A stretch of 64,000 bases of DNA from positions 1-64,000 of the forward strand of contig NZ_LCTF01000008.1 of assembly GCF_001663375.1 (NCBI RefSeq), in the 5' to 3' direction. Shown here one piece after another: positions 1 to 64,000 of the stretch. The notes below the pieces were generated by a model. That model did no database searches. It saw only the letters and a list, made by a program, of their open reading frames with translations, and was not told the DNA's origin. The first letter of the stretch is position 1. Each line of letters opens with the position of its first letter. This DNA comes from Caldivirga sp. MU80. Lineage in GTDB: Archaea > Thermoproteota > Thermoprotei > Thermoproteales > Thermocladiaceae. The position numbers and the translations under genes were made by a program.

Positions 1-2
1 AG

Positions 3-179
3 GTGAAGAGAAAACCAAGAGGTGTTGCCCACTGCCCAATGGGGCATAAGCTACACAGCGACCTAAACGGGGCATTAAACATAATGAGAAGAGCCATTGG
101 AAAGATACCCCTAGTCATCAAAAAGCCCCTATCATTCATCGTAGGGCACAACCAAGTAGCACCCGCAAAAGGGGTGTAA
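3..179 (+). CDS. tnpB: TnpB-like transposase/nuclease, C-terminal fragment (5' end outside window)
   Basis: The open frame enters from the left edge and ends with TAA at 177-179. The 58 visible residues contain CPMGHKLHSDLNGALNIM, which matches the last zinc-ribbon half plus the D-x-N-A/G-A-x-N-I motif (third RuvC acidic residue) at the end of IS200/IS605-type TnpB proteins. TnpB is an RNA-guided DNA nuclease in families where it has been studied. Whether this copy is full length cannot be told. The tail after the motif (GKIPLVIKKPL onward) is the variable C-terminal extension. The element terminus follows directly. Confidence 0.75.
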   Translation: MKRKPRGVAHCPMGHKLHSDLNGALNIMRRAIGKIPLVIKKPLSFIVGHNQVAPAKGV

Positions 180-229
180 CCCTCAAGACCTCGGGGAACC
201 CTCGCCCTTAAGGGCGGGGAAGAGGTCAG
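180..229 (+). mobile_element. Right end of a TnpB-type (IS605/IS1341-like) element
   Basis: A GC-rich hairpin (CGCCCTTAAGGGCG near 203-216) is followed by GGGGAAGAGGTCAG, ending at about 229. The same terminal motif closes another element at 29481-29504. Its reverse complement resembles the TGACCCCCTCCCC left ends at 27636, 29079 and 32049. Beyond 229 the sequence is remnant ATPase coding sequence, so this is taken as the element boundary. Confidence 0.6.
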
Positions 230-732
230 ATGAAGTCGCTGAGTACATCATTGGAAACTTTTGATGACTGCCTCCAGTCCTTAGGAGGTCCCTAATGGCA
301 TTTGGGAATTCACCAGTCACCTCATACCTCTCCAGAAGATCATTTAGGATTGGGATGAATTGGTTGTATGCTTGGTAGTTCGACAGGGTGAAGCTTAAGT
401 CACCCCTAGGTAAGTGAACGTTGAAGAGCTCCACATACCTAGGGAAGGGTAGGGGTAACATTAGCAGTGTTTTATCACCACCATCTCTCTGGAGGCGGTA
501 GGTGTTTGTCGCATGAATAGTAGAATATTGCCTTTGGGTTAACTTCCTCATCCAGTAGTCTCTTAATGGCTAGGAGCAATGCCGTGGACTTACCCACCTG
601 CCTAGGTCCGAAGAGGAAGTTTAGGGAGAAGGGTGTGAAACTGATCTTATCAATGGCGTCGGGGATCCACTTAACCTCAGCCTCCTCAAACCTCCTGTAA
701 ACCTCCAGTTCACTTATCCTATCCCTCGACAT
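230..732 (-). pseudogene. Broken AAA_14/DUF4143-type ATPase gene
   Basis: The N-terminal part (732 down to about 500) encodes SRDRISELEVYRRFEEAEVK and then a Walker A loop, FGPRQVGKST, typical of the archaeal AAA_14 ATPase family. A different frame (about 551 to 230) resumes with RRGGDK-like residues (RDGGDKTLLMLPLPFPRYVEL), a segment that in intact family members lies roughly 100 residues further on, after Walker B. An internal deletion with a frame change has therefore removed the Walker B and sensor region. The C-terminal part is replaced by the TnpB element right end near 229. No intact product is possible. Assignment of the family is by motif recognition. Confidence 0.7.
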
Positions 733-763
733 GGATTGTAATCCTCAATCACTGTGCACTGGC

Positions 764-817
764 ACTCCACAGGAACTTATAAAACTTGATTTACTCAGAC
801 TCCACAGAGGCTTATAA
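764..817. repeat. Tandem imperfect 19-bp repeat with TATA-like core
   Basis: Two copies 35 bp apart, at 764-782 and 799-817, share ACTCCACAG then three variable bases then CTTATAA (16 of 19 identical). Each contains a near-palindromic TATA-like CTTATAA. They lie between the ATPase pseudogene and the wHTH gene. They may be promoter elements or a duplicated operator; function is unknown. Confidence 0.4.
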
Positions 818-866
818 GCATGGTTAAGTTCAAGACTTAATGCATAGCTTAGGTTGGGCATAGGTG

Positions 867-1145
867 TTAGTACCTGCTTAACCTCAGGCTGCCGACGTAC
901 CTTATTATCCACTGGACCAACTCATCATAAGCCTTAGCCCCCTCCTCAGTTAGCCTAACGTAGCCGTCACCATCCATTGTGATTAAGCCCCTTTCACTCA
1001 TCCAGTTTAGGTACCTCTGGAGCTTATCGTACGATAACCCCGATGCCTGGGCTAGGTTAGTCCTCCTCATGACTCCATTATCCATTAGAGTCTTGATTAT
1101 CCTCGCCAGTACGTAGAGGTTAGGTTTGAAGCTTCCTGTACTCAT
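867..1145 (-). CDS. Winged-helix DNA-binding protein
   Basis: About 92 residues from the ATG at 1145. A longer upstream reading frame exists but would run deep into the preceding gene. The pattern of three helices (VLARIIKTLMDNG, NLAQASGLSYDKLQRYLNWMSE) followed by a wing (GLITMDGDGYVRLTEEG) is that of the small archaeal winged-helix proteins related to MarR/DUF4364. A C-terminal helix could mediate dimerisation. Its start overlaps the end of the upstream membrane-protein gene by 26 bp, so it is probably the last gene of a three-gene operon and may regulate it. No ligand-binding domain is visible. Confidence 0.6.
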   Translation of the reverse strand: MSTGSFKPNLYVLARIIKTLMDNGVMRRTNLAQASGLSYDKLQRYLNWMSERGLITMDGDGYVRLTEEGAKAYDELVQWIIRYVGSLRLSRY

Positions 1146-1791
1146 GGTAAAGCCACCTAACCTCCCAGAGCAGTGAATCAAGACTCCACAGGGTCTTGAA
1201 GGTTTTAACCACCTCATTCCAGGTTACGGCCAGGGTTAGGGCTACTGCCAAAACCACTGAACTAGCCAGTGTAAAAACGTACAATGGGCCACTTGTTATG
1301 TTGAATAGGAGGTAATTCAGAAATGCGTAGGCAAACCCAACTATGAAGTAGAATAGCGCCGCCCACACGGCCTCATCTATGATGAGTAGGATTGGGTAGA
1401 GTGACCTAGCCCTATTCACCCTATACTCCACGTAATCCCAATCCAAACCCTCCAGTACAGCCAACACGCCCAGTGCCCCCTCCTTAAGCTTATCACCCCA
1501 ATCCTGGTAAGGCCCCTTAACCTCACTGGCCTTGTCCAACCTGTGCGCCATGTAGTAAAGTGAGAAGAGGATTAACCCAAGGATGACTAGCATCCACAGG
1601 AAGCTTAATGAGGCGTAAACGGTCCCTAACATGAACCACAGGGTATCGTAGACCCCCAGTGTCGCCACGGTCACGGTTAATATGACTATGAATAACTTGG
1701 GTAATTCATTAAGCTTATTGTTAATGCCCTCCACGGTCTCTAACGCATCCCTAAGCCTAAGCACCTTGTCAACCACGTCACTCATACTCAT
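1120..1791 (-). CDS. Membrane protein of unknown function, about four TM segments
   Basis: 223 residues. Hydrophobic segments are visible at about residues 32-50, 57-77, 131-160 and 170-188. Between the second and third lies a charged cytosolic-looking stretch (AHRLDKASEVKGPYQDWGDKL), and both ends are charged and helical. I do not recognise a family. It overlaps the upstream gene by 4 bp (ATGA arrangement at 1788-1791) and the downstream wHTH gene by 26 bp, which argues for one transcript and translational coupling. Confidence 0.55.
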   Translation of the reverse strand: MSMSDVVDKVLRLRDALETVEGINNKLNELPKLFIVILTVTVATLGVYDTLWFMLGTVYASLSFLWMLVILGLILFSLYYMAHRLDKASEVKGPYQDWGDKLKEGALGVLAVLEGLDWDYVEYRVNRARSLYPILLIIDEAVWAALFYFIVGFAYAFLNYLLFNITSGPLYVFTLASSVVLAVALTLAVTWNEVVKTFKTLWSLDSLLWEVRWLYHEYRKLQT

Positions 1792-2468
1792 ACCTCAACC
1801 ACCCTGTAGCCCCACGATAGGCCGACTATGGTTCCATTGGATAGGCCAACCACTATTAGAGCTGGGGTTAGGCTAATTGCATTGTCGCAGCTTACAACGT
1901 TAAGCACATTCACTATATATGTGGCATTACTTAGCGTTAAAGTTGAAAGTGGGCCTAGGTTGACTAGGGTTGCATTAATGGGCCTGCTTAGGAATACCGT
2001 AAAGGGTACCGCGATGACCTTAGGCGTGGCATTGCCCAGTATGAAGGAGCCTGGGTTAACTAAACTTCCATTAAGGTTAAACCATGCATAGTACCCACTG
2101 CACTGCGGGAAGGAGCCAATGTACCTTAAACCCCTAGTTAAGGTTAACCTAATCATAGGAGGTGGAGGCGTAGTACTCGCCGTGATCACGACTCTACTGC
2201 CGTTATCTAAAATAACCAGCGCTGAACCTCTAATAACCTGGAGCGTTACATCCACCCTATACTTAACGTTAGGCAGCGACTCAATGATCAATGCGTATGC
2301 ATCACTCTTATTAAGCTGTACGTAGGCGGATCCAGGTAGGCTTAGGTTATTTGATACTTGGATGTTAATATACATGAAGATGGCCTCAAGTAGTAGTGCA
2401 AACACTAGCACTACTATGGTAGCCCTGATTAATACACCCCTCCACTTGGCGGTGTTGATCCTAACCAT
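1788..2468 (-). CDS. Membrane-anchored extracytoplasmic protein, unknown
   Basis: 226 residues. There is one N-terminal transmembrane anchor at about residues 13-33 (GVLIRATIVVLVFALLLEA) and then an outward-facing region rich in Ser, Thr, Asn and Val with several N-x-S/T sequons. Two cysteines (residues about 126 and 200) could form a disulfide. No catalytic motif is seen. It is the first gene of the set running down to 867 and probably works at the membrane together with the four-TM protein encoded next. Confidence 0.55.
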   Translation of the reverse strand: MVRINTAKWRGVLIRATIVVLVFALLLEAIFMYINIQVSNNLSLPGSAYVQLNKSDAYALIIESLPNVKYRVDVTLQVIRGSALVILDNGSRVVITASTTPPPPMIRLTLTRGLRYIGSFPQCSGYYAWFNLNGSLVNPGSFILGNATPKVIAVPFTVFLSRPINATLVNLGPLSTLTLSNATYIVNVLNVVSCDNAISLTPALIVVGLSNGTIVGLSWGYRVVEV

Positions 2469-2499
2469 GGTTCATTAACTTGGCTGGTGTAAAAAATGC

Positions 2500-2940
2500 T
2501 TAACTCTCTCTGGGGGAGTGTGCATTGGGCCTAAGTTCCCTAAGTGCCTTAGTCACCTTGTTAACAACCTCAACAGCCTCCTCATGGCTAAGCTCCAGCC
2601 TGGGTAACCTAAACCCACCACCGTAGTAGGGTATTACGTGAACGTGGAAGTGGAAGACCACCTGCCCTGCTGATGAGCCGTTGTTCTGTATTAACCTAAC
2701 TCCATCGGCATTGAGCCCCTTAACCACGGCTGCGGCTATGGTTTTAACAGTCTCCATTACCCTGCATAGGGTGTTGGGTGGTATCTCGAATATGTCCCTG
2801 TAGTGCCTCTTGGGCATGACTAGTATGTGGCCCTTGTTTATCGGGTACTTGTCAAGTATAGCAATAGTCTCCTCATCCTCGTAAACCACGTAACCAGGTT
2901 CCCTACCGTCTATTATCCTGCAGAAGACGCAATCATCCAT
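2500..2940 (-). CDS. HIT family hydrolase/transferase
   Basis: 146 residues from ATG 2940 (MDDCVFCRII). The HIT signature HxHxHxx is present as HFHVHVIP, and the N-terminal CVFC is the first zinc-binding pair found in many archaeal HIT proteins. Family members hydrolyse or transfer on the alpha-phosphate of nucleotides such as adenosine 5'-monophosphoramidate or dinucleoside polyphosphates; the exact substrate is not deducible. A longer reading frame to 3048 would overlap the divergent PCNA gene. A TATA-like element (rev. comp. around 2969-2980) fits the chosen start. Confidence 0.8.
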   Translation of the reverse strand: MDDCVFCRIIDGREPGYVVYEDEETIAILDKYPINKGHILVMPKRHYRDIFEIPPNTLCRVMETVKTIAAAVVKGLNADGVRLIQNNGSSAGQVVFHFHVHVIPYYGGGFRLPRLELSHEEAVEVVNKVTKALRELRPNAHSPRES

Positions 2941-3037
2941 TGGGAGCAGCTCAGGTTGCGGCTCCTTTATAAAACTATGGCTAATACCTGGGTTATGGGT
3001 CGTAAGCCTTATAAAATCTGAAATGGCTGTAGTGGGC

Positions 3038-3790
3038 GTGGGTAGCATTAAGTTGACTTACCCGGATGGCAAGGAGTGGTACCTAATAATGGACGCCGTA
3101 GCGGTGCTTGTTGAGGAGTCCACGCTAACCCTGACTAAGGATGGCGTTAAGTTGAGGGCCCTTGACCCATCCAGGACGGCCATGGTTGACTTGTACATGC
3201 CTAGGACCGCCTTCGACGAGTACCCTGACGTCGACCAGGACGTGAACATTGGCATAAACTTCGGCGAAATAAAGAAGATATTGAGGAGGGCTGGTAAGGG
3301 TAGTAGCGTTAGTTTTGAGGTTGAGGAGAACAGCCTCAAAATAAGGATGACGGGTAAGGTGACCAGGACCGTTAAGCTACCGCTGATAGATGTTCCCGTT
3401 GAACAGTTGCCAACACCCAAGGTTGTCTTCACCGTGACCGCTAAGTTAGCCAGCGATGCTCTTAGGCAGGCCGTGAAGGATGTTGAGGTTATTGCCGATG
3501 CCGCCAAGTTTGAGGGTAAGGAGGATGGCTTGTACATAAGGGCGTCCAGTGATAGGGGTGAGACTGAGATTAAGTTTGAGAGGGGTGGGGAGGTGCTCTT
3601 TGAGTACGATAACAAGGAGACGGCAACGGCAACCTACAGCGTGGATTACCTCTCAGACATAGTCAACAGCGCCTTTCAAATAAGCGACATAGTGACCGTG
3701 GAGTTCGCCACCCAGAAGCCACTGGCCCTAACCTTCGAAATCTCGGGTGGTGGAACATTAGCCTACTTCGTGGCCCCAAGGATAGAGTAG
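3038..3790 (+). CDS. pcn: DNA polymerase sliding clamp (PCNA)
   Basis: About 250 residues with the two-fold repeated PCNA fold: ALDPSRTAMVDLYMP is the conserved LRALDxxRVAMVxLxLP segment, and FATQKPLALTF...LAYFVAPRIE is the usual C-terminus that carries the interdomain strand. It forms a ring that tethers polymerase, FEN1 and ligase. A TATA box (TTATAAA, 3009-3015) is too close to the ATG at 3023, so the in-frame GTG at 3038 is chosen, 26 bp downstream as for a leaderless mRNA. The stop overlaps the primase start by one base, so the two replication genes form an operon. A second, divergent PCNA gene lies at 56399. Confidence 0.93.
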   Translation: MGSIKLTYPDGKEWYLIMDAVAVLVEESTLTLTKDGVKLRALDPSRTAMVDLYMPRTAFDEYPDVDQDVNIGINFGEIKKILRRAGKGSSVSFEVEENSLKIRMTGKVTRTVKLPLIDVPVEQLPTPKVVFTVTAKLASDALRQAVKDVEVIADAAKFEGKEDGLYIRASSDRGETEIKFERGGEVLFEYDNKETATATYSVDYLSDIVNSAFQISDIVTVEFATQKPLALTFEISGGGTLAYFVAPRIE

Positions 3791-4839
3791 TGGATGAGTC
3801 AACGAGGTACGTTGAGGTCCTCTTCAGGAATTACTACAGGAATTCCTTCAACCCACCGGGCATACCGAGGATTGAGAGTAGGGAGGTTGCCTACCAGCCA
3901 TTCCACTCCCAATCAATGGTGAGGCACCTGGGTTTTAGGGACTGGGGTGGGTTGAGGGGTTTCATAGCTGATAAAGTGCCCAGGAACCTATACCTGTCAA
4001 GCGCATACTTCAGGAACCCAGCAGCCAGTGAAATGGATGCTAAGGGTTGGCTTGGGGCTGACCTAGTCTTCGACATAGATGGTGATCACTTGCCTACGGA
4101 GAACTGTAGGGGGGTTGAGTTGGTGACAATCGAGTGCCTTAACGATGCCTTAACTGAGGTTAGGAGGCTCATAGATGTCTTGATGTATGAATTCGGTATT
4201 GATGAAAAGTACCTCAGGGTGACCTTCTCGGGGCATAGGGGCTTCCACGTGCATGTTGAGGGGCCTGAGGAGGTGACTAGCCTGACCCAGGATGAGAGGA
4301 GGATGATTACGGATTACCTAACGGGCAAGGTTGACCCAACCAGGCAGATACTAGTCAATAGGGGTGATAGGTCACTGCTGATTACAGTGCCGCAGGGTGT
4401 TGATGCTAATCAGCTTCATAGGCTGTACGGCAGTGTGGGTAGGTTAATCAACGCTGCGTCTAGGTATGGTAAGGTTACGGCAGGCCTAATTAAGAGTAAG
4501 GCTGGTGAATTGGCGTCGGACCTGGCCATACACATAGATGAGGTAGTTACCATAGATACAAATAGGCTCATGAGAATGCCCAACAGCCTACATGGGAAGA
4601 CAGGGCTATCCGCTGTTGAGTTAAGCCTAAGGGACCTTGACGGCGGCATTGAGGGTGTGTTGGGTAAGGCAATTGCCTTCAGGAGGGGTAACCCAAGGAT
4701 TAGGTTAACCCAGAAATTACCCATCAGTAAGGTTCTTGGGGAGACTGTCCATATTAAGGAACCTGGTGATGTGGAGAGTGTCCCAATTCACGTGGCCGTT
4801 TACCTAATACTGATGGGCATTGCCCAGTTAGCCGAGTAG
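3790..4839 (+). CDS. priS: DNA primase small (catalytic) subunit PriS
   Basis: 349 residues starting at GTG 3790, which shares a base with the PCNA stop. The catalytic pair D95 and D97 sits in LVFDIDGDH, and FSGHRGFHVHVEG and the C-terminal IDTNRLMRMPNSLHGKTGL are the classical archaeo-eukaryotic primase motifs. PriS makes RNA/DNA primers in complex with PriL; no priL gene is seen in this window. Coupling to PCNA suits replication-fork synthesis. Confidence 0.95.
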   Translation: MDESTRYVEVLFRNYYRNSFNPPGIPRIESREVAYQPFHSQSMVRHLGFRDWGGLRGFIADKVPRNLYLSSAYFRNPAASEMDAKGWLGADLVFDIDGDHLPTENCRGVELVTIECLNDALTEVRRLIDVLMYEFGIDEKYLRVTFSGHRGFHVHVEGPEEVTSLTQDERRMITDYLTGKVDPTRQILVNRGDRSLLITVPQGVDANQLHRLYGSVGRLINAASRYGKVTAGLIKSKAGELASDLAIHIDEVVTIDTNRLMRMPNSLHGKTGLSAVELSLRDLDGGIEGVLGKAIAFRRGNPRIRLTQKLPISKVLGETVHIKEPGDVESVPIHVAVYLILMGIAQLAE

Positions 4840-4888
4840 CACGTTAAGTGAGTTAGGTATAAATGTGTAGTTGGAGGGTGCTTGCCGT

Positions 4889-6055
4889 ATGAAGATCCTC
4901 ATACTGGGCATTGACGGTTACCTGGGGTGGGCTTTAGCGCTGAGGATGGTTAAGAGGGGTCATGAGGTGATCGGTGTTGACAACTTCTACACCAGGAGGG
5001 CTGTGGAGGAGGTTGGTTCATGGTCAGCGTTACCCATACTGAGCATGGATGATAGGGTTAAGGCTGTGGAGGAGATCTATGGTTCGAGGATAATATTCCA
5101 CGAGGCCGATGTCACGGATTACGACTCGGTTAGGCACATAATAGAGGAGCATAGGCCAGATGCCATAGTCCACTTCGCCGAGCAACGCTCAGCCCCATAC
5201 TCAATGATAGACATTAACCACGCCTCATACACAATAACCAACAACCTTAAGTCAACGCTAAACGTAATATACTCCATTAGGGATGTTGACAGGAGGATTC
5301 ACCTACTTAAGATGGGCACCCTTGGCGAGTTTGGATACCCAGCCTTTAAGCTACCGGAGGATGCCTTCGTTGATGCGGTGATTAATGGGGTTAAGGATAG
5401 GATACTGGTGCCGAGGTGGGCTGGTTCGTGGTATCATTGGAGTAAGGTCTTTGACTCATTCATGCTGGTCTACGCTAATAAGCTGTGGGGTTTAACCATA
5501 ACCGACTTCCACCAGGGCCCCGTGTACGGCACTAGGACGAGTGAGATTGTTTCAGATGAATTATTCACAAGGTTCGACTTCGATGACGTTTGGGGGACCG
5601 TATTCAACAGGTTCTGCGCCGAGGCTGTGATAGGCCATGAGTTAACCGTCTACGGTAGTGGGCTTCAGAAGAAGGGCTTCACCTCCCTTGAGGACACCAT
5701 AGACGCCCTAATGCTACTCCTAGAGAACCCACCAAGCGATGGTGAGTATAGGACAGTTTACCACTACAGGGAGATACTGACGCTTAACACCATTGCTGAG
5801 TTGGTTAGGGATGCCAGTAGGGAGGTCCTTGGCTACGAGCCTAGGGTAGCCCACATACCAAACCCAAGGGTTGAGCCGGAGGATGACTTGTACTACGAAC
5901 CGGAGAGGAGGGTCTTACCCAGGTTGGGTATGTATGGGTTGAGGAGGAACATGAGAGATGAGGCCAGGGGGATACTTAGGGATTTAAGTAGGTTTAGGGA
6001 TAGGATTGAGGCCAAGGCCCATGTGCTTAAGCCTAGGGTTAGGTGGAGGGGTTAA
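4889..6055 (+). CDS. agl3: UDP-sulfoquinovose synthase-like NAD-dependent epimerase
   Basis: 388 residues from ATG 4889; a TATA-like GGTATAAAT at about 4855-4863 fits it better than the TTG at 4871. The Rossmann motif GIDGYLGWALALR, the conserved EQRSAPYSM, the catalytic Thr in KMGTLGEFG and the Y-x3-K pair in WYHWSKVFD match SQD1/Agl3, which converts UDP-glucose and sulfite to UDP-sulfoquinovose. In Sulfolobus acidocaldarius Agl3 supplies sulfoquinovose for the S-layer N-glycan, so a similar surface-glycan role is inferred. It converges on mqnA with a 4-bp overlap. Confidence 0.85.
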   Translation: MKILILGIDGYLGWALALRMVKRGHEVIGVDNFYTRRAVEEVGSWSALPILSMDDRVKAVEEIYGSRIIFHEADVTDYDSVRHIIEEHRPDAIVHFAEQRSAPYSMIDINHASYTITNNLKSTLNVIYSIRDVDRRIHLLKMGTLGEFGYPAFKLPEDAFVDAVINGVKDRILVPRWAGSWYHWSKVFDSFMLVYANKLWGLTITDFHQGPVYGTRTSEIVSDELFTRFDFDDVWGTVFNRFCAEAVIGHELTVYGSGLQKKGFTSLEDTIDALMLLLENPPSDGEYRTVYHYREILTLNTIAELVRDASREVLGYEPRVAHIPNPRVEPEDDLYYEPERRVLPRLGMYGLRRNMRDEARGILRDLSRFRDRIEAKAHVLKPRVRWRG

Positions 6056-6783
6056 CGTGGCATCACCCTTAGACACTTCGGTAATTTAAGAACCTCAAGC
6101 TCAGTCCTAATACCATCAATAACTTCATCATCAACCACGTACCTAATACTCCTGGTTAAGTAATCCCTGACGACAACCTCAGGTACGTTGAGCCTGGCTG
6201 CAACCTCCCTTATGAGCGGCTCGGGGTTGCTCATGAAGATGCCTAGTGACTCCCCAATCCTCTTAACAACACCCATCAACTCACCGTAATCAACCCCAAG
6301 CCTAGCTACCATCACGGCGTATACGAGGGGTTTCCCAACCCTCCTCTCCCATAACTCACCAACATCAACAATGTATGGCAGCCCCCGGGAGCTCATTTTA
6401 AGTGCCTCATCGCCGATCACTAAAACACCCTCATACCTATTAAGTGCCTCGTAGGGATCCTTAACTCTGTCGAAGGTTATACCCATTAATGCCGTTAAGG
6501 CACCTGCATTAACGCTGGTATCCTCAACCGCAGCATAACCCTTACCCAAGCCCTTGAATAACCTGGCCGATAAAACAGGGCCTCTGCTGTATATTGCGTA
6601 GTGGGGGATCATGCCTAATACGTCGCAGTACTGGGCTGCGTAGGTCAAGGGTACGAAGGCTACGTCAACCTCACCCTCAAGCACAAGCTTAATTGACTCA
6701 TTGTTGCTTGCAGATACTGGGTTTAAGCCAGAGTACCTGAAAAGGGGCTCGCTGTGCGTGTATTTGAGCCTAGCTACCTTCAT
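6052..6783 (-). CDS. mqnA: Chorismate dehydratase (futalosine pathway, MqnA)
   Basis: 243 residues. The opening KVARLKYTHSEPLF, followed by GEVDVAFVPLTYAAQY and PHYAIYSRGPVLSARLF, matches MqnA (periplasmic-binding-protein fold), which makes 3-enolpyruvyl-benzoate from chorismate. MqnD shares the fold, but the S-x-G-x-V/P-S-x-x-L/R-F pattern favours MqnA. The start overlaps the mqnE stop (ATGA at 6780-6783), so the two are translationally coupled. Together with mqnC it gives three steps of menaquinone synthesis. mqnB, mqnD and the prenyltransferase are not in the window. Confidence 0.8.
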   Translation of the reverse strand: MKVARLKYTHSEPLFRYSGLNPVSASNNESIKLVLEGEVDVAFVPLTYAAQYCDVLGMIPHYAIYSRGPVLSARLFKGLGKGYAAVEDTSVNAGALTALMGITFDRVKDPYEALNRYEGVLVIGDEALKMSSRGLPYIVDVGELWERRVGKPLVYAVMVARLGVDYGELMGVVKRIGESLGIFMSNPEPLIREVAARLNVPEVVVRDYLTRSIRYVVDDEVIDGIRTELEVLKLPKCLRVMPR

Positions 6784-7877
6784 TGATTCACCTCAGTGAG
6801 CTTAACGTGGAATGTATCCCTCAGGAAGGGCCTCTTCCCAATCTCCCTTACAATGTGCGCCAGCTCAGCCACCGTGGTTGGCTTAATGGGCTCCACTGAA
6901 CCCGCCTGCCTGAGGACCTGCTCATTTATCATCGTGCCCACCAGGTCGTTTGCACCTGCCATTAGTAACGTTGATGCCATCCTCTTACCCACGGAGGTCC
7001 AGTAGGCCCCAATCCTCTTAACACTATCCCCCAGTATCAGCCTTGAGATAGCTGCAACCTTCACGTCGAGTTCAGCCGGTGCAGGCCCCTTAACCAACCC
7101 ATCCCTGTACAGCTTCGTATTCCATGGGATGAACTTAATTGGTATGAAGAGGAGGATCCCATGAGTCTTCTCCTGAAGCTCCCTTATTGAGAAGATGTGG
7201 TTCACTATGTGCTGTGGTGCCTCTATGTGGCCATACAGCATGGTTGAGTTTGTCTTCAACCCAAGTTCATGCGCCTCCATGGATATTTTAAGCCAAGCCT
7301 CAGCATTAAACTTATACGGCGTTATCACCCTCCTAACATCCTCGCTGAGGATCTCAGCCCCACCACCAGATAAGGCGTCTAGGCCAGCATTCCTGAACCT
7401 CTCTAGCACCTCCCTGGTGCTCATTCTCCAAATCCTGGCGTAGAAGTCAACCTCAGCGGCCGTCGGCCCCTTAATGGTAACGTCAGGTGCAGCCTTCTTG
7501 ACGCTACTGAACAGCTCCTCAAAGTACTCCACGGTTAAGTCGGGGTGGAAGCCACCATTGATGTGAAGCTCAGTGATGCTGTACCTAGCCTTAGCCTCCA
7601 GGACACCCTTAACCACCTCCTGGGGGCTCCTCAAGTATGCCTCAGGGTGTCCCTTAGGCCTGTAGAAGGCGCATATTGGGCATTGGGCGACGCACACGTT
7701 GGTGTAGTTAATGACGACGTTGTTGACGAATGTAACCGTGTCGCCGGTTAACTGGGTGGTTAATTCGTCAGCAACCTTGGCTAGGGCCTTGAAGTCGCAC
7801 TGGTTGAATAGGCTTAACGCATCACCCCTACTCAACCCATTAGACACGGCATTCCTAATATCGTTAATTGTGCACAT
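6780..7877 (-). CDS. mqnE: Aminodeoxyfutalosine synthase MqnE (radical SAM)
   Basis: 365 residues. The radical-SAM cluster motif C62-x3-C66-x2-C69 lies in NVCVAQCPICAFYRP, and HINGGFHPDL and YWTSVGKRMAS...GANDLVGTMINE follow. This combination fits MqnE, which joins the MqnA product to the adenosyl radical of SAM to form aminodeoxyfutalosine. The paralogue at 7980 carries the MqnC-specific pattern instead, which supports the split assignment. It is first in the mqnE-mqnA operon and divergent from mqnC across a 102-bp intergenic region. Confidence 0.82.
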   Translation of the reverse strand: MCTINDIRNAVSNGLSRGDALSLFNQCDFKALAKVADELTTQLTGDTVTFVNNVVINYTNVCVAQCPICAFYRPKGHPEAYLRSPQEVVKGVLEAKARYSITELHINGGFHPDLTVEYFEELFSSVKKAAPDVTIKGPTAAEVDFYARIWRMSTREVLERFRNAGLDALSGGGAEILSEDVRRVITPYKFNAEAWLKISMEAHELGLKTNSTMLYGHIEAPQHIVNHIFSIRELQEKTHGILLFIPIKFIPWNTKLYRDGLVKGPAPAELDVKVAAISRLILGDSVKRIGAYWTSVGKRMASTLLMAGANDLVGTMINEQVLRQAGSVEPIKPTTVAELAHIVREIGKRPFLRDTFHVKLTEVNQ

Positions 7878-7979
7878 TGCTAAGTCACAGCCTCATATGC
7901 TTAAAAAACTAACCCAATACCCATAACAGGGTGAAGTGCAGGTTAACGTTAAAGAACCCTTAAGGGGGTTGATTAACCG

Positions 7980-9056
7980 ATGGATCAGGCCCTTGAGAAG
8001 GCACTGAGCGGTGAGGAGTTAAAGCCACCTGACATAGAGAGACTACTTGAGTTAAACCTATGGGACCTAGGTATGGCTGCCGATGGCCTAACCAGGAGGT
8101 TGTTCGGCAATGTGGTAACCTTCATACCCAACCTGATATTAAACTACACCAACGTCTGCATAGTGGCCTGCAAATTCTGCGCCTTCTACAGGCCGTTAAG
8201 GCACCCTGAGGCCTACACCATGAGTATTGACCAGGCGGTTAAACTTGCAGCCGAGGTTGATTCTAGGTTTGGGATTAGGCAGATCCTGGTTCAGGGCGGT
8301 ATAAACCCTGAACTGGACATTGAGTACTACGAGGGTTTATTCAAGGCATTGAAGGATAGGTTACCCCATGTTGCCATACATGGCTTAAGCCCTATAGAGG
8401 TGGATTACCTGGCTAGGAGACTTAGGATGAGTTACAGGGAGATTCTTGAGAGACTTAGGGCTGCTGGCATGGATACGCTGGCCGGTGGAGGTGGGGAGAT
8501 TTTGGTTGATGATGTTAGGAGGGTGATAGCGCCCCACAAGATCACCGCTGAAACGTGGCTTAGAATAATGGAGGAGGCCCATGGGTTAGGTATAATGAGC
8601 AACGCAACAATGATGTACGGTCACGTTGAGTCTAAGGCGGATTGGGCTGAGCACCTGTATAGGATTATTCAACTGCAGAGGAGGACGAGGGGTTTCCTAT
8701 CCTTCACGGCCTGGAACTTTGAACCAGGTAACAGCGAATTGACGAGTAAAGTGCCCTACCCATTGACATCGGCAACGCTGCTGAGAGTGGTTGCGGTGGC
8801 TAGGCTAGTATTCAAGGGTGAGTTACCTAACATACAGTCGAGTTGGTTAACCAACGGCCTGGAGGCAGCTCAATTAACCCTTAAATTCGGCGCCAACGAC
8901 TTCGGCGGCACGCTATACGAGGAGAGGGTGATACCAGCAACGGGCCTTGGCAAGCCAACCCTCACCAAGGATGATGTGGTTGGTTTAATAAAAGCCATTG
9001 GCCTTAGGCCAGCGGAGAGGGATAACTGGTACAGGGTTGTTAAAATCTATAGTTAA
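7980..9056 (+). CDS. mqnC: Cyclic dehypoxanthinyl futalosine synthase MqnC (radical SAM)
   Basis: 358 residues. The radical-SAM cysteines are C60, C64 and C67 in NVCIVACKFCAFYRP. LVQGGINPEL, SFTAWNFEPGNSEL and IQSSWLTNGLEAAQLTL with KFGANDFGGTLYEE match MqnC, which cyclises dehypoxanthinyl futalosine. The gene is divergent from mqnE-mqnA. Nearest downstream neighbour is diphthine synthase, probably independently transcribed because it has its own TATA box. Confidence 0.85.
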   Translation: MDQALEKALSGEELKPPDIERLLELNLWDLGMAADGLTRRLFGNVVTFIPNLILNYTNVCIVACKFCAFYRPLRHPEAYTMSIDQAVKLAAEVDSRFGIRQILVQGGINPELDIEYYEGLFKALKDRLPHVAIHGLSPIEVDYLARRLRMSYREILERLRAAGMDTLAGGGGEILVDDVRRVIAPHKITAETWLRIMEEAHGLGIMSNATMMYGHVESKADWAEHLYRIIQLQRRTRGFLSFTAWNFEPGNSELTSKVPYPLTSATLLRVVAVARLVFKGELPNIQSSWLTNGLEAAQLTLKFGANDFGGTLYEERVIPATGLGKPTLTKDDVVGLIKAIGLRPAERDNWYRVVKIYS

Positions 9057-9097
9057 CGGGCTTAGGGTTTTTAAATTAATGAGCGCAATGAAGGTTA

Positions 9098-9937
9098 ATG
9101 GCTGGTACACTGTACATAGTGGGTGTTGGGCTTGGACCTGGGCAAATAACCCAGGAGGCCATTAATGTGCTTAGGAGTGTTGGTGAGGTTTTCATAGAGG
9201 AGTACACGTCGATGTTTGAAACTAGCCTAGGCGACCATATAGCTAAGGTCGTGGGGAGGATGGTGGTTAAGTTGAATAGGAGGGATCTCGAGGAGGAGAG
9301 CGGTAGAGTCATAATCAACGCCATTAGGGAGAGGGGGTCGGCAGCCTTAGCCGTGATAGGGGACCCAATGCTAGCCACCACCCACTCAGCATTGGTAACA
9401 CAAGCAACTCAACTGGGTATAAGGGTCAGGGTTATTAACGGCATTAGCATTGTGTGCGCAGCCGTTAGTCAAGCTGGCCTATCGCTATACAAACTGGGGC
9501 CGGTGGCCACCGTGACGTACGAGAGGGGTGGGGTGCTTAGTAAAAGGGCCTACGAGGTCCTAGCTGGCAACATTAGCAGGGGTCTCCACACACCCCTACT
9601 CCTCGACATTAAGGATGAGGGTGGGTTCATGAGCATTAGGGAGGCTGTTGACGTACTCATTAGGCTTGAGGATGAAGTTAAGCAGGGCATTGTAAGTGAC
9701 GACCTAGCTGCAGTGTTTGAATCTAGGATTGGTTGGAGTGACCAAGCCGTAGTAGTCGCCAGTTTAACAAACCCACCTGACCTTAAGCCACCCAGCGTAA
9801 TACTAATCCCCGGCCTCCTAAACCCAGTTGAGGAGGAGTACCTGAGGGTTGTCCATGGAGCTGGTGAGGAGTTACTAAGGAGGCACATTAACCATGTTAA
9901 GGCACTCATGAGAACTATGCAACACTCAAGTGGGTAA
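9098..9937 (+). CDS. dphB: Diphthine synthase
   Basis: 279 residues. The N-terminal LYIVGVGLGPGQITQEA and FIEEYTS and the loop GDPMLATTH are hallmark motifs of the DPH5/DphB methyltransferases of the tetrapyrrole-methylase fold. The enzyme uses SAM to trimethylate the modified histidine of elongation factor 2 on the way to diphthamide. A TATA box (TTTTTAAATT near 9067-9076) is about 26 bp before the ATG, as expected for a leaderless message. Confidence 0.93.
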   Translation: MAGTLYIVGVGLGPGQITQEAINVLRSVGEVFIEEYTSMFETSLGDHIAKVVGRMVVKLNRRDLEEESGRVIINAIRERGSAALAVIGDPMLATTHSALVTQATQLGIRVRVINGISIVCAAVSQAGLSLYKLGPVATVTYERGGVLSKRAYEVLAGNISRGLHTPLLLDIKDEGGFMSIREAVDVLIRLEDEVKQGIVSDDLAAVFESRIGWSDQAVVVASLTNPPDLKPPSVILIPGLLNPVEEEYLRVVHGAGEELLRRHINHVKALMRTMQHSSG

Positions 9938-10069
9938 TTAACCAAGTCTTCCGCCAGCGGGGTTTGAGGCTATGATGATGTTTAGCCCCCATAAACACTA
10001 AGGGCGCTTTGCCGGGAATGGTTTTAATTAGCCTTGAAATTCTTCAAGGAAGTGGTGGGCCTTAATAAT

Positions 10070-10084
10070 AATCTTTATAAAGAT
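10070..10084 (+). promoter_or_regulatory. TATA box of the rpo4-DUF655 operon
   Basis: The AT-rich AATCTTTATAAAGATT centred near 10078 is the only strong TATA-like element in the preceding 150 bp. Its centre lies about 25 bp from the GTG start at 10103, consistent with a leaderless transcript. Confidence 0.55.
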
Positions 10085-10102
10085 TATTTGGGTTAACTTA
10101 AT

Positions 10103-10450
10103 GTGGTTAGGAAGATAAAGGATTACATTGACGTAAGTAACCCGGAGGCCCTCAGGCTACTTGAGGATATTGTAACTAAGTATGGGCTAGAGTCGCAGGT
10201 GGTTAACATTACCCTTGATTACCTCAGGAGGTATAGTAAGGTTAAGCCTGAGGATGCACAAGCCCTAATCAAGGAGTTAACTGAGAAGTATGGGTTAGCC
10301 AGGATAACGGCAATACAAGTCGTCAACATAATGCCATCCACTGTTGAGGAGCTTCAGTCAATAATAAGCGTGGAAAAGAGGCCGTTTAAGGATGAGGACT
10401 TGAGGGAGATGATTAACCTACTCAACTCCTATAGGTCAAAGTCAGGGTGA
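10103..10450 (+). CDS. rpo4: DNA-directed RNA polymerase subunit Rpo4 (RpoF)
   Basis: 115 residues starting at GTG 10103. The helical pattern (NPEALRLLEDIVTKYGLESQVVNITLDYLRRYSKV followed in the chain by PSTVEELQSIISVEKR) matches archaeal Rpo4, which with Rpo7 forms the stalk of RNA polymerase and helps open the promoter. The next gene, a DUF655 protein 8 bp downstream, is the usual neighbour of rpoF in archaea and strengthens the call. Confidence 0.87.
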   Translation: MVRKIKDYIDVSNPEALRLLEDIVTKYGLESQVVNITLDYLRRYSKVKPEDAQALIKELTEKYGLARITAIQVVNIMPSTVEELQSIISVEKRPFKDEDLREMINLLNSYRSKSG

Positions 10451-10457
10451 CTGAGTA

Positions 10458-11033
10458 ATGGTTAGGAAGGAGGAGTACGCATACGTACTAGACATAATAC
10501 CCCCTGAGGAGGCTTTGATGAAGGAGACGGATATAATCAGGAGAGGGTTCCCCAGAAGGGACACGTACCTGCAGGTAGTTGGGGAGGAGTACTTCACCCT
10601 ACTCCTAGTCACACTTAAGCATGAGGCCACTGTGGAGGTTGGGGAGAGGGTTTACATTGGGGATGGGGTTAGGGATAAGATTAACAAGATTGTCAGGAGA
10701 CTTAAGTACGATGAACTAACCCCCCAGGCCAGGCAGGAGCTTGAGTCAATGGTTGATAAGATAGTTAAGGCAAGGGAGAGGTTCTTCATAGACTGGTTAA
10801 ATAAGGCGGGACCCCTAACACTCAAGCTACACAGCATTGAGCTGCTTAAGGGTATTGGGAAGAAGACCCTTAACCAAATACTTGAGGAGAGGGCTAAGAA
10901 GCCCTTTGAAAGCTTCGAGGACTTCAAAAACAGAATTGGCGTCAATGTGCAGAGGTTGATAGTGGAGAGGATTCTTAGGGAGATTCAGGGTAATGAACAG
11001 TACTACGTATTCGCTGCACCACCCCCACCCTAA
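10458..11033 (+). CDS. DUF655 protein with helix-hairpin-helix motif
   Basis: 191 residues. The N-terminal half (EEYAYVLDIIPPEE, later GERVYIGDGVRDKINKIVRRLKY) is the OB-like DUF655 region. The C-terminal half carries a helix-hairpin-helix, HSIELLKGIGKKTLNQILEER, followed by PFESFEDFKNRI, which suggests nucleic-acid binding. The family is conserved in archaea and linked to rpoF and dimethyladenosine-transferase genes, so an RNA-related role is inferred. It is co-transcribed with rpo4. Confidence 0.85.
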   Translation: MVRKEEYAYVLDIIPPEEALMKETDIIRRGFPRRDTYLQVVGEEYFTLLLVTLKHEATVEVGERVYIGDGVRDKINKIVRRLKYDELTPQARQELESMVDKIVKARERFFIDWLNKAGPLTLKLHSIELLKGIGKKTLNQILEERAKKPFESFEDFKNRIGVNVQRLIVERILREIQGNEQYYVFAAPPPP

Positions 11034-11090
11034 CGGTTACCTAACCTGTTAACCCGCATGCTTATAAGCCACATAGGCGTTAACCATTAA

Positions 11091-14084
11091 ATGCTAACCG
11101 AGACTGAGTTTAAGAACCCAGGTAAGTGGTTCAGGGGCATACCCTTCTGGTCCATAAACGACAAGCTTGAGGCAGGTGAGTTGGCTAGGCAATTGAAAAT
11201 TCTTGAGGAGGGTGGGTTCGGCGGCGCCTTCTTCCACGCTAGGGAGGGGTTGCTAACACCTTACCTTAGTGATGAGTGGTTCAGCAGGCTTAAGGCTGTT
11301 GTTGAGGAGGCCTCTAAACTGGGCATGTTAATTTGGCTCTATGACGAGGATAGGTGGCCATCAGGGTTCGCAGGGGGTTATGTACCAGCCCTTGGCCCTG
11401 AACATAGGGCTAAGTCCATAATCATGATACCGCACACTGCACCCTTCAACGGTGGTGATGTTATTGCGGTCTTCAAGTGCACCACAGGTGATGGGTTGAT
11501 ACCTAGGGAGTGTCAAAGGGTTAGTGGCATTAAGGCTGAGGATGGTTACCTCTACCTCAACTTCATTAGGCATGTGGCATCACCAGGTGACCCATGGTAC
11601 GGTGGCTTCAGTTACGTTGACCTACTTAACCCAGACACCGTTGATAAGTTTATTGAAATCGCCTATAGGCCCCATGTAAATGCCCTTAAGGGTTACATAG
11701 GTGGTGTAGTACCTGGTATATTCACCGATGAACCGAACTTAACAGCGTCAAGGCCACCTAGGAGGAGTAGGGTAACACCACTGAGGGGGGCTCCATTCCC
11801 CCAGTACGCCTTACCCTGGACTGATAGGTTACCTGAGGTGTTCCTGAAGGCTAATGGGTATGATATTGTTAATAGGTTACCTGAACTCTTCTTCGACATA
11901 GGCTCCTACACTAGGACCAGGCTTGACTACTGGAGGACAATAACAATGATGTTTGTTGAGAACTTCAGCAGGAGGATACATGACTGGTGCAGCTTCAATG
12001 GACTCAGGTTCACTGGGCATTACCTAATGGAGGACACCTTACTCTCGCAGCTCGTTGTTGGCGCTGTCATGCCCCACTACGAGTACATGCACGTACCCGG
12101 CATGGACCACCTATGCAACCAAACCTGGGGTACCTTCCTAACGGCAAAACAGGTGGCCAGTGTGGCTAATCAACTGGGTAAGGAGAGGGTTCTCAGTGAG
12201 ACCTATGGAGCCACGGGCCACCACCCAACCTTCGAGGATAGGAAGTGGATTGGCGACTTCCTGTACGCATTGGGGGTAAACCTACTCAACCACCACCTCG
12301 TACCCTACTCACTGAGGGGTAGGAGGAAGGCCGACTATGGCTTAACCATCCACTGGAGTCAACCGTGGTGGAGCTTCAATAGGGTTATTGAGGATTACTT
12401 CGCCAGGCTGAGCTACGCATTATCAATGGGGGTTAGGCTAGTGGACGTGTTGATACTGCACCCAATTAGTAGTGTATGGGCCACCTACAGCCCCGTTAAT
12501 GAGTCTAGGGCAGCGGCCGTGAACGATATGTTCATGAATCTGATTAAGGAATTCACTAAGATTCACGTGGACTTTGAACTTGGGGATGAACTGCTGCTGG
12601 CTAAGTATGGTAGAGTTGAGGGTAGGAGACTAACCGTGGGTAAGGCTAAGTACAGCATTGTTGTTATACCACCCAGTTACAACATGCTCAGGAGCACGTT
12701 CAACCTACTTAAGAACTTCATTGAGGGCGGGGGCTTTGTGATCGCCATCAAGCCCCTACCAACGATGATTGATGGTGTTGAGGCACCTGAACTTAATGAA
12801 CTGCTGGGTAGGGTTAAGGTACTTAATGGTATTGGTGAATTAGGCGGTGTTTTAAGTAGCCTAGACCTAGGCACGGTGGTTAAGACCAAGACTGATACTG
12901 ACGGTGATGTCTTAATTCACGTTAGGAGTGTGGGGGACTCACTAGTAGCCTTCATGGCGAACACCAGTAGGGCCAAGGAGCATGAGGTTGAGGTTGGCTT
13001 CAGGGGCTTATTTAAGGTTGAGGATTGGGATCCATTAACTGGGGAGGTGAGTGAATACCCAGGGTCCACCAGTGGTGGTAGGACTTGGGTTAAGGTTAGG
13101 CTGACGCCCGTCGGCTCTAAACTACTTATACTTAAGCCAGGTGAACCAATGAGTGAACATCCAACTAGCTTCATTAAGGTTAGTGAAATTAAGCTAAGTG
13201 GCCCCTGGGCTATGCGTAGGCTTAACCCCAATGTGCTCGTCCTTGATTACGCAAGGGTTAAGTTAGGGGACTCGTGGAGTGAACCATTACCAATGCCGAG
13301 GGTTAAGGAACACGTGGCTAACATGGGTGTTGGGTCAAACTACCTAATCAGGGTTGAGTTTAACGTCGCCGAGAAGCCCAGTGGCAGACTCTACTTAGCC
13401 ATTGAAGATGGCCTAGTTAGGAGGCTGGTAATTAACGGTAGGGAGGTTAATCTAACCAAGGCTACGGGCACATGGCTAGACTGGAACTTTAAGATGTACG
13501 ACGTGACGGATGTGGTTAAGGAGGGGGTTAACGTGATTGATGTTGAGGGAATTGTTGGTTTAGAACATGAACTGGAGCCCATGTACCTACTGGGTGAGTT
13601 CACAGTGGAGGCTAGGCCAAGGGGACAGTCGGTGATACGTAAAGAGGGGGCTTCATTAATAGACCCAGTTGACTTAACAAAGGTTGGTTACCCATTTTAC
13701 AGCGGTTCAGTTGAGTTAACCAAAACGCTTAACATCGACGTGAAGGATGTGGATAAGGTTACGCTTATGTTAAGGTTCAACGCAGCCTTAGCAGTGGTTA
13801 GCATTAACGGCATTGAGGCGGCTAAGGTTATTCAGAGGAACGGTGAACTAGACATTACGAGGTACGTTAAGCCTGGTACTAATGAGGTTAAGGTAACCCT
13901 GGTGGGTACATTGGGTAATGTGCTTGGGCCACTCCATAGGAGGGGTGACTTAAACTGCGTGGGGCCTGAAGCATTCTACGTGGTTGATGGTAATTGGACT
14001 GATGAATATGTGGTGAGGCCCTTTGGGCTTGAGGAGGCCAGGGTGGTTATGTTTAGGAGGGAGGCTACCACTGGTCAACCCTGA
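11091..14084 (+). CDS. GH106-like glycoside hydrolase (alpha-L-rhamnosidase family)
   Basis: 997 residues. The N-terminal segment, with IPFWSINDKL, GGFGGAFFHAREGLLTPYLS and WLYDEDRWPSGFAGG, is characteristic of the barrel domain of GH106-type glycosidases. The C-terminal third (from about residue 700) has two beta-rich modules with RLYLAIEDGLVRRLVING-like sequence, as in galactose-binding jelly-roll domains. No signal peptide is visible, so it is probably cytosolic and acts on imported oligosaccharides. A TATA box (GCTTATAAG near 11060-11068) lies about 27 bp before the ATG. It converges on the acetyltransferase gene with a 20-bp overlap. Confidence 0.75.
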   Translation: MLTETEFKNPGKWFRGIPFWSINDKLEAGELARQLKILEEGGFGGAFFHAREGLLTPYLSDEWFSRLKAVVEEASKLGMLIWLYDEDRWPSGFAGGYVPALGPEHRAKSIIMIPHTAPFNGGDVIAVFKCTTGDGLIPRECQRVSGIKAEDGYLYLNFIRHVASPGDPWYGGFSYVDLLNPDTVDKFIEIAYRPHVNALKGYIGGVVPGIFTDEPNLTASRPPRRSRVTPLRGAPFPQYALPWTDRLPEVFLKANGYDIVNRLPELFFDIGSYTRTRLDYWRTITMMFVENFSRRIHDWCSFNGLRFTGHYLMEDTLLSQLVVGAVMPHYEYMHVPGMDHLCNQTWGTFLTAKQVASVANQLGKERVLSETYGATGHHPTFEDRKWIGDFLYALGVNLLNHHLVPYSLRGRRKADYGLTIHWSQPWWSFNRVIEDYFARLSYALSMGVRLVDVLILHPISSVWATYSPVNESRAAAVNDMFMNLIKEFTKIHVDFELGDELLLAKYGRVEGRRLTVGKAKYSIVVIPPSYNMLRSTFNLLKNFIEGGGFVIAIKPLPTMIDGVEAPELNELLGRVKVLNGIGELGGVLSSLDLGTVVKTKTDTDGDVLIHVRSVGDSLVAFMANTSRAKEHEVEVGFRGLFKVEDWDPLTGEVSEYPGSTSGGRTWVKVRLTPVGSKLLILKPGEPMSEHPTSFIKVSEIKLSGPWAMRRLNPNVLVLDYARVKLGDSWSEPLPMPRVKEHVANMGVGSNYLIRVEFNVAEKPSGRLYLAIEDGLVRRLVINGREVNLTKATGTWLDWNFKMYDVTDVVKEGVNVIDVEGIVGLEHELEPMYLLGEFTVEARPRGQSVIRKEGASLIDPVDLTKVGYPFYSGSVELTKTLNIDVKDVDKVTLMLRFNAALAVVSINGIEAAKVIQRNGELDITRYVKPGTNEVKVTLVGTLGNVLGPLHRRGDLNCVGPEAFYVVDGNWTDEYVVRPFGLEEARVVMFRREATTGQP

Positions 14085-15024
14085 ATATGTACCTGTCCCT
14101 AACATTGCTAATTTCAATCTTCTCCAGGTTCATTAACATGTACACGGATTGCACTGTGAATAACCTGGCTCCTAGGCATCTAAGCATAGCCAGTGGTGCA
14201 TACACCCTAACCCCCTTAGCCCCAGTATCCTTAACCAACTGGTTAACCAGACTTAACACTGGCTCACAATTCTCGGCTACAAGTTCCTCAACGTTAAGTA
14301 GACCATCATTATCAACACCAGTCACCAATGCGTAAGCGGAGATGCCTTCACTCATCAACTTAACCACCTTAGCATTAACGCCAGGTCTCGTTAACTTAAG
14401 CCACGTGGCGTTGATTAGGTGATCCCTAACGTAGTCCCTAGTCCTAACCAGTGGGCCATCTAGGTTAGTGGTAACCTTATTGTAGAGGTTGAGTAGTGCA
14501 TCCGCATCGGAGTCGCTGGCCTCGTCCACCGCTGCCGATGCATAATTGGCCTTGGGTAGGTCCATTACTGATGCAACACCGTACTCCCTAATGTAGAAGT
14601 CGTTGAAGCCAACCCTCCTGTATATTGCATACGCAGCACCACCGAAGGTTGTGAATAAGGCCAGGGCATCATAACCACCCCTCAGGGCGTCGACAGCGTA
14701 CTTAAGCAACCCAGTGGCCAAGCCCCTCCCCCTAAACCTCGGGTCAGTGCACACGCCAGCAACACCACCAACCCTTACTGCATTACCGTTAAGCCTAATT
14801 ATGCGGTTAAGGACGTGGAGGGTTGATGCTATGGCCCCATCCTCCTCAGCTATGAAGACTAGGTGTGGTTCATAGTGAGGGTACCTTGAGAACAAGCCAC
14901 GTAAACCATCGCTACACGCATAGTTAACCAAGCCGCATGCATCGTTGAAGCATGTGCAGAGTAGCTTAACTAGCCTACATGAATCACTCACATCAGCCTC
15001 CCTAGGTGAAACCACACGAAACAT
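14065..15024 (-). CDS. GNAT-family acetyltransferase
   Basis: 319 residues. The acetyl-CoA-binding motif is visible in GGVAGVCTDPRFRGRGLATGLLKYAV, followed by ALFTTFGGAAYAIYRRVGF, as in GNAT proteins of the Eis-like class that carry a second, C-terminal domain. A cluster of cysteines near residues 16-38 (SCRLVKLLCTCFNDACGL, YAC) is unusual and could bind metal. The substrate is unknown. The 3' end overlaps that of the GH106-like gene on the other strand. Confidence 0.72.
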   Translation of the reverse strand: MFRVVSPREADVSDSCRLVKLLCTCFNDACGLVNYACSDGLRGLFSRYPHYEPHLVFIAEEDGAIASTLHVLNRIIRLNGNAVRVGGVAGVCTDPRFRGRGLATGLLKYAVDALRGGYDALALFTTFGGAAYAIYRRVGFNDFYIREYGVASVMDLPKANYASAAVDEASDSDADALLNLYNKVTTNLDGPLVRTRDYVRDHLINATWLKLTRPGVNAKVVKLMSEGISAYALVTGVDNDGLLNVEELVAENCEPVLSLVNQLVKDTGAKGVRVYAPLAMLRCLGARLFTVQSVYMLMNLEKIEISNVRDRYIFRVDQW

Positions 15025-15111
15025 ACCAATGACTGAGGTGGGTGCTTAAAAGGTATACTATAAACCAGGGTTGCCATTGAAGGGTCATTAAAGACAAGAC
15101 CCTACTGCGCT

Positions 15112-15642
15112 TTACGTTGTGGAGCGCGTCGTTAGCTTCTTAAAGTCGGATTCGGTAATTGTGTAAAATTTGTCTAAGTCCTGGTCCCACTCCTCCCTGA
15201 ACCAGTCCTTCACATTACGTAGGATGGCCTCAATTACGGTAGTAATGTCGTGAAGCACCTCATCCCTGGTCCTATATTTGGAGAGGTCTGGGTCGAAGCC
15301 GTTATATTGGTAATCATGAAGTAGGAATGCCTTATCAACCAAGTTATCTATTCCTGTGTAACCCAACTTACCTAAGTCTATTGATATCCCTTTAAGTGAA
15401 TGCGTGGGTGCTGTGTATCCCTTCTTCATGTACCATTCATTTGAGGATAACTTACTCAGATTCTTGGTTACTAATGCCGAAAGGAGGGCTTTCACTGCGT
15501 TAAAGACCTTGCCTGCGGCATTTTTGCTTCCACCGGCTAACCACATGTTAATCCCCACATCTAAGTCACCCAGCACCTCCAGGACCCTAGCCCTAATGTA
15601 AGCCCTCCTATCAATCTTTGGTGATGTTAATCTTTCCTCCAC
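15112..15642 (-). CDS. PaREP1-family protein
   Basis: 176 residues. The N-terminal helix pair DVGINMWLAGGSKNAAGKVFNAVKALLSALVTKNL fits the PaREP1 family (Pyrobaculum aerophilum repeat protein), which is HEPN-like and expanded in Thermoproteales. The C-terminal half (LHDYQYNGFDPDLSKYRTRDEV then a long helix) is also family-like. No HEPN RxxxxH ribonuclease motif is evident. It sits 170 bp from a divergent VapBC pair, the sort of variable locus where these proteins are common. Function is unknown. Confidence 0.65.
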   Translation of the reverse strand: MEERLTSPKIDRRAYIRARVLEVLGDLDVGINMWLAGGSKNAAGKVFNAVKALLSALVTKNLSKLSSNEWYMKKGYTAPTHSLKGISIDLGKLGYTGIDNLVDKAFLLHDYQYNGFDPDLSKYRTRDEVLHDITTVIEAILRNVKDWFREEWDQDLDKFYTITESDFKKLTTRSTT

Positions 15643-15811
15643 GTAGTTGCTTACGTGTCTTAATTTAAAAACTATCCCGCATGGTATAGGTTAATTATTT
15701 TACTTCTAATTAAGCCTTAATTCTTAAAACCCTTTAATAGCCTTAAGGTTATGTATTTATAGTTATATTCTACTAGAAAAGTTTAAATATTAGTTAACAA
15801 TAGCTGTAACT

Positions 15812-16084
15812 ATGCGTGTTAAGGTGACTAGGAACTTTCAGATAACTATACCCGCTGAAATAAGGAGTAAGCTGGATATTAGGGAGGGTGATTATGTTGA
15901 TATCACACTTAATGAAAAGGAGGGGGTAATCATTATTAGGCCTTACCGTAGAAGATGGACTACACTTAAGCTTGGCAGGAACCTAACCCCTGATGAGATT
16001 GAGGAATTAATAAGGGAGACTGGTAATGAAGTTATCAATGAGATGATTGGTGATGTTAATAATGAAGCAGCGGGTGGTTGTTGA
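15812..16084 (+). CDS. vapB: AbrB/SpoVT-type antitoxin (VapB)
   Basis: 90 residues. The swapped-hairpin AbrB domain is clear in VKVTRNFQITIPAEIRSKLDIREGDYVDI. The C-terminal helices (LTPDEIEELIRETGNEVINEM) would wrap around the toxin. It binds DNA and neutralises the PIN toxin encoded next, with which it overlaps by 23 bp. A TATA box (GTTTAAATATT near 15780-15790) lies about 27 bp upstream of the ATG, and AbrB autorepression there is likely by family analogy. Confidence 0.88.
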   Translation: MRVKVTRNFQITIPAEIRSKLDIREGDYVDITLNEKEGVIIIRPYRRRWTTLKLGRNLTPDEIEELIRETGNEVINEMIGDVNNEAAGGC

Positions 16085-16457
16085 TACTAACGTCTTAGTT
16101 TATGCAACATTTGAAGATATGGAGCATCATGAGGAAGCCTATGACATATTACTAAAATATAATGTTGTAATACCTTATATTATTCTTTATGAGTTTCTAG
16201 GGGTTTTAGCACGACTAACTAAGAATATAAGTGTAATTATGATTAAGTTAAGTGAATTGATGGAATTCGAAATAATACACGAGGACCTAGATGTAGTACG
16301 CAGTGGTATAGTCATGATGAGGGATGATAATGCACCAATAGACATGATGAATGATTATGTAATACTCTCCGTGGCCATGCTGGAAGGGTCCTTAGCTACA
16401 TATGATAGGAGACTTAGAAACCTTGCGAGTAAAAGGGGAGTAGTGGTAATGCCATGA
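16062..16457 (+). CDS. vapC: PIN-domain toxin (VapC)
   Basis: 131 residues from ATG 16062. The PIN acidic residues are visible: D in VVVDTNVLVYA, E in LYEFLGVLAR, and D residues in MMNDYVILSV and TYDRRL. VapC toxins are Mg-dependent ribonucleases, often cutting tRNA or rRNA. The start lies inside the vapB frame, giving translational coupling. The fused in-frame start at 16047 would add only five residues and is less likely. Confidence 0.87.
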   Translation: MKQRVVVDTNVLVYATFEDMEHHEEAYDILLKYNVVIPYIILYEFLGVLARLTKNISVIMIKLSELMEFEIIHEDLDVVRSGIVMMRDDNAPIDMMNDYVILSVAMLEGSLATYDRRLRNLASKRGVVVMP

Positions 16458-16585
16458 TGACTTTTCATAACTACAATACCTCACATTGAAATGGCTTATT
16501 GTGCGTTCAGGACTAACCCTTATATGGTTTAATGTACTTGTTTGATTGATGAAAACTTATTAAAGCCTCCGTGGTGGGCTTGGTC

Positions 16586-16888
16586 ATGGCTAACCCCTGT
16601 AGGCAGTGGGAGGGGAAGCTTGAGCAGGCTGTTAAGGCTAATAATGCGGCTAACCAACTTAAGTTTAAGGAGAAGCTTGTGGAGTGCATAGTGTATACGG
16701 CTAGGTTAATGATTAGGGAGGATGAGGATGCCTATAGGGATATTGTTAACTATGGGATGGAGGTTGCGAAGAAGTATAATATTCCTGAAGTGGAGTACCA
16801 CCTCAAGGTCATTGAGGCTGAAGCAAAGCCTAAGGCAACTGAGGCAAAGGAGTCAAAGCCCAGTGAAGCTAAGGCAACTGGCCAATAG
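16586..16888 (+). CDS. Small helical protein, unknown
   Basis: About 100 residues from ATG 16586 (GTG 16571 is an alternative). The sequence is almost entirely helical and charged (CRQWEGKLEQAVKANNAANQ, LVECIVYTARLMIREDEDAYRDIVNYG) and ends in a Lys/Glu/Pro/Ala-rich tail with repeated EAK units (EAEAKPKATEAKESKPSEAKATG). I do not recognise a family. Low complexity of the tail suggests a flexible extension. Confidence 0.5.
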   Translation: MANPCRQWEGKLEQAVKANNAANQLKFKEKLVECIVYTARLMIREDEDAYRDIVNYGMEVAKKYNIPEVEYHLKVIEAEAKPKATEAKESKPSEAKATGQ

Positions 16889-16903
16889 TTGCTCCTTAAA
16901 TTT

Positions 16904-18067
16904 TTAACCAATAACCAGGTGCTCCCTTATCAACTTACCCTTAACCAGCCTGTCAGGTAGGAAGGGCTCCATGAGTGGGTCTATTTTTCCATCCAGTATG
17001 TAACTAGCCATGAGCCTCCCGGTCAAGGGCCCAAACATGAAACCATGCCCACTGAAGCCAGCGGCTACGTAAAGCCCCCTTGGCCATGAGTCAAGCCTCC
17101 CCATTATGTGGCTGTTATCTGGCGTTAATTCGTAGTACCCGGACCAAACCCTAATCACAGGTAGCCTCCTGGAAATGGGCATGACCTCACCCATTGCCTT
17201 AACCCAGGCCTTAAGCCACCTAAGCGTGTTGTTGAAGGGCTTTAAGCCCGCTTCCTCATCAATATCAATTGACCCAATTACCTCCCCCCTGAGGGTTTGC
17301 CCAAAGTAGGCGTTGACGCGGGTATCTATGATTAACGATGGTTCAATCATGAACCTGATGGGTGCCGTTATGCCGATCTCCTTCCTAACAGCATTAATGG
17401 GTAACTCAACACCAGCGGTCTTAGCCAACTCCCCACTCCAGGCTCCAGCGGTTATCACAACCACCCTGGCGTTGATCACCGCACCCACACCCTCAACCCC
17501 CCTAACCTCATTGTTAACCACGGTTATCTTAGACACAGGCGTCTCATCGAGGAGTATGGCATTCATCTCCTTTAGCTTGGTTAGGTAGCCGTATATCACG
17601 TAGTCGTGGTGGAGTTCACCATCCTGGGGGCCGAGGGCTGCACCTACGTAGAGTTTACTGTTCAGGTATGGGTACTTGTCCTCCAACTTTCCACTATCCA
17701 TGAACCTAACCAGTACCCCTAGGGGCCTCCAGACACTTTCATTAACCTCCTCGAAGGCCCTCAGCGACTCCTTATCCCTAAATAGCCACAGGTACCCACC
17801 CCTCCTTATCATTGGGTTCCAGTCTAACTCACCCTTAAGCCTATCCAACTCCCTAACGGCCTCAATAGCGTACCTAGTGTTCTCCACATTGCCAAAGTGG
17901 ACCCTGAACCTTGACGCATTCCTAGTTGAACTACCACCCCCAATTATGCCCCTATCAACCACAGCCACCTTAACACCCCTCTTAGCCAGGTTGTAGGCTG
18001 TGGCCAGCCCAACCACCCCACCCCCAACGACCACCACATCGACTGTGTGGACTGCCCTCCTTATCAC
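16904..18067 (-). CDS. soxB: FAD-dependent oxidoreductase, sarcosine oxidase beta/DAO type
   Basis: 387 residues. The N-terminal dinucleotide motif is VVVGGGVVGLATAYNLAKRG, with the E/D at the end of strand 2 in VAVVDRG, then GGGSSTRNASRFR for FAD binding. The C-terminal SGYYELTPDNSHIMGRLD and GFSGHGFMFGPLTGRLMASY are typical of the DAO superfamily (sarcosine, glycine or dimethylglycine oxidases). It overlaps the upstream alpha-like subunit by 4 bp (ATGA at 18064-18067), so the two likely form a heteromeric amine or imino-acid dehydrogenase. Confidence 0.82.
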   Translation of the reverse strand: MIRRAVHTVDVVVVGGGVVGLATAYNLAKRGVKVAVVDRGIIGGGSSTRNASRFRVHFGNVENTRYAIEAVRELDRLKGELDWNPMIRRGGYLWLFRDKESLRAFEEVNESVWRPLGVLVRFMDSGKLEDKYPYLNSKLYVGAALGPQDGELHHDYVIYGYLTKLKEMNAILLDETPVSKITVVNNEVRGVEGVGAVINARVVVITAGAWSGELAKTAGVELPINAVRKEIGITAPIRFMIEPSLIIDTRVNAYFGQTLRGEVIGSIDIDEEAGLKPFNNTLRWLKAWVKAMGEVMPISRRLPVIRVWSGYYELTPDNSHIMGRLDSWPRGLYVAAGFSGHGFMFGPLTGRLMASYILDGKIDPLMEPFLPDRLVKGKLIREHLVIG

Positions 18068-19791
18068 TCCGCATCACCCAGGGTGCCCATTGGCATTGGG
18101 TTAAGTGGAAACCTCTGCCTAAATAGGCCGAATTCACCTGGCTTCCTCTGGGTTAACCTAGCCAGCATTAGGTTCGCAGTCACCATGCATAACTTACCCT
18201 GGCAGGCTCCAGTGCCTAACCCGGTGGCCCTCTTAATGTACTCCATCCTCGGCATCTTCAATTCACGGTACTTGGGGACCTCATCATGAAGCACAGTCAC
18301 CTTGACCCCCCTAAGCCCCGTGAACTCCCTCGTAACCCTGAGTAGGTCACCTAGGGTTACGTCCTCGCAGAAGCAGATCAATTGTTCATCGGCCTTATCC
18401 AGGAAGTACAGGTCACTGACCCACTGTGGAACCTCTGGGACGTTTGGCTCCTGGAAGTAGCCTACGTCGTGTAGGCCCCTCTCAAGCCTATTGAAGGCGT
18501 CCAGCGCAGCTGGGTTGGATGTGACAAGTGCCTCCCTCAGCTTTGCCACGGCCTGGTCAGCCTCCTCAGGCTTAACTAGGCCGTATGTGGCTGCTATTGA
18601 GTATGCCACGGCCCTCGCCTGAATTGGAATTGTTGAAATGGGTATCAGGCCGCTGGCCTCACCCACCACGTACACATTACTCAACCCAGTAACTCCCCCA
18701 CCCCAGTTGTGCCTTGGCACTATACCGCCCAGCACTATGTCGTAGACCAGTTCAGCACCCAATTGAGCCAGAAGTTCAATTGCAGGGACCCTCACGGTGG
18801 TCACTAAGGCATCGCCAGTGGCTTCACCCTCACTGAACCTCTTGGGCCCCTCGGGCACCTGGTACCTTAACCTAAACCTACCCCCCTCCACCTCCGTCTC
18901 GCTTATGTAGGCACCCATTATTGCCCTAAGTCCGCTTAGGTCGCTTGGCCTACCTGTCCTAGGCTGTATTGCATGGTCCATGATTAGTGGTGTTAACCCA
19001 GCCTTAACCAGTGACTTAGCCACTGCAATACCCCACTCATCTGTGCCGTAGACTATGGGCTCACCCTTAACCAAGCCATCCTTGGCCAGTTTAAGGTATG
19101 TTAAACCAGTGTACATGGGTACCTTGTAGTTTCCTGGGAAGACCAGTGGAACCTCCCTAACCCCAGTGGCCACTACAATCACCCTATAGTTGAATTGAAA
19201 CAGCCTGGACCCATCCAACGAATGGCCCACTGCCGCATCTTCCAGGAAGCCGTCGAAGACGACGCCGCTTAATGCTTGGTCACCTAACTCATCCTTAACC
19301 TTACTGGTGTAGTCTGAAACCTTAACGCCCAGTTCACCCTCCACGTGAATCAACCTGCCGCCAAGTTCACCGTTACCGTCCACTAAGGCTATCTTCAACC
19401 CAAGCTTACTCAATTCCATAGCTGTGGCTAAACCAGCCAACCCACCTCCAACCACAAGCACATCACTGTTCACCTTAACCAGCTTAGCCCTTGGGGGCTC
19501 GGGGAGTTGAGATGGGTCAACGTGCCTCATCCCCTTAGCAAACCTAACGACAATGGGCCAGGCAAGCTTAACAAGCCTACTCCTAGGTAGGACAGATGGC
19601 CTAGCAAAGCTGCTGAACAAACCCAAGTCACGTCCCTGAGGGCTGGAGCCGACACACTGATTCAGTGACCCATTACTAAGCCAATAACCCATACACCACC
19701 ACTCACAGCAAATAAATCCCCTGGGTTCACCAGTCCTCGGGCTACTCAACATAACCGGCTTACCTAACCTACCACTATCATCGTTAGTCAT
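18064..19791 (-). CDS. soxA: Sarcosine/opine oxidase alpha-like subunit with BFD [2Fe-2S] domain
   Basis: 575 residues. A cysteine-bearing N-terminal segment (GFICCEWWCMGYW) precedes an FAD fold (VLVVGGGLAGLATAMELSKLG, LVDGNGELGGRL). The C-terminal part has a BFD-like iron-sulfur site with LICFCEDVTLGDLL and GTGACQGKLCMVTAN. The glycine-cleavage T-like domain of full-length sarcosine oxidase alpha is absent, so it resembles HcnB or the opine dehydrogenase A subunit. It is coupled to the beta-type subunit. A TATA box (rev. comp. GCTTATAAAT near 19815) lies about 25 bp before the ATG. The true amine substrate is unknown. Confidence 0.78.
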   Translation of the reverse strand: MTNDDSGRLGKPVMLSSPRTGEPRGFICCEWWCMGYWLSNGSLNQCVGSSPQGRDLGLFSSFARPSVLPRSRLVKLAWPIVVRFAKGMRHVDPSQLPEPPRAKLVKVNSDVLVVGGGLAGLATAMELSKLGLKIALVDGNGELGGRLIHVEGELGVKVSDYTSKVKDELGDQALSGVVFDGFLEDAAVGHSLDGSRLFQFNYRVIVVATGVREVPLVFPGNYKVPMYTGLTYLKLAKDGLVKGEPIVYGTDEWGIAVAKSLVKAGLTPLIMDHAIQPRTGRPSDLSGLRAIMGAYISETEVEGGRFRLRYQVPEGPKRFSEGEATGDALVTTVRVPAIELLAQLGAELVYDIVLGGIVPRHNWGGGVTGLSNVYVVGEASGLIPISTIPIQARAVAYSIAATYGLVKPEEADQAVAKLREALVTSNPAALDAFNRLERGLHDVGYFQEPNVPEVPQWVSDLYFLDKADEQLICFCEDVTLGDLLRVTREFTGLRGVKVTVLHDEVPKYRELKMPRMEYIKRATGLGTGACQGKLCMVTANLMLARLTQRKPGEFGLFRQRFPLNPMPMGTLGDAE

Positions 19792-19954
19792 TGGTTAAGC
19801 CAACTCAGAGGGATTTATAAGCCTGGAAACCTACTTACAATCTCGGCATAAGTTTTTTTCACCCATCTATGGGAGATTAACTGAGTAAAGCGGATTCAAA
19901 GAAGGATTAATTATTTTTAATCTATATTTAAAGTTTAGATGATCACATTATCAT

Positions 19955-22354
19955 TTACCTTCTTCTTAATGCTATCAATGCAGCCACGGCTGCAACAACT
20001 ACTACAATGACCACTATTCCAGCGATTAGTGCTGTTGATATTATTGGCTTGGTTACTGTTACTGTGGTTACTGCTGTTGTGGTTGACACTGAGGTGCTTG
20101 TTACAGTGCTCGTTACTGTTGCCGTTGAAGTCACCGTTGAAACAGCAGTAGTTGTAGTCGTGGTTGTAGTCGTAGACGTGGTAGTGGTAGTAACCGGGGT
20201 AGTGGTCGTTGTGGTTGTGGTTGTTGTTACTGGTGTGTACGTTGTGTGGAAGTATGAAGCCGCACAAGCCTGCAACTCAGGGTCAGGACTAGGCAAACCA
20301 ATGAAAGCAGCATACTGAGGATACCTAGTCCAAAGACTACCATTAATAATAGCCTCAGCCAAAGGAGGAACAACACCCTGAGGCGCAAAGCCACCTAGGA
20401 ATACTAGGTCTATGGTGTCGAATGATGCACCTGACATGCCATGCGGGTACTCTAGCGTGTAAGCTGCCTCGGTGTACTTGCTTACATTAAATGGTATGCA
20501 TTTCATCAACCACCCCATGTCGACGTACTTGGGGACTGCACCCTGGGCAATGGCCTCAATCCCGATTTGTATCGCGGGTACCCAGTACTCGAACCATGAG
20601 TAGAACACCTTAACTAACTCACCGTATTCAGCTGAACCAGGCTCAACAGCAGCTATGGCATTCTCCCAGTTTGTTAGATTTATGTAGCCGAATGTTGAGT
20701 TCACGCACCAAACAATCGTATTGTTAGGTATGGGTAGATTAGTCGTAACCGGTTTACAATACCAACCAGTAATCTGGTTATTCTGAACAATCGGGAATGC
20801 GAAGGGAGTGACAGTACCTGGTGCACACCAACCACCTGGGAAGAGTGTGTAGGCATTCCACTGCGCTGCTGTTAAGTATACCCAGAATGTATCATAACCA
20901 CCCTTATTGAGCCCAGCATACACGAAGTCCACGGAGTCCGGTAGCTGGCATGATGACTCCTCAGTGTAATAGGTAGCAGCCTCAACTGATATGAGCTTAG
21001 TTGGTATACCGAATTTACCCAACTGAGCAGCAATCTCAGAGCTTATAGTTAACCAGTCAGTACGCCCATCTGTGTATAGCGTTAACGTTAGTGGTGTTCC
21101 GTTTGGTAGGTACCATTGACCATTCTTGTAGTATAGGCCAGCAGACTCGAGGAGCTGGGAGGCGTAAGTCCAATTAACAGTGTAGTTGACTATTACGCTC
21201 CTAATGCTCTCAGGTATTGTTAAGTATAGGCCTGGAACCACATTAGGGGCAGGTATCGGTGCAAGTACCCAAACCGGGTAGTATGCGTATGGAGGTGGTC
21301 CCCATGCTAGTGTTGCCTCAGTCCTATTTATGACATATGCGATAGCTTGCCTAACCTGAGGAATATTCCAAGGATAGTAGAGTGGGAGCGAGAAGCCCAT
21401 GGTGGAGATGTCTGGCATTGGGTTAAACACGTAACCATCCTTAATAGCAACCTGGTATGTTGCAGGCGGAGCCGTCCAACCAAGTACGAAAAAGTTACTG
21501 TGTGTAGCCATTAACTCAAGTAGCTGCGTTGTACCGCTAGAGAGGGCTGTATATGCATTCAACTCTGGGTAATATTGCCAAGTGTGGAATGGGAATATTT
21601 CATCCCACTTAGCCAATAGCCAAGGTGGATCCAACTTAACGGTAATGGTTTGTGGACTGACACTCACGGCGTAATATGGTCCAAGGCTCCAGTAGGGAAC
21701 GACCATTTCAGTGATATTCTTCTGACCGAAGGTGTATGCTTGCGAGGCATTCATGGTTTTGAGTTCATTAACAACCTTCTCCCAAACTGGCCATGGAGTT
21801 TCAGGCCTGGTTATTAAAATCCATATCCACTCAGTCGGCGACCACACATCAAAGTGAAACTCAATAGTGTAGTTATTAAGAACTATAATGTCCTTGTCAG
21901 CATTTTGAGGACTTATGAACGGCGCGTATGAATCAAAGGCCTTAGCCTCAATGTAGAAGTACGCGTAAACATCCCAAGCGGTGAACGGTATAGTGGCTGA
22001 ACCATTAAACCAATACAAGCCAGGCCTAAGGTAAATTATGAAGGTTTTATTCTGCGGGAAAACCTCCCAAGACTTGGCCAAAACAGGCCAAAACTCATTA
22101 GTAGTAGGATTCCATAGGGCCAATGGGGCATAGTCACTTGCCCACCAAATTGGCCAAAGGCTTAGTGATGAGAATGTGTTATACCAGGGCGCGGGCCAAG
22201 GCGGAACAACAACATAATACCAAGGAGCTGCGTAATAAAGCGTGTACGTTGGGTAAGATTGTTGGGCATATGCGTAATTTACAGATAACACGATGGCTGC
22301 AACCACCATGGCACTTAATAGTAGCCAGACCCACCTCTCATTTACACCGTACAT
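19955..22354 (-). CDS. ABC transporter substrate-binding protein, family 5 (peptide/oligosaccharide)
   Basis: 799 residues. An N-terminal signal segment (WVWLLLSAMVVAAIVLSVNYAYA) is followed by a family-5 solute-binding fold recognisable by APLALWNPTTNEFWPVLAKSWEV, VRQAIAYVINR and repeated aromatic-rich loops. Near the C-terminus is a long Thr/Val-rich stalk, then a transmembrane helix (IISTALIAGIVVIVVVVAA) and RRR, the layout of crenarchaeal membrane-anchored binding proteins. No permease or ATPase gene lies nearby, so it is an orphan or works with distant components. The T-stalk produces spurious open frames on the other strand. Confidence 0.85.
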   Translation of the reverse strand: MYGVNERWVWLLLSAMVVAAIVLSVNYAYAQQSYPTYTLYYAAPWYYVVVPPWPAPWYNTFSSLSLWPIWWASDYAPLALWNPTTNEFWPVLAKSWEVFPQNKTFIIYLRPGLYWFNGSATIPFTAWDVYAYFYIEAKAFDSYAPFISPQNADKDIIVLNNYTIEFHFDVWSPTEWIWILITRPETPWPVWEKVVNELKTMNASQAYTFGQKNITEMVVPYWSLGPYYAVSVSPQTITVKLDPPWLLAKWDEIFPFHTWQYYPELNAYTALSSGTTQLLELMATHSNFFVLGWTAPPATYQVAIKDGYVFNPMPDISTMGFSLPLYYPWNIPQVRQAIAYVINRTEATLAWGPPPYAYYPVWVLAPIPAPNVVPGLYLTIPESIRSVIVNYTVNWTYASQLLESAGLYYKNGQWYLPNGTPLTLTLYTDGRTDWLTISSEIAAQLGKFGIPTKLISVEAATYYTEESSCQLPDSVDFVYAGLNKGGYDTFWVYLTAAQWNAYTLFPGGWCAPGTVTPFAFPIVQNNQITGWYCKPVTTNLPIPNNTIVWCVNSTFGYINLTNWENAIAAVEPGSAEYGELVKVFYSWFEYWVPAIQIGIEAIAQGAVPKYVDMGWLMKCIPFNVSKYTEAAYTLEYPHGMSGASFDTIDLVFLGGFAPQGVVPPLAEAIINGSLWTRYPQYAAFIGLPSPDPELQACAASYFHTTYTPVTTTTTTTTTTPVTTTTTSTTTTTTTTTAVSTVTSTATVTSTVTSTSVSTTTAVTTVTVTKPIISTALIAGIVVIVVVVAAVAALIALRRR

Positions 22355-22545
22355 AGGATAACTATGGTTGCCAGTGCTTTAAAAGTTTTATTCGAATATA
22401 CTATATTTTTATAGTTTAAAACCTGCATAGTTATGCACGTCAGTAAACATGGCTAAAGGTATGTTAGCAATCAATATTAACCAATATCCACCATTTAAAT
22501 TTTTGTAATTATTATTGACTTAGTTCTACATTAGTAATCACAATT

Positions 22546-23571
22546 CTAATTAAGGCTTTCTATTACAATCTCCCTGGCTTCAATGTCCTCAAGTTCAGCA
22601 TCATAACCACCAATGCTGTATTGCGCATTACCAGTATTTAAAACAATGTTTGAGACCCTATTATACATATTTATATTTGAGACCCTCCCCCTCAACTCAA
22701 CCGGCTCCCCATTCTTAAGGTATGTACCTTTAACAATCACCACTGGATTATGGCCTCTGCTTAGTAACGCTTGTATGGTCAATATTGCAAAGAACATGCT
22801 TAAAAATCTACGTGGATATTTACCCTCCTCGGGATTAATGTAAAGTGCATCCTCAGACTCACGCCATGTTGAGGTGAATATGGTCATGAGCCTTGCCAGC
22901 ATATCGGTGTCATATAATACGTAGCCGTAAGCATCACTTCTCCTCATCGTACTCCTTCTACTTGCATAAATGCCGATGCTTAGGTCGGCAGCTAGTAGAA
23001 GGAAGTCACCAAGCCTATTCACCTTAATCCAAACCTGATCCCCATGGTCCTTCAATGCGCTTAAGTCAACCCCCTCTAGGCTTGGGTATACTATTAGATA
23101 TAGCCTAACATCCCTTCTCAAGGTCTCTATGAAGGACCTTAGATTCCTTTTAAGTAACCATACTGGAATCTCGCCGTAAACCTCCACCTCTGCATTATTA
23201 AGTACCTCAACTATACCATTATTTATACCATCAATGCCGTAAGTCATGTATATCCGCTGACTCTCATGGTGCCTCCGTTTAGCACCCTTAATTAACTCCT
23301 TCACTGATGTTAACGTTGAAATGTAGGTATCTATTATTGTGGGGAGGCTGTAGGCACTATACAACTTGGGCCTACCACTGGACACCTTAATAAAACCCCT
23401 CCTCAATAGGCTTGTTAAGATGTTATACAACTGAGGCTGATGTATATCAACAGACTCAAGTATATCCTTAACACTGGCCTCACCCCTCTCAAGTATGGTA
23501 AGGAAGACCTCGGCCTCCCTATTAGTTAACCCCATCATGGATAACGCATTAAGTAATTGATCCCTATCCAT
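22546..23571 (-). CDS. TrmB-type sugar-sensing transcriptional regulator
   Basis: 341 residues. The N-terminal TrmB winged helix is clear (MMGLTNREAEVFLTILERGEASVKDI, IHQPQLYNILTSLLRRGFIK). The long C-terminal part (INNGIVEVLNNAEVEVYGEIP, later YLKNGEPVELRGRVSNIN, VLNTGNAQYSIGGYDAELED) fits the PF11495 ligand-binding region that senses sugars in TrmB. It is flanked by the orphan binding protein and the sulfatase-like hydrolase, both on the same strand, and these are the likeliest targets. Confidence 0.82.
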   Translation of the reverse strand: MDRDQLLNALSMMGLTNREAEVFLTILERGEASVKDILESVDIHQPQLYNILTSLLRRGFIKVSSGRPKLYSAYSLPTIIDTYISTLTSVKELIKGAKRRHHESQRIYMTYGIDGINNGIVEVLNNAEVEVYGEIPVWLLKRNLRSFIETLRRDVRLYLIVYPSLEGVDLSALKDHGDQVWIKVNRLGDFLLLAADLSIGIYASRRSTMRRSDAYGYVLYDTDMLARLMTIFTSTWRESEDALYINPEEGKYPRRFLSMFFAILTIQALLSRGHNPVVIVKGTYLKNGEPVELRGRVSNINMYNRVSNIVLNTGNAQYSIGGYDAELEDIEAREIVIESLN

Positions 23572-23712
23572 GTCAGTGCCATTATTGTATACTATGCTTT
23601 ATAAGCATTCACCATTAGCACTCGCATTGTTTTAAGTGTGGCTAGGTATGAGGTATACTCACCGTATGCTGCCTCAGTATCCTACATATATAGCCTTTAC
23701 CCTGGTGAAGAA

Positions 23713-24060
23713 TTAAATAGCCTCCTCCATCTCCTTATACACATCGTTGCCTGAACCCTTAACGCCACCGTAAGGTACCCAGGGCTCTAGGCCTATGGAT
23801 GGTTTATTCACCTTAACCACACCCACCTTAACTCCTTTAGCGAATCTCACGGCCTCACTAATATCCTTATACCCTTAGTTACTATGCCGGCTATTAGGCC
23901 ATACTCAGTGGAGTTAACTATAATCTATGGCTTCGTCAAGGGTCCTATAGGTCATTACAGCCAGTACTGGGCCAAAGATCTCCTCTCCGGCTATCCTCAT
24001 GTCTGGGATCACGTTATCGAATATCGTGGGCATTAGGAAATAACCGTAATCATACTCCTC
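23713..24060 (-). pseudogene. Aldehyde dehydrogenase C-terminal remnant
   Basis: Reading the minus strand gives [20 protein letters not shown] and [20 protein letters not shown], then a stop; shifting frame gives [20 protein letters not shown]; shifting again gives DISEAVRFAKGVKVGVVKVN followed by KPSIGLEPWVPYGGVKGSGN. These are consecutive parts of the C-terminal catalytic region of the ALDH superfamily (the EEIFGPV and PYGGVKGSG motifs), broken by two frameshifts. Everything N-terminal, including the catalytic cysteine, is gone. Weak similarity may extend a few codons beyond 24060. The 567-bp gene-free gap here is explained by this remnant. Confidence 0.82.
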
Positions 24061-24138
24061 ACAGTTGATGAGTATCGCCGTATGAGGAATGCGATGGGGA
24101 AGATCGTAGGGTAATATGTGGATTTATGGTGATTATGC

Positions 24139-25557
24139 TTAAGCCTTTCCTGTTCCCCCTAGCTCATACCTTGCCTGTATCTGCCTTATTGGTGTCCTCC
24201 TGTTCATGAACCATAACGCCAGTGCGTTAAGCAACTCCTCGGCCTTGTCTGAATGTTCATTGATTAGGTTGATCCTCTCCTTTGGATCCTTTCTAATGTT
24301 ATATAGTTCATGCCTCCCATCGGGCCTATATACTAGACTCCACTCACCATCCCTAATACACCTATCAACAGCCTCATGGTAACCCATTATGGCGTACCTC
24401 CTATGTGAGTTACTTGAACCATTAAGCACGCTGGTGAAGCTTCTACCGGCTAGTGGGTATGTGTATGTTTCAGGTAGTCCAAGTAGCTCAAGTATTGTTG
24501 GTAGTAGGTCTGGGAATTGGACAATTGCATCGGTGACCATGTGCCTACCGTTAGGCAGCCTAACCATGAATGGTACCTTGAGTAGCTCGTTGTAAAGCCT
24601 GTCACCACCCTTAAGGAACTTACCGTGATCAGCCAGTGGGTGTCCGTGGTCTGCAAGCAGTATTATGATGGATTGTTCGAGTAGTCCAAGGTCCCTTAGC
24701 GTATTGTAGAACTCACCGAAGTAGTGGTCGACGTAGGCAACCTCACCGGCGTAAAGACCCCTAATGTAGTTTACCTGCTCCTCGGTAAACCACCTCCTAG
24801 CCTCACTACCCATGGGCATTATTAACTTTGGACCCTTGTAACCTGGGTCGGTGTACTTATCAAACCTCGGTGGTGGTATCCATGGTTCATGTGGGTCGAA
24901 GCTGTCAACCCAAAGCATGAACCTACCACCACTCTTGTAAGCCCTCCTAACCCACTCTGAGGCTGCCCTAAAGACCCTTGCAGCAAACCAATCCTCCTCA
25001 CCCCTCCAATCATCAATGTTAGCAAGGAATTGGGCAACTAACTCAGCGTAACTCCTTGAACCAACATAATTCGTGTAGTAATCCTTAGTCACGTAATCCT
25101 CAAGCCTCCTATTAACTGGTGGTGGTATGCCGTATGCATCATACTCCTGCCCCCTTATGAATAGCCAGGTATCGAAACCCTTAGTGTAGTTCATGCCTGG
25201 CTTAAACAGGTGGTATGTGTCTGAGATTAACCCAGTTAAGTAGCCGAGGCCCTTAAGCAGCTCAGGCATTGTGTATGAGTCTGGGTGCATCGGTGACCAC
25301 GGGTGGTAGGGCAGGGTGAACTGGCCAGTAAGCAACTCCTCCCTAACAGGTATGGTTGGTAAGCCGGATGGGTAAGCATTAGTGAATACCACGCTCTCAG
25401 AAGCCAACCTGTCAAGGTTAGGGGTCTCAGGCGGCTTAACACCATCAAAGATGCTTGAAAAGCCTTGAATAGACCTATAGAAGCCAACGTGATCCTGCCT
25501 GAGGCTATCAAGAACCACGATTATAATATTCAAGTCAGGCTTGGCAACCATGCTCAC
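24139..25557 (-). CDS. Sulfatase-like hydrolase of the alkaline phosphatase superfamily, Thr at the nucleophile position
   Basis: 472 residues. Metal-binding features are present: IIIVVLDSLRQDH near the start and LLADHGHPLADHGKFLKGGD near residue 310, with LPTILELLGLP and a C-terminal ELYNIRKDPKERINL as in sulfatases. The sulfatase signature C/S-x-P-x-R-x3-LLTG aligns with T68-I-P-V-R72-EELLTG, so the formylglycine precursor is replaced by Thr. Thr is the nucleophile in phosphodiesterase and phosphonate-hydrolase members, so phosphoester or phosphonate substrates are as likely as sulfate esters. No signal peptide is seen. Confidence 0.75.
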   Translation of the reverse strand: MSMVAKPDLNIIIVVLDSLRQDHVGFYRSIQGFSSIFDGVKPPETPNLDRLASESVVFTNAYPSGLPTIPVREELLTGQFTLPYHPWSPMHPDSYTMPELLKGLGYLTGLISDTYHLFKPGMNYTKGFDTWLFIRGQEYDAYGIPPPVNRRLEDYVTKDYYTNYVGSRSYAELVAQFLANIDDWRGEEDWFAARVFRAASEWVRRAYKSGGRFMLWVDSFDPHEPWIPPPRFDKYTDPGYKGPKLIMPMGSEARRWFTEEQVNYIRGLYAGEVAYVDHYFGEFYNTLRDLGLLEQSIIILLADHGHPLADHGKFLKGGDRLYNELLKVPFMVRLPNGRHMVTDAIVQFPDLLPTILELLGLPETYTYPLAGRSFTSVLNGSSNSHRRYAIMGYHEAVDRCIRDGEWSLVYRPDGRHELYNIRKDPKERINLINEHSDKAEELLNALALWFMNRRTPIRQIQARYELGGTGKA

Positions 25558-25600
25558 TTTTTGCTTCAGCTTGGTTAAATAGGTTTACGCCTGGGCGCAG

Positions 25601-26098
25601 TTAAAGTGAGATTAATATTATGAATAATATTAGTGAGATTCCTATGGAGACTGCGTACTGGGTTAACGCGGTCCTGAGGAACCCACTGGGTAGCTGAACC
25701 TTATTAACCCTGCTAACCGCTACTACTGTTGTTATCAGCGTCCCGTCTACTATCGGGAAGGCTGTGAGTATTACTAGGTAGAATAGTTGGACTATGGACT
25801 GTAGTGGGCTTATGAGCCCTATTTCACCTACATTAATTAGGTTGTAGGACATCCAGCCAATGCCCACGTAGGGTATGTAGGCTATGACTAAACCCACCAG
25901 GCCGCTTATCAACCTATCCAGGAAGGGCATTGATGCGGCCTCCTCTGCTTCACTGCTGAGCATGGTTAGGTAACTCCTTGGTAGTATTAGTGAGTAGCCG
26001 AGCATGTATGAACCAACCTGGATTAGTATTACGGATAGCAGGAAGTAGAGCCTCAGTGAGCTGTACCACCTCAGTACTGCAAGTCTCTGCTGTGACAT
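25601..26098 (-). CDS. Integral membrane protein, unknown
   Basis: 165 residues from ATG 26098 (a GTG at 26107 is also possible). Three to four hydrophobic segments are visible: LRLYFLLSVILIQVGSYML, RLISGLVGLVIAYIPYVGIGW, IVQLFYLVILTAFPIV and a C-terminal AVSIGISLILFIILISL. I do not recognise a family. It directly follows rpl44e and may be the distal gene of that operon. Confidence 0.5.
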   Translation of the reverse strand: MSQQRLAVLRWYSSLRLYFLLSVILIQVGSYMLGYSLILPRSYLTMLSSEAEEAASMPFLDRLISGLVGLVIAYIPYVGIGWMSYNLINVGEIGLISPLQSIVQLFYLVILTAFPIVDGTLITTVVAVSRVNKVQLPSGFLRTALTQYAVSIGISLILFIILISL

Positions 26099-26107
26099 AG
26101 TGGGCAC

Positions 26108-26392
26108 TTAACGGGTTTCCACTAGTTCAACCTTCCTAAGCCTGCCAATGGTCCTGTGGGTTACGTAGCCGCATTGCCTGCAGGTTAACTTAAGCGTCAC
26201 CTTCTTGGTGACCTTGTAGAACGTCTTCTGCCTAGGCTTCCTGGTTGATCCGTAGCCGAGGAGCTTCCTATCATACCTCCTCTGCCCCTCCGACAGCGTC
26301 CTCCTCTTACCTGACGTGTACTGGGTCACTGTGTGCTCCGTGTACGTCCTGCACCTTGGGCAATAGGTCTTAATTACCCTGGGTATCTTCAT
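26108..26392 (-). CDS. rpl44e: Large ribosomal subunit protein eL42 (L44e)
   Basis: 94 residues. Two zinc-finger pairs, [14 protein letters not shown] and [16 protein letters not shown], surround the basic segment [20 protein letters not shown] that is diagnostic for L44e/eL42, which sits near the ribosomal E site. It follows nop10 by 26 bp in an operon with aif2a. In many archaea the order is rpl44e-rps27e-aif2a-nop10; here rpl44e comes last and rps27e is absent from the cluster. Confidence 0.96.
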
Positions 26393-26418
26393 GCTAACCG
26401 GTTCTTTAACCGCCTATT

Positions 26419-26634
26419 TTAAGCTTTTCCAGAACCAAGCGACTCAAGAACCCTCCTCCTGGTCTCCTCATTAATCTCCAATTGACCTGAGGCAACCTTA
26501 AGCATGAGCCTATACCTCCACATCTTATCGTCCGGGGAGTACCTGGGTGGGTGTGGGCTTGTTAATGGGCCCCCGCAGTAAGGGCACTTATCCTTCCTCA
26601 GGGTGTACCTGCCGCACCTGAGGCACTTCATCAT
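26419..26634 (-). CDS. nop10: H/ACA ribonucleoprotein protein Nop10
   Basis: About 71 residues. The zinc ribbon KCLRCGRYTLRKDKCPYCGG followed by SPHPPRYSPDDKMWRYR is the Nop10 signature; it joins Cbf5 and L7Ae in pseudouridylation particles. Candidate in-frame starts are 26658, 26649 and 26634. The last places the first cysteine at the usual distance from the N-terminus. It lies directly downstream of aif2a, the common archaeal arrangement. Confidence 0.9.
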   Translation of the reverse strand: MMKCLRCGRYTLRKDKCPYCGGPLTSPHPPRYSPDDKMWRYRLMLKVASGQLEINEETRRRVLESLGSGKA

Positions 26635-26658
26635 CACGGACCTAACCATGGTTAACAC

Positions 26659-27507
26659 TCACTGGCTCCTTGAAACAGAGGCTTCGCCTCCGTTTGCCTT
26701 AGCCTCATTGATTATGAGACTGCTTAGCCTCCCGAAGGCATCCTCAACCCGCTTAGGGTCGTCACCTGTTACCTCAATCCTGTATCTTGGTGGACCTATT
26801 GTGTATATCCTGGCAGTGACGCCTAACTTCCCGGCCTCGTTTACCGCCTCCTCAAGTATTTTCCTAATGTACTCTACCCCATTTGGCTTGAGGTTTATTA
26901 TCCTCACCACCCCCACTATGGTTACCTTGGGTAATTCAATCCTCTCCTTGGCGATCTTAGCGATTTCATCTATTAACTCCCTCCTAACCCCGAGCTTAAC
27001 CAGTGGGTCAACGTTACCCTTAGCCGCCTCCTCGAACACTGAGTATAGGTCCCCGTAGTACTCCATTATACCCCAGCCGACCTCCTCCATTAGCCTATTC
27101 ACATCAGTACCCATCCTCTGGGCAACCATCTCAAGGAGCTTAATGGCCCTCAGGTTCCTCTTCCACTCATTAAACTTCCTCTCCTTCTCCTCGTCCCTAA
27201 CCCTCCTCAGTGATAGGTCTATTAACCCTCTCCTTGGGTCAACCCTCATAACCTTGAACACGGCCTTAGAACCCACCTTCAAGTAGTCCTTAATGTTCCT
27301 GAACCAGGACTGGAGAATCTCATTAATGGGTACGTATGCCTCCACCCCACCGTACTCGTCCAGGGTTATGTAGGCTCCATGCTCCTCAATCCTCTTAACC
27401 GTCCCAACCACAAGTTCACCAACCTCGGGGTACTGCCTCCTGTAGAACCTAACAGCCGTGGCCTGCTGACCCTGCGCACTCTTCTTGCTCACGCTGCTCA
27501 TAGCCAA
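26659..27507 (-). CDS. eif2a: Translation initiation factor aIF2 alpha subunit
   Basis: 282 residues. The N-terminal S1 domain reads YPEVGELVVGTVKRIEEHGAYITLDEYGG, with EAYVPINEI and VDPRRGLIDLSLRRV; the helical middle and the C-terminal alpha-beta domain (VTARIYTIGPPRYRIEVTGDDPKRVE) follow as in aIF2-alpha. With beta and gamma it delivers initiator tRNA. The first 22 residues (SSVSKKSAQGQQATA) are a short unstructured extension. It leads the aif2a-nop10-rpl44e operon. Confidence 0.95.
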   Translation of the reverse strand: MAMSSVSKKSAQGQQATAVRFYRRQYPEVGELVVGTVKRIEEHGAYITLDEYGGVEAYVPINEILQSWFRNIKDYLKVGSKAVFKVMRVDPRRGLIDLSLRRVRDEEKERKFNEWKRNLRAIKLLEMVAQRMGTDVNRLMEEVGWGIMEYYGDLYSVFEEAAKGNVDPLVKLGVRRELIDEIAKIAKERIELPKVTIVGVVRIINLKPNGVEYIRKILEEAVNEAGKLGVTARIYTIGPPRYRIEVTGDDPKRVEDAFGRLSSLIINEAKANGGEASVSRSQ

Positions 27508-27635
27508 CTCTTCCCTTGCGATGCCCCTCTATGTTTATAAACTTTTATCAACACTCAGCACTGTGGCCCCGCCTAGGCTGGGTATGCTATTATCCGTCAT
27601 TCAATTAAAGCTTCATGAACCCTAGGTGGAATTCA

Positions 27636-27725
27636 AATGACCCCCTCCCCACCTTGAGGGGCGGTTTTCACCCTGGGGGGTCTCGACAGTTACCCCGCCT
27701 ATTGCGGGGTCAATCGACGTATCAT
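27636..27725 (+). mobile_element. Solo left-end-like hairpin array, tnpB element remnant
   Basis: TGACCCCCTCCCC begins an array of nested inverted repeats: GACCCCC pairs with GGGGGTC about 45 bases on, enclosing a smaller CCCC/GGGG hairpin, followed by a CCCCGC...GCGGGG hairpin (near 27693-27712). The same architecture recurs at 29079, 32049 and, decayed, at 32924 and 35187. No transposase coding sequence accompanies it. Confidence 0.5.
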
Positions 27726-27731
27726 GCCTAG

Positions 27732-28220
27732 TCATGGGTAGTGTACTAGATATACCTGGTCAGCTTCGACAATTGGTAGGCCATAAACCACGTTAAACCC
27801 CCTCCTAAGCTTAGGTGGCGTTAGGTGTATGAACAATTCCCTGAGCCTAGGTGGTTCATTGAAGTCGGCAGTCACGTTGGCGTATATTGACGCTGAGTCC
27901 AGTTCACTGATCCTGTTGATCAACCTGGAGTCATCTATGTGCGGGATTATGATTAACCTACGCCTCAACGCATCATCAACATCGTTAATCTCGTCGATGG
28001 GTACAATTAACCTCACACCACTTCTACGCAGGAATGAAACCAAGTCAATGTAATTACGTAGCCACCTAGCCTGCCCCCTAGGCAGTATAATCGCCCTAAC
28101 GCACCTACCCCCACTCATCAAGTCACCTATGAACTGGGGTATTAGGAACACCGCGTAATCAACCCCCTCTCTGCAATCCACGTTAAACGGTGCGGTGAGC
28201 ACTAGGTTAACTACACCCAC
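27732..28220 (-). CDS. Hypothetical protein
   Basis: 162 residues with an alpha-beta alternation: VNLVLTAPFNVDCREGVDYAV, RAIILPRGQARWLRNYIDLVSFL, VRLIVPIDEIND, LIIIPHIDDSRLINRISEL. It looks like a complete soluble protein but I do not recognise the family. Its 3' end abuts the solo hairpin array at 27636-27725, so the last residues may have been altered by that insertion. Confidence 0.45.
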   Translation of the reverse strand: MGVVNLVLTAPFNVDCREGVDYAVFLIPQFIGDLMSGGRCVRAIILPRGQARWLRNYIDLVSFLRRSGVRLIVPIDEINDVDDALRRRLIIIPHIDDSRLINRISELDSASIYANVTADFNEPPRLRELFIHLTPPKLRRGFNVVYGLPIVEADQVYLVHYP

Positions 28221-28264
28221 ACGTTGGGTTAACGGGTATTAGCCTATAAATCAATAACTCACGG

Positions 28265-28330
28265 CAAGTTAATGATGACCCCACCCTGGGTGGGTGGGGT
28301 TGGCTTAAGGGGCGGGTTTACCGGGCGGGG
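28265..28330 (+). repeat. GC-rich inverted-repeat patch resembling a decayed element end
   Basis: TGACCCCACCCTGGGTGGGTGGGG (28270 onward) is a strong imperfect hairpin, followed by TTAAGGGGCGGG and a second G-rich stretch. It resembles the TGACCCC ends nearby but does not align well over its length. From 28331 to 28470 I see no gene or structure. Confidence 0.25.
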
Positions 28331-28470
28331 GCATGTTGCTAATGGCCAGGATCTTAATAAGCTTTTCACAATGCAATACGAAGTCAAATATTGAAGGGTA
28401 GGAAAGAGGTATGGAATCATAATAACTATGCAGACAGATATGCTTTTAAAATAAGGCAGTGGTTAATTTT

Positions 28471-29078
28471 TGCCCCGTTCCCCGCATCTCTGTGTCCCTA
28501 ATCACTGCTCATCTCTTGTCGGGTCTGTGCCCCCATTCTTGGGGCATCATTGGTCAGCGCCCGTGGGGCTGGGTCTGACCCCGCTCCTTCCTCGGTGCCT
28601 TACCTCTGGGAGTGGGTCAGTATAGCCCCAAAGTACCCGCTTATAAATCCTTGCCTCTTTTTAAGTTAAAGAATGCTAAGAGGGCTGGGAGGTTGGTTAG
28701 GAGGCTTAGGAGTCGTGCGTATAGGCTCATTAGGGCTGAGGCGGTTTTCCTAGCCAGGAAGCTCACTAAGAAAGCCCTTAGGTATAGGGCAATGGTGGTT
28801 ATTGATGATGTTGATTGGGAGAGCTTAAAGGAACTCCTCATGAGGAGGTATGGGAAGAAAATCAGTAAGTTACTTCTCTCTGGACTAAAAAGATTCGTGA
28901 AATTACTGGTTACCCAATTACAGTGGTATGGTGTACCTTACGAATTCAAGAGACTCTACAGCAGGAAATGCCCAAACTGCAAGCATAAGCTGACGCAGCA
29001 AAAGGGAAGGGTAATGATTTGTACTAATTGTGGCTTCAAGGCTCCTAGGGACATGGTGCCCATGTACTGGGTTCTGAC
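28471..29078 (+). mobile_element. Internally deleted tnpB element (group 1), right part replaced
   Basis: The left end TGCCCCGTTCCCC (28471) and the next 140 bp align with the copy at 58752. It contains hairpin TGCCCC/GGGGCA (28528-28533 with 28541-28546), a larger stem CTGACCC/GGGTCAG (28575-28581 with 28614-28620) and a TATA-like CTTATAAATC (28640-28649). A tnpB fragment lacking its N-terminal half follows. At 29079 it is interrupted by the left end of another element, and its own right end is not found. Confidence 0.6.
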
Positions 29079-29094
29079 CCCCTCCCCGCCTTAA
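28662..29094 (+). pseudogene. tnpB: TnpB fragment, C-terminal half (group 1)
   Basis: The frame encodes KNAKRAGRLVRRLRSRAYRL, then KALRYRAMVVIDDVDWESLK, RRFVKLL-like RFVKLLVTQLQWYGVPYEFK and a zinc ribbon CPNCKHKL...MICTNCGFKAPRD. This is the second half of a crenarchaeal TnpB, with RuvC-II/III regions but no RuvC-I. The frame stays open upstream into the structured left end (to 28612), which is not TnpB-like. The final residues TPSPP come from the element inserted at 29079, so the true C-terminus is missing. No good start codon lies at the beginning of the TnpB-like part. Confidence 0.65.
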
Positions 29095-29504
29095 AGGGCG
29101 GGTTTCCCTGGGGTCTTGGGGGTTACCCACGCTTGTTGCGGGCTACTAGATACCTTGACAGGGCTGGGTTTTTATAAATCTCTAACCTCACGAGGGCGGG
29201 CGTGTTGAACGTGGCCTCTATAAGTGTCCCCGCATGGGGAAGGTCATTAATGCGGACTTGAACGGTGCAAGGAACATCCTACATATCCCCGAGTCCCTGG
29301 GATCCGTGAGTTGGGGTGTCTCACGGTGGGGGATGGGGGTAATGGGTTGAAGACCCAGCCCGTGGTCTACCGCTGGACGAGCAGAGCGGAGTGGGTGCGA
29401 ACCACACCCACCAGCAATGAAGCAATAAGGATGAAGACAGTAAACCACAAACCAATAAACAACCCAAAGACAACCCCCACCCTTAAGGACGGGGAGGAGG
29501 TCAG
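29079..29504 (+). mobile_element. Internally deleted tnpB element (group 2) with both ends
   Basis: The left end TGACCCCCTCCCCGCC (29079) and the right end GGGGAGGAGGTCAG (finishing at 29504) are imperfect inverted repeats of about 28 bp, each with a GC hairpin. Inside are a TATA-like TTTTTATAAATC (29168-29179), then a tnpB 3' fragment, CPRMGKVINADLNGARNIL, followed in another frame by KTQPVVYRWTSRAEWVRTTP and TPTLKDGEEVS, a familiar tail of crenarchaeal TnpB proteins. Most of tnpB is deleted and the rest is frameshifted. The left flank is a group 1 tnpB fragment, the right flank a PaREP1 gene. Confidence 0.65.
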
Positions 29505-29507
29505 CTT

Positions 29508-29828
29508 GTGCAGGCATCAGAGAAGGCGTATAAGGTGGCTGAGGAGGTGGTTAAGGCATTGGTTGAGGTGCATGGTCTCGAGGAGTATAAGAAGGCTCTG
29601 AGGGAGGGCAGATGGTACACCTATGAACTATCCTCAGCATCAATAAAGTTGTCAAAGACGTTGGGTGAATGGGTGCTTAGGGGTTGGGAGGCTGGCTACG
29701 AGTTGCATGTATGGGGGTTTCATGAGGCTAGGTATGGGAGGGAGGAGGTGGAGGTCTTGGTGGGGATAGTGAGGGAGATGCTTGAAAAGGCTAAGGGTAC
29801 GTTGGCGGGTAAGGCATATCAAACCTAA
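29508..29828 (+). CDS. PaREP1-family protein, N-terminally truncated by an element end
   Basis: 106 residues from GTG 29508. QASEKAYKVAEEVVKALVEV, EGRWYTYELSSASIKLSKTL and GEWVLRGWEAGYELHVWGFH are highly typical of PaREP1 proteins. Intact members have about 20-25 further residues before VQASEK. Here that part is replaced by the TnpB-type right end finishing at 29504, four bases upstream of the start. It may still be translated from the GTG, but the first helix is missing. Function is unknown; the family is HEPN-like. Confidence 0.65.
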   Translation: MQASEKAYKVAEEVVKALVEVHGLEEYKKALREGRWYTYELSSASIKLSKTLGEWVLRGWEAGYELHVWGFHEARYGREEVEVLVGIVREMLEKAKGTLAGKAYQT

Positions 29829-29900
29829 TTACTTACTCAGTATAAAGCCTGAATACCGCAGTAGTTTAACCTGTTTTTACAAGCCCTCAACAATTAATGC

Positions 29901-31001
29901 TTAACCTTTAACTGAGTCTGGGTCCTTTAGGCCGTGCCCGGTTAACACCAGTATGGTTAATTCACCACTATCCACCACACCCTCCCTGAGTAGCTTTAGG
30001 TATGCGGCGTATGTTGATGCGCTGGCTGGTTCAACAAAGACGCCACGCCTGGCTAACCTATCCCTGGCCCTCATTATATCGCCATCACTGACGGTCACTA
30101 TTAGGCCGTGGGTGGTTTTAACAGCCTTAATGGCCTTAAGCCAGTTAACGGGTTTACCAATCCTTATAGCTGAGGCTATGGTCCTTGGTGCATTAACCTC
30201 TATTAACGAATCAACCCCCCTCCGCCACGTCTCGTAGAGTGGCGCAGCCCCCTCCGCCTGAACCCCTATCATCCTAGGTAGCTTGTCTATTAAGCCAGCC
30301 TGCATTAACTCCCAGAAACCCTTCCATATAGCGTATATGTTGCCGGCATTACCCACCGGCACTATTACGTTGTCGGGTACCTTAACCTCCTCATAGATCT
30401 CGTAGGCTATGCTCTTCTGCCCCTCAAGCCTCCAAACGTTGATGGAGTTAAGGGAGTATGCCTTACCAGACTTGAACATTTCAAGGGCCTCAGTTAATGC
30501 ATCGTCGAAGTAACCCTCAACACCCATTATACTTGCGCCATGCACAATGGACTGTATTAACTTACCCCTAGCCACCTTACCATTGGGCAGCAGTACTATT
30601 GGCCTTAAGCCAGCCCTAGCCCCATAAGCCGAGGCTGAGGCCGCGGTGTTACCAGTGGAGGCCACCACGACGCTGCGCACACCCATTGACTTGGCTAAAC
30701 TAACCCCCACAGCCATCCCCCTATCCTTAAAGGAGCCCGTTGGGTTGAGCCCCTCAAACTTACCGTAAAGGCCCTTACCAACCTTAATCAACGGTGTCCC
30801 ACCCTCATTGAGCGTTACCCTTACCCTTGGCCTAGGGAGGAGTTGCACGTAGGACCAAACCCCCAGTCTCCTCCTGTACCTGAACCTAACATCTCTCGGC
30901 AACTCAGCTAGCACGGCCTCCATTAGTGAGCCGCATCTTGGGCAGGTGAAGTTGATTGGGCTTGGCTCGGTCTCGTAACCACACCTTGGGCATTTAAACA
31001 C
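29901..31001 (-). CDS. thrC: Threonine synthase
   Basis: About 366 residues from GTG 31001, which places the zinc ribbon FKCPRCGYETEPSPINFTCP directly at the N-terminus; upstream in-frame codons have no family similarity. The PLP lysine lies in NPTGSFKDRGMAVG, and VVASTGNTAASASAYGARAG and VPVGNAGNIYAIWKGF are the phosphate- and substrate-binding loops of fold-type II threonine synthases. It converts O-phosphohomoserine to threonine. A TATA-like element (rev. comp. near 31068-31078) implies a leader of roughly 45 nt, unusual here. Confidence 0.9.
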   Translation of the reverse strand: MFKCPRCGYETEPSPINFTCPRCGSLMEAVLAELPRDVRFRYRRRLGVWSYVQLLPRPRVRVTLNEGGTPLIKVGKGLYGKFEGLNPTGSFKDRGMAVGVSLAKSMGVRSVVVASTGNTAASASAYGARAGLRPIVLLPNGKVARGKLIQSIVHGASIMGVEGYFDDALTEALEMFKSGKAYSLNSINVWRLEGQKSIAYEIYEEVKVPDNVIVPVGNAGNIYAIWKGFWELMQAGLIDKLPRMIGVQAEGAAPLYETWRRGVDSLIEVNAPRTIASAIRIGKPVNWLKAIKAVKTTHGLIVTVSDGDIMRARDRLARRGVFVEPASASTYAAYLKLLREGVVDSGELTILVLTGHGLKDPDSVKG

Positions 31002-31343
31002 GTACCCTCCTATGCCTAGTCTGTTTCCGCCACAATCCCACCTATCCCGGTGGTTATGCCTTACCTGGTTTATAAGTATTACCGGCAATATATATGTGAG
31101 GGGAAGGGAAAAACCCATGTTTTTACACATTAACCGGGATTTAACCCTCTGCTATTATACACCAGTAGCTTATTTTTAAGCATTACGCTATGGTAGTGGT
31201 ATGATTATTTTACTAATATTAGTAAATGATCTCAGTAATATTTATATTAAATTTATTTATATTAGTAAACAATTATCATCTCTTGCCCTTGAGCATCTAA
31301 AGGCACCGTTTTATTAGTGTCTAGGTTAAGGGGCCTGGAGATC

Positions 31344-32051
31344 ATGGTTTTCAACCTACTTAGGGATGAATTAAGGCAGGCAATCAAGGACTGCGGCTAC
31401 AGCGAACCCACTGACGTGCAGAGGAGTGCCATACCTAAGATTCTTGATGGCTTTAACGTAGCAATGCAGGCTAGGACCGGAAGCGGTAAGACCGCAGCAT
31501 ACCTACTCCCAACCATGAACATGATGAGGGGTGGATTAACGGAGACGCTAATAGTCTCCCCCACCCGTGAACTTGCACTTCAGATAACTTCGCAATTCAA
31601 GTCCTTCAACAAGTACATCGGCTTCACAGGTGCCGTGGTGTACGGTGGTGTTGGCTACGCTGAGCAGGTTAAGGCGCTCAGGGATGCATCATTGGTGGTG
31701 GCTACCCCAGGTAGGCTACTTGACTTGGCCAATAGGTCGGTGGTGGATCTTGGTAACGTCAAGTACCTTATAATTGATGAGGTTGATAGAATGCTTGACA
31801 TGGGGTTCATCAATGATATAAACACCATATCCAGCCTAGCCGGTGATAGGAGGCAGACCCATGCAGCAACTGCTACATTACCCATGAGTGTTAGGGATGC
31901 CATTAATAAAATCCTAGTGAACCCATTCATAATACGCATGGGTGCCCACCAGTATGAATTGCCCATGGTTGAGCAACTAGTCTACATAACAGATGGCTCA
32001 TGGAGAAGTAAGTATGCGTTAGCCAGAGGAATGGTAATGGGCAGTAAATGA
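31344..32051 (+). CDS. DEAD-box RNA helicase, N-terminal half of an interrupted gene
   Basis: 235 residues from ATG 31344 (an upstream frame to 31317 is less likely). RecA-like domain 1 is complete: Q-motif region YSEPTDVQRSAIP, motif I ARTGSGKTAAYL, PTRELALQ, TPGRLLDL and motif II as DEVD. Motif III, normally SAT, reads ATAT. The frame stops at TGA 32049-32051, which is the first base triplet of an inserted element. Helicase domain 2 resumes at 32310 in the same frame. A single-domain product could be made but would not be an active helicase. Confidence 0.85.
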   Translation: MVFNLLRDELRQAIKDCGYSEPTDVQRSAIPKILDGFNVAMQARTGSGKTAAYLLPTMNMMRGGLTETLIVSPTRELALQITSQFKSFNKYIGFTGAVVYGGVGYAEQVKALRDASLVVATPGRLLDLANRSVVDLGNVKYLIIDEVDRMLDMGFINDINTISSLAGDRRQTHAATATLPMSVRDAINKILVNPFIIRMGAHQYELPMVEQLVYITDGSWRSKYALARGMVMGSK

Positions 32052-32309
32052 CCCCCTCCCCACCCTGAGGGGTGGGGTTTCATTGTGGGGGTCTCGTCCG
32101 TTGCCCCCTCTTTGGGGGTTAATGTTTTCGTTCTTGGGGTGGTGATAAGGGTGGGGTATCGCCCCACCGGCTCATCTGACGGAGGGAAATAACCCCCTTC
32201 TCGGGGGCACCACCCCAAGCACTAACTACACTAACAAAGCTGGGATTAATAAACCTATCGCCGGATCCCCACGTAGTGGGGTGACCCCGCCCTAAAGGGC
32301 GAAGCTTGT
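32049..32309 (+). mobile_element. 261-bp hairpin-rich MITE-like insert splitting the helicase gene
   Basis: The helicase frame is intact up to AGTAAA (32048) and from CGTGCG (32310); removal of exactly 261 bp restores one frame. The insert begins TGACCCCCTCCCC, with a nested GACCCCC/GGGGGTC stem and a GCCCCC/GGGGGT hairpin, as in nearby tnpB left ends. A multi-branched fold follows at 32133-32219, then a TATA-like GGATTAATAAACC, and it ends with a CGCCCTAAAGGGCG hairpin resembling the right ends. It has no coding capacity. No target duplication is apparent. Confidence 0.75.
32133..32219 (+). other. Predicted multi-branched RNA/DNA fold inside the insert
   Basis: CTTGGGGTGGTG (32133-32144) is perfectly complementary to CACCACCCCAAG (32208-32219). 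Inside this 12-bp stem are two further hairpins: GGTGGGG/CCCCACC (32150-32156 with 32162-32168, loop TATCG) and CCCCC/GGGGG (32193-32197 with 32203-32207). The result is a compact three-way junction. Function is unknown. Confidence 0.55.
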
Positions 32310-32699
32310 CGTGCGTTGTCAATATTATTCGCAAACACTAGGGAGAGGGCGTATAGGCTGTATACTCAACTGCGCAACGATGGGTTAAGGGTAATGTTAC
32401 TTCACGGTGGTTTAAGGCAGGAGGTAAGGGAGAGGACGCTGGCTAGGTTTAGGGGGATGAGGGATGCCGCCCTAGTCTCCACTGATCTAGCCTCAAGGGG
32501 CCTTGATATCATTGACGTTAACCTGATTGTGAACTTCGATGCCCCAAGGGACCCTGAAACGTACATACATAGGATTGGTAGGACGGCTAGGTTAAATAAT
32601 AGGGGTAAGGCCATTACCTTAGCAACAAGGAGTGAGTTAAGGATCCTGGATGAGGCCGCTAGGCTAACAGGCGTAGACTACACCATAGCTAATGATTAA
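32310..32699 (+). pseudogene. DEAD-box RNA helicase, C-terminal half of the interrupted gene
   Basis: The frame resumes at 32310 (R-A-L-S-ILFANTRERAYRLY) and ends at 32699; TTG 32316 is the first possible start. RecA-like domain 2 is intact: FANTRERAYRL (motif IV region), STDLASRGLDI (motif V) and YIHRIGRTAR (motif VI). Neither half shows other damage, so the interruption is recent, or the halves are still expressed in some way. The original helicase was about 365 residues with no C-terminal extension. Confidence 0.8.
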
Positions 32700-32772
32700 A
32701 AGAAAAGCATAGGGTATTAATTAATTAAGGTACGGGAACGCTAAAATACACTAATAGGTGGGTTAAGGTAAT

Positions 32773-32851
32773 GGGCCCGTAGCTCAGCCTGGATTAGAGC
32801 GGCGGCCTCCGGAGCCGTAGGACCCGGGTTCAAATCCCGGCGGGCCCGCCA
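32773..32851 (+). tRNA. tRNA-Arg (anticodon CCG)
   Basis: The acceptor stem GGGCCCG pairs with CGGGCCC, the D arm is GCTC...GAGC, the anticodon stem-loop is GCGGC-CTCCGGA-GCCGT with anticodon CCG (reads CGG), and the T arm CCGGG-TTCAAAT-CCCGG is perfect. Discriminator G and an encoded CCA finish the gene. No intron is present. Confidence 0.96.
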
Positions 32852-32923
32852 GTTACCAGTCATCGGTAGTGTTGTTAAGTCACTTACCAGATGTTAGAAT
32901 GAATTTGAGTTATTGATGATCCC

Positions 32924-33050
32924 TGCCCTGTAAAGGCGGTTTTTCTCACTTTGGGGTCTCTTGGTTGTTATCCTGTCTATCATGGGGGTTACTAAATACC
33001 TTAAAGGCTGATTTATAAATCCACCGCCATGAATGGTGAGACTTGACTGT
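32924..33050 (+). mobile_element. Decayed solo left end of a group 2 tnpB element
   Basis: TGATCCCTGCCCTGTAAAGG through GGGGTTACTAAATACCTTAAAGG and GCTGATTTATAAATCC aligns along its length with the left end at 29079-29180, including the promoter-like TTTATAAATC. The outer and inner hairpins are eroded. No tnpB coding sequence follows. It lies about 70 bp downstream of tRNA-Arg. Confidence 0.45.
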
Positions 33051-33069
33051 TATCGTTAAGGGAGTCTGC

Positions 33070-34092
33070 TTAGCTCCAGGCTAGTATTGACGTTGTGTAG
33101 AAGGTTACTGGGATTGTTAAGGTTTTCTCCTCGCCGTTTATTGAGTAGTTTACTTGAAGTTCATAGTGTATTGATGGCTTCGAGAATAGTATGAACGACC
33201 CTAGGCATGTTGACGTAACGTTATAGGTAAAGGTATCCCAGTAGCTACCCAGCCAGTAATGTATTGTAGTTACTGCAGATGCATTATACAGTGGTAGGTA
33301 GACTTGGCCTACGGGTGTTGGTATGTAGCTAACAATGGTGCCGTTGGGGTAGGTGGATGCTGATGTGGATGTGCAGGAGAGCATCACTGTGCCGTTGGGT
33401 GCGATGAGCCTGTAGCCAGTTATCGTGAATGGCCTTGGTGATAGGTAGGAGAGTAGCACCTCAGAGGGCCAGGAGTCGCTGGTGACGGCGCTGGCGTATA
33501 TTGTGTTGTTAAGGACTGTGAAGTTCATTATGACGTATGGATACGTGATTGTTGAACCATTAATCAGCGAGTAGCTTAGGGTCATGGTTGAGCCTGGTAG
33601 GGTGCTTAGCGAGTAGTAGACTGGCCCAATGGCGGTTATCCTAGTGGACTCTGATCCACCGGCCACCTGGTTAAAGTTGTATATGGTGCTTACGGTTAAG
33701 GCTGAACTATTAACGTAGACGAAGATGGGGTATGTGATCCTACTTAGGGGTGGAATCGCCACGTTGCCTACGTAGTAAGTGCGTAGTGAATAGGGGAGTG
33801 AGGTTACGTCAACATAGTAGAGGTATTGGGTGTAGTTCTCAGGGTTACTAATCGTGAGGACAATGGCATAACCATCCATGGTGGCGTAGACGGCGGAGAC
33901 GTTAATGACAGGCAATGAACCATGTACATTCCTAATCAGTTGAAGTTCAGTTACGGAGTTGAGGAGGCTAATGTACCTATCATTCACGTAGTTTAAACTA
34001 ACCCTAGTGGTGACGTACATGTAGGTTAAGACCGCTATCACAACCAGTAATGCCACAGCAACCACTATTGTTAATGTGTAGGGTTTCATCAA
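33070..34092 (-). CDS. Membrane-anchored extracytoplasmic protein, unknown
   Basis: 340 residues. A single N-terminal transmembrane helix (TLTIVVAVALLVVIAVLTYM) is followed by an extracytoplasmic region that is rich in Ser, Thr, Tyr and Val, predicted beta, and full of N-x-S/T sequons (for example NYTQ, NSSA, NGST, NFTV, NNTI). This is typical of glycosylated crenarchaeal cell-surface proteins. Two cysteines (in LSCTS and STCLG) may pair. No family is recognised. It stands alone between the tRNA/element region and an SDR gene. Confidence 0.6.
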   Translation of the reverse strand: MMKPYTLTIVVAVALLVVIAVLTYMYVTTRVSLNYVNDRYISLLNSVTELQLIRNVHGSLPVINVSAVYATMDGYAIVLTISNPENYTQYLYYVDVTSLPYSLRTYYVGNVAIPPLSRITYPIFVYVNSSALTVSTIYNFNQVAGGSESTRITAIGPVYYSLSTLPGSTMTLSYSLINGSTITYPYVIMNFTVLNNTIYASAVTSDSWPSEVLLSYLSPRPFTITGYRLIAPNGTVMLSCTSTSASTYPNGTIVSYIPTPVGQVYLPLYNASAVTTIHYWLGSYWDTFTYNVTSTCLGSFILFSKPSIHYELQVNYSINGEEKTLTIPVTFYTTSILAWS

Positions 34093-34333
34093 CCTGAATC
34101 AACCTAACGGCGTATTTAAGCATTATTCATACATGAGGCTTCACACATTGACTCAACCAAGATCGATCAGTATTCGGTGGATTAATGTAATGGAATTAAC
34201 CATAAGTGGGTTTAACTCTCCATAGTGGTGATTACTTGAGTCTGAAAAGCCCCCACAGAGTATACTCAGCCCTTGGGCTGTGTGATACTAGGTCCTATGT
34301 AATGCTTATTTAACCAGTTAATGGGGTGGACCT

Positions 34334-35188
34334 ATGGGTAGCCCAAGCCAGTATAAGGCTGCCTTCCCAGATTTAAAGGGTAAGGTGGTGATAGTAACCG
34401 GGTCAACCAGGGGTATTGGGTATGAGATAGCTAGGGTGTTTAAGGAGATGGGTTCAAGGGTGGTTATCAACGCCAGGAACGCCAATGAGGTTCAGGACAC
34501 TGTTAAGAGACTTAACGAGGAGGTCAGTGAGGGGGAGGTCACTGGGGTTGTTGGGGATGTTAGTAGGTATGAGGACTGCGAAAACATTGTGAAGACGACT
34601 GTTGATAGGTTTAGTAGGGTTGATGTTCTTGTCAACAACGCTGGGATAAACATGATTAGGGATAGCCTGAACCTAAGTGTTGATGACTGGGAGAGGACTC
34701 TTAGAATAGACCTATTCAGTGCCTTCTACATGTCCCAACTGGTGGCGAGGGTCATGGTTGATAAGAGGATTAAGGGGTCGATAATAAACATAGCCTCCAT
34801 GGTTGGGCCAATAGTGGCGCTACCCAAGCGGGCAGCCTACGCAGCGGCTAAGGCTGGGTTAGTGGGCTTAACCAGGGTGCTTGCGGTTGAGTGGGCTCCG
34901 TTGGGCATTAGGGTTAATGCAATAGCCCCAGGTTACATATGGTCCTCGGCCCAGGAGGTTAACATAGCTAGGGGTGAGTACACCAGGCAGGATATTGAGG
35001 GTAGGGTACCGATGGGTAGGTACGGTGATGCCAGGGAGGTGGCCTACGTTGCAGCTTTCCTCGCCTCTGAACTGTCATCATACGTGACTGGTGCTTTAAT
35101 AACAGTTGATGGTGGCTGGACCATTTACGGCGGCTGGGAGAGACTGCTTAGGCAGATTCAAGAATCCGCAAGGCAACTATACCAATGA
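34334..35188 (+). CDS. Short-chain dehydrogenase/reductase
   Basis: 284 residues. The NAD(P) motif T-G-x3-G-I-G is in VIVTGSTRGIGYEIARVF, NNAGINM follows, and the catalytic Ser and Y-x3-K are in IINIASMVGPI and AAYAAAKAGL. The C-terminal ALITVDGGWTIYGG is the FabG-like ending, with 20 extra residues beyond it. Substrate is unknown; FabG-type, glucose dehydrogenase-type and 3-hydroxyacyl dehydrogenases are all possible. The TGA stop coincides with the first bases of a left-end-like element remnant. A 241-bp gap upstream holds only its promoter region. Confidence 0.85.
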   Translation: MGSPSQYKAAFPDLKGKVVIVTGSTRGIGYEIARVFKEMGSRVVINARNANEVQDTVKRLNEEVSEGEVTGVVGDVSRYEDCENIVKTTVDRFSRVDVLVNNAGINMIRDSLNLSVDDWERTLRIDLFSAFYMSQLVARVMVDKRIKGSIINIASMVGPIVALPKRAAYAAAKAGLVGLTRVLAVEWAPLGIRVNAIAPGYIWSSAQEVNIARGEYTRQDIEGRVPMGRYGDAREVAYVAAFLASELSSYVTGALITVDGGWTIYGGWERLLRQIQESARQLYQ

Positions 35189-35290
35189 CCCTATCCTACC
35201 CCTAAAGGGTGGGATTCAGTTGCAATTTGAGTTTCAAATGATACCCCTCTTTAAGGGTTATCAATTTCCCTATCCCTTATCACTTATATA
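35186..35290 (+). mobile_element. Decayed left-end-like remnant at the SDR 3' end
   Basis: TGACCCTATCCTACCCCTAA then AGGGTGGGA gives an inner hairpin equivalent to that of the TGACCCCC ends, followed by a second ACCCCTCTTTAAGGGT hairpin at about 35252-35267 and a TATA-like CACTTATATAG. Similarity to 29079 and 32049 is partial. 35291-35430 shows nothing further. Confidence 0.35.
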
Positions 35291-35433
35291 GTGGCTTAGT
35301 TAAGTTCATTGAAGCCACTACCATTAATAAGGAGTGAATGTAGATATTTAATAAAGCGGTCTGCAGCCATGTTTTAAACCCTAGCTTGCCTTAATTCTCG
35401 GCAAAAGTAAATGCAGCCAATGTGGCACCGGTA

Positions 35434-35703
35434 ATGTTTAAAAGACCGAGGGTTATGAATTTGAGTATGGATTACCTTAAGGTTCTCATTACCGTGACGA
35501 AGTACTTTAATGTAGCTTACGCCGGCGCAATGGTAGGCTTCCTAGCCTGGTTCATATGGCTAATAGCCAATGGGTACCACTACGGTGCAGGCATGAACCC
35601 CATACTGGCGGCGGCCACAGTGATATCGGTATTAACCGTGGTTTTTGCCGCATTAAACATTTACGTTGACGAGTTGGTTAAAGGGGCTAGGCATTCGAGA
35701 TGA
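35434..35703 (+). CDS. Small membrane protein, unknown
   Basis: About 89 residues from ATG 35434 (an in-frame GTG lies at 35422). Two transmembrane segments are visible, YAGAMVGFLAWFIWLIANGY and ILAAATVISVLTVVFAALNI, joined by a short loop, with a basic N-terminus and C-terminus. No family is recognised. Confidence 0.5.
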   Translation: MFKRPRVMNLSMDYLKVLITVTKYFNVAYAGAMVGFLAWFIWLIANGYHYGAGMNPILAAATVISVLTVVFAALNIYVDELVKGARHSR

Positions 35704-35831
35704 GTGAAGCTATTCAATGACGTCGCTTAGGTAGGTATTCAACCCAATATGTGGTTAATCAATACAGGTAGATGCCAGGTAACTCACCTCAGGTGAGTGC
35801 GGCTTATATTAACGGTTAAGTTAAGGTTTCA

Positions 35832-36623
35832 ATGAACATTGGCGCCGTGGTTACGGCAGCTGGTTTAGGCTCTAGGAATGGGCCGTGGACCTTGGTCTTC
35901 CCGAAGGCGCTTCTCCCAGTAGTGGTTAAGGTTAATAGGGAACCTCACATAAGGCCCATGCTGGACTTAATAATAACAGCCTTAACCAGGGTTGGCTGCA
36001 GCAGGATATGCATAACCAGGAGGGTTGATGATGAGGGCATTGTGAGGTACACTAAGGCCCTTTGGGGAACCTTCAACATTGACTTCACAACCCAACCTGA
36101 ACCCAGGGGCTTTGGCGACGCTGTGTACAGGGGGCTGGGGTGCCTTAACGGTGTTGAGTGGGTCATAGTGCACGCGGATGATGGCCTCCTCGTCAATGAA
36201 AGCTCAATCCTAACGAATGCCATTAAACTCGTAAACGAGCATGACGCCGATGGAATAGTCTTCGTCAGGAGGGTTAGTAATCCAAGTAGATACGGCGTAC
36301 TGCAAGGCTTCACGAAGGTTGGTGACGGCGTTTACAGGGTTATTGATATTGCCGAGAAGCCCAGGGAACCTAAATCTGACCTGGCGTTAACGGCGGTTTA
36401 CATGTTTAGGTACAGTGTATTGTATGATGCATTGAGGAAAATGGAGGATGATGGTAGGTTTATTGTCGAATTCACCGACGCCATTAAACTAGCCGTGAAT
36501 GACAACGCCAAGGTGCTTGCGGTGGAGGTTAACCCGAGGTCGTGGCTTAGTACAGGTACCCCTGGTGATTACAGTGCGACTTACAGTGCAATACAGGGAG
36601 CCGATGTACTCGAGGTCACCTAA
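35832..36623 (+). CDS. Sugar-phosphate nucleotidyltransferase (GalU/RmlA-like)
   Basis: 263 residues. The NTP-binding loop is AVVTAAGLGSRNGPWTLVFPKALLPV, a G-x-G-x-R...P-K-x-L-L-P pattern. PRGFGDAVYRGL and VIVHADDGLLVN are the base-recognition and metal-binding motifs, and IAEKPREPKSDLALTAVYMF is the lysine motif seen in glucose-1-phosphate uridylyl- and thymidylyltransferases. It would supply nucleotide sugars for surface glycans; the exact sugar is not deducible. It converges on the transporter-like gene with an 8-bp overlap. Confidence 0.83.
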   Translation: MNIGAVVTAAGLGSRNGPWTLVFPKALLPVVVKVNREPHIRPMLDLIITALTRVGCSRICITRRVDDEGIVRYTKALWGTFNIDFTTQPEPRGFGDAVYRGLGCLNGVEWVIVHADDGLLVNESSILTNAIKLVNEHDADGIVFVRRVSNPSRYGVLQGFTKVGDGVYRVIDIAEKPREPKSDLALTAVYMFRYSVLYDALRKMEDDGRFIVEFTDAIKLAVNDNAKVLAVEVNPRSWLSTGTPGDYSATYSAIQGADVLEVT

Positions 36624-37644
36624 CGGCAATGCGGCTTAACCCCAACCTCCTATTACCATAACGCGCAGCCAGGGGTAGTATTATTAAGGACGCTGAAAGG
36701 GCTATGACCAAGTACCTGTTGTAGTGGAATAGCGTCGGCATTATGGACTCCCCAGTTGATGTACCTGCGAAGGCGGCGTTGATACTCGTCATGGGGTCTC
36801 TACTGCCCTTACCGGCAGACATGGTGACCAGTGGGTAGACTAGTGAGTAAGGTACTATGAACAGTAATGCGGTTACCACGCCTGGGTAAAATGAGTAAAG
36901 TATGAACATGACCCCAGTTAAGGCAACACTAATCCAAAGTACCTCATCAACAAACCTGTCTGAAATCCACCTCAACACGCCCATTAAACCCGCCGATAGA
37001 GCCAGGATAACCTTCTCGTACCCATCAAAGTTGGGCATGGTGGATAGGTATACTGTGTATAACCCACCAACTATGAATGTTGAAACCGTGTATGGGATTA
37101 CCCACAGGAAGTCTAGGTTAACCATGAATGAATACATGTACCCTATTGATTCCCTAACGCTACGCCTAATTGCCGGTAGGAGTATTAGCAGTAGGGTTGC
37201 TAATAATGGTACAGGCTCCTTAGTGAAGTAGATGGCTAACCCGGAGAGTAGGTAGGCTATTGATGAGGCCGTGTATGACTTTGCGACACCACTGTTACCG
37301 AACATTACGTAGGCGTTGGGTACTATGATTGAGTGTAGCATGCCGAGGAAACCCAATAGTGGTATCAGCAGCGGCTTGTAGAGTAATACCAGCACCGCCA
37401 ATACGATGGTTGGTATGGAGAACCACCTTCTGAAGCCGAGTAGGTACCCCATTAAACCGCCTACGGCTAATGCGGCGTAGCCCAATGACACCCATAGGTA
37501 AGTATCAGCCTTAAAGGCCAGGGGTATGTATAATGTTGCGTAGAGTAGGCTAAACCTCTGGACACCAACTAACAAGGCGTAGGTGCTATCATTCATCACA
37601 TCCATACCTAAGGATACCGGATTCCCCTGAGGCTTTAAGAACAT
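36616..37644 (-). CDS. Polytopic membrane protein, transporter-like
   Basis: 342 residues, about ten hydrophobic segments (for example YLWVSLGYAALAVGGLMGYL, IPTIVLAVLVLLYKPLLIPL, LVIALSASLIILPLAARYGN). The overall pattern suggests an MFS-like transporter, but canonical MFS loop motifs are not obvious. Starts at 37605 or 37596 are possible alternatives to the ATG at 37644. It is not evidently co-transcribed with a neighbour. Confidence 0.5.
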   Translation of the reverse strand: MFLKPQGNPVSLGMDVMNDSTYALLVGVQRFSLLYATLYIPLAFKADTYLWVSLGYAALAVGGLMGYLLGFRRWFSIPTIVLAVLVLLYKPLLIPLLGFLGMLHSIIVPNAYVMFGNSGVAKSYTASSIAYLLSGLAIYFTKEPVPLLATLLLILLPAIRRSVRESIGYMYSFMVNLDFLWVIPYTVSTFIVGGLYTVYLSTMPNFDGYEKVILALSAGLMGVLRWISDRFVDEVLWISVALTGVMFILYSFYPGVVTALLFIVPYSLVYPLVTMSAGKGSRDPMTSINAAFAGTSTGESIMPTLFHYNRYLVIALSASLIILPLAARYGNRRLGLSRIAVR

Positions 37645-37741
37645 AACTCACTTAACGTCAACGTGCGCATGAGTCATGCATAGGATGCATCAGTAATGCG
37701 GCGTTAGAAAAATTTATTACTATTTCGAAGTAGCTATACCC

Positions 37742-38167
37742 ATGAGTAAGGAGGAGGCCACTAGCCTACTTAGGAGTAGGGGATTGAAGGTCACGCCACA
37801 GAGGGTGGCTATACTGAGGGTGTTGCTTAACGGTGGACACTTCAACATAACCCAGCTGCTTAATGAGGTTAGGAGGGTGGAGCCTAGCATAAGTATATCA
37901 ACCGTGTACAACACGTTAATGGCGTTTGTTAATTCTGGTATTTTAAGATCCTTTGAGGCTAATGGTAAGACTTGGTACGAGGTTAGGAAGCAACCCCACA
38001 TAAACATTATGTGCGAGGATACCGGTGAGATAACGGATGTGTACGTGGATACTGGCTTCATTGAGAATGAGTTAAGTAAGAGGGGTATTAAGGTTAAGGA
38101 CCTAAACATAATAGTTTACGGTGACTGCGCAGGCGCTTCTAAACCAGAGGCATCTAACCAACGCTAA
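37742..38167 (+). CDS. Fur/PerR-family regulator
   Basis: 141 residues. The winged helix is typical, GLKVTPQRVAILRVLLNGGHFNITQ and SISISTVYNTLMAFVNSGIL. The metal-sensing half is short and retains H in QPHINIMCEDTGEITDV but has few of the usual His/Cys ligands, so its sensing may differ from standard Fur. Genes for rubrerythrin and a DUF3501 protein follow on the same strand, which points to a PerR-like peroxide response. A TATA element (AATTTATTA near 37711-37719) lies about 27 bp upstream; TTTCGAAGTAGC beside it could be an operator. Confidence 0.82.
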   Translation: MSKEEATSLLRSRGLKVTPQRVAILRVLLNGGHFNITQLLNEVRRVEPSISISTVYNTLMAFVNSGILRSFEANGKTWYEVRKQPHINIMCEDTGEITDVYVDTGFIENELSKRGIKVKDLNIIVYGDCAGASKPEASNQR

Positions 38168-38252
38168 GTACCATGAATAGTTTTAATAGTCTTTGTTTTC
38201 GTATTTGGTTCTAGGGCGAAATATTTATAATTAGGTTAATGCTGGGTTAACT

Positions 38253-38729
38253 ATGAGTACTAAGAGTAGGATCCCAAAGGGTACTAAAACCTATGAAAAC
38301 CTTAAGGTCGCCTTCCAGGGTGAATCCATGGCGAACAGGAGGTACCTGTACTACGCCAGGTTGGCTAGGCAACAGGGGTTGAACGATATAGCTGAGGTTT
38401 TCGAGAAAACCGCCAACGCCGAGACTGGACATGCCTTCGGGCACTTAATGTTCCTTGGAGTCGACCCCGTGGCCGAGATTGAGATAAACACTGTTGAGGA
38501 TGCGCTTAAGGCATCCATATACGGTGAAACCTATGAGTGGACCCAGATGTACCCAGGCTTCGCCAAGGTGGCCAGGGAGGAGGGGTTCCTTGAGGTTGCT
38601 GAGTGGCTTGAGGCTGTTGCTAAGGTTGAGAGGTTCCACGCCAATAGGTTCAATGAAGCCCTTGAGAAGTACTATAAGGCTAGGGGTGTGAAAACCGAGG
38701 TTGAGGATGAGACCCTCGGTAGGCTTTAA
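38253..38729 (+). CDS. Rubrerythrin (without rubredoxin domain)
   Basis: 158 residues forming one ferritin-like four-helix bundle with the di-iron ligands in ENLKVAFQGESMANRRYLYY, KTANAETGHAFGHL, SIYGETYEW and AKVERFHANRF. The C-terminal rubredoxin zinc/iron ribbon of classical rubrerythrin is absent, as in sulerythrin. It reduces hydrogen peroxide, here presumably with another electron donor. A TATA box (ATATTTATAATT near 38220-38231) precedes it. The DUF3501 gene follows after 15 bp. Confidence 0.92.
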   Translation: MSTKSRIPKGTKTYENLKVAFQGESMANRRYLYYARLARQQGLNDIAEVFEKTANAETGHAFGHLMFLGVDPVAEIEINTVEDALKASIYGETYEWTQMYPGFAKVAREEGFLEVAEWLEAVAKVERFHANRFNEALEKYYKARGVKTEVEDETLGRL

Positions 38730-38744
38730 TGGGTGTAGTTTAAA

Positions 38745-39347
38745 ATGGCCAGTAAACTATCTGAATACGTCTTAAAAATATACCCACCATCGCAGTATTC
38801 AAGTATTAGAAGTGAGGTTTACAGGCTGATTTCCGACTACAAGAGGAATAGGTACGTTAACGTCAATGATAGGGTAACGGTACTCTTTGAGGATGCCGCC
38901 ACCGTTTGGTTTCAGATAGAGGAGACTGTATTCCTGGAGGGCACGGATGACGTTGAGGTGATTAGGGAGGCCATTAGGACGTACAACCCAATGGTTCCCA
39001 AGGCCGATGAACTAACAATGACAGTCTTCATACACATCAATAACTACGATGAGTTAAGGAACCTACTACCCAGGTACAGGGGGATAGAGGGGGCCGTTGA
39101 TTTAATCATAGATGGCAAGCCAATTACCGCTAAGCCAATATACCCAGAGGATTACGCCCCAGGGGCATTACCAAGGAGCATACACTACCTTAAGGCATCC
39201 GCCACCGGCCTTGGCAGGATGCTGAGTGAGGGTAGGGATGTTGAGGTGAGGGTTAGGCACCCCATGGTTAATAGGGGTGTTAAGCTGACCGCTGAGCAGT
39301 TGGATGCTATTAGACATTCCATAATTGGGGTATTGTGGGTCATTTAA
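38745..39347 (+). CDS. DUF3501 family protein
   Basis: 200 residues. The segment YKRNRYVNVNDRVTVLFEDA followed by TVWFQIEETVFLEGTDDVEV matches the DUF3501 pattern, a family repeatedly found beside rubrerythrin and Fur-like genes in bacteria and archaea. The function is unknown; a role in the peroxide/redox response is inferred from this linkage. Co-transcription with rubrerythrin is likely from the 15-bp spacing. Confidence 0.72.
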   Translation: MASKLSEYVLKIYPPSQYSSIRSEVYRLISDYKRNRYVNVNDRVTVLFEDAATVWFQIEETVFLEGTDDVEVIREAIRTYNPMVPKADELTMTVFIHINNYDELRNLLPRYRGIEGAVDLIIDGKPITAKPIYPEDYAPGALPRSIHYLKASATGLGRMLSEGRDVEVRVRHPMVNRGVKLTAEQLDAIRHSIIGVLWVI

Positions 39348-39348
39348 G

Positions 39349-39379
39349 GTAAAAATGAGTTAATGAGGCTTATTTTTAC
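39349..39379. terminator. Inverted repeat between convergent genes
   Basis: GTAAAAAT (39349-39356) and ATTTTTAC (39372-39379) are perfect inverted repeats around a 15-base loop. They lie between the convergent DUF3501 and mscS genes, with T-rich sequence available to both directions, so a bidirectional terminator is plausible. Confidence 0.4.
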
Positions 39380-39400
39380 TCACAGAATTTTATGCTTCGA

Positions 39401-40030
39401 TTATTTCTGTTCCTGTGGCTGCTGCTTAGGTAGCAGGTAAATCTTGTTACCTATGATGGAGTTGTTTGGTATTAAAACCTTAGTGCCATCACTCTTGATA
39501 ACCTCTGTAAATAATATGGCCACGTCGTTCACAATGCCGTCTTCACCAAGCAGGTTAACGTGATCACTTATCTTGAACGGCCTTGCCAACAGCAGGAATA
39601 ATCCAGCCACGGCTTGGCCAAGTACCTGCTGAACGGAAAACCCAATAACTATGCCGAGGAAGCCGCCAACCGCCACACCAGCTACACCTCCTCCAATAGC
39701 CCCGGCTATGCTGGCTATTAATGCGCCAATACCTATCAGGAGGAACACATTCCTCATAGCCCTGGCTGTTGGGTGGTCATACCTGAACCTCATTGCCCAG
39801 TAAATCACATCAGCGAAGGCTGATACTATCAGGTAGCCGAAGGCTAGCGCCAGAAGTACATTTATGTAGACTTGGTATGATTTAACACTAGGTATAAACC
39901 TTGTTATTAAAAGTTGTACTACCGCCGCGACAACTACGTAAACCACTATGTACATGACTAACTTGACTATGGCGTTAGCTTGATGCCTAGCTATCTCGCT
40001 TTTGCTCATTTCCTGTGTAGTAGCTGCCAT
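39401..40030 (-). CDS. MscS-family mechanosensitive channel-like protein
   Basis: About 209 residues from ATG 40030 (GTG 40066 is an alternative). Three to four transmembrane segments occur (VMYIVVYVVVAAVVQLLITR, YINVLLALAFGYLIVSAF, NVFLLIGIGALIASIAGAIG). The pore-helix-like GGFLGIVIGFSVQQVLGQAVAG and LLLARPFKISDHVNLLGEDG match the TM3 and beta domain of MscS. The C-terminal cytosolic cage is short, ending LIPNNSIIGNKIYLLP, so it is a minimal member. It would release solutes upon osmotic downshock. Confidence 0.82.
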   Translation of the reverse strand: MAATTQEMSKSEIARHQANAIVKLVMYIVVYVVVAAVVQLLITRFIPSVKSYQVYINVLLALAFGYLIVSAFADVIYWAMRFRYDHPTARAMRNVFLLIGIGALIASIAGAIGGGVAGVAVGGFLGIVIGFSVQQVLGQAVAGLFLLLARPFKISDHVNLLGEDGIVNDVAILFTEVIKSDGTKVLIPNNSIIGNKIYLLPKQQPQEQK

Positions 40031-40125
40031 GGATGTGTATCTATATGTATTAGTTTTAAGATTCACGCTTATACTTATGTATAATACTTAGATATTGATA
40101 ATTCTACGTATTGGTTTAAGGGAAA

Positions 40126-40743
40126 TTAGGCATTCCCCCAAGTCTCCACAAAGGCTTTAGCCATTTTCACCGGATCATCTGCTGCAAGTATCCCTGAGAT
40201 AACCGCAACCCCCCATGCGCCAGTAGCTTTAATTGTAGGTATTGATTCCAGCGTTATGCCACCTATGGCGTAGACTGGTATGCTTACCGCCTTCACAACC
40301 CTCCTCAAGCCCTCCACCCCAAGTATCCTGTAGTCTGGTTTGGTTGAGCTTGGGAATATGGAACCTGCCCCAAGGTAGTCGGCACCAGCCCTTTCACCGG
40401 CAATGGCCTCCTCAACGGTGCTCGCGCTTGCGCCTATTATCAACCCACCAAACCTCCTTCTAACCTCGTCAACTGGGGCATCCTCAAGGCCTACGTGAAC
40501 CCCATCGGCATCAGCCAGCACCGCTACGTCGACTCTGTCGTCGACGATCATCAATGCGCCGTATTGGTTGCACAGCTTCCTAATCTCTCTGGCCTCCTGA
40601 AGCATTAACCTAATGCTACCCTCCTTGCGCCTGTACTGAATTATCCTAATCCCGCCCTCCAGGAAAACCTTGGCCGCCTCAACATGGCTCTTGACCCTGT
40701 AGCTGTCGTCCGTTATGCCGTATATCCCCCTCGGCAGTTTCAC
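40126..40743 (-). CDS. thiE: Thiamine phosphate synthase
   Basis: 205 residues. MIVDDRVDVAVLADADGVHV, LIIGASAST and YLGAGSIFPSSTKPDY are the substrate-binding motifs of ThiE, which couples HMP pyrophosphate to thiazole phosphate. Its start overlaps the thiM stop (ATGA at 40740-40743), giving translational coupling in a thiM-thiE operon. No thiD or thiC is in the window. Confidence 0.92.
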   Translation of the reverse strand: MKLPRGIYGITDDSYRVKSHVEAAKVFLEGGIRIIQYRRKEGSIRLMLQEAREIRKLCNQYGALMIVDDRVDVAVLADADGVHVGLEDAPVDEVRRRFGGLIIGASASTVEEAIAGERAGADYLGAGSIFPSSTKPDYRILGVEGLRRVVKAVSIPVYAIGGITLESIPTIKATGAWGVAVISGILAADDPVKMAKAFVETWGNA

Positions 40744-41540
40744 TGAACCACCTCAACCTTAGCCATCTTAACGTAGTCATCCCCAGTTAAGTTGTATAGT
40801 TCATCAATCAGGTACTGCTTGAAGGTGCCCGGTGCCTTACTCCTGACCTCAGCCTTCTCGGCGGCTATCTCGAAGGCAACTAACCCCTCCACCGATGCCT
40901 TAACGAAATCCCTGTTAATGGCCATGAAGCTGGCTATTACAGAACCAACCATGCACCCTGACCCTGTCACGTATTGAAGCAGTGGTGTACCGTTCTTAAC
41001 AACAACCCCCCTCTTACCGTTGGAGACGTAGTCCCATGGGCCAGTAACCACGGCTGTAACTCCATACTCCTCAGCAACCTTAACTGCGGTATCCAGGTTA
41101 GCTGAGGCCACTGAATCAACCCCCTTAACACCACCTGTGATGCCCGCTAGGGAGAGCATCTCACCCCCATTACCCTTAACCACAGAGACCTCCACCTCGC
41201 TCAGTATCCTCTTAACGGTCTCCGTCCTATACCTAGTTGCCCCAGCGCCCACAGGATCGAGGAGAACGGGCACGTTATTCCTGTTAGCGGCCTTACCGGC
41301 GATTATCATGGACTCCACCCAGTACTCATCCAAGGTGCCTATGTTTATGTATAATGCATTGGCCTTACTGGCCAACTCCTCAACCTCCTCCCTGGCGTGG
41401 GCCATAATTGGCGATGCCCCTATGGCCAGTGTCACGTTGGCTGCATCATTCATGACTACGAAGTTCATGAAGTGGTGTACCAATGGCCTCCTCTCCCTGA
41501 GGATCCTTAGGTCCCTTGGGAACTCGTCACTAAGCCACAT
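40740..41540 (-). CDS. thiM: Hydroxyethylthiazole kinase
   Basis: 266 residues. The N-terminal PLVHHFMNFVVMNDAANVTL and GASPIMAHAREEVEEL, then PVLLDPVGAGATRYR, VVKGNGGEMLSLAG and the anion-hole loop YVTGSGCMVG are ThiM motifs. It phosphorylates the thiazole alcohol for salvage and is first in the thiM-thiE operon. A TATA box (rev. comp. of ATTTTTAAAT, 41561-41570) is about 25 bp before the ATG, and a repeated inverted motif lies just upstream of it. Confidence 0.92.
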   Translation of the reverse strand: MWLSDEFPRDLRILRERRPLVHHFMNFVVMNDAANVTLAIGASPIMAHAREEVEELASKANALYINIGTLDEYWVESMIIAGKAANRNNVPVLLDPVGAGATRYRTETVKRILSEVEVSVVKGNGGEMLSLAGITGGVKGVDSVASANLDTAVKVAEEYGVTAVVTGPWDYVSNGKRGVVVKNGTPLLQYVTGSGCMVGSVIASFMAINRDFVKASVEGLVAFEIAAEKAEVRSKAPGTFKQYLIDELYNLTGDDYVKMAKVEVVQ

Positions 41541-41578
41541 AGTGCAGCCGACGCGGTTGAATTTTTAAATCATTCCTC

Positions 41579-41607
41579 GGTTATTAATATCCAATAACCA
41601 TGTTATT
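41579..41607 (-). promoter_or_regulatory. Candidate operator upstream of thiM
   Basis: GGTTATT (41579-41585) and AATAACC (41593-41599) form a perfect 7-bp inverted repeat with 7-bp spacing; a further TTATT (41603-41607) repeats the half-site. The array sits directly upstream of the thiM TATA box, where an activator or repressor would bind. A thiamine-responsive regulator is a guess. Confidence 0.35.
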
Positions 41608-41617
41608 AAATGGGCAG

Positions 41618-43009
41618 TTAAAACTCCCTAGAGTAGACGTAGGGTATGCCCAGTGCGGTGGCCAGGTCCTTGTTGAGTGAAGCCACGTCCTCCTGGGAGA
41701 CATCCCTAATGTTGTATTTGCCCAGTGCAGACACTATCATCTGGGTCTCAACCCTAGTGGCCCTAATGAGGTTCCTGACACCGGCCTCACCCTTAACCAT
41801 AGCTGCCACCACGAATGGCCTACCTGCGTAGACCGCTGAGGCACCCAATGCCCTCGACTTGGCTATGTGGGCGCCGTTGAATAGCCTCCCAGCTATCATA
41901 AGGCTCATCCTATCATCAATGCCCATTAGCCTCGCCTCCCTAATCTTAATCAACCCGACTATTGTTGGGTAGCCCAACTCCTTCATGGCAATTGATGGCG
42001 CCATCCCTGTGCCGCCCTCCTTCCCATCAATAATGACTGCGTTGGCCCCCTCCTCATAGGCCACCTTTATGACGTCCAGTACGTCCCTGAATGGACCCAC
42101 CTTAACCCATATCTTGACCCTAGGATAGCTTGTCCTCATAAGCCTAATCATACCCCTCAGAATGTCTGCCGTATACGTGCCCGGTGCGGAATACCTCTCC
42201 ACGGTTTTCCTATCCGTTTTCAAGGGGTCCTCTAGGAAGTGGTACTTCTCCCTAACCTTGACTGCATCCTCCCTCCTCATCTTAATCACCCCGCCTAAGC
42301 CTGGCTTAGCCCCCTGCCCAATCTTTATTTCAAATGCCACCCTACCCTCGTCTATGTAGGGTTCAAGGTCCTTATCACTGTACACCTTATTCCAATGCTC
42401 ATCGTAGGCGTCCTCGACGTTTTGCTGGATGAATACACCACCGTACTTGTCCATGTTCGTTAGGTACGCCATTACCCTCTCCTTGAAGCTTGGGTGACCC
42501 CTCGTCAATCTCCTATCATAACCCCTCACCGTGTGTACGTTCTCACCTATGCCGAATGGTATCCCCTCCTTGGCGGCCGCCTTGGCTATTGCTATGCTGT
42601 ACCTGCTAGCTATGTCTGTTGAACCCATTGAAGCAACCACAAGGGGCATTGATGACTTTAAGCCGCCCACATCATCCTCCAGGTTGACGTCGGTGAACAC
42701 GGGCTCCCTAAGCAACTCAGCCATCTTCTCAAGCCTCCTTGGCGTGAAGGCCGGTGGAACCAGGATTAAATCATCGATGGTTAGGAACCTTGGGTACCCC
42801 CTTCGGTTAATTGGCGCACCCAGCATTGCGGCCCCGTAGGAGGCTAGTTCGCCGAATGGGTAAACACCCTCCTCGCCCTTAATGGCCTTCAGCAGTATCT
42901 CATCTATGGGGTAATCATCTATGAAGTCCCTAATCCCCCTCAGGGTGATTAGGCTTGCCTTAAGTCTAAGCGCCAGTTCACCTATCTTTAACGCCACCCA
43001 CTCTAACAT
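41618..43009 (-). CDS. Glutamate synthase FMN-domain protein (GltB2-like)
   Basis: About 463 residues from ATG 43009, preceded by AGGTGGT. The FMN barrel is recognised by PLVVASMGSTDIASRYSIAI, FEIKIGQGAKPGLGG, SAPGTYTADILRGMIR, VIIDGKEGGTGMAPSIAM and RALGASAVYAGRPFVVAAM. The cysteine cluster that ligates the 3Fe-4S centre in full glutamate synthase is not visible, and there is no glutaminase domain, so it is an archaeal stand-alone variant whose reaction is uncertain. It lies directly downstream of the asparagine synthetase-like gene, suggesting joint amide/amino-nitrogen metabolism. Confidence 0.78.
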   Translation of the reverse strand: MLEWVALKIGELALRLKASLITLRGIRDFIDDYPIDEILLKAIKGEEGVYPFGELASYGAAMLGAPINRRGYPRFLTIDDLILVPPAFTPRRLEKMAELLREPVFTDVNLEDDVGGLKSSMPLVVASMGSTDIASRYSIAIAKAAAKEGIPFGIGENVHTVRGYDRRLTRGHPSFKERVMAYLTNMDKYGGVFIQQNVEDAYDEHWNKVYSDKDLEPYIDEGRVAFEIKIGQGAKPGLGGVIKMRREDAVKVREKYHFLEDPLKTDRKTVERYSAPGTYTADILRGMIRLMRTSYPRVKIWVKVGPFRDVLDVIKVAYEEGANAVIIDGKEGGTGMAPSIAMKELGYPTIVGLIKIREARLMGIDDRMSLMIAGRLFNGAHIAKSRALGASAVYAGRPFVVAAMVKGEAGVRNLIRATRVETQMIVSALGKYNIRDVSQEDVASLNKDLATALGIPYVYSREF

Positions 43010-43018
43010 TAAAACCAC

Positions 43019-44065
43019 CTATGGTGCTGGGCCTATGCCGGCCACCTTCGGGTATGGCCTGGCCTCCCAGACAGCTCTAAGGCCGCATATGAACCTTGTG
43101 AACCTCTCAACGCCAATACCGAAGCCTGCCGTTTTAAGTGGGTAGAAGTCCTTTAGCATCTCCAGTAGCCACCTGTACTTGTTCGGGTCCTCACCTGACT
43201 CCCTTATCCTTGCAATCACTTTAACAGGCTCGTACTCACGCTCACCGCCTGATATGGCCTCACCGAAGCCCTCGGGGTAGAGCATGTCGAAGTCCCTTAG
43301 GTAGCCTGGCTTACCTGGGTCCTCCCTATTATAGAACCCCCTTGAGCCCTTGGGGTACTGGTATATGAAGATTGGGGTGTCGTGGTAAGCTGAAAGTACC
43401 TTCTCACACTCCCAAAGTATCTCAGTGTTTTGCGGGTTCCTGCACCCAAGCATGTTAACCAGTTCAACGGCCTCGGCGTGGGTGTATCGTAGGAACGGTG
43501 GCTTATAGTCAGGTAGGCTCCTACCCATCTTCTCCAGATCCTTACCATGAACATCCTTAATGTACTTGGCGACGTATGTGAATAAACCCTCCGCAACCTT
43601 CATAGCGTCATCAAGTGTGCCGTTGAGGATCTCAAGGTCAACTTGGAAGAACTCGACAAGGTGCCTACCGGTGAATACACTGTCATTGGGCTCAAGCCTA
43701 ATGTTGGGGGATACGAAGTAGACCTTACCGAGCACGGCCGCCATATACTGCTTGTAAAGTATGGCGCTTGACATGACCTTGTACTCGTGGCCGTAGAAAT
43801 CTATTGTTGCCTGTTTAGCACCCCTAATACCAGGGTCAGTGACTGGGCCTATTATGGGTGGTAGTGCCTCGACGAATCCCTGGGAGTCTAGGTATTCCCT
43901 AATTGCACGCAATATCGACGCCTGGATCTTGAACACGGTGGTGTACTTGTTCTCCTTAGCCCACCTCCAGGAGTGCTTAACCCACTCCTCAATGAACTTA
44001 ACGTACGATTCCTTATCCTTAACCATGGTCTCGAACTCAAGCACCGCCGGGTTAACCTTACCCAT
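43019..44065 (-). CDS. Archaeal asparagine synthetase-like protein (AsnRS paralogue)
   Basis: About 348 residues from ATG 44065, which is 25-27 bp from a TATA box (rev. comp. TATAAAAG near 44090-44098). It is a class II aminoacyl-tRNA synthetase catalytic core: motif 2 region RLEPNDSVFTGRHLVEFFQVD and motif 3 GFGIGVERFTRFICGL. The N-terminal anticodon-binding OB domain of AsnRS is absent, as in the archaeal AS-AR enzyme of Pyrococcus that makes asparagine from aspartate. The tandem gltB-like gene supports an amino-acid rather than tRNA role. Confidence 0.8.
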   Translation of the reverse strand: MGKVNPAVLEFETMVKDKESYVKFIEEWVKHSWRWAKENKYTTVFKIQASILRAIREYLDSQGFVEALPPIIGPVTDPGIRGAKQATIDFYGHEYKVMSSAILYKQYMAAVLGKVYFVSPNIRLEPNDSVFTGRHLVEFFQVDLEILNGTLDDAMKVAEGLFTYVAKYIKDVHGKDLEKMGRSLPDYKPPFLRYTHAEAVELVNMLGCRNPQNTEILWECEKVLSAYHDTPIFIYQYPKGSRGFYNREDPGKPGYLRDFDMLYPEGFGEAISGGEREYEPVKVIARIRESGEDPNKYRWLLEMLKDFYPLKTAGFGIGVERFTRFICGLRAVWEARPYPKVAGIGPAP

Positions 44066-44222
44066 ATTCCCATGCCCCATTGAACTTAACTTTTATACAC
44101 CTTATCATCAATTTACCTAGGGTTGACGTTGGTTAGCCGGCAGTATTCACCAATGCCTCATTAAGGATAGGTCTACTTATTCATTGATTCCCGGTAATAC
44201 TAGTCACACTGACCGCAGTATT

Positions 44223-45434
44223 TCACTTGGAGGTGACAATCCTAATCACTGACCTGTGTTGAAGCCTATCACTAAGCCCAATCCTCCTACCGCTTAACGC
44301 ATCCACGGCGAACATGGCTCTCTTAGCTATGTCACTGTGTATCGCTGAGGCCAGATCCAGGACCGTGGCGTTTCTGGGCAGTAGGTAGACGTCTGGTAGC
44401 ACCCTACCCTCAGTGTCCGTGAGCCTCTTCTCATCGGCCACGGGGTAGACTGCAATCATACCTAGGACGTCGAAGACAGCTGTGTTTAAGGCCTTAACAA
44501 CCCCCGTCCCTCCCCACTTCCTCATAATATCCCTTATCCTCTCAAGGGCCTTAGACTGCTCGGGGGTTAGGTTACTGGTTACGGTGAAGTCTTGGCTACC
44601 TGGAATGTACCTTATTAAGCCCTTGTTGGCGGCCCTCCTGAGGGCTAGTTCAGCGTCGGCGCTTGTGGGTATTACCCTATAATTCTTTAGTTCCCTCATC
44701 ATCCTCTTGATGTTGTCCTCGGCCTCAGGTATATCAGCCTTGTTGGCGGCTATAACCATGGGCTTCCCAACCGCCCTAACATACCTGACGAAGTCCATTA
44801 ACGCATCATCACCCCACAGGTGGGGTGGCTTGTTGAGTAGGGATAGTTGATTTAAGGCATCCTCAATGATGGCCCTGGTTATACCTAGGCCACTCAGCAT
44901 ACTGTACAGAACGTCGTCAATCTTCTGCTTGGAGTACTCAACCTGCCTAACCACCTTATCCCACTCCTTCTTAATGATTTGGAGCATCCACATGTTAACC
45001 TCATTCTCCAGGAACTTGACGTCAAGCATGGGATCATGTGTACCCGGCTTAACAATCTTCCCCTCCTCATCAGTACCCCCAGAGGCGTCCACCACGTGTA
45101 TTAGGACTGGGGCCCTCCTAAGGTGGTCCAGGAACTGGTTCCCAAGACCCCTACCCTGCCAAGCCCCTGGTACCAAACCAGCCACATCAATGAGCTCCAC
45201 CGGTATTAACCTCGTCCCATCCATGCATATTGAGTTCCTCGGGTTATCCTTAACTCCAAGATCCCTGCAGACACAGGGTATGGTAACGTAGCCGATGCCC
45301 ACGTTGGGCTCTATGGTGGTGAAGGGATATGGGGCTATCTTGACGTCTATTAGAGTTGAGGCTGCGAAGAAGGTTGACTTACCAACATTAGGCTTCCCAA
45401 CAATGCCTACCTGAACATGAGCCTGGGTAAGCAC
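44223..45434 (-). CDS. ychF: YchF/OLA1-type GTPase/ATPase
   Basis: About 403 residues. G1 is VGIVGKPNVGKSTFFAA, G3 region DVAGLVPGAWQGRGLGNQFL, and G4 NKAD in IAANKADIPEA. The C-terminal TGS domain (IAVYPVADEKRLTD, DVYLLPRNATVLDLASAIHS) is present. The HVVDASGG and the cysteine-containing loop (IPCVCRDLG, NSICMDG) are archaeal features. It is a ribosome-associated P-loop NTPase. GTG 45434 is chosen over TTG 45440 because the TATA-like TTTAATTAA lies 26-28 bp upstream. Confidence 0.9.
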   Translation of the reverse strand: MLTQAHVQVGIVGKPNVGKSTFFAASTLIDVKIAPYPFTTIEPNVGIGYVTIPCVCRDLGVKDNPRNSICMDGTRLIPVELIDVAGLVPGAWQGRGLGNQFLDHLRRAPVLIHVVDASGGTDEEGKIVKPGTHDPMLDVKFLENEVNMWMLQIIKKEWDKVVRQVEYSKQKIDDVLYSMLSGLGITRAIIEDALNQLSLLNKPPHLWGDDALMDFVRYVRAVGKPMVIAANKADIPEAEDNIKRMMRELKNYRVIPTSADAELALRRAANKGLIRYIPGSQDFTVTSNLTPEQSKALERIRDIMRKWGGTGVVKALNTAVFDVLGMIAVYPVADEKRLTDTEGRVLPDVYLLPRNATVLDLASAIHSDIAKRAMFAVDALSGRRIGLSDRLQHRSVIRIVTSK

Positions 45435-45729
45435 AGTCAAAGAGGCGTTGAGGCTTAATTAAAGCTTTGCTGGTGAGGCTACCTCCCATCGCCAGTATTC
45501 CCCTGGTAATTCCAGGAACGTGTAGTAGTTACGAGGAAGTTTAATTCAGCCATTAAACTTATGTGCATTCGCCGTCACTCATGAAGCCTCAGTGAGGTGA
45601 ATGGATGGGGCTGATTAGGAAACTCTTAAGTGTATGCAGTGGGTTAAGGTTATTGGTGCGGAGGAGGCTGGGGCTGAGGTGTGATGAAATGTTCAGCCGG
45701 CTTAGTTAGAGCCATGGATTTTCCCGTAG

Positions 45730-46065
45730 TTACTGCTCATTGGTCATCTCCTTAAGCCTACTGATAATTAAGGCTAGGTCTCTTCTGCTGACTGCGTAAA
45801 TGCCCCTAGACTCATTAACCCTCCTAGCGTTGACCTCACTTAAGGTGTTACTCAGTAGATTCCTCATAAGCACCCTATCACTGCTACTCAGTCTCCTAAC
45901 CCTCTGCACTTTATTAACCACACCCCTGCTGCTTATGTAAACAACGTTACCCCTCGTTGATGAGTAGACCTCCTCAAGTACTCTCACTAATTCACGGCTA
46001 ATGACACCCCTACTCCTCTTAATGCCTGCAATGCTTCTAAGCAAATCCGCAATGTCCTTAGGCAT
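45730..46065 (-). CDS. Small basic protein, unknown
   Basis: About 111 residues from ATG 46065, 24 bp from a TATA-like TATATTTATTAAAC. It is helical and rich in Arg and Ser (KDIADLLRSIAGIKRSRGVI, RRLSSSDRVLMRNLLSNTLS, AVSRRDLALIISRLKEM), which would suit nucleic-acid binding, but no family is recognised. The 289 bp between it and ychF contain no convincing gene. Confidence 0.45.
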   Translation of the reverse strand: MPKDIADLLRSIAGIKRSRGVISRELVRVLEEVYSSTRGNVVYISSRGVVNKVQRVRRLSSSDRVLMRNLLSNTLSEVNARRVNESRGIYAVSRRDLALIISRLKEMTNEQ

Positions 46066-46147
46066 TAGGCTGATGCTGTTGTTTAATAAATATACTTTAT
46101 GAGAGGCCACTAAAAGTTTAAAAGCACCGGTGAGGAAAGTAGGTCAT

Positions 46148-46957
46148 ATGAGCGCCGTTTCCCTAATAGTGGACATAGTAATAACAATAATAGTGTTAAT
46201 CATAGTCCTACCCATACTTGCCTCAGCCATAAGGGTTGTCCCAGAGTACCAGAGGCTTGTTAAGCTTAGGCTCGGTAAGTTTAAGGGTGTCTATGGACCT
46301 GGCATCGTGTTTGTGGTACCGTTAATAGACAGGGTGATAACGGTGGACTTAAGGACTATAATGATTGACATGCCGTCTCAAAGGGCCTTAACTAGGGATA
46401 ACGTTGAGGTTTCCATTGACGCATCAGTCTACCTGAGGGTCCTGGACGCCAAGAACACCGTACTCTCCGTGCAGGAGTATAGGACGGCTGCGGCCACGAT
46501 AGCGGCCGCCACATTGAGGGACGTGGTGGGCATGGTTGACTTGGATACTTTACTAACCCAGAGGGAGGAGGTGGCTAAGAAGATAGCCGCAATTGTTGAT
46601 GAGCACGTGGAGCCGTGGGGGCTTAAGATAACGAGCGTCGCCATAAAGGACGTTAAACTGCCCGACACCCTGGTCAGGGCTATGGCTGCCCAAGCTGAGG
46701 CTGAGAGGATGAGGAGGGCTAAGGTCATACTGGCCCAGGCCGACTACGAGGCGTCTCAAATGTACTTAAAGGCTGCTGAAACATACACAAAGAACCCAAC
46801 GGCCTTAACCCTAAGGCAACTTGACACATTGCTTGAGGTGGCTAAGGAACATAACCTAATACTCGTGGTTCCAAGCAGCCTAGAGCCCATTACGGCCGCA
46901 GCACTGGCATTGAGGGGTAGGTTGCAGGAGGGGCAGGGTTCGAGTCAAGGTGGATAA
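46148..46957 (+). CDS. Slipin (stomatin/SPFH-family membrane protein)
   Basis: About 269 residues from ATG 46148. One N-terminal membrane anchor (LIVDIVITIIVLIIVLPILA) precedes the SPFH domain: IRVVPEYQRLVKLRLGKFKGVYGPG, VDLRTIMIDMPSQRALTRDN, DASVYLRVLDAKNTVL. The C-terminal coiled part EAERMRRAKVILAQADYEAS is typical. Slipins are organised with NfeD proteases, and the next gene, 59 bp on, encodes one; such pairs are known from Pyrococcus, where the protease cleaves the stomatin partner. Confidence 0.92.
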   Translation: MSAVSLIVDIVITIIVLIIVLPILASAIRVVPEYQRLVKLRLGKFKGVYGPGIVFVVPLIDRVITVDLRTIMIDMPSQRALTRDNVEVSIDASVYLRVLDAKNTVLSVQEYRTAAATIAAATLRDVVGMVDLDTLLTQREEVAKKIAAIVDEHVEPWGLKITSVAIKDVKLPDTLVRAMAAQAEAERMRRAKVILAQADYEASQMYLKAAETYTKNPTALTLRQLDTLLEVAKEHNLILVVPSSLEPITAAALALRGRLQEGQGSSQGG

Positions 46958-47016
46958 GCGACTCTGAATAAAGTTAAAAACACGAATAAAAATAGTTATA
47001 CGCCAGGTGAATTTGC

Positions 47017-48357
47017 ATGAAGAGGATGACACCTTTACTGGTGTTGGTAATAGCTCTGTTAATTATGGTCATGTTGATGCCTAGGGTAGCTAATGCTCAA
47101 GGTGTCATAAAGGTTACCCAGGTCTATACCTTTCAGTTGAACGGTGAGATAACTGATAACACCTACGACGAGTTGAGGAGTGTCATTAACCAGCTGCCCC
47201 CCAACAGCGTACTGGTCATATACATGAAGACCCCGGGTGGTTTACTGGATGCGGCACTGAATATAGTTAGCCTATTTGAAACAACCAATGTCGTGACGGT
47301 TGGTTACGTTTACCCAACGGGTTCTTACGCATGGTCAGGCGGTACATTAGTCCTTTTGTCAACCACGGTGGCAGCCATGGCGCCGGGCACCGTGATTGGT
47401 TCATGCCAACCGGTGGAGATTAATGAGTTAACTGGGCAGGAGATCTTCATAACCGAGCCCAAGATACTTAACGCCGTGGCCAAGTACTTCGTTGAGGCCG
47501 CTGAGTTTAGGGGTAGGAACACAACCTTCGCAGCGTCATGCGTGTATAATGACACTAACCTTGGTCCTCAGGAGGCCTTAAGGTACCACGTGATTAACTA
47601 CGTGGCTGATAACATATACCAACTGTTGGCGATGATGAACGGCACCACGGTTAACGTTAATGGGGTTAACTACACGTTGACTATTGAAAGCCCAACCATA
47701 ACCCAACTAACCCCATCCATCAACTACCAGGTTTATGAAACCCTCCAAAACCCAGTCATTGAAAACGTATTGTCAATACTAGGCGTCCTGCTGATACTGG
47801 CTGGTTTACTGACAGCCCACATTTACCTAGCTGGCATAGGTGCCGTGCTGCTTGTAATGCTGGCCCTGCTTGGCTTACCGATAAGCTACGCAGGCCTAGG
47901 CTTAATGATCACGGGCGCCTTATTCATGGCCTTTGAGTGGCATAGTGGCGGTAAGCTGCACGGTGTCTTAATAACCATTGGAGCCGCCTTAATAGCACTG
48001 GGCCTAATACTACTCATCCCAGCCCCAACGCCAACCCAGTATGCGCTTAAGTATAGCCCAACCACACTCAGTATCATACTGTACATTGAGATAATTGGCC
48101 TTGGTGCCTTATCGGCATGGATAGTGATGCTCATAGCCAGGGCTATTAGGGCTAGGCCAATTTCAACCATACTATACTACCCAACAGCCGGGTTAACCGG
48201 TGTGGCGGCTGAGGATATTAAGGCTGGGCAGGTGGGTATAGTTAAGGTGAGGGGTGAGTACTGGAAGGCGTTGGCCCTTGAGGACATTAAGGAGGGTGAT
48301 AGGGTCGTTATAACCTCCTACGAGGGTAACATTATCAAGGTTAAGAGAGCCGCCTAA
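47017..48357 (+). CDS. NfeD-type membrane serine protease
   Basis: 446 residues. A signal peptide (LLVLVIALLIMVMLMPRVANA) leads a ClpP-like protease domain with VLVIYMKTPGGLLDAALNIV and the nucleophile serine in TGSYAWSGGTLVLLS. The catalytic lysine is probably in TEPKILNAVAKYFVEAA. Four to five transmembrane helices follow (residues about 245-390), then a small C-terminal OB domain (AEDIKAGQVGIVKVRGEYWK). It pairs with the slipin gene upstream in one operon and would act in membrane protein quality control. Confidence 0.9.
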   Translation: MKRMTPLLVLVIALLIMVMLMPRVANAQGVIKVTQVYTFQLNGEITDNTYDELRSVINQLPPNSVLVIYMKTPGGLLDAALNIVSLFETTNVVTVGYVYPTGSYAWSGGTLVLLSTTVAAMAPGTVIGSCQPVEINELTGQEIFITEPKILNAVAKYFVEAAEFRGRNTTFAASCVYNDTNLGPQEALRYHVINYVADNIYQLLAMMNGTTVNVNGVNYTLTIESPTITQLTPSINYQVYETLQNPVIENVLSILGVLLILAGLLTAHIYLAGIGAVLLVMLALLGLPISYAGLGLMITGALFMAFEWHSGGKLHGVLITIGAALIALGLILLIPAPTPTQYALKYSPTTLSIILYIEIIGLGALSAWIVMLIARAIRARPISTILYYPTAGLTGVAAEDIKAGQVGIVKVRGEYWKALALEDIKEGDRVVITSYEGNIIKVKRAA

Positions 48358-48423
48358 TGCACCCATGGTTAAGGTGGCCTTGCTTGCGTTAATGCTTTAA
48401 ACTAAGCCCAATCAAGGTCATTG

Positions 48424-49506
48424 ATGATAACTAAGGCTTGCGTCAGCAACTTTAAGGCTATTAGGGATGTCTGCGTGGAGTTCGGCGATGGATTGAACGT
48501 GCTTGTTGGCCCACCCTCCAGTGGCAAGTCATCAATCCTCGAGGCCGTTTCGCTCATAATGCAGTCCAGGGGTGAGGATGCACTCATAATTGAGGGTAGG
48601 TTACTCATGATTCACGACATAGTTGACGTAATTAGGAACATGGACACAAGCAACAGGGTTGCCGTGAGCCTGAGGTTCAGTGTAGATAAGCATATAGTTG
48701 AATTCCTAAGGGATACGGGGGTTAACGTCGATTCAGGCAGCATAACGTATAGCTACAGCTTCACCCACAGCACAGGTGACGTTGAGCAGGGGGTTTGGTT
48801 AAACGACAAACTGCTGGTCTCCTTCGGTAGGTTAGGCGGCAGGAACCTGATCCTTAAGCCTGAGCCAGGGGACCTATGCATAACACCCTACCACGTGATG
48901 CATGAGGACGCCCTGGAGACTTGCGGTGAGGCCCCTGATGAGGTTAAGGTTGCTAGGGCCGTCCTCTTCTCGCTGAGGCAGGGGTTGAGGGATAGGTTCT
49001 TCTTCATCGGTGAGAATAGGCTGGCCTGGTGGAAGAGGACCTTTGAAACCACCGTTGACCTACTGCCTGACTACTCAGTTGGTGGTGATGCCCAGTACAC
49101 CGTGCACCAGTTATCAAGGATGCTGACAGTGCCTAGCTACAGGGAGCAGGTTAAGGAGTTGCTAAGCGAAATGGGCGCACTGGGTGTCGAGGACTTGACG
49201 GCAGGCTTCATAGCGCCCAATAGGCTTATGGGCTTCATTAAGGCTAGGGGGTCGTGGGGGGTGTTGTACAATGCCGGGTTAGGTGTCAGATCAACACTAC
49301 CACTAATTGTTCAACTAGTCCTAGCCCCAGAGGACTCAACCATAATTATTGATGGGGTCGACATTGGACTTGATGAGCAGTCGTTGGGCAGTGTATTATC
49401 CGCCGTGGGTAGGTACGCTAGGGGTAAGGGGCTTCAGGTCATTGCATCAAGCAGGTTGAGACCAAGGGTAAGTGATGCTAGGGTCATTGAACTAGCTGTT
49501 AATTAA
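48424..49506 (+). CDS. RecF/SMC-like P-loop ATPase
   Basis: About 360 residues from ATG 48424. The N-terminal KACVSNFKAIRDVCVEFGDGLNVLVG and Walker A GPPSSGKSSILEAV are those of AAA_15/RecF-like ATPases. A Walker-B-like strand TIIIDGVDIGLDEQSLGSVL and the switch-like VIASSRLRP occur near the C-terminus. The coiled-coil arm of SMC/Rad50 is missing, and the middle (residues about 140-270) is unrecognised. No dedicated partner nuclease is adjacent, so its target is unknown. Confidence 0.65.
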   Translation: MITKACVSNFKAIRDVCVEFGDGLNVLVGPPSSGKSSILEAVSLIMQSRGEDALIIEGRLLMIHDIVDVIRNMDTSNRVAVSLRFSVDKHIVEFLRDTGVNVDSGSITYSYSFTHSTGDVEQGVWLNDKLLVSFGRLGGRNLILKPEPGDLCITPYHVMHEDALETCGEAPDEVKVARAVLFSLRQGLRDRFFFIGENRLAWWKRTFETTVDLLPDYSVGGDAQYTVHQLSRMLTVPSYREQVKELLSEMGALGVEDLTAGFIAPNRLMGFIKARGSWGVLYNAGLGVRSTLPLIVQLVLAPEDSTIIIDGVDIGLDEQSLGSVLSAVGRYARGKGLQVIASSRLRPRVSDARVIELAVN

Positions 49507-49566
49507 TTGCAGGTTAGGATTCCTGCAGGAATAAAATTTATTAGTCTAATAACCACGGCTACGCCA

Positions 49567-50466
49567 ATGAACCAAAGAATAGTAATTATAGTAGCCGTGG
49601 TGGTAATAGCCGCAGCAGCCGTGGTTGTCTTATCATCACTAAGTATTATCCCGATTAGCATCCCAGGCATACCACAGCTAATGGGTGGTAGGTCATTGCC
49701 AAGTAATGGTTATGTTTACGTCATTGGAGCCTACCCTAATGTCCCCACTATCATTAGTGATGTTGTTCGTGGTTCACCCATCAGTGGCTTAAAGAGTAAT
49801 GAAGGTATTGGTTCATTAAGTAGCGGTACCGTTAACGTGATTCTTAGCATGATTAAGGGTAATGATAGCTTCGTGATAACCCATGGCAACCCCAATGCAC
49901 CCATCTGGTTGATTGAGTTCCTTGACCCAGTCTGCCCATACTGCTCCATCTTCGATGTCTACAACTTCAGCCAGATTATGCCATTCATAAGCAGTGGTAA
50001 GGTTTACTACATAGCCATCTACTTCCCAACCCACGCGCTAGGCTATTACCAAAGTTACCTACAGGCTAATGCCACCAACCCAGCGGCCGCTGCTGTACTG
50101 CTTGCAGCCTTTAATGATAGTGTCGCCCTCTGGCTCCAGTGGAAGTGCATTGGTGCAGCTAAGCCTGGTGATGTGATTAATGCCATAAACTACACCTACA
50201 TAAACAACTTCATTTACCTAGTCAACTACGTGGAGAGCAATAACCAAGCATACCTAGTGTATTACCCAATAGCCTCATATAGCCTAATCAATAAGACTTA
50301 CCCAGGGTGCCAGATTAAGTTAACGCCACAGCAGGCATTAAACATAACGGGCTCAGCCCTAAATAATGTGAATGAAGTAATACCACTGCTGATACCTAAG
50401 CAACTGCAGAATAATGTAGGAACACCAATGTTCATAATAATGAAAAACCCAATGAAGGTAGGTTAA
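49567..50466 (+). CDS. DsbA/DsbG-like thioredoxin-fold protein, membrane anchored
   Basis: About 299 residues from ATG 49567, 25-27 bp after a TATA-like AAAATTTATTAG. The N-terminal membrane segment (IVIIVAVVVIAAAAVVVLSS) is followed by a thioredoxin-like fold with the active site DPVCPYCSIFD (CPYC). The cis-Pro loop is probably GTPMFIIM near the C-terminus. A helical insertion lies between. It would act on disulfides outside the membrane, in keeping with the disulfide-rich proteins of hyperthermophilic crenarchaea. Confidence 0.78.
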   Translation: MNQRIVIIVAVVVIAAAAVVVLSSLSIIPISIPGIPQLMGGRSLPSNGYVYVIGAYPNVPTIISDVVRGSPISGLKSNEGIGSLSSGTVNVILSMIKGNDSFVITHGNPNAPIWLIEFLDPVCPYCSIFDVYNFSQIMPFISSGKVYYIAIYFPTHALGYYQSYLQANATNPAAAAVLLAAFNDSVALWLQWKCIGAAKPGDVINAINYTYINNFIYLVNYVESNNQAYLVYYPIASYSLINKTYPGCQIKLTPQQALNITGSALNNVNEVIPLLIPKQLQNNVGTPMFIIMKNPMKVG

Positions 50467-50560
50467 GGTTTCGCAGCAGATACTAATACCCATTTAAATC
50501 CTAATAGTACTATTGCCTAGTAGCTCACATTTGGCCCTTCATTTATTACCCCTAGCAATG

Positions 50561-52009
50561 GTTTATAAGCTACCCAGGGTGTTAGTTAATGTGGAGGATT
50601 ACAGTATTGAGGGTTTCGTGTCCATGGTGCTTAGTAGGGTTTACCAATACCTAAGCAACCATAAGGATGTCCTAAGCCCGGGTTCCGTTAGGAGTTACGA
50701 GTATGCGCTTAGGGATATTATAGCGAACATAATGCTTAGTGGGGGTGATGTGGAGGAGAGGATAATTAGGGTTGGGGTGGAGAACCTCTACACGTCAGTT
50801 AACGTTAACGGTGGGGTGGATAAGCGTAGGATACTTGAGGAGGCCTTTAGGTACGCCCTATACCTACTCGAGGACATGCCCAGGCAGAGGGGTAGTGATG
50901 TGGATTCGAACAGTGAGGGGTTTGTTAAGGGCAACGTGGGCAGTAGGGCTCAGGCTAACCCAAGTGGTGATAGGGGTAATGTTGGTAACCTGGTGGATCA
51001 GGAGATGGGTACAGGTAGTGAGTCAAGTGACGAGATGGCTAACGTGATTTACGATGTCTTTTACGGCAGTGTGGGCACCATGAACTTCATTAATCTGGCG
51101 CAATTAATAAACATGTTCATTAACCCAATGGCCAACATCAGGGAGAAGGTTAAGGTACTTAGGAAGCTGGGCAAGTACCTAGTGAGCTACGGACTCCTGC
51201 CTATTCAAGGTAAGGGTGGTTCAAGGGTCTTTAAGGCACTTGATAACGTTGCCCGTGAGGCATCAATGGGCAGTGCCTTTAGGGTCTCAAGGTTCACTGA
51301 GCACTCGAATTACCCAACGTACATAACGGGGGTTAGGGAGTATAGGATTGGTGACCCGGCAAGTAGCATAGACTTGGATAAAACCTCCATGAACGTGGCT
51401 AAGAAGACTCTCATGAATAAGCCACTAAGCACAAGGGATATCGTGGTTAGGGAGTACGCAGACGTTAAGTTAATGGACCTTGTACTTTGCCTAGACACCT
51501 CAGGTAGCATGAAGGAGTTCAGCGGAGTCTACACGAAGATGGAGATAGCCAAGGAGGCCATAGTGAGGTACCTGAAGTACCTGTCTAAGACTAGCGACAG
51601 GTTGTCAATGATACTCTTCAACTTCAGGGCCGACATACTATGGGGGCCTCACCCGGTTAAAGTGTATGTGAGTGAGATGGAGGAGATGACCAGGTTCATC
51701 TACCCTGGGGGTGGTACTAACATAGCTAGTGCACTTGAGAAGGCTAGGGTGATATTATCCAGGTCCAGTTACCCAAATAAGCACGTTATATGCATCACCG
51801 ATGGTAGGACTGTGAATGCGAGCAGTTGCATTAGGGAGACTGTTAGGCTAAGGCGCATGGGGGTTACCCTATCCACTATCGCAGTGGGTGATAACAGTGA
51901 CATTGATCTACTCATGAGGATATCCAAGATCGGCAATGGGTTATTCATAAAGATAAACGACATTTCAAACCTAGACAAGGCCCTCATAATGGATAAGCTG
52001 GGCCTTTAA
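50561..52009 (+). CDS. VWA-domain protein (CoxE/MIDAS type)
   Basis: About 482 residues from ATG 50561. The C-terminal von Willebrand A domain has the MIDAS motif DTSGSMKEFSG (in LVLCLDTSGSM), Thr in PGGGTNIASAL and Asp in VICITDGRTVNAS. The N-terminal 300 residues are helical, with a polar linker (RQRGSDVDSNSEGFVKG, near residues 110-170). VWA proteins of this type often work with MoxR AAA ATPases, but none is adjacent; the RecF-like ATPase lies two genes upstream. Confidence 0.75.
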   Translation, partial: VYKLPRVLVNVEDYSIEGFVSMVLSRVYQYLSNHKDVLSPGSVRSYEYALRDIIANIMLSGGDVEERIIRVGVENLYTSVNVNGGVDKRRILEEAFRYALYLLEDMPRQRGSDVDSNSEGFVKGNVGSRAQANPSGDRGNVGNLVDQEMGTGSESSDEMANVIYDVFYGSVGTMNFINLAQLINMFINPMANIREKVKVLRKLGKYLVSYGLLPIQGKGGSRVFKALDNVAREASMGSAFRVSRFTEHSNYPTYITGVREYRIGDPASSIDLDKTSMNVAKKTLMNKPLSTRDIVVREYADVKLMDLVLCLDTSGSMKEFSGVYTKMEIAKEAIVRYLKYLSKTSDRLSMILFNFRADILWGPHPVKVYVSEMEEMTRFIYPGGGTNIASALEKARVILSRSSYPNKHVICITDGRTVNASSCIRETVRLRRMGVTLSTIAVGDNSDIDLLMRISKIGNGLFIKINDISNLDKALIMDKLGL

Positions 52010-52107
52010 GGGTTGCCTAGAGAGTAGGGTAAAAGTTTAAGCTGATGCAACTAACACGGTGTACGCATTAGGTTTATATCACCTCACGTGGAGGTTAAAG
52101 GGGGTTT

Positions 52108-53562
52108 ATGGAGAATTTACTCCGCAGGTGCTGCATAGAGGTTGGGATAGTGACCAGTGGGTCCACGACGACCTACGCCCCAATGCAGTTCTACAAGAAG
52201 ACTGAGGAGTACGCCGTGGAGGAGCAGCTGGCTGTGGTTAAGGATGAGGCTATTAATAACGCATTATTCTTTGGAGCCATAAGGAGGGTGACTAAGCTTG
52301 AACCCATCGTTAAGGACAGGGTTAGGACACCCTTCATAGATAGGCCCGAGATCATGGACCCGTCACTTCTTATGCCCTACACGTCAGCCATGGTTAGGTT
52401 TTACGGTATGCTCAACCTACATAAAGGTACCTTAGATGAGGTTACCCAGGTGGTCACGCCAGGGTCTAAGGTTTACGTCATTAAGGATGGCTCATTCCTG
52501 GGGAACTTCATTAAGCTAAGTGGTAGGATAGGCATTGGTTCACACAAGTACAGTGGCTGGGAGGTTCCACTGGACCCAGCCTACGTACAATACCACATAG
52601 GTGTCTTCGGGGCCACTGGGGTTGGTAAGTCCAGGTTAATCAGGGGGCTTATTGATGAACTACTGAGGAATGGGTTTAAGGTAATTGTGTTTGACCACAG
52701 TGGCGTGGACTACTCCACCTATTACAAGGACTATACCGTTGGGTCTAAGGCGATTTCAATAAGCCCACCAACAATCGCATCGGTACTAGCCTCCAAGGCT
52801 AGGTTGCCTTGGCAGAGTTACGGGGAGTACCTTGAGGTCGCGGTCTTAACCTACGTCATGGGTGAGGGGGATAGGAATGAGCTGGTTAATAGGAGGGTGG
52901 GGAAGTGGGGGAAGCAGGAGTTCCTTAAGCACTTGAGGCAGAGCATGAGTAGGATGAGCGCCAGAGAGGCCACTGTGCATAAGGCTGGCTTATTCATAGA
53001 CTACTTCGTTAATGAGGAATTCTTCGAGGAGTTGAATAAACGCTCCGTTAAACCAGGCGACATAGTTAGGAACTCCCTTGAACGTGGGTTAACCGTAATC
53101 GACCTCAGCCAGGACACGGACCTTGTGGTTAAGCAAGCCATAGTAGCCGATGTTATAAACGAGGCCTGGGACATGGTTAAGCGCGGTGAGGTTAACACAC
53201 CCGTTGGCCTAGTCTTCGTTATTGATGAGGCCCAGAATTACGTACCAGAGGACTCCTGGACCATATGCAAGGATCCAATAGAAACCACGTCAAGGGAGGG
53301 TAGGAAGTGGGGGCTCAGCCTAATACTGGCCAGCCAGAGGATGGCAAGGGACATAGCGGCCAACGTAAGAGCCAACCTGGGCACAGTCTTCTTCAGTAGG
53401 TTACCCACGCAGGGTGATTTAAGGGAGTTAAGTGGCTACATGGACCTAGCTGACGTCAACGAGTCTGTGTTAACGCAACTGGGCATTAGGGAGTTCTTCG
53501 TGGCTGGCCTACTAAACCCATTAAGGAAACCGATACTGCTGAAGATTAGGGAGGTGAGGTGA
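52108..53562 (+). CDS. herA: HerA-type DNA helicase/translocase
   Basis: 484 residues. The N-terminal HAS-barrel region is followed by Walker A GVFGATGVGKSRLIRGL, Walker B LVFVIDEAQNYVPE and sensor/arginine segments SLILASQRMARDIAANV. HerA is a hexameric DNA pump that works with NurA in end resection, and nurA follows with one base between the genes, so the two are co-translated. Rad50 and Mre11, often encoded alongside, are not in this window. A TATA-like GGTTTATATC lies near 52071. Confidence 0.9.
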   Translation: MENLLRRCCIEVGIVTSGSTTTYAPMQFYKKTEEYAVEEQLAVVKDEAINNALFFGAIRRVTKLEPIVKDRVRTPFIDRPEIMDPSLLMPYTSAMVRFYGMLNLHKGTLDEVTQVVTPGSKVYVIKDGSFLGNFIKLSGRIGIGSHKYSGWEVPLDPAYVQYHIGVFGATGVGKSRLIRGLIDELLRNGFKVIVFDHSGVDYSTYYKDYTVGSKAISISPPTIASVLASKARLPWQSYGEYLEVAVLTYVMGEGDRNELVNRRVGKWGKQEFLKHLRQSMSRMSAREATVHKAGLFIDYFVNEEFFEELNKRSVKPGDIVRNSLERGLTVIDLSQDTDLVVKQAIVADVINEAWDMVKRGEVNTPVGLVFVIDEAQNYVPEDSWTICKDPIETTSREGRKWGLSLILASQRMARDIAANVRANLGTVFFSRLPTQGDLRELSGYMDLADVNESVLTQLGIREFFVAGLLNPLRKPILLKIREVR

Positions 53563-53563
53563 C

Positions 53564-54751
53564 TTGTTCGACGAGGGTGACTTCACCATAGACCTATGGG
53601 TTGATCCACCACTACTTAATGCTCTCTTCGAAGGGGCCAGAGACATAGCAGGTAAGCTAAATTTGACATCTGTGATGGGTGAGGTTAATGAACTTAGGGC
53701 CAGGGTCTCGGACAGGATTAACGCAATACCAAGCGTGGGTGGGGGTAGATACTTCACCTATGCCATAGACTCAAGCTTCCCACCATCACCACTGGAGCTG
53801 GTGGGTGGCGTGTTAACCGTAGTAGCCTACGGCTACGTGGGTCAGGTGGGTGGGAGGACTGATAGGTACGTTACAGGTGACGTGTTGTACGAGGACTCAA
53901 GTGATTTGAACAAGTCCATAGAGGTGTTGTCTAAAATCAGGGAGAGGGAGATGGCGGCCAGGTTGTTGAGGGATAAGTTGAAGGGCAGGAGGAGCATGGA
54001 TATGATAATACTTGACGGTGAGATATACGTGCATCCACTCCCCTACAACTTACCCGCCCATGAGGGTGTGAGGAGGAGGGTTGAGGATGTCCTGGAGGTT
54101 ATGCTTAACCTGGCCGAGAGGACTAGGACAACTATAGTTGGGGTTGTTAAGCGTGTTAGGTCAAGGTACCTGTCCATTTACGTAAACCACTGCCTCTCAG
54201 TTAACGATAAGCTGATTGCCAGTCTACTGCTGAATAAGGGCGAGTACATTGACTTAGGCAACTACGGCGAAATACTGCCCAAGTGGATTCAGGTGAACTA
54301 CATGGATTGCGAGGTTAAGAGGGGGATGAGTAAGGATGAGGCTGAGAGGAGGCTTAACGAGGGGCTTGAAAACCTTAAGAGGGTTTTCAACGGTGATGGG
54401 GGTAGGTTAAGGGGTATACCTAAGGTGGCAGACACGAGGCTAGTCTTCTATAAGGCCCCCGTAACCGCGGTTGCAACCAAACTTGAGATACTTGACCTAG
54501 GGGGCTTAGGCATACCCAACATCGTCGGTTACCTGTCATCACAAACAACGAACACGGGTTACCCATACCTACTCGACCTAGTGGACACCTACGTTAGGGT
54601 TGACTCAAGGCTACTGGACTACGTCAAAACACTACTAACCAAGTACGCAGGCTTAGACGTGGAGGATAATAGGGTTAAGGAGCTTGTTAATACGCTTCTC
54701 CAATTAACCAACCCGCAGAAGGCATACCTGTACAGGCAGATGGAAGGTTAA
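53564..54751 (+). CDS. nurA: NurA-domain 5'-3' nuclease
   Basis: 395 residues from TTG 53564, preceded by GAGGTGA. The catalytic acidic residues of the NurA fold appear in TYAIDSSFPPSP near residue 69 and MIILDGEIYVHPL near residue 148; a C-terminal YPYLLDLVDTYVRVD contributes the last motif. NurA digests DNA ends in the central channel of the HerA hexamer. It completes the herA-nurA unit. Confidence 0.87.
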   Translation: MFDEGDFTIDLWVDPPLLNALFEGARDIAGKLNLTSVMGEVNELRARVSDRINAIPSVGGGRYFTYAIDSSFPPSPLELVGGVLTVVAYGYVGQVGGRTDRYVTGDVLYEDSSDLNKSIEVLSKIREREMAARLLRDKLKGRRSMDMIILDGEIYVHPLPYNLPAHEGVRRRVEDVLEVMLNLAERTRTTIVGVVKRVRSRYLSIYVNHCLSVNDKLIASLLLNKGEYIDLGNYGEILPKWIQVNYMDCEVKRGMSKDEAERRLNEGLENLKRVFNGDGGRLRGIPKVADTRLVFYKAPVTAVATKLEILDLGGLGIPNIVGYLSSQTTNTGYPYLLDLVDTYVRVDSRLLDYVKTLLTKYAGLDVEDNRVKELVNTLLQLTNPQKAYLYRQMEG

Positions 54752-54811
54752 TAACACCCACGTGGGTAATGAACGGTAAATTAAATTAACCTTGTAGGTA
54801 AGGAAACCGCA

Positions 54812-55246
54812 ATGCGTGGAACCTTAATCTTAACACTAGTGTTGGTAGCAGCTGCGGCATTAATGCTGGGTGCAGTTGCCATGCTTCACACTAGGCACAT
54901 AGCTAGTGATGAATGTGGCGTATTAATCAATAAGTTAAGGGGGGTAGTTGCCCAGGTTATTAGGGCCTTGAATTACAGTGAGCCGTACGGCAACTGCGCT
55001 GGTGGCTGCACCTCAAGGTTCTATGATGCGTACCAACTGCTTAAAAATAACGTCACCTCACTGATTAACTTAATTAATGAAACAGGTTGCGTTGAGTTGA
55101 ACTTAAGCCAATTAAGGATCTACGTGAATTATGCATTGAATAACCTCACCACGTATAATCCGGCGAACCCACTGATAGGTGTTAATGAGTCGTTGAGGAG
55201 CATGGTTAACGCCTACCATCTACTAAGCCATCAAACCGGCGGCTAG
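54812..55246 (+). CDS. Small secreted or membrane-tethered protein, unknown
   Basis: 144 residues. An N-terminal hydrophobic signal or anchor (LILTLVLVAAAALMLGAVAM) precedes a helical domain with four to five cysteines (DECGVL, YGNCAGGCTS, ETGCVEL) and several N-x-S/T sequons, which suggests a disulfide-stabilised extracytoplasmic protein. A TATA-like TAAATTAACC is about 28 bp upstream. No family is recognised. Confidence 0.5.
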   Translation: MRGTLILTLVLVAAAALMLGAVAMLHTRHIASDECGVLINKLRGVVAQVIRALNYSEPYGNCAGGCTSRFYDAYQLLKNNVTSLINLINETGCVELNLSQLRIYVNYALNNLTTYNPANPLIGVNESLRSMVNAYHLLSHQTGG

Positions 55247-55315
55247 GCTCATTAAGCCCGCTGTTTGGTGAATTTGGCAACAAAAGGCTTATTAGTCCTT
55301 GAGGGCAAGGCGCTT

Positions 55316-55723
55316 ATGGCCAGTAATGGGGCTGATAGAGATCCTGAGATTGATAGGCTCCTTGAGGCTAAGGCTAGGGAGCTGACTAAGAAGATGAAGT
55401 ATAGTGGTGTCGTGGAGTTGAGCAAGGAGAATTTCGATGACTTCCTTAAAACCTTCAGGGTGGCTGTGGTTGATTTCTGGGCGACCTGGTGCGCCCCATG
55501 CTTCATGCTTGAGCCGATAATAAAGAGGCTAGCCCTGGAGATGCCTGATGTCGGCTTCGGGAGGTTAAACACCGAGGAGGAGCCTGAGATAGCCGCCAAG
55601 TACTACGTCATGAGCCTACCAACAGTCATAATATTCAAGGATGGTGAACCCGTGGACCAGGTTGTTGGTGTTGTACCTAAGAAGATATTGCAGGACAGGA
55701 TTAAGGCATACCTGGAGGACTAG
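55316..55723 (+). CDS. trx: Thioredoxin
   Basis: About 135 residues from ATG 55316, chosen because GGCTTATTAG is about 27 bp upstream. The active site is DFWATWCAPCFML (WCAPC), the cis-Pro is in MSLPTVIIFKDGE, and the C-terminal VVPKKILQDRIKAYL completes the fold. An extra N-terminal helix (DPEIDRLLEAKARELTKKM) precedes the domain. It reduces protein disulfides in the cytosol; the following gene starts 10 bp downstream. Confidence 0.92.
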   Translation: MASNGADRDPEIDRLLEAKARELTKKMKYSGVVELSKENFDDFLKTFRVAVVDFWATWCAPCFMLEPIIKRLALEMPDVGFGRLNTEEEPEIAAKYYVMSLPTVIIFKDGEPVDQVVGVVPKKILQDRIKAYLED

Positions 55724-55733
55724 GCGACCTTAA

Positions 55734-56387
55734 ATGTACCCTGTGCTACTTGGCATAAACGGCATGGGGTATGGTGACTTCACGGAATGCTACTTGGAGG
55801 TATTACCCAGGTTAATGAACATGGTTGAGAGGGGGGTTCTGGAGAATAGGAGGCCCCAGTACCCCGATAAGTCATGGTGGTCCATACTCAACATGGAGCC
55901 TGACCCCACCCCCACAGGTGACCCATCGTCAACACTCCTGGTTAAGTTAACGAAGGCGACTCTGGTTAACATACCTGTGGTTAACCCGACCTACGGAGCC
56001 TACAGCATTAGGCTTGATGCAACGACGCCCTATGATGATGAGGTTAACGGAGTCGTCAACACCATAATTAAGTCGGCGGGTAAGTCACCTGTAATAGCCT
56101 CCATAACCGCACCAGACAGGTTCCTCCACAGCAATGGGTCGATTAAGTGCAGTGTCTACAGGGCTATTGACAATGCCATTGGACAGCTGCTTAACAGTGG
56201 CCTATCATCCTTCATAATATTTTCACCATACGGCGAGCCAATTAGCCCAGGTGAGGGTGAGCATGAGGACTACGGCATATACATAGCAACCATAAGTAGG
56301 CCGAGGCATTATGATACAGTCAAGTTGTATGAGGTTGGTATATTGTTTAGGGACCTCACGGAATCCGTACAGTCAAGCGGCCCTTAA
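55734..56387 (+). CDS. Alkaline phosphatase superfamily pseudoenzyme (phosphodiesterase-like)
   Basis: 217 residues. The order of motifs follows type I phosphodiesterase/nucleotide pyrophosphatase proteins: PVLLGINGMGYGDF (normally G-x-D-G), LPRLMNMVERGVL, PQYPDKSWWSIL (nucleophile region), then ITAPDRFLHSNGS with YRAIDNAIGQLL, and FIIFSPYGEPISPGEGEH in place of SDHG. The first metal-binding Asp is Asn and the Asp-His pair is replaced by Pro-Tyr, so one metal site looks lost while the D-R-x-x-H site persists. It is therefore probably not catalytic. It closely follows thioredoxin, a likely co-transcription. Confidence 0.55.
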   Translation: MYPVLLGINGMGYGDFTECYLEVLPRLMNMVERGVLENRRPQYPDKSWWSILNMEPDPTPTGDPSSTLLVKLTKATLVNIPVVNPTYGAYSIRLDATTPYDDEVNGVVNTIIKSAGKSPVIASITAPDRFLHSNGSIKCSVYRAIDNAIGQLLNSGLSSFIIFSPYGEPISPGEGEHEDYGIYIATISRPRHYDTVKLYEVGILFRDLTESVQSSGP

Positions 56388-56398
56388 GCACCAGCCTG

Positions 56399-57313
56399 TT
56401 AAAGTGCCCTCGGTGCCACGTAGTATGTTAATGAACCTGAGGCGAACTCGTACGTTAACTTAATGGGCTTATTGGTGGCGAACTCGATGGTCACGTACTC
56501 GCATATGGGCGCCATCTGACTGTTCATATTTATGATGTAGTCCAGGGAGTAGGATGCCTCATGCCTCTCGCTCACTGAGAATTCCTGGAAGGACTCGTCG
56601 GTACTTTGGTACTGGACCTCATAGTACCTCCCACCCTCCCCAGACGCCTTAATAACGAAGGATTCTGGGTCGGCTGCGAATGTTACAGCGTCACTTATGT
56701 CCTCAGCCATGGTTAAGGCGTCCCTGAAGGCATCCATACTCATCCTAATCCTGACCGGGTAGTCTATCTTAGGTTCAGGTATGTCCTCCTGGGCGACATC
56801 AACGATGGGTAGGTAGAACCTCCTATACATGCCGCTCTCCTTCCCCTTAGAACCGTAGTATATGGTCATTAGGAACCTGTTCCTACCCCTATCAACACCG
56901 ATGTCAACCTTATCCTTAGCCCTAATCCTCCTCGCCAACTTCTTAACCGTGTCGAACAATATGCCAACCTTAACAGTGTCCGTTATGTTAACCTCCTCCA
57001 GGGCCGTGGATGGTATGTTAAGTATCACGAGGGATACCTTGGATGAGTCAACGGCCCTTAGGCTAATCCCATCAGGGCTCATAGTAAACAGGGCCTCATT
57101 TAGGACCTGGGCTAGGCTTAGGAAAACGTACCTAATATCCTTACCCTTAGGGAAAGTGAAGGTGTATACCACGCCTCCACCCACACCCTCCTGGGTAATG
57201 GAGCCACCCCCCTCAGTGGTGGATTCCTCTTCCTCCCCCTCAGCAACCTCCTCATTAGCAGCCTCATTCTCCTCCTCAATATCCTCCCTGTTACCCTCTT
57301 CCTCCTCAGGCAT
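56399..57313 (-). CDS. pcn: Second PCNA with acidic N-terminal extension
   Basis: About 304 residues from ATG 57313, 26 bp after a TATA-like CTTAAAAAG. The first 46 or so residues are strongly acidic (for example EEEEGNREDIEEENEAANEE) and are not part of the clamp fold. The clamp follows: SPDGISLRAVDSSKVSLVIL, YYEVQYQSTDES, and YVTIEFATNKPIKLTYEFAS ending YYVAPRAL. Crenarchaea often encode several PCNAs that form heterotrimers. The acidic tail is unusual and could be a protein-interaction or DNA-mimic segment. Divergent from the polynucleotide kinase gene. Confidence 0.88.
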   Translation of the reverse strand: MPEEEEGNREDIEEENEAANEEVAEGEEEESTTEGGGSITQEGVGGGVVYTFTFPKGKDIRYVFLSLAQVLNEALFTMSPDGISLRAVDSSKVSLVILNIPSTALEEVNITDTVKVGILFDTVKKLARRIRAKDKVDIGVDRGRNRFLMTIYYGSKGKESGMYRRFYLPIVDVAQEDIPEPKIDYPVRIRMSMDAFRDALTMAEDISDAVTFAADPESFVIKASGEGGRYYEVQYQSTDESFQEFSVSERHEASYSLDYIINMNSQMAPICEYVTIEFATNKPIKLTYEFASGSLTYYVAPRAL

Positions 57314-57455
57314 CACCACTATACACCTCGATAACCCTTTTTAAGGTTACGGGCCCATTAAAGAATAATACCATGATGTAGACGCAGCGTTGAATTCGAC
57401 ATTGGGCTCACCCTATTGTAACAGTCTTTTTAAGGAGGAGGGTATTGTAGGGGGT

Positions 57456-58781
57456 GTGGATAAGGTTAGGCTTAGTGATGGTGAGTATGTTAGGATAGAG
57501 GGGCCGGCCATGGTGGAGGTGCTGAGGGGTTCGCTATACCTCCTGGGTGCCCAGTATGAGACTGGGGCTAAGGTGACTATACTTAGGGCTAGGAGGGTTG
57601 TGGCTAAGGCTATTAGTGATACTGAGCTATCACTAGTCCTCGGTCCAGGTGGCTTTGCCGATAAGCCCAAGGCCGGTGAGGAGATGATTGATGAGTGGGA
57701 TAGTAAACTTAACATTAGCCTAAAGGGCTCTGTGGTAGTGGTCATGGGTGCAATGGACTCAGGCAAAACGACGATAACCACCATACTGGTTAATAAGGCT
57801 GCATCAATGGGTTTAAAGGTGGGTGTGGTTGATGCTGACCCTGGTCAAAATGACCTAGGTCCACCCACGACAATAACCTGCTCAGTACTGAAGAGTGGTA
57901 GAATAACCCACCTAAGCTTCATGATTCCACTTAGGCAGGTTTTCATAGGCTCAACTAACCTTGAGGGTAACTGGCATAGGGCTGTTTATGCCGTCACTAA
58001 GCTTGTTGATTACCTTAGGGGTAGGGAGGGGGCTGATTTAATAGTGGTCAACACAGACGGCTGGGTTGAGGGCGAGGGGGCGATTGAGTATAAGAGGGCC
58101 CTTGTAACCGCCGTTAAGCCAAGTTACGTAATAGTCATGAGGAAGGGTGATGAGGTTGATGGTTTGGTGAAGGGGTTGAGCCAGTGGAATACCCTAGTCC
58201 TCAATGCCCCACCGTCTATGAGGGTTAGGGATAGGAATGATAGGAAGATTCATAGGGATATGGGCTACGGCAGGTACCTATCACCTTCAAGGGACTTGAC
58301 ACTAAGCCTAAGCCAGGTTAACGTGGTTAATATGCCCATAACCGGTAGGAGACTTGATGAAAGACTTGCAAGGTTAATCTCAACTTACCTAAAGGTTAAG
58401 CCCATATACGTGGACGCCTTGAAGAACATGGTAATGGTGGTTTCAAGTAGCGTTAAGGAGCCTACACTAAGAAGCATACCAGGTGGCGTAGCCCTAATCC
58501 TTCAACCAAACTGGGAGAACGGCCTACTGGTTGGGCTGGAGGACGTGGATGGTTTCCTGGTTTCACTAGCGGTCTTAAGGAGGATCTACTACAATGCAGG
58601 TAAAATAGTGGTTACAGTACCCAGGAGACTGAGTAATGCCGAACTAGCCAGTGTAAGGAGCATTAGGGTTGGTTCAATAAGGGTTAATGAACAGTTTGAG
58701 GAGGTGGATAAATTCAGCATAATATATAGAGTCGAGAGAATACTAAGTGATGCCCCGTTCCCCTCATCCCAGCGATCCTAA
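57456..58781 (+). CDS. Clp1/Grc3-like polynucleotide 5'-kinase
   Basis: About 441 residues from GTG 57456, which lies 25 bp after TCTTTTTAAGG; the upstream frame to 57390 is not needed. Walker A is VVVMGAMDSGKTTITTILVN, followed by VVDADPGQNDLGPPTTI and LIVVNTDGWVEGEGAIEYKR, as in archaeal RNA 5'-kinases of the Clp1 family, which act in tRNA or RNA processing. The last 10 or so residues (DAPFPSSQRS) are encoded by the left end of an inserted tnpB element beginning near 58752, so the native C-terminus has been replaced. Confidence 0.8.
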   Translation: MDKVRLSDGEYVRIEGPAMVEVLRGSLYLLGAQYETGAKVTILRARRVVAKAISDTELSLVLGPGGFADKPKAGEEMIDEWDSKLNISLKGSVVVVMGAMDSGKTTITTILVNKAASMGLKVGVVDADPGQNDLGPPTTITCSVLKSGRITHLSFMIPLRQVFIGSTNLEGNWHRAVYAVTKLVDYLRGREGADLIVVNTDGWVEGEGAIEYKRALVTAVKPSYVIVMRKGDEVDGLVKGLSQWNTLVLNAPPSMRVRDRNDRKIHRDMGYGRYLSPSRDLTLSLSQVNVVNMPITGRRLDERLARLISTYLKVKPIYVDALKNMVMVVSSSVKEPTLRSIPGGVALILQPNWENGLLVGLEDVDGFLVSLAVLRRIYYNAGKIVVTVPRRLSNAELASVRSIRVGSIRVNEQFEEVDKFSIIYRVERILSDAPFPSSQRS

Positions 58782-59330
58782 TTATTGACTCATCCTCTGT
58801 CGGGCTAATGCCCCCATCCTCGGGGCATCACTGGTCAGCTCGCCCACGGGGCAGGGCTCCTGGGTACTCACAATTACCTCGTACCCAGGACTGTGTAGTC
58901 TTATATTTAAACCTTAGGCTTGTTAGGAAGGCCCTTAGGCATAGGGCACTAGTCATCATTGACGACATTATTGAGGAGTCGAGGAGGGAGTTAATCGAGG
59001 AGAAGCTACCGAGCGGTTTAAGGAAGATTTACCTGGCTGAGACGAGGAGGTTCGTTAAGCTACTGATTGCCCAGCTAGAGTGGTATGGTGTGCCGTATGA
59101 GTTCAAGAGGTTGCCAAGCACAATATGCCCAATTTGCGGGAGTGAGTTAACCCAATTACAAGGCAGAATCATGGTTTGCGAAAACTGCGGATTCAAAGCA
59201 CCAAGAGACAAAATACCAATACACTGGGCATTGAAGGCGATGCCCAAAGCCAAGGTGGGTTCCTCCTAGATGGGAGCCCATGAAGTGTGGGCGAGGTGGA
59301 AGCCCCTAGGCGCAATAAACAAATAAACAC
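58752..59330 (+). mobile_element. Internally deleted tnpB element (group 1)
   Basis: The left end TGCCCCGTTCCCC and the next 140 bp match the copy at 28471. It has hairpin ATGCCCC/GGGGCAT (58808-58814 with 58822-58828), a perfect 10-bp stem TCCTGGGTAC/GTACCCAGGA (58858-58867 with 58881-58890) and a TATA-like TTATATTTAAAC (58901-58912). A tnpB fragment follows, and a right-end hairpin, GCCCCTAGGCG with CACCTAGGGAC, lies at about 59307-59340. The N-terminal half of tnpB is deleted. Confidence 0.6.
58911..59269 (+). pseudogene. tnpB: TnpB fragment, C-terminal half (group 1)
   Basis: The frame encodes LRLVRKALRHRALVIIDDII, then ETRRFVKLLIAQLEWYGVPY, EFKRLPSTICPICGSELTQL and MVCENCGFKAPRDKIPIHWA, i.e. 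the RuvC-II/III and zinc-ribbon half of a crenarchaeal TnpB. RuvC-I and the N-terminal wedge are missing. The first TnpB-like codons follow a TATA-like sequence directly and no in-frame start is suitably placed, so expression as a protein is doubtful. The upstream open frame to 58808 runs through the structured left end and is not protein-like. Confidence 0.65.
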
Positions 59331-59380
59331 CTAGGGACAAACGGATAGGTTAATACGCTGGTGCTTAACTCAGCCTTAGT

Positions 59381-60433
59381 ATGGGTGTTACTGAGCTGGG
59401 TAAGCTCATCCCGGATAACCTAAGGAGGAGGATTGATTTTAACCAACTTAATGGGAGGGTCATAGCCCTGGATGCCTATAATGCGCTATACCAATTCCTA
59501 GCCTCAATAAGGCAGCCTGACGGCACACCCCTAATGGACTCCCAGGGTAGGGTCACCAGCCACCTGAGTGGGTTACTGTACAGGACAATCAACCTACTTG
59601 AGTATGGTGTTAAGCCAGTCTACGTCTTCGACGGCAAGCCACCTGAACTGAAGCTACTTGAAATCGAGAAGAGGAGGAGGGTTAGGGAGAAGGCAGTGGA
59701 GGAGTGGGTTAAGGCGATGGAGGAGGGTAGGAGAACTGAGGCTAGGAAGTACGCCCAGAGGGCCTTATTCATAACCAACGACATGGTTGATGAGGCTAAG
59801 AGACTCCTCGACCGCATGGGTGTGCCATGGGTTCAGGCGCCCAGTGAGGGTGAGGCTCAGGCAGCCTACATGGCCAGTAGGGGTGTTGTTTGGGCAGCCG
59901 GTAGCCAAGACTACGACTCACTGCTATTTGGCTCACCCAAACTTGTGAGGAATCTTACCATTTCAGGTAGGAGGAAACTCCCAGGTAAGGATGAATATGT
60001 TGAGGTTAACCCAGAGTTGATAGAGCTTGGTGACGTACTTAAGGCGCTTAAGCTAAGGGATAGGGCCCAGTTAATAGACCTAGCCATAATCCTCGGCACG
60101 GATTACAACCCAGATGGTGTACCCGGAATAGGGCCCCAGAGGGCCTTAAGGCTCGTACAGGAGCACGGTAGCCTAGATAAACTACTCAACACAGTGCTTA
60201 AGAACGCCCAATTTCCCGTGGATCCATTTAAGATAAGGGAGTTCTTCCTAAACCCACCGGTTAACCAGAATGTTGAGGTTAACTTCAAGGAGCCTGATGA
60301 GGATGGTGTAGTTAAGCTACTGGTCGAGGAGCATGACTTCAGCGAGGATAGAGTTAAGAACGCCTTGGAGAGACTTAAGAAGAGTATGAATAAGGTTAAG
60401 GGTTCAACAACCCTGGACTCATTCTTCGGCTGA
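59381..60433 (+). CDS. fen: Flap endonuclease 1
   Basis: 350 residues. The nuclease acidic residues are in [49 protein letters not shown] and [15 protein letters not shown] (with the helix-turn-helix). The final residues TTLDSFFG form a PCNA-interacting PIP box. FEN1 removes 5' flaps during Okazaki maturation and repair; its closeness to a PCNA gene two loci upstream is consistent with that. Confidence 0.96.
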
Positions 60434-60439
60434 TTGCTT

Positions 60440-60700
60440 ATGGTTAACCAAGGCAAGGTGGATTGTTCATACATTGATAAATTGCTTAACCTACTCGAGA
60501 ACCCATTCTCAACCTACTACAGTGACGGTTACCTGAACAGCGAGGGGATGACCATACTAAGCCTCCTGGCCAATGCAACACTGCACGAGTGGCCGTGGAT
60601 GAAACCTCTATTCAGGAAGGTTAGGATTAAGAGGGATTACCAGTCCATAGTTAACCTGGCGAGGGGCATTAGGGAGCTGTGCCAGGGTCATGCCTCCTGA
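60440..60700 (+). CDS. Small protein downstream of fen, unknown
   Basis: About 86 residues from ATG 60440, seven bases after the fen stop, so co-transcription is likely. Mostly helical: KVDCSYIDKLLNLLENPFST, GMTILSLLANATLHEWPWMK, YQSIVNLARGIRELC. Possibly a conserved partner of FEN1 or a DNA-repair accessory, but no family is recognised. Its last 32 bp overlap a predicted small gene on the other strand. Confidence 0.5.
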   Translation: MVNQGKVDCSYIDKLLNLLENPFSTYYSDGYLNSEGMTILSLLANATLHEWPWMKPLFRKVRIKRDYQSIVNLARGIRELCQGHAS

Positions 60701-60812
60701 AGGCCTTAATGTTGTCGATGTAAACTTTAAGCAAATCCCCACTACCACGCCTAAGCAGGAGGATTAGGATTACCAGGAGCATCATGGTGGTGTTCTTAAT
60801 CAACCTAGCCAC
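60669..60812 (-). CDS. Predicted 47-residue single-TM protein
   Basis: From GTG 60812 the frame reads MARLIKNTTMMLLVILILLL and then RRGSGDLLKVYIDNIKAFRR, ending at TAA 60669-60671. This is one transmembrane helix followed by a basic amphipathic tail, the shape of a small membrane-anchored protein. A TATA-like TATTTAACG (minus strand, 60834-60841) lies about 26 bp from the start, as for other leaderless genes here. The short length means chance cannot be excluded. Confidence 0.4.
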   Translation of the reverse strand: MARLIKNTTMMLLVILILLLRRGSGDLLKVYIDNIKAFRRHDPGTAP

Positions 60813-60830
60813 GTGGCATCCTCGACCTAA

Positions 60831-60841
60831 CCGTTAAATAC
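60831..60841. promoter_or_regulatory. Shared bidirectional TATA region
   Basis: CGTTAAATACA read on the plus strand lies about 27 bp before GTG 60863, and its complement lies about 26 bp before GTG 60812 on the minus strand. One near-symmetrical TATA element could therefore serve both divergent genes. Confidence 0.4.
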
Positions 60842-60862
60842 ATTTCGCACCTAGCCAAATCA

Positions 60863-62200
60863 GTGAAGGGCATTAGCCTCCAGGATATATGCAGGGGGGT
60901 CAGGGGCCAAGTGGACCTTGCTCCAGCCGTGAGGCAGTTCATAGAGTTAACCCTTGCTACAGTGGATAACCCGCAGTTCACATATCTAATAACCCCCCAT
61001 TGGGGTAGTAGGGCGTTAAGCAGAGTCATCATTAACAATAATGACGTGGGCGCAGTCTCACTGTCACCACTATTCTCAGGGGAGGGTGTATCCAATAGGC
61101 CACTGGTACTCAACTTCAATAAATCCCTAATCGGCAGGAGGGGTGATTATGCAAGGGCCTTGAGGGGTGGCTATGACTCAGTGGTGTACGTCGGCAATGG
61201 CGATTACACCAACGCCCAGCTGCTGGTCGGTGACTTAACCGTTAAGGCGAGGGGATTGCCAACAGAAATACCAGTGTTTTATACCAAAGCCAGCGTGAGC
61301 GGTTTAGGCATTAGGTATAGCGTGGACTTCACCTTGAGAAACGAACTCTACTACGACCTAGTCATAACGAGGGAGGGTGACTTACCTTACCTGGTGGTCA
61401 TGGGGTTTAACATTAGTCCACTATTCCTGGGTATTGATAATTGCCGCCTAGTTGATGTCCTGGTTAATACTGCTAAGGCCATAGCGTCACCTGACTTAAG
61501 GCTTAACTACGTGATCCACGTGGCTGTTAACGATGAGTGGGGTAACCCAAGGTTCCCACCACTCTACTGGGGTTTCAGCACGGTCAACTTCATTGAGGGT
61601 ACACTCCCCAAGTTGTCAACGGACTTAACACCGCTGGTTTACATATACATCGACTCAGTGGGGGACTATGTAGACGTTAAGGCCCCTGAGGAGGTTAGGG
61701 GTGCATTGAATGAGGACTTAGGTAGCTTAACGTTCATGGAGTCGCCGGGTATACTGCCTGATAACTACGGTTACTGGCCAATTTTAATTAAGCGTAGTGA
61801 ACCAGGTACCCCAGGCATTACCCCTGATGTTGGTGAATTACTGAGGAGGGTGTTAAGTAAACTTGAGACCGATCCTCAGTGGTTCATGAATAGAGTTAGC
61901 GAACTCTTCGTTAGGAATGTTGAACAAGCCTTTAGCGCTGGTGGTATTGGTGAATTAGCCAGGAGAATTAATCCTGACAATGCATCAACGATTAAGGGCA
62001 CGTTGATTAAGTACGTTTACAGCAGGATGAGGGATACCATAAGTAGGGTTAATTTACTTAACCTAACCGGCGCAGAGCCTATGGTAAACATAACCACTGG
62101 CGAGGTTTACCTAGACGCACCTGGTGACGCAGCTGAGGCTGAATTAATGAACCTGAGGTTAAGCATACTAGATAAGGTTAGGGCGCTGCTGGTTAAGTAA
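60863..62200 (+). CDS. M28 peptidase-like protein, probably inactive
   Basis: 445 residues from GTG 60863. The segment IPVFYTKASVSGLGIRYSVD, LYYDLVITREGDLPYLVVMG and FLGIDNCRLVDVLVNTAKAI follows the M28 aminopeptidase pattern (VVGAHxD...GAxDNxxG), and VIHVAVNDEWGNPRF resembles the catalytic EE-W-G loop. The first zinc His-x-Asp is replaced (GFNI) and GADDN is GIDN, so zinc binding looks impaired. The C-terminal 120 residues are helical and unassigned. The peptidase link is tentative. Confidence 0.5.
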   Translation: MKGISLQDICRGVRGQVDLAPAVRQFIELTLATVDNPQFTYLITPHWGSRALSRVIINNNDVGAVSLSPLFSGEGVSNRPLVLNFNKSLIGRRGDYARALRGGYDSVVYVGNGDYTNAQLLVGDLTVKARGLPTEIPVFYTKASVSGLGIRYSVDFTLRNELYYDLVITREGDLPYLVVMGFNISPLFLGIDNCRLVDVLVNTAKAIASPDLRLNYVIHVAVNDEWGNPRFPPLYWGFSTVNFIEGTLPKLSTDLTPLVYIYIDSVGDYVDVKAPEEVRGALNEDLGSLTFMESPGILPDNYGYWPILIKRSEPGTPGITPDVGELLRRVLSKLETDPQWFMNRVSELFVRNVEQAFSAGGIGELARRINPDNASTIKGTLIKYVYSRMRDTISRVNLLNLTGAEPMVNITTGEVYLDAPGDAAEAELMNLRLSILDKVRALLVK

Positions 62201-62262
62201 GACTTAGTTGAATAGCGGTACCTCAACTTTAAGCCTTATAAACTACGGTGCAGATTGCACCT

Positions 62263-63186
62263 ATGCTACCTAACATAAGGGATCTGATACCGGGTGTGGT
62301 CAATAAGGTAAGCCCATCCATAGTTGCCATAATGACAGCCGGGGCTGTCATTGATGAGTGGCTTAACGTAGTACCCATTAGGGGGTTTGGGACTGGGTTC
62401 GCCGTGGATAGGCACTACGTGGCCACAGCATCGCACGTAGTCTCCCAGCCGGGTGAAGTATCCATAGTGACCAGTGACGGTGACTTACTTGAGGCTGAGG
62501 TGGTGGGTGCAGACCCTGAGGTTGATACAGCGGTGCTTAGGGTTGACGGCGACTTAACGCCAATTAAGCTGGGGGACTCCGATAAGTTAATGGTTGGTGA
62601 ACCCGTTATAGCAATCGGCTACCCTCTGGGTTTAATGAACCAACCTACCGCAACCTTCGGCATAGTTTCAGCCTTAGGTAGAACCATAAGGGTAGGTGAG
62701 GTGATGCTTGAGGGGCTTATACAGACTGACGCAGCCATAAACCCAGGCAACTCAGGTGGACCATTAGTGAACCTAGACGGTGAAGTTGTGGGCATAAACA
62801 CGGCCATAGTCGCAGGGGCGCAGAATATAGGCTTCGCAGTTCCAATGAATCTAGCTAGGTTATCCATAAATGACTTGATAAGTAAGGGTTACGTTAGGAA
62901 GCCGAGGATAGGCATATATGGTGTTGACGTTAATAGGGTTCTCGCCAGGCAGTATAAGCTACCCGTGGATAGGGGAGTCCTGGTGGTGCATGTTCAGCCC
63001 TACTCTCCAGCGGAGGAGGCTGGGTTAAGGAGGGGTGATGTAATTACGAACATAGATGACGTCGAGTTGACGTCAATAGTGAAGCTTAAGACCTACCTAT
63101 ACTCCAGGTATGCTGAGGGTAAGAGGGAGTTTAAGCTGAGGTTAATTAGGGGTAGGAGGACTATCACGGTTGATGTTACCGTATGA
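62263..63186 (+). CDS. htrA: HtrA/DegP-like serine protease with PDZ domain
   Basis: About 307 residues from ATG 62263, 26 bp after a TATA box (CTTATAAAC near 62233-62241); the GTG at 62248 is less likely. The catalytic triad is His in VATASHVVSQPG, Asp in PEVDTAVLRVDG and Ser in NPGNSGGPLVNLDGEVVG. A single C-terminal PDZ domain (VHVQPYSPAEEAGLRRGDVI) follows. No signal peptide or membrane anchor is apparent, unlike bacterial DegP, suggesting a cytosolic quality-control protease. Confidence 0.92.
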   Translation: MLPNIRDLIPGVVNKVSPSIVAIMTAGAVIDEWLNVVPIRGFGTGFAVDRHYVATASHVVSQPGEVSIVTSDGDLLEAEVVGADPEVDTAVLRVDGDLTPIKLGDSDKLMVGEPVIAIGYPLGLMNQPTATFGIVSALGRTIRVGEVMLEGLIQTDAAINPGNSGGPLVNLDGEVVGINTAIVAGAQNIGFAVPMNLARLSINDLISKGYVRKPRIGIYGVDVNRVLARQYKLPVDRGVLVVHVQPYSPAEEAGLRRGDVITNIDDVELTSIVKLKTYLYSRYAEGKREFKLRLIRGRRTITVDVTV

Positions 63187-63269
63187 ATGATTATGGGGGT
63201 TATTCCTGGCCTAAATTAAAAATCAATAGGCCGGGGAAAGTTTAATAAGAAGCCTATTGGGCATTAAAT

Positions 63270-63749
63270 ATGCCTAACAGTCAGGAGGTGGAGGGGTACC
63301 TGGAGGCCGTTGTTGAGGGCGTTTATGTGACATCCACTGGTGCCGAGGCCGTTATGCTCCTAGGCACTGATGAATGGGGTGACTTCGTGTTACCCATTTG
63401 GATAGGCATGGCTGAGGCGTTAAGCATACAGAAGGCCATGGGGCAAATGGACTTCCCAAGGCCACTAACCCACGACCTACTTGTCGACATTTTGGAGAGG
63501 TTAAACGCAACCATTGAGAGGGTTACAATAGATGCCCTCGTTGACCACACCTACACGGCTACAATATACCTCAAGGATAATAGGAGCGGCTCCCAGCATT
63601 ACATCGACGCCAGGCCCAGTGATGCAGTTGCCATAGCGCTTAGGGTTAATGCACCCATACTGGTGGCTAGGCATCTTAAACAGTACACAGTGTCCATAAA
63701 TGAACTACTGGGTAAGTCGCAGGAGGGCGGCGAGGGTAAGTCGATTTAA
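63270..63749 (+). CDS. DUF151 (bifunctional nuclease family) protein
   Basis: 159 residues. VYVTSTGAEAVMLLGTDEWG, DFVLPIWIGMAEALSIQKAM, DLLVDILERLNATIERVTID and HYIDARPSDAVAIALRVNAP are signature segments of the BFN/DUF151 family, some plant and bacterial members of which have nuclease activity. The archaeal role is not established. A TATA-like AAAGTTTAATAAG is about 27 bp upstream. Confidence 0.88.
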   Translation: MPNSQEVEGYLEAVVEGVYVTSTGAEAVMLLGTDEWGDFVLPIWIGMAEALSIQKAMGQMDFPRPLTHDLLVDILERLNATIERVTIDALVDHTYTATIYLKDNRSGSQHYIDARPSDAVAIALRVNAPILVARHLKQYTVSINELLGKSQEGGEGKSI

Positions 63750-63779
63750 CACGCCTTTAAATGGTAATTAACTTCATCA

Positions 63780-64000
63780 TCAATCTTCATAGTGGCCGTG
63801 ATGCATGTGGCCGTGTTCATGGGTAGGTGTGTTAGCTACCTGAACCTCACCATTAATAACCATTTTAACGGCATCGTCAGCGTTAAGCCCCTCAGGCACT
63901 ATGTAAATTGTAATACCCAGTGACCTAGCCATGTTAAATCCAGGCCTACCTATCTCACTAACCACTAGGGTGTCTGCACCAATCTCCTTGACCCTCCTAA
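63780..64000 (-). CDS. NifX/NifB C-terminal-like protein (partial at window edge)
   Basis: The frame is open from the right edge and continues to the stop at 63780. Visible residues, including VKEIGADTLVVSEIGRPGFN, ARSLGITIYIVPEGLNADDA and KMVINGEVQVA, match the dinitrogenase iron-molybdenum cofactor-binding (NifX/NafY-like) domain common in archaea that lack nitrogenase. The last residues HEHGHMHHGHYED are His-rich and may bind metal. The N-terminus lies beyond the window. Confidence 0.75.
   Translation of the reverse strand, partial: RRVKEIGADTLVVSEIGRPGFNMARSLGITIYIVPEGLNADDAVKMVINGEVQVANTPTHEHGHMHHGHYED

What the first reader, a model, noticed from the sequence alone, without database searches (positions are those of the whole stretch)
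58858..58890. Covarying stem-loop with an invariant TTACCTC loop at the left end of group 1 tnpB elements
Two element copies (28471 and 58752) align through the left 140 bp. Where the A copy has the perfect 10-bp stem TCCTGGGTAC/GTACCCAGGA (58858-58867, 58881-58890), the B copy has an unrelated-sequence stem, CTGACCC/GGGTCAG plus CTCC/GGAG (28575-28581, 28584-28587, 28609-28612, 28614-28620). Both loops keep TTACCTC on their 3' side (58874-58880; 28600-28606). A second hairpin upstream (ATGCCCC/GGGGCAT) is also shared. Retained pairing with changed sequence indicates selection on structure, at RNA or single-strand DNA level, directly upstream of the tnpB promoter. The guide RNA known for TnpB comes from the opposite (3') end, so a 5' structured element would be different. 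It could be an RNA, a transposase recognition site or an attenuator.
Basis: partly seen in the sequence, partly recalled or inferred. Interest (0 to 1): 0.68.

Follow-up and report, generated by a model that had tools for sequence, protein, structure and literature searches.

The report
Backward guide-RNA gene beside tnpB
At the front end of a family of archaeal mobile elements lies a small RNA gene read away from its tnpB-like nuclease gene; it has its own promoter and the folded, pseudoknotted shape of the guide RNAs that aim TnpB and Cas12 at DNA, although the known guides of TnpB sit at the other end of the element.

Summary
The stem exists at the stated coordinates and covaries, but the TTACCTC loop is not invariant beyond a few copies. 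With 24 copies from Caldivirga, Vulcanisaeta and Pyrobaculum relatives, the 'left end' reads as an RNA gene on the MINUS strand, about 130-150 nt long. It starts at the reported stem, divergently from tnpB, and ends exactly at the element boundary (GGGGCA|flank). In 14 of 16 copies a leftward BRE/TATA box starts 28-31 nt before the predicted RNA start; window copy A is one of the two exceptions (-19). The fold holds the variable 5' stem, a covarying hairpin CCC[AGCCCCGU]GGG, and a pseudoknot joining that hairpin's loop to the last nucleotides before the flank: the architecture and spacing of the TnpB omegaRNA. The adjacent gene encodes a TnpB/Cas12f-fold protein (RuvC D, D, D). This clade shows no conserved 3' RNA and no synonymous-site constraint there; its Pyrobaculum sisters have a conserved 3' stretch. 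Best explanation: the guide-RNA gene sits at the opposite end, inverted, with its own promoter, so the guide is the left flank. RNA-only copies exist. Expression, TnpB binding and cleavage are untested. The window's two copies have truncated tnpB and are probably relics.

The parts
58751..58892 (-). Copy A: omegaRNA-like scaffold, 142 nt, read right to left from the predicted start (58892) to the element end (58751)
   Evidence: profile match 58752-58856 minus at E 1.2e-24; start by the AGTCC motif and stem edge
58858..58890 (-). Copy A: variable 5' stem-loop (arms 58881-58890 and 58858-58867)
   Evidence: sequence; pairing kept with changed sequence in other copies
58843..58856 (-). Copy A: hairpin H1, arms 58854-58856 and 58843-58845, loop 58846-58853
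   Evidence: arms covary across copies, permutation p 1e-4 over copies and 0.011 over distinct arm pairs
58752..58758 (-). Copy A: 3' arm of the pseudoknot, pairs with the H1 loop 58846-58852
   Evidence: seven Watson-Crick pairs in A; position 7 changes on both sides in G023b and G039
58809..58827 (-). Copy A: hairpin H2 (TGCCCC/GGGGCA)
   Evidence: sequence; H2 core 95.6% of cells paired
58904..58911 (-). Copy A: leftward TATA-like box, at -19 instead of -28 to -31, so probably impaired by a small deletion
58731..58750 (-). Copy A: left flank, predicted guide (inferred; length assumed about 16-20 nt)
   Evidence: follows GGGGCA in the RNA direction; flanks share no motif
58916..59269 (+). 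Copy A: truncated tnpB-like gene (C-terminal third only)
   Evidence: 72% identity to residues 261-366 of the G013 protein
28471..28619 (-). Copy B: omegaRNA-like scaffold, about 149 nt; two pseudoknot pairs are broken
   Evidence: profile match 28472-28573 minus at E 1.2e-25; left boundary exact against the G004 locus without the element
28640..28647 (-). Copy B: leftward TATA box at -28
28451..28470 (-). Copy B: left flank, predicted guide (inferred)
28672..29094 (+). Copy B: truncated tnpB-like gene
   Evidence: 83% DNA identity to the C71 copy from 28672; 49% protein identity to residues 220-366 of the G013 protein

Best explanation
The 'left end' is a gene for a structured, omegaRNA-like guide RNA on the strand opposite to tnpB. 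Transcription starts from a leftward archaeal promoter that forms a divergent pair with the promoter of the small ORF and tnpB. [quoted passage not shown] That flank would be the guide. The adjacent TnpB/Cas12f-fold protein (RuvC D175, D276, D358) would bind this RNA and cut or bind DNA matching the left flank, i.e. the site left by excision, keeping the element in place as proposed for classical TnpB. Compared with IS200/IS605 elements, the guide end lies on the other side of tnpB and is inverted relative to it, with its own promoter. Shown by sequence analysis: conserved structure, covariation, promoter position, exact left boundary, protein fold, no conserved 3' RNA in this clade. Inferred: transcription, TnpB binding, guide use, cleavage.
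For: Leftward BRE/TATA at -28 to -31 in 14 of 16 copies, with a matrix trained only on the rightward promoters, including RNA-only copies. H1 arm covariation in four forms. Pseudoknot of the H1 loop with the 3' scaffold end, fully Watson-Crick in 13 of 20 copies tabulated, U-A to C-G in two lineages, with the loop arm at -96 to -102, matching the ISDra2 omegaRNA, where -5 to -3 pair with -103 to -105 (PMC10097598). 5'-stem departures are G-U on the minus strand 8 to 2. H4 pair 77-89 is U-A or U-G in all 24 copies. Exact boundary at GGGGCA| and unconserved flanks. TnpB/Cas12f fold with invariant acidic triad. All 12 tnpB genes of the clade with a readable 5' side carry the RNA. No conserved 3' RNA in the clade, no synonymous constraint there, unlike its sisters' conserved 3' stretches.
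Against: No expression or binding data. Whole-structure covariation is modest against shuffles, and fold energies of the stem region do not separate the strands (13 to 9). Outer H2 pairs in one Vulcanisaeta-type group fit the plus strand better. The promoter test is weak for G004b, G023b and G010, and the training promoters come from the same elements. TAM and right end are unresolved. The usual RuvC glutamate is aspartate here. The window's own copies are truncated, and A has a displaced TATA box.
Confidence: 0.7

Rival explanations
1. It is only a DNA element: the transposon end, folded as single-stranded hairpins and recognised by a Y1 (HUH) transposase acting in trans, as at IS200/IS605 ends.
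For: It is an exact element end with hairpins near it; Y1 transposases exist in G003, G010 and G013.
Against: No Y1 transposase found in G000, G028 or G039, which carry the structure. A DNA site does not need a positioned divergent promoter, long conserved unpaired stretches or a pseudoknot at omegaRNA spacing. It could still be a second role, as the classical right end is both.
Confidence: 0.14
2. It is a divergently transcribed regulatory or antisense RNA of the element (art200-like) that does not guide TnpB.
For: Divergent promoter; RNA-only copies without tnpB; IS200 has a divergent antisense RNA, art200 (PMC12594629).
Against: The RNA does not overlap the small-ORF or tnpB mRNA, so it is not antisense to it. 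A regulator would not need a pseudoknot with its last nucleotides or an end exactly at the element boundary.
Confidence: 0.1
3. It is a plus-strand RNA with a 5' guide, arranged like IscB omegaRNA, entering the element from the left.
For: Left-end position and a pseudoknot next to the boundary fit either strand; some outer H2 pairs are G-U on the plus strand; IscB omegaRNAs are at the 5' end (stated in PMC12558985).
Against: No promoter of the element could drive it, since its 5' end is the flank. The protein is of TnpB type. The leftward promoter and 5'-stem wobbles favour the minus strand.
Confidence: 0.04

Closest known systems
IS200/IS605 TnpB with omegaRNA (reRNA), ISDra2 type
   Same: TnpB fold; scaffold of 130-150 nt (ISDra2 116 nt); pseudoknot between the last scaffold nucleotides and a segment about 100 nt upstream; RNA ends at the element boundary with the flank as guide.
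   Different: The RNA is upstream of tnpB, on the opposite strand, with its own promoter and no overlap with tnpB; guide from the other flank; E to D in the RuvC triad; no conserved motif (TAM) at this end.
IS607 TnpB with RAGATH-18-derived RNA
   Same: Separate conserved structured RNA next to tnpB with pseudoknots and a 3' guide (PMC11061315).
   Different: There the RNA lies downstream of tnpB in the same direction.
Cas12f (type V-F) with tracrRNA and crRNA
   Same: Protein fold neighbours; guide pseudoknot described as common to Cas12 guides; guide RNA genes separate from the nuclease gene.
   Different: No CRISPR array belongs to this element; single RNA; mobile element context.
IscB/IsrB with 5' omegaRNA
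   Same: RNA upstream of the nuclease gene.
   Different: The IscB RNA is at the 5' end with a 5' guide (my knowledge for the guide side; 5' position); here the RNA is divergent with a 3' guide and the protein is of TnpB type.
art200, antisense RNA of IS200 (Salmonella)
   Same: Divergent small RNA at the front of an IS200-family gene.
   Different: art200 pairs with the tnpA transcript; this RNA does not overlap the element's mRNA.
sotRNAs of IS1341-type tnpB in haloarchaea (Rfam RF02656, RF02657)
   Same: Archaeal ncRNAs of tnpB elements.
   Different: Sense and overlapping tnpB; no Rfam family matches this RNA at the thresholds used.

Membership tests
TnpB RNA-guided nuclease (protein) | TnpB/Cas12-like fold with RuvC and zinc ribbon | tested here: met
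   AF2 model pLDDT 86.9; best Foldseek hits 8iaz ISFba1 TnpB, Cas12f, 8h1j ISDra2 TnpB; profile hit to ISDra2 TnpB only E 0.007
TnpB RNA-guided nuclease (protein) | RuvC acidic triad D, E, D | tested here: inconclusive
   D175, D276, D358 invariant in 24 relatives, but the second is D where TnpB has E
TnpB RNA-guided nuclease (protein) | guide-dependent DNA cleavage | not testable with these tools
   needs biochemistry
TnpB omegaRNA | structured scaffold with pseudoknot joining its 3' end to a segment about 100 nt upstream | tested here: met
TnpB omegaRNA | RNA ends at the element boundary and runs into unconserved flank | tested here: met
TnpB omegaRNA | overlaps the 3' end of tnpB and the right end, same strand | tested here: not met
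   lies upstream on the opposite strand with its own promoter; no 3' RNA signal
TnpB omegaRNA | bound by TnpB in the cell | not testable with these tools
   no expression data available
IS200/IS605 transposon | Y1 TnpA available in the carrier genome | tested here: inconclusive
   absent in G000, G028, G039; present in G003, G010, G013
IS200/IS605 transposon | defined right and left ends with a conserved cleavage/TAM motif at one flank | tested here: inconclusive
   RNA end exact without motif; other end not resolved
Rfam RNA families | match to a described family | tested here: not met

The most novel reading that the evidence does not exclude
A TnpB lineage whose guide RNA has become a separate gene with its own promoter, now also spread as RNA-only copies that supply trans-acting guides to TnpB proteins encoded elsewhere in the genome: a step towards stand-alone guide genes as in CRISPR, or towards RNA-guided regulation.
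Probability: 0.25. Interest if true: 0.88.

Novelty: new variant of a known kind. Interest (0 to 1): 0.72.

Why it matters
The TnpB guides described in the papers read come from the 3' side of tnpB, and for IS200/IS605 overlap its message. A clade with the guide gene inverted, upstream and independently promoted would show that protein and guide can be uncoupled within such elements, a step needed for the origin of separate guide genes as in CRISPR. It offers compact hyperthermophile TnpB proteins with a cleanly separable guide gene and a ready explanation for the RNA-only copies. It also warns that looking only downstream of tnpB will miss guides.

Tried and rejected
Plus-strand 5' UTR or attenuator: rejected because the tnpB-side promoter lies downstream of the stem and the small-ORF mRNA starts at or near its start codon. 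Classical 3' omegaRNA in this clade: no conserved sequence past the tnpB stop except within sub-lineages and no synonymous constraint; the 3' tails of A, C50, C71 and of G003, G013a look like pieces of other tnpB elements. RNAalifold on the MAFFT alignment missed the pseudoknot and the variable stem. Comparing fold energies of the stem region between strands gave no clear answer (13 to 9), so pair-by-pair counts were used. TAM by empty sites failed: A sits in a diverged intergenic stretch, B lost about 170 nt with a second insertion, G013c replaced about 2 kb, C18 shows a local inversion. The predicted guide of RNA-only copy C61 matched only itself in its genome. Rfam: nothing. IMG/VR: no copies. 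Exact-motif hits in Methanoregula, Inquilinus, Anaerolineae and Desulfuromonas contigs are about the number expected by chance and were not followed. Small ORF: no Pfam family. No description of a divergent or upstream TnpB guide was found in the open library; subscription journals and preprints are largely missing there.

Full report
Observation. A 103-position sequence profile of the core finds exactly these two places in the window at E about 1e-24 and 1e-25; both are among its training sequences. The loop is not invariant across the family: TTACCTC, TTGCCTC, TTCCCTC, or replaced altogether.

Collection. Copies were found in the own genome and in relatives. With the profile, 17 of 81 genomes of the class have a match; the strong ones lie in two families, f1 and f2, and the single hit elsewhere (G077) is weak (E 0.004). 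Complete copies read: left-end RNA (130-150 nt), divergent promoter pair, a small ORF of about 55 codons without a Pfam family, and a tnpB-like gene of 355-407 codons. The two window copies have lost most of tnpB and are probably relics.

Which strand. The stretch between the stem and the small ORF holds two TATA boxes facing apart. A BRE/TATA matrix built only from the rightward promoters was run on the minus strand. Its best hit starts 28-31 nt before the predicted RNA start at the outer edge of the reported stem in 14 of 16 copies, at -36 in one and at -19 in window copy A. RNA-only copies (C61, G004b, G023b) keep the box. The shuffle test is strong in most copies but weak in G004b, G023b and G010. 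In the hand-assigned 5' stem, departures from Watson-Crick pairing are G-U on the minus strand in 8 cells and A-C in 2, the latter in B and G006 (one C71 arm was entered there with a wrong end base, so one of its pairs should be read as unpaired; the G-U and A-C counts do not change). Pair 77-89 of H4 is U-A in 13 and U-G in 11 copies and never broken. Against this, outer pairs of H2 in one Vulcanisaeta-type group fit the plus strand better, and fold energies of the stem region do not separate the strands.

Structure. On the minus strand the RNA starts with the variable stem, followed by H1, CCC[AGCCCCGU]GGG. Its arms change together: CCC/GGG, GCC/GGC in C50 and G004b, GGG/CCC in G010, CCG/CGG in G039 (permutation p 1e-4 over all copies, 0.011 over distinct arm pairs). 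The H1 loop GCCCCGU pairs with ACGGGGC, which ends one nucleotide before the element boundary. Of 20 copies tabulated before that script stopped, 13 pair at all seven positions by Watson-Crick and one more with a U-G; position 7 changes from U-A to C-G in G023b and G039. The loop arm lies 96-102 nt from the RNA end in all 16 copies measured. In the ISDra2 omegaRNA nucleotides -5 to -3 pair with -103 to -105, and this pseudoknot is described as conserved among Cas12 guides (PMC10097598). Taken over H1, H2 and H4 the covariation is modest against shuffles, so the case rests on H1, the 5' stem, the pseudoknot and the promoter together.

Boundary. In copy B, homology to the G004 locus that lacks the element ends exactly before the element's first base. 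In G013c, homology to several Vulcanisaeta genomes starts at the base after GGGGCA. Flanks after GGGGCA share no motif, as expected of a guide side and unlike the conserved TAM side of ISDra2 (PMC8612924).

Protein. An alignment of 24 relatives has invariant D175, D276 and D358 and four invariant zinc-ribbon cysteines. The AlphaFold2 model (pLDDT 86.9) matches ISFba1 TnpB, Cas12f and ISDra2 TnpB. D276 stands where TnpB has E, so nuclease activity is likely but not certain.

Where the guide is. Across this clade nothing is conserved beyond the tnpB stop except within sub-lineages, and 4-fold sites near the 3' end vary as elsewhere (0.57 against 0.62 overall). Sister proteins in Pyrobaculum-type genomes, most of which lack this RNA, have conserved stretches reaching about 150-330 nt past the stop, as expected of a classical 3' omegaRNA, though no RNA was tested there. 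So the conserved RNA of this clade is the divergent one. G010 also carries an inverted relative of the RNA end on the classical side.

Mechanism and limits. The most economical reading is an omegaRNA moved to the other end and inverted, with its own promoter, guiding TnpB to the left-flank sequence. Transcription, loading and cleavage are inferred. The right end and the TAM were not resolved. Transposase recognition of the same end remains possible in addition, but no Y1 transposase was found in three carrier genomes. Searches of the open literature found no such arrangement; this does not cover most subscription journals.

Noticed in passing
L019 about 1246-1393, L028 about 1722-1886 and equivalents: A conserved small ORF of about 55 codons lies between the divergent promoter and tnpB and overlaps the tnpB start; no Pfam or NCBIfam match.
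   Followed up: partly
L020 near 1030-1170, L034 near 550-690, L116 near 2150-2290, L128 (G006): RNA-only copies with a leftward TATA box and no adjacent tnpB; the C61 copy (L020) lies just upstream of an N6/N4 DNA methylase gene.
   Followed up: partly
L044:2697-2783 (+), G010:C1:1588696-1588782: An inverted, partial relative of the RNA lies downstream of the same tnpB, on the coding strand, i.e. in the classical omegaRNA position.
   Followed up: partly
L019 (C18) against G004:C205:15592-15687: A 96-nt stretch next to the RNA end, on the predicted guide side, is inverted between two species.
   Followed up: no
L039 and L040 (two G013 copies): Mosaic copies: identical over about 480 nt (RNA core, promoter, small ORF, start of tnpB) but diverged on both sides, as after gene conversion.
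   Followed up: no
window 29075-29503: What looks like a separate classical element with LE TGACCCCCTCCCC and RE GGACGGGGAGGAGGTCA sits at the 3' end of copy B; its roughly 110-nt left end has many relatives in the genomes of the genus.
   Followed up: partly
G028 (1,826,402 bp, looks like Pyrobaculum islandicum): 27 matches to the tnpB-like family in one genome, mostly a sister group with conserved 3' stretches, without a Y1 transposase in that genome.
   Followed up: partly
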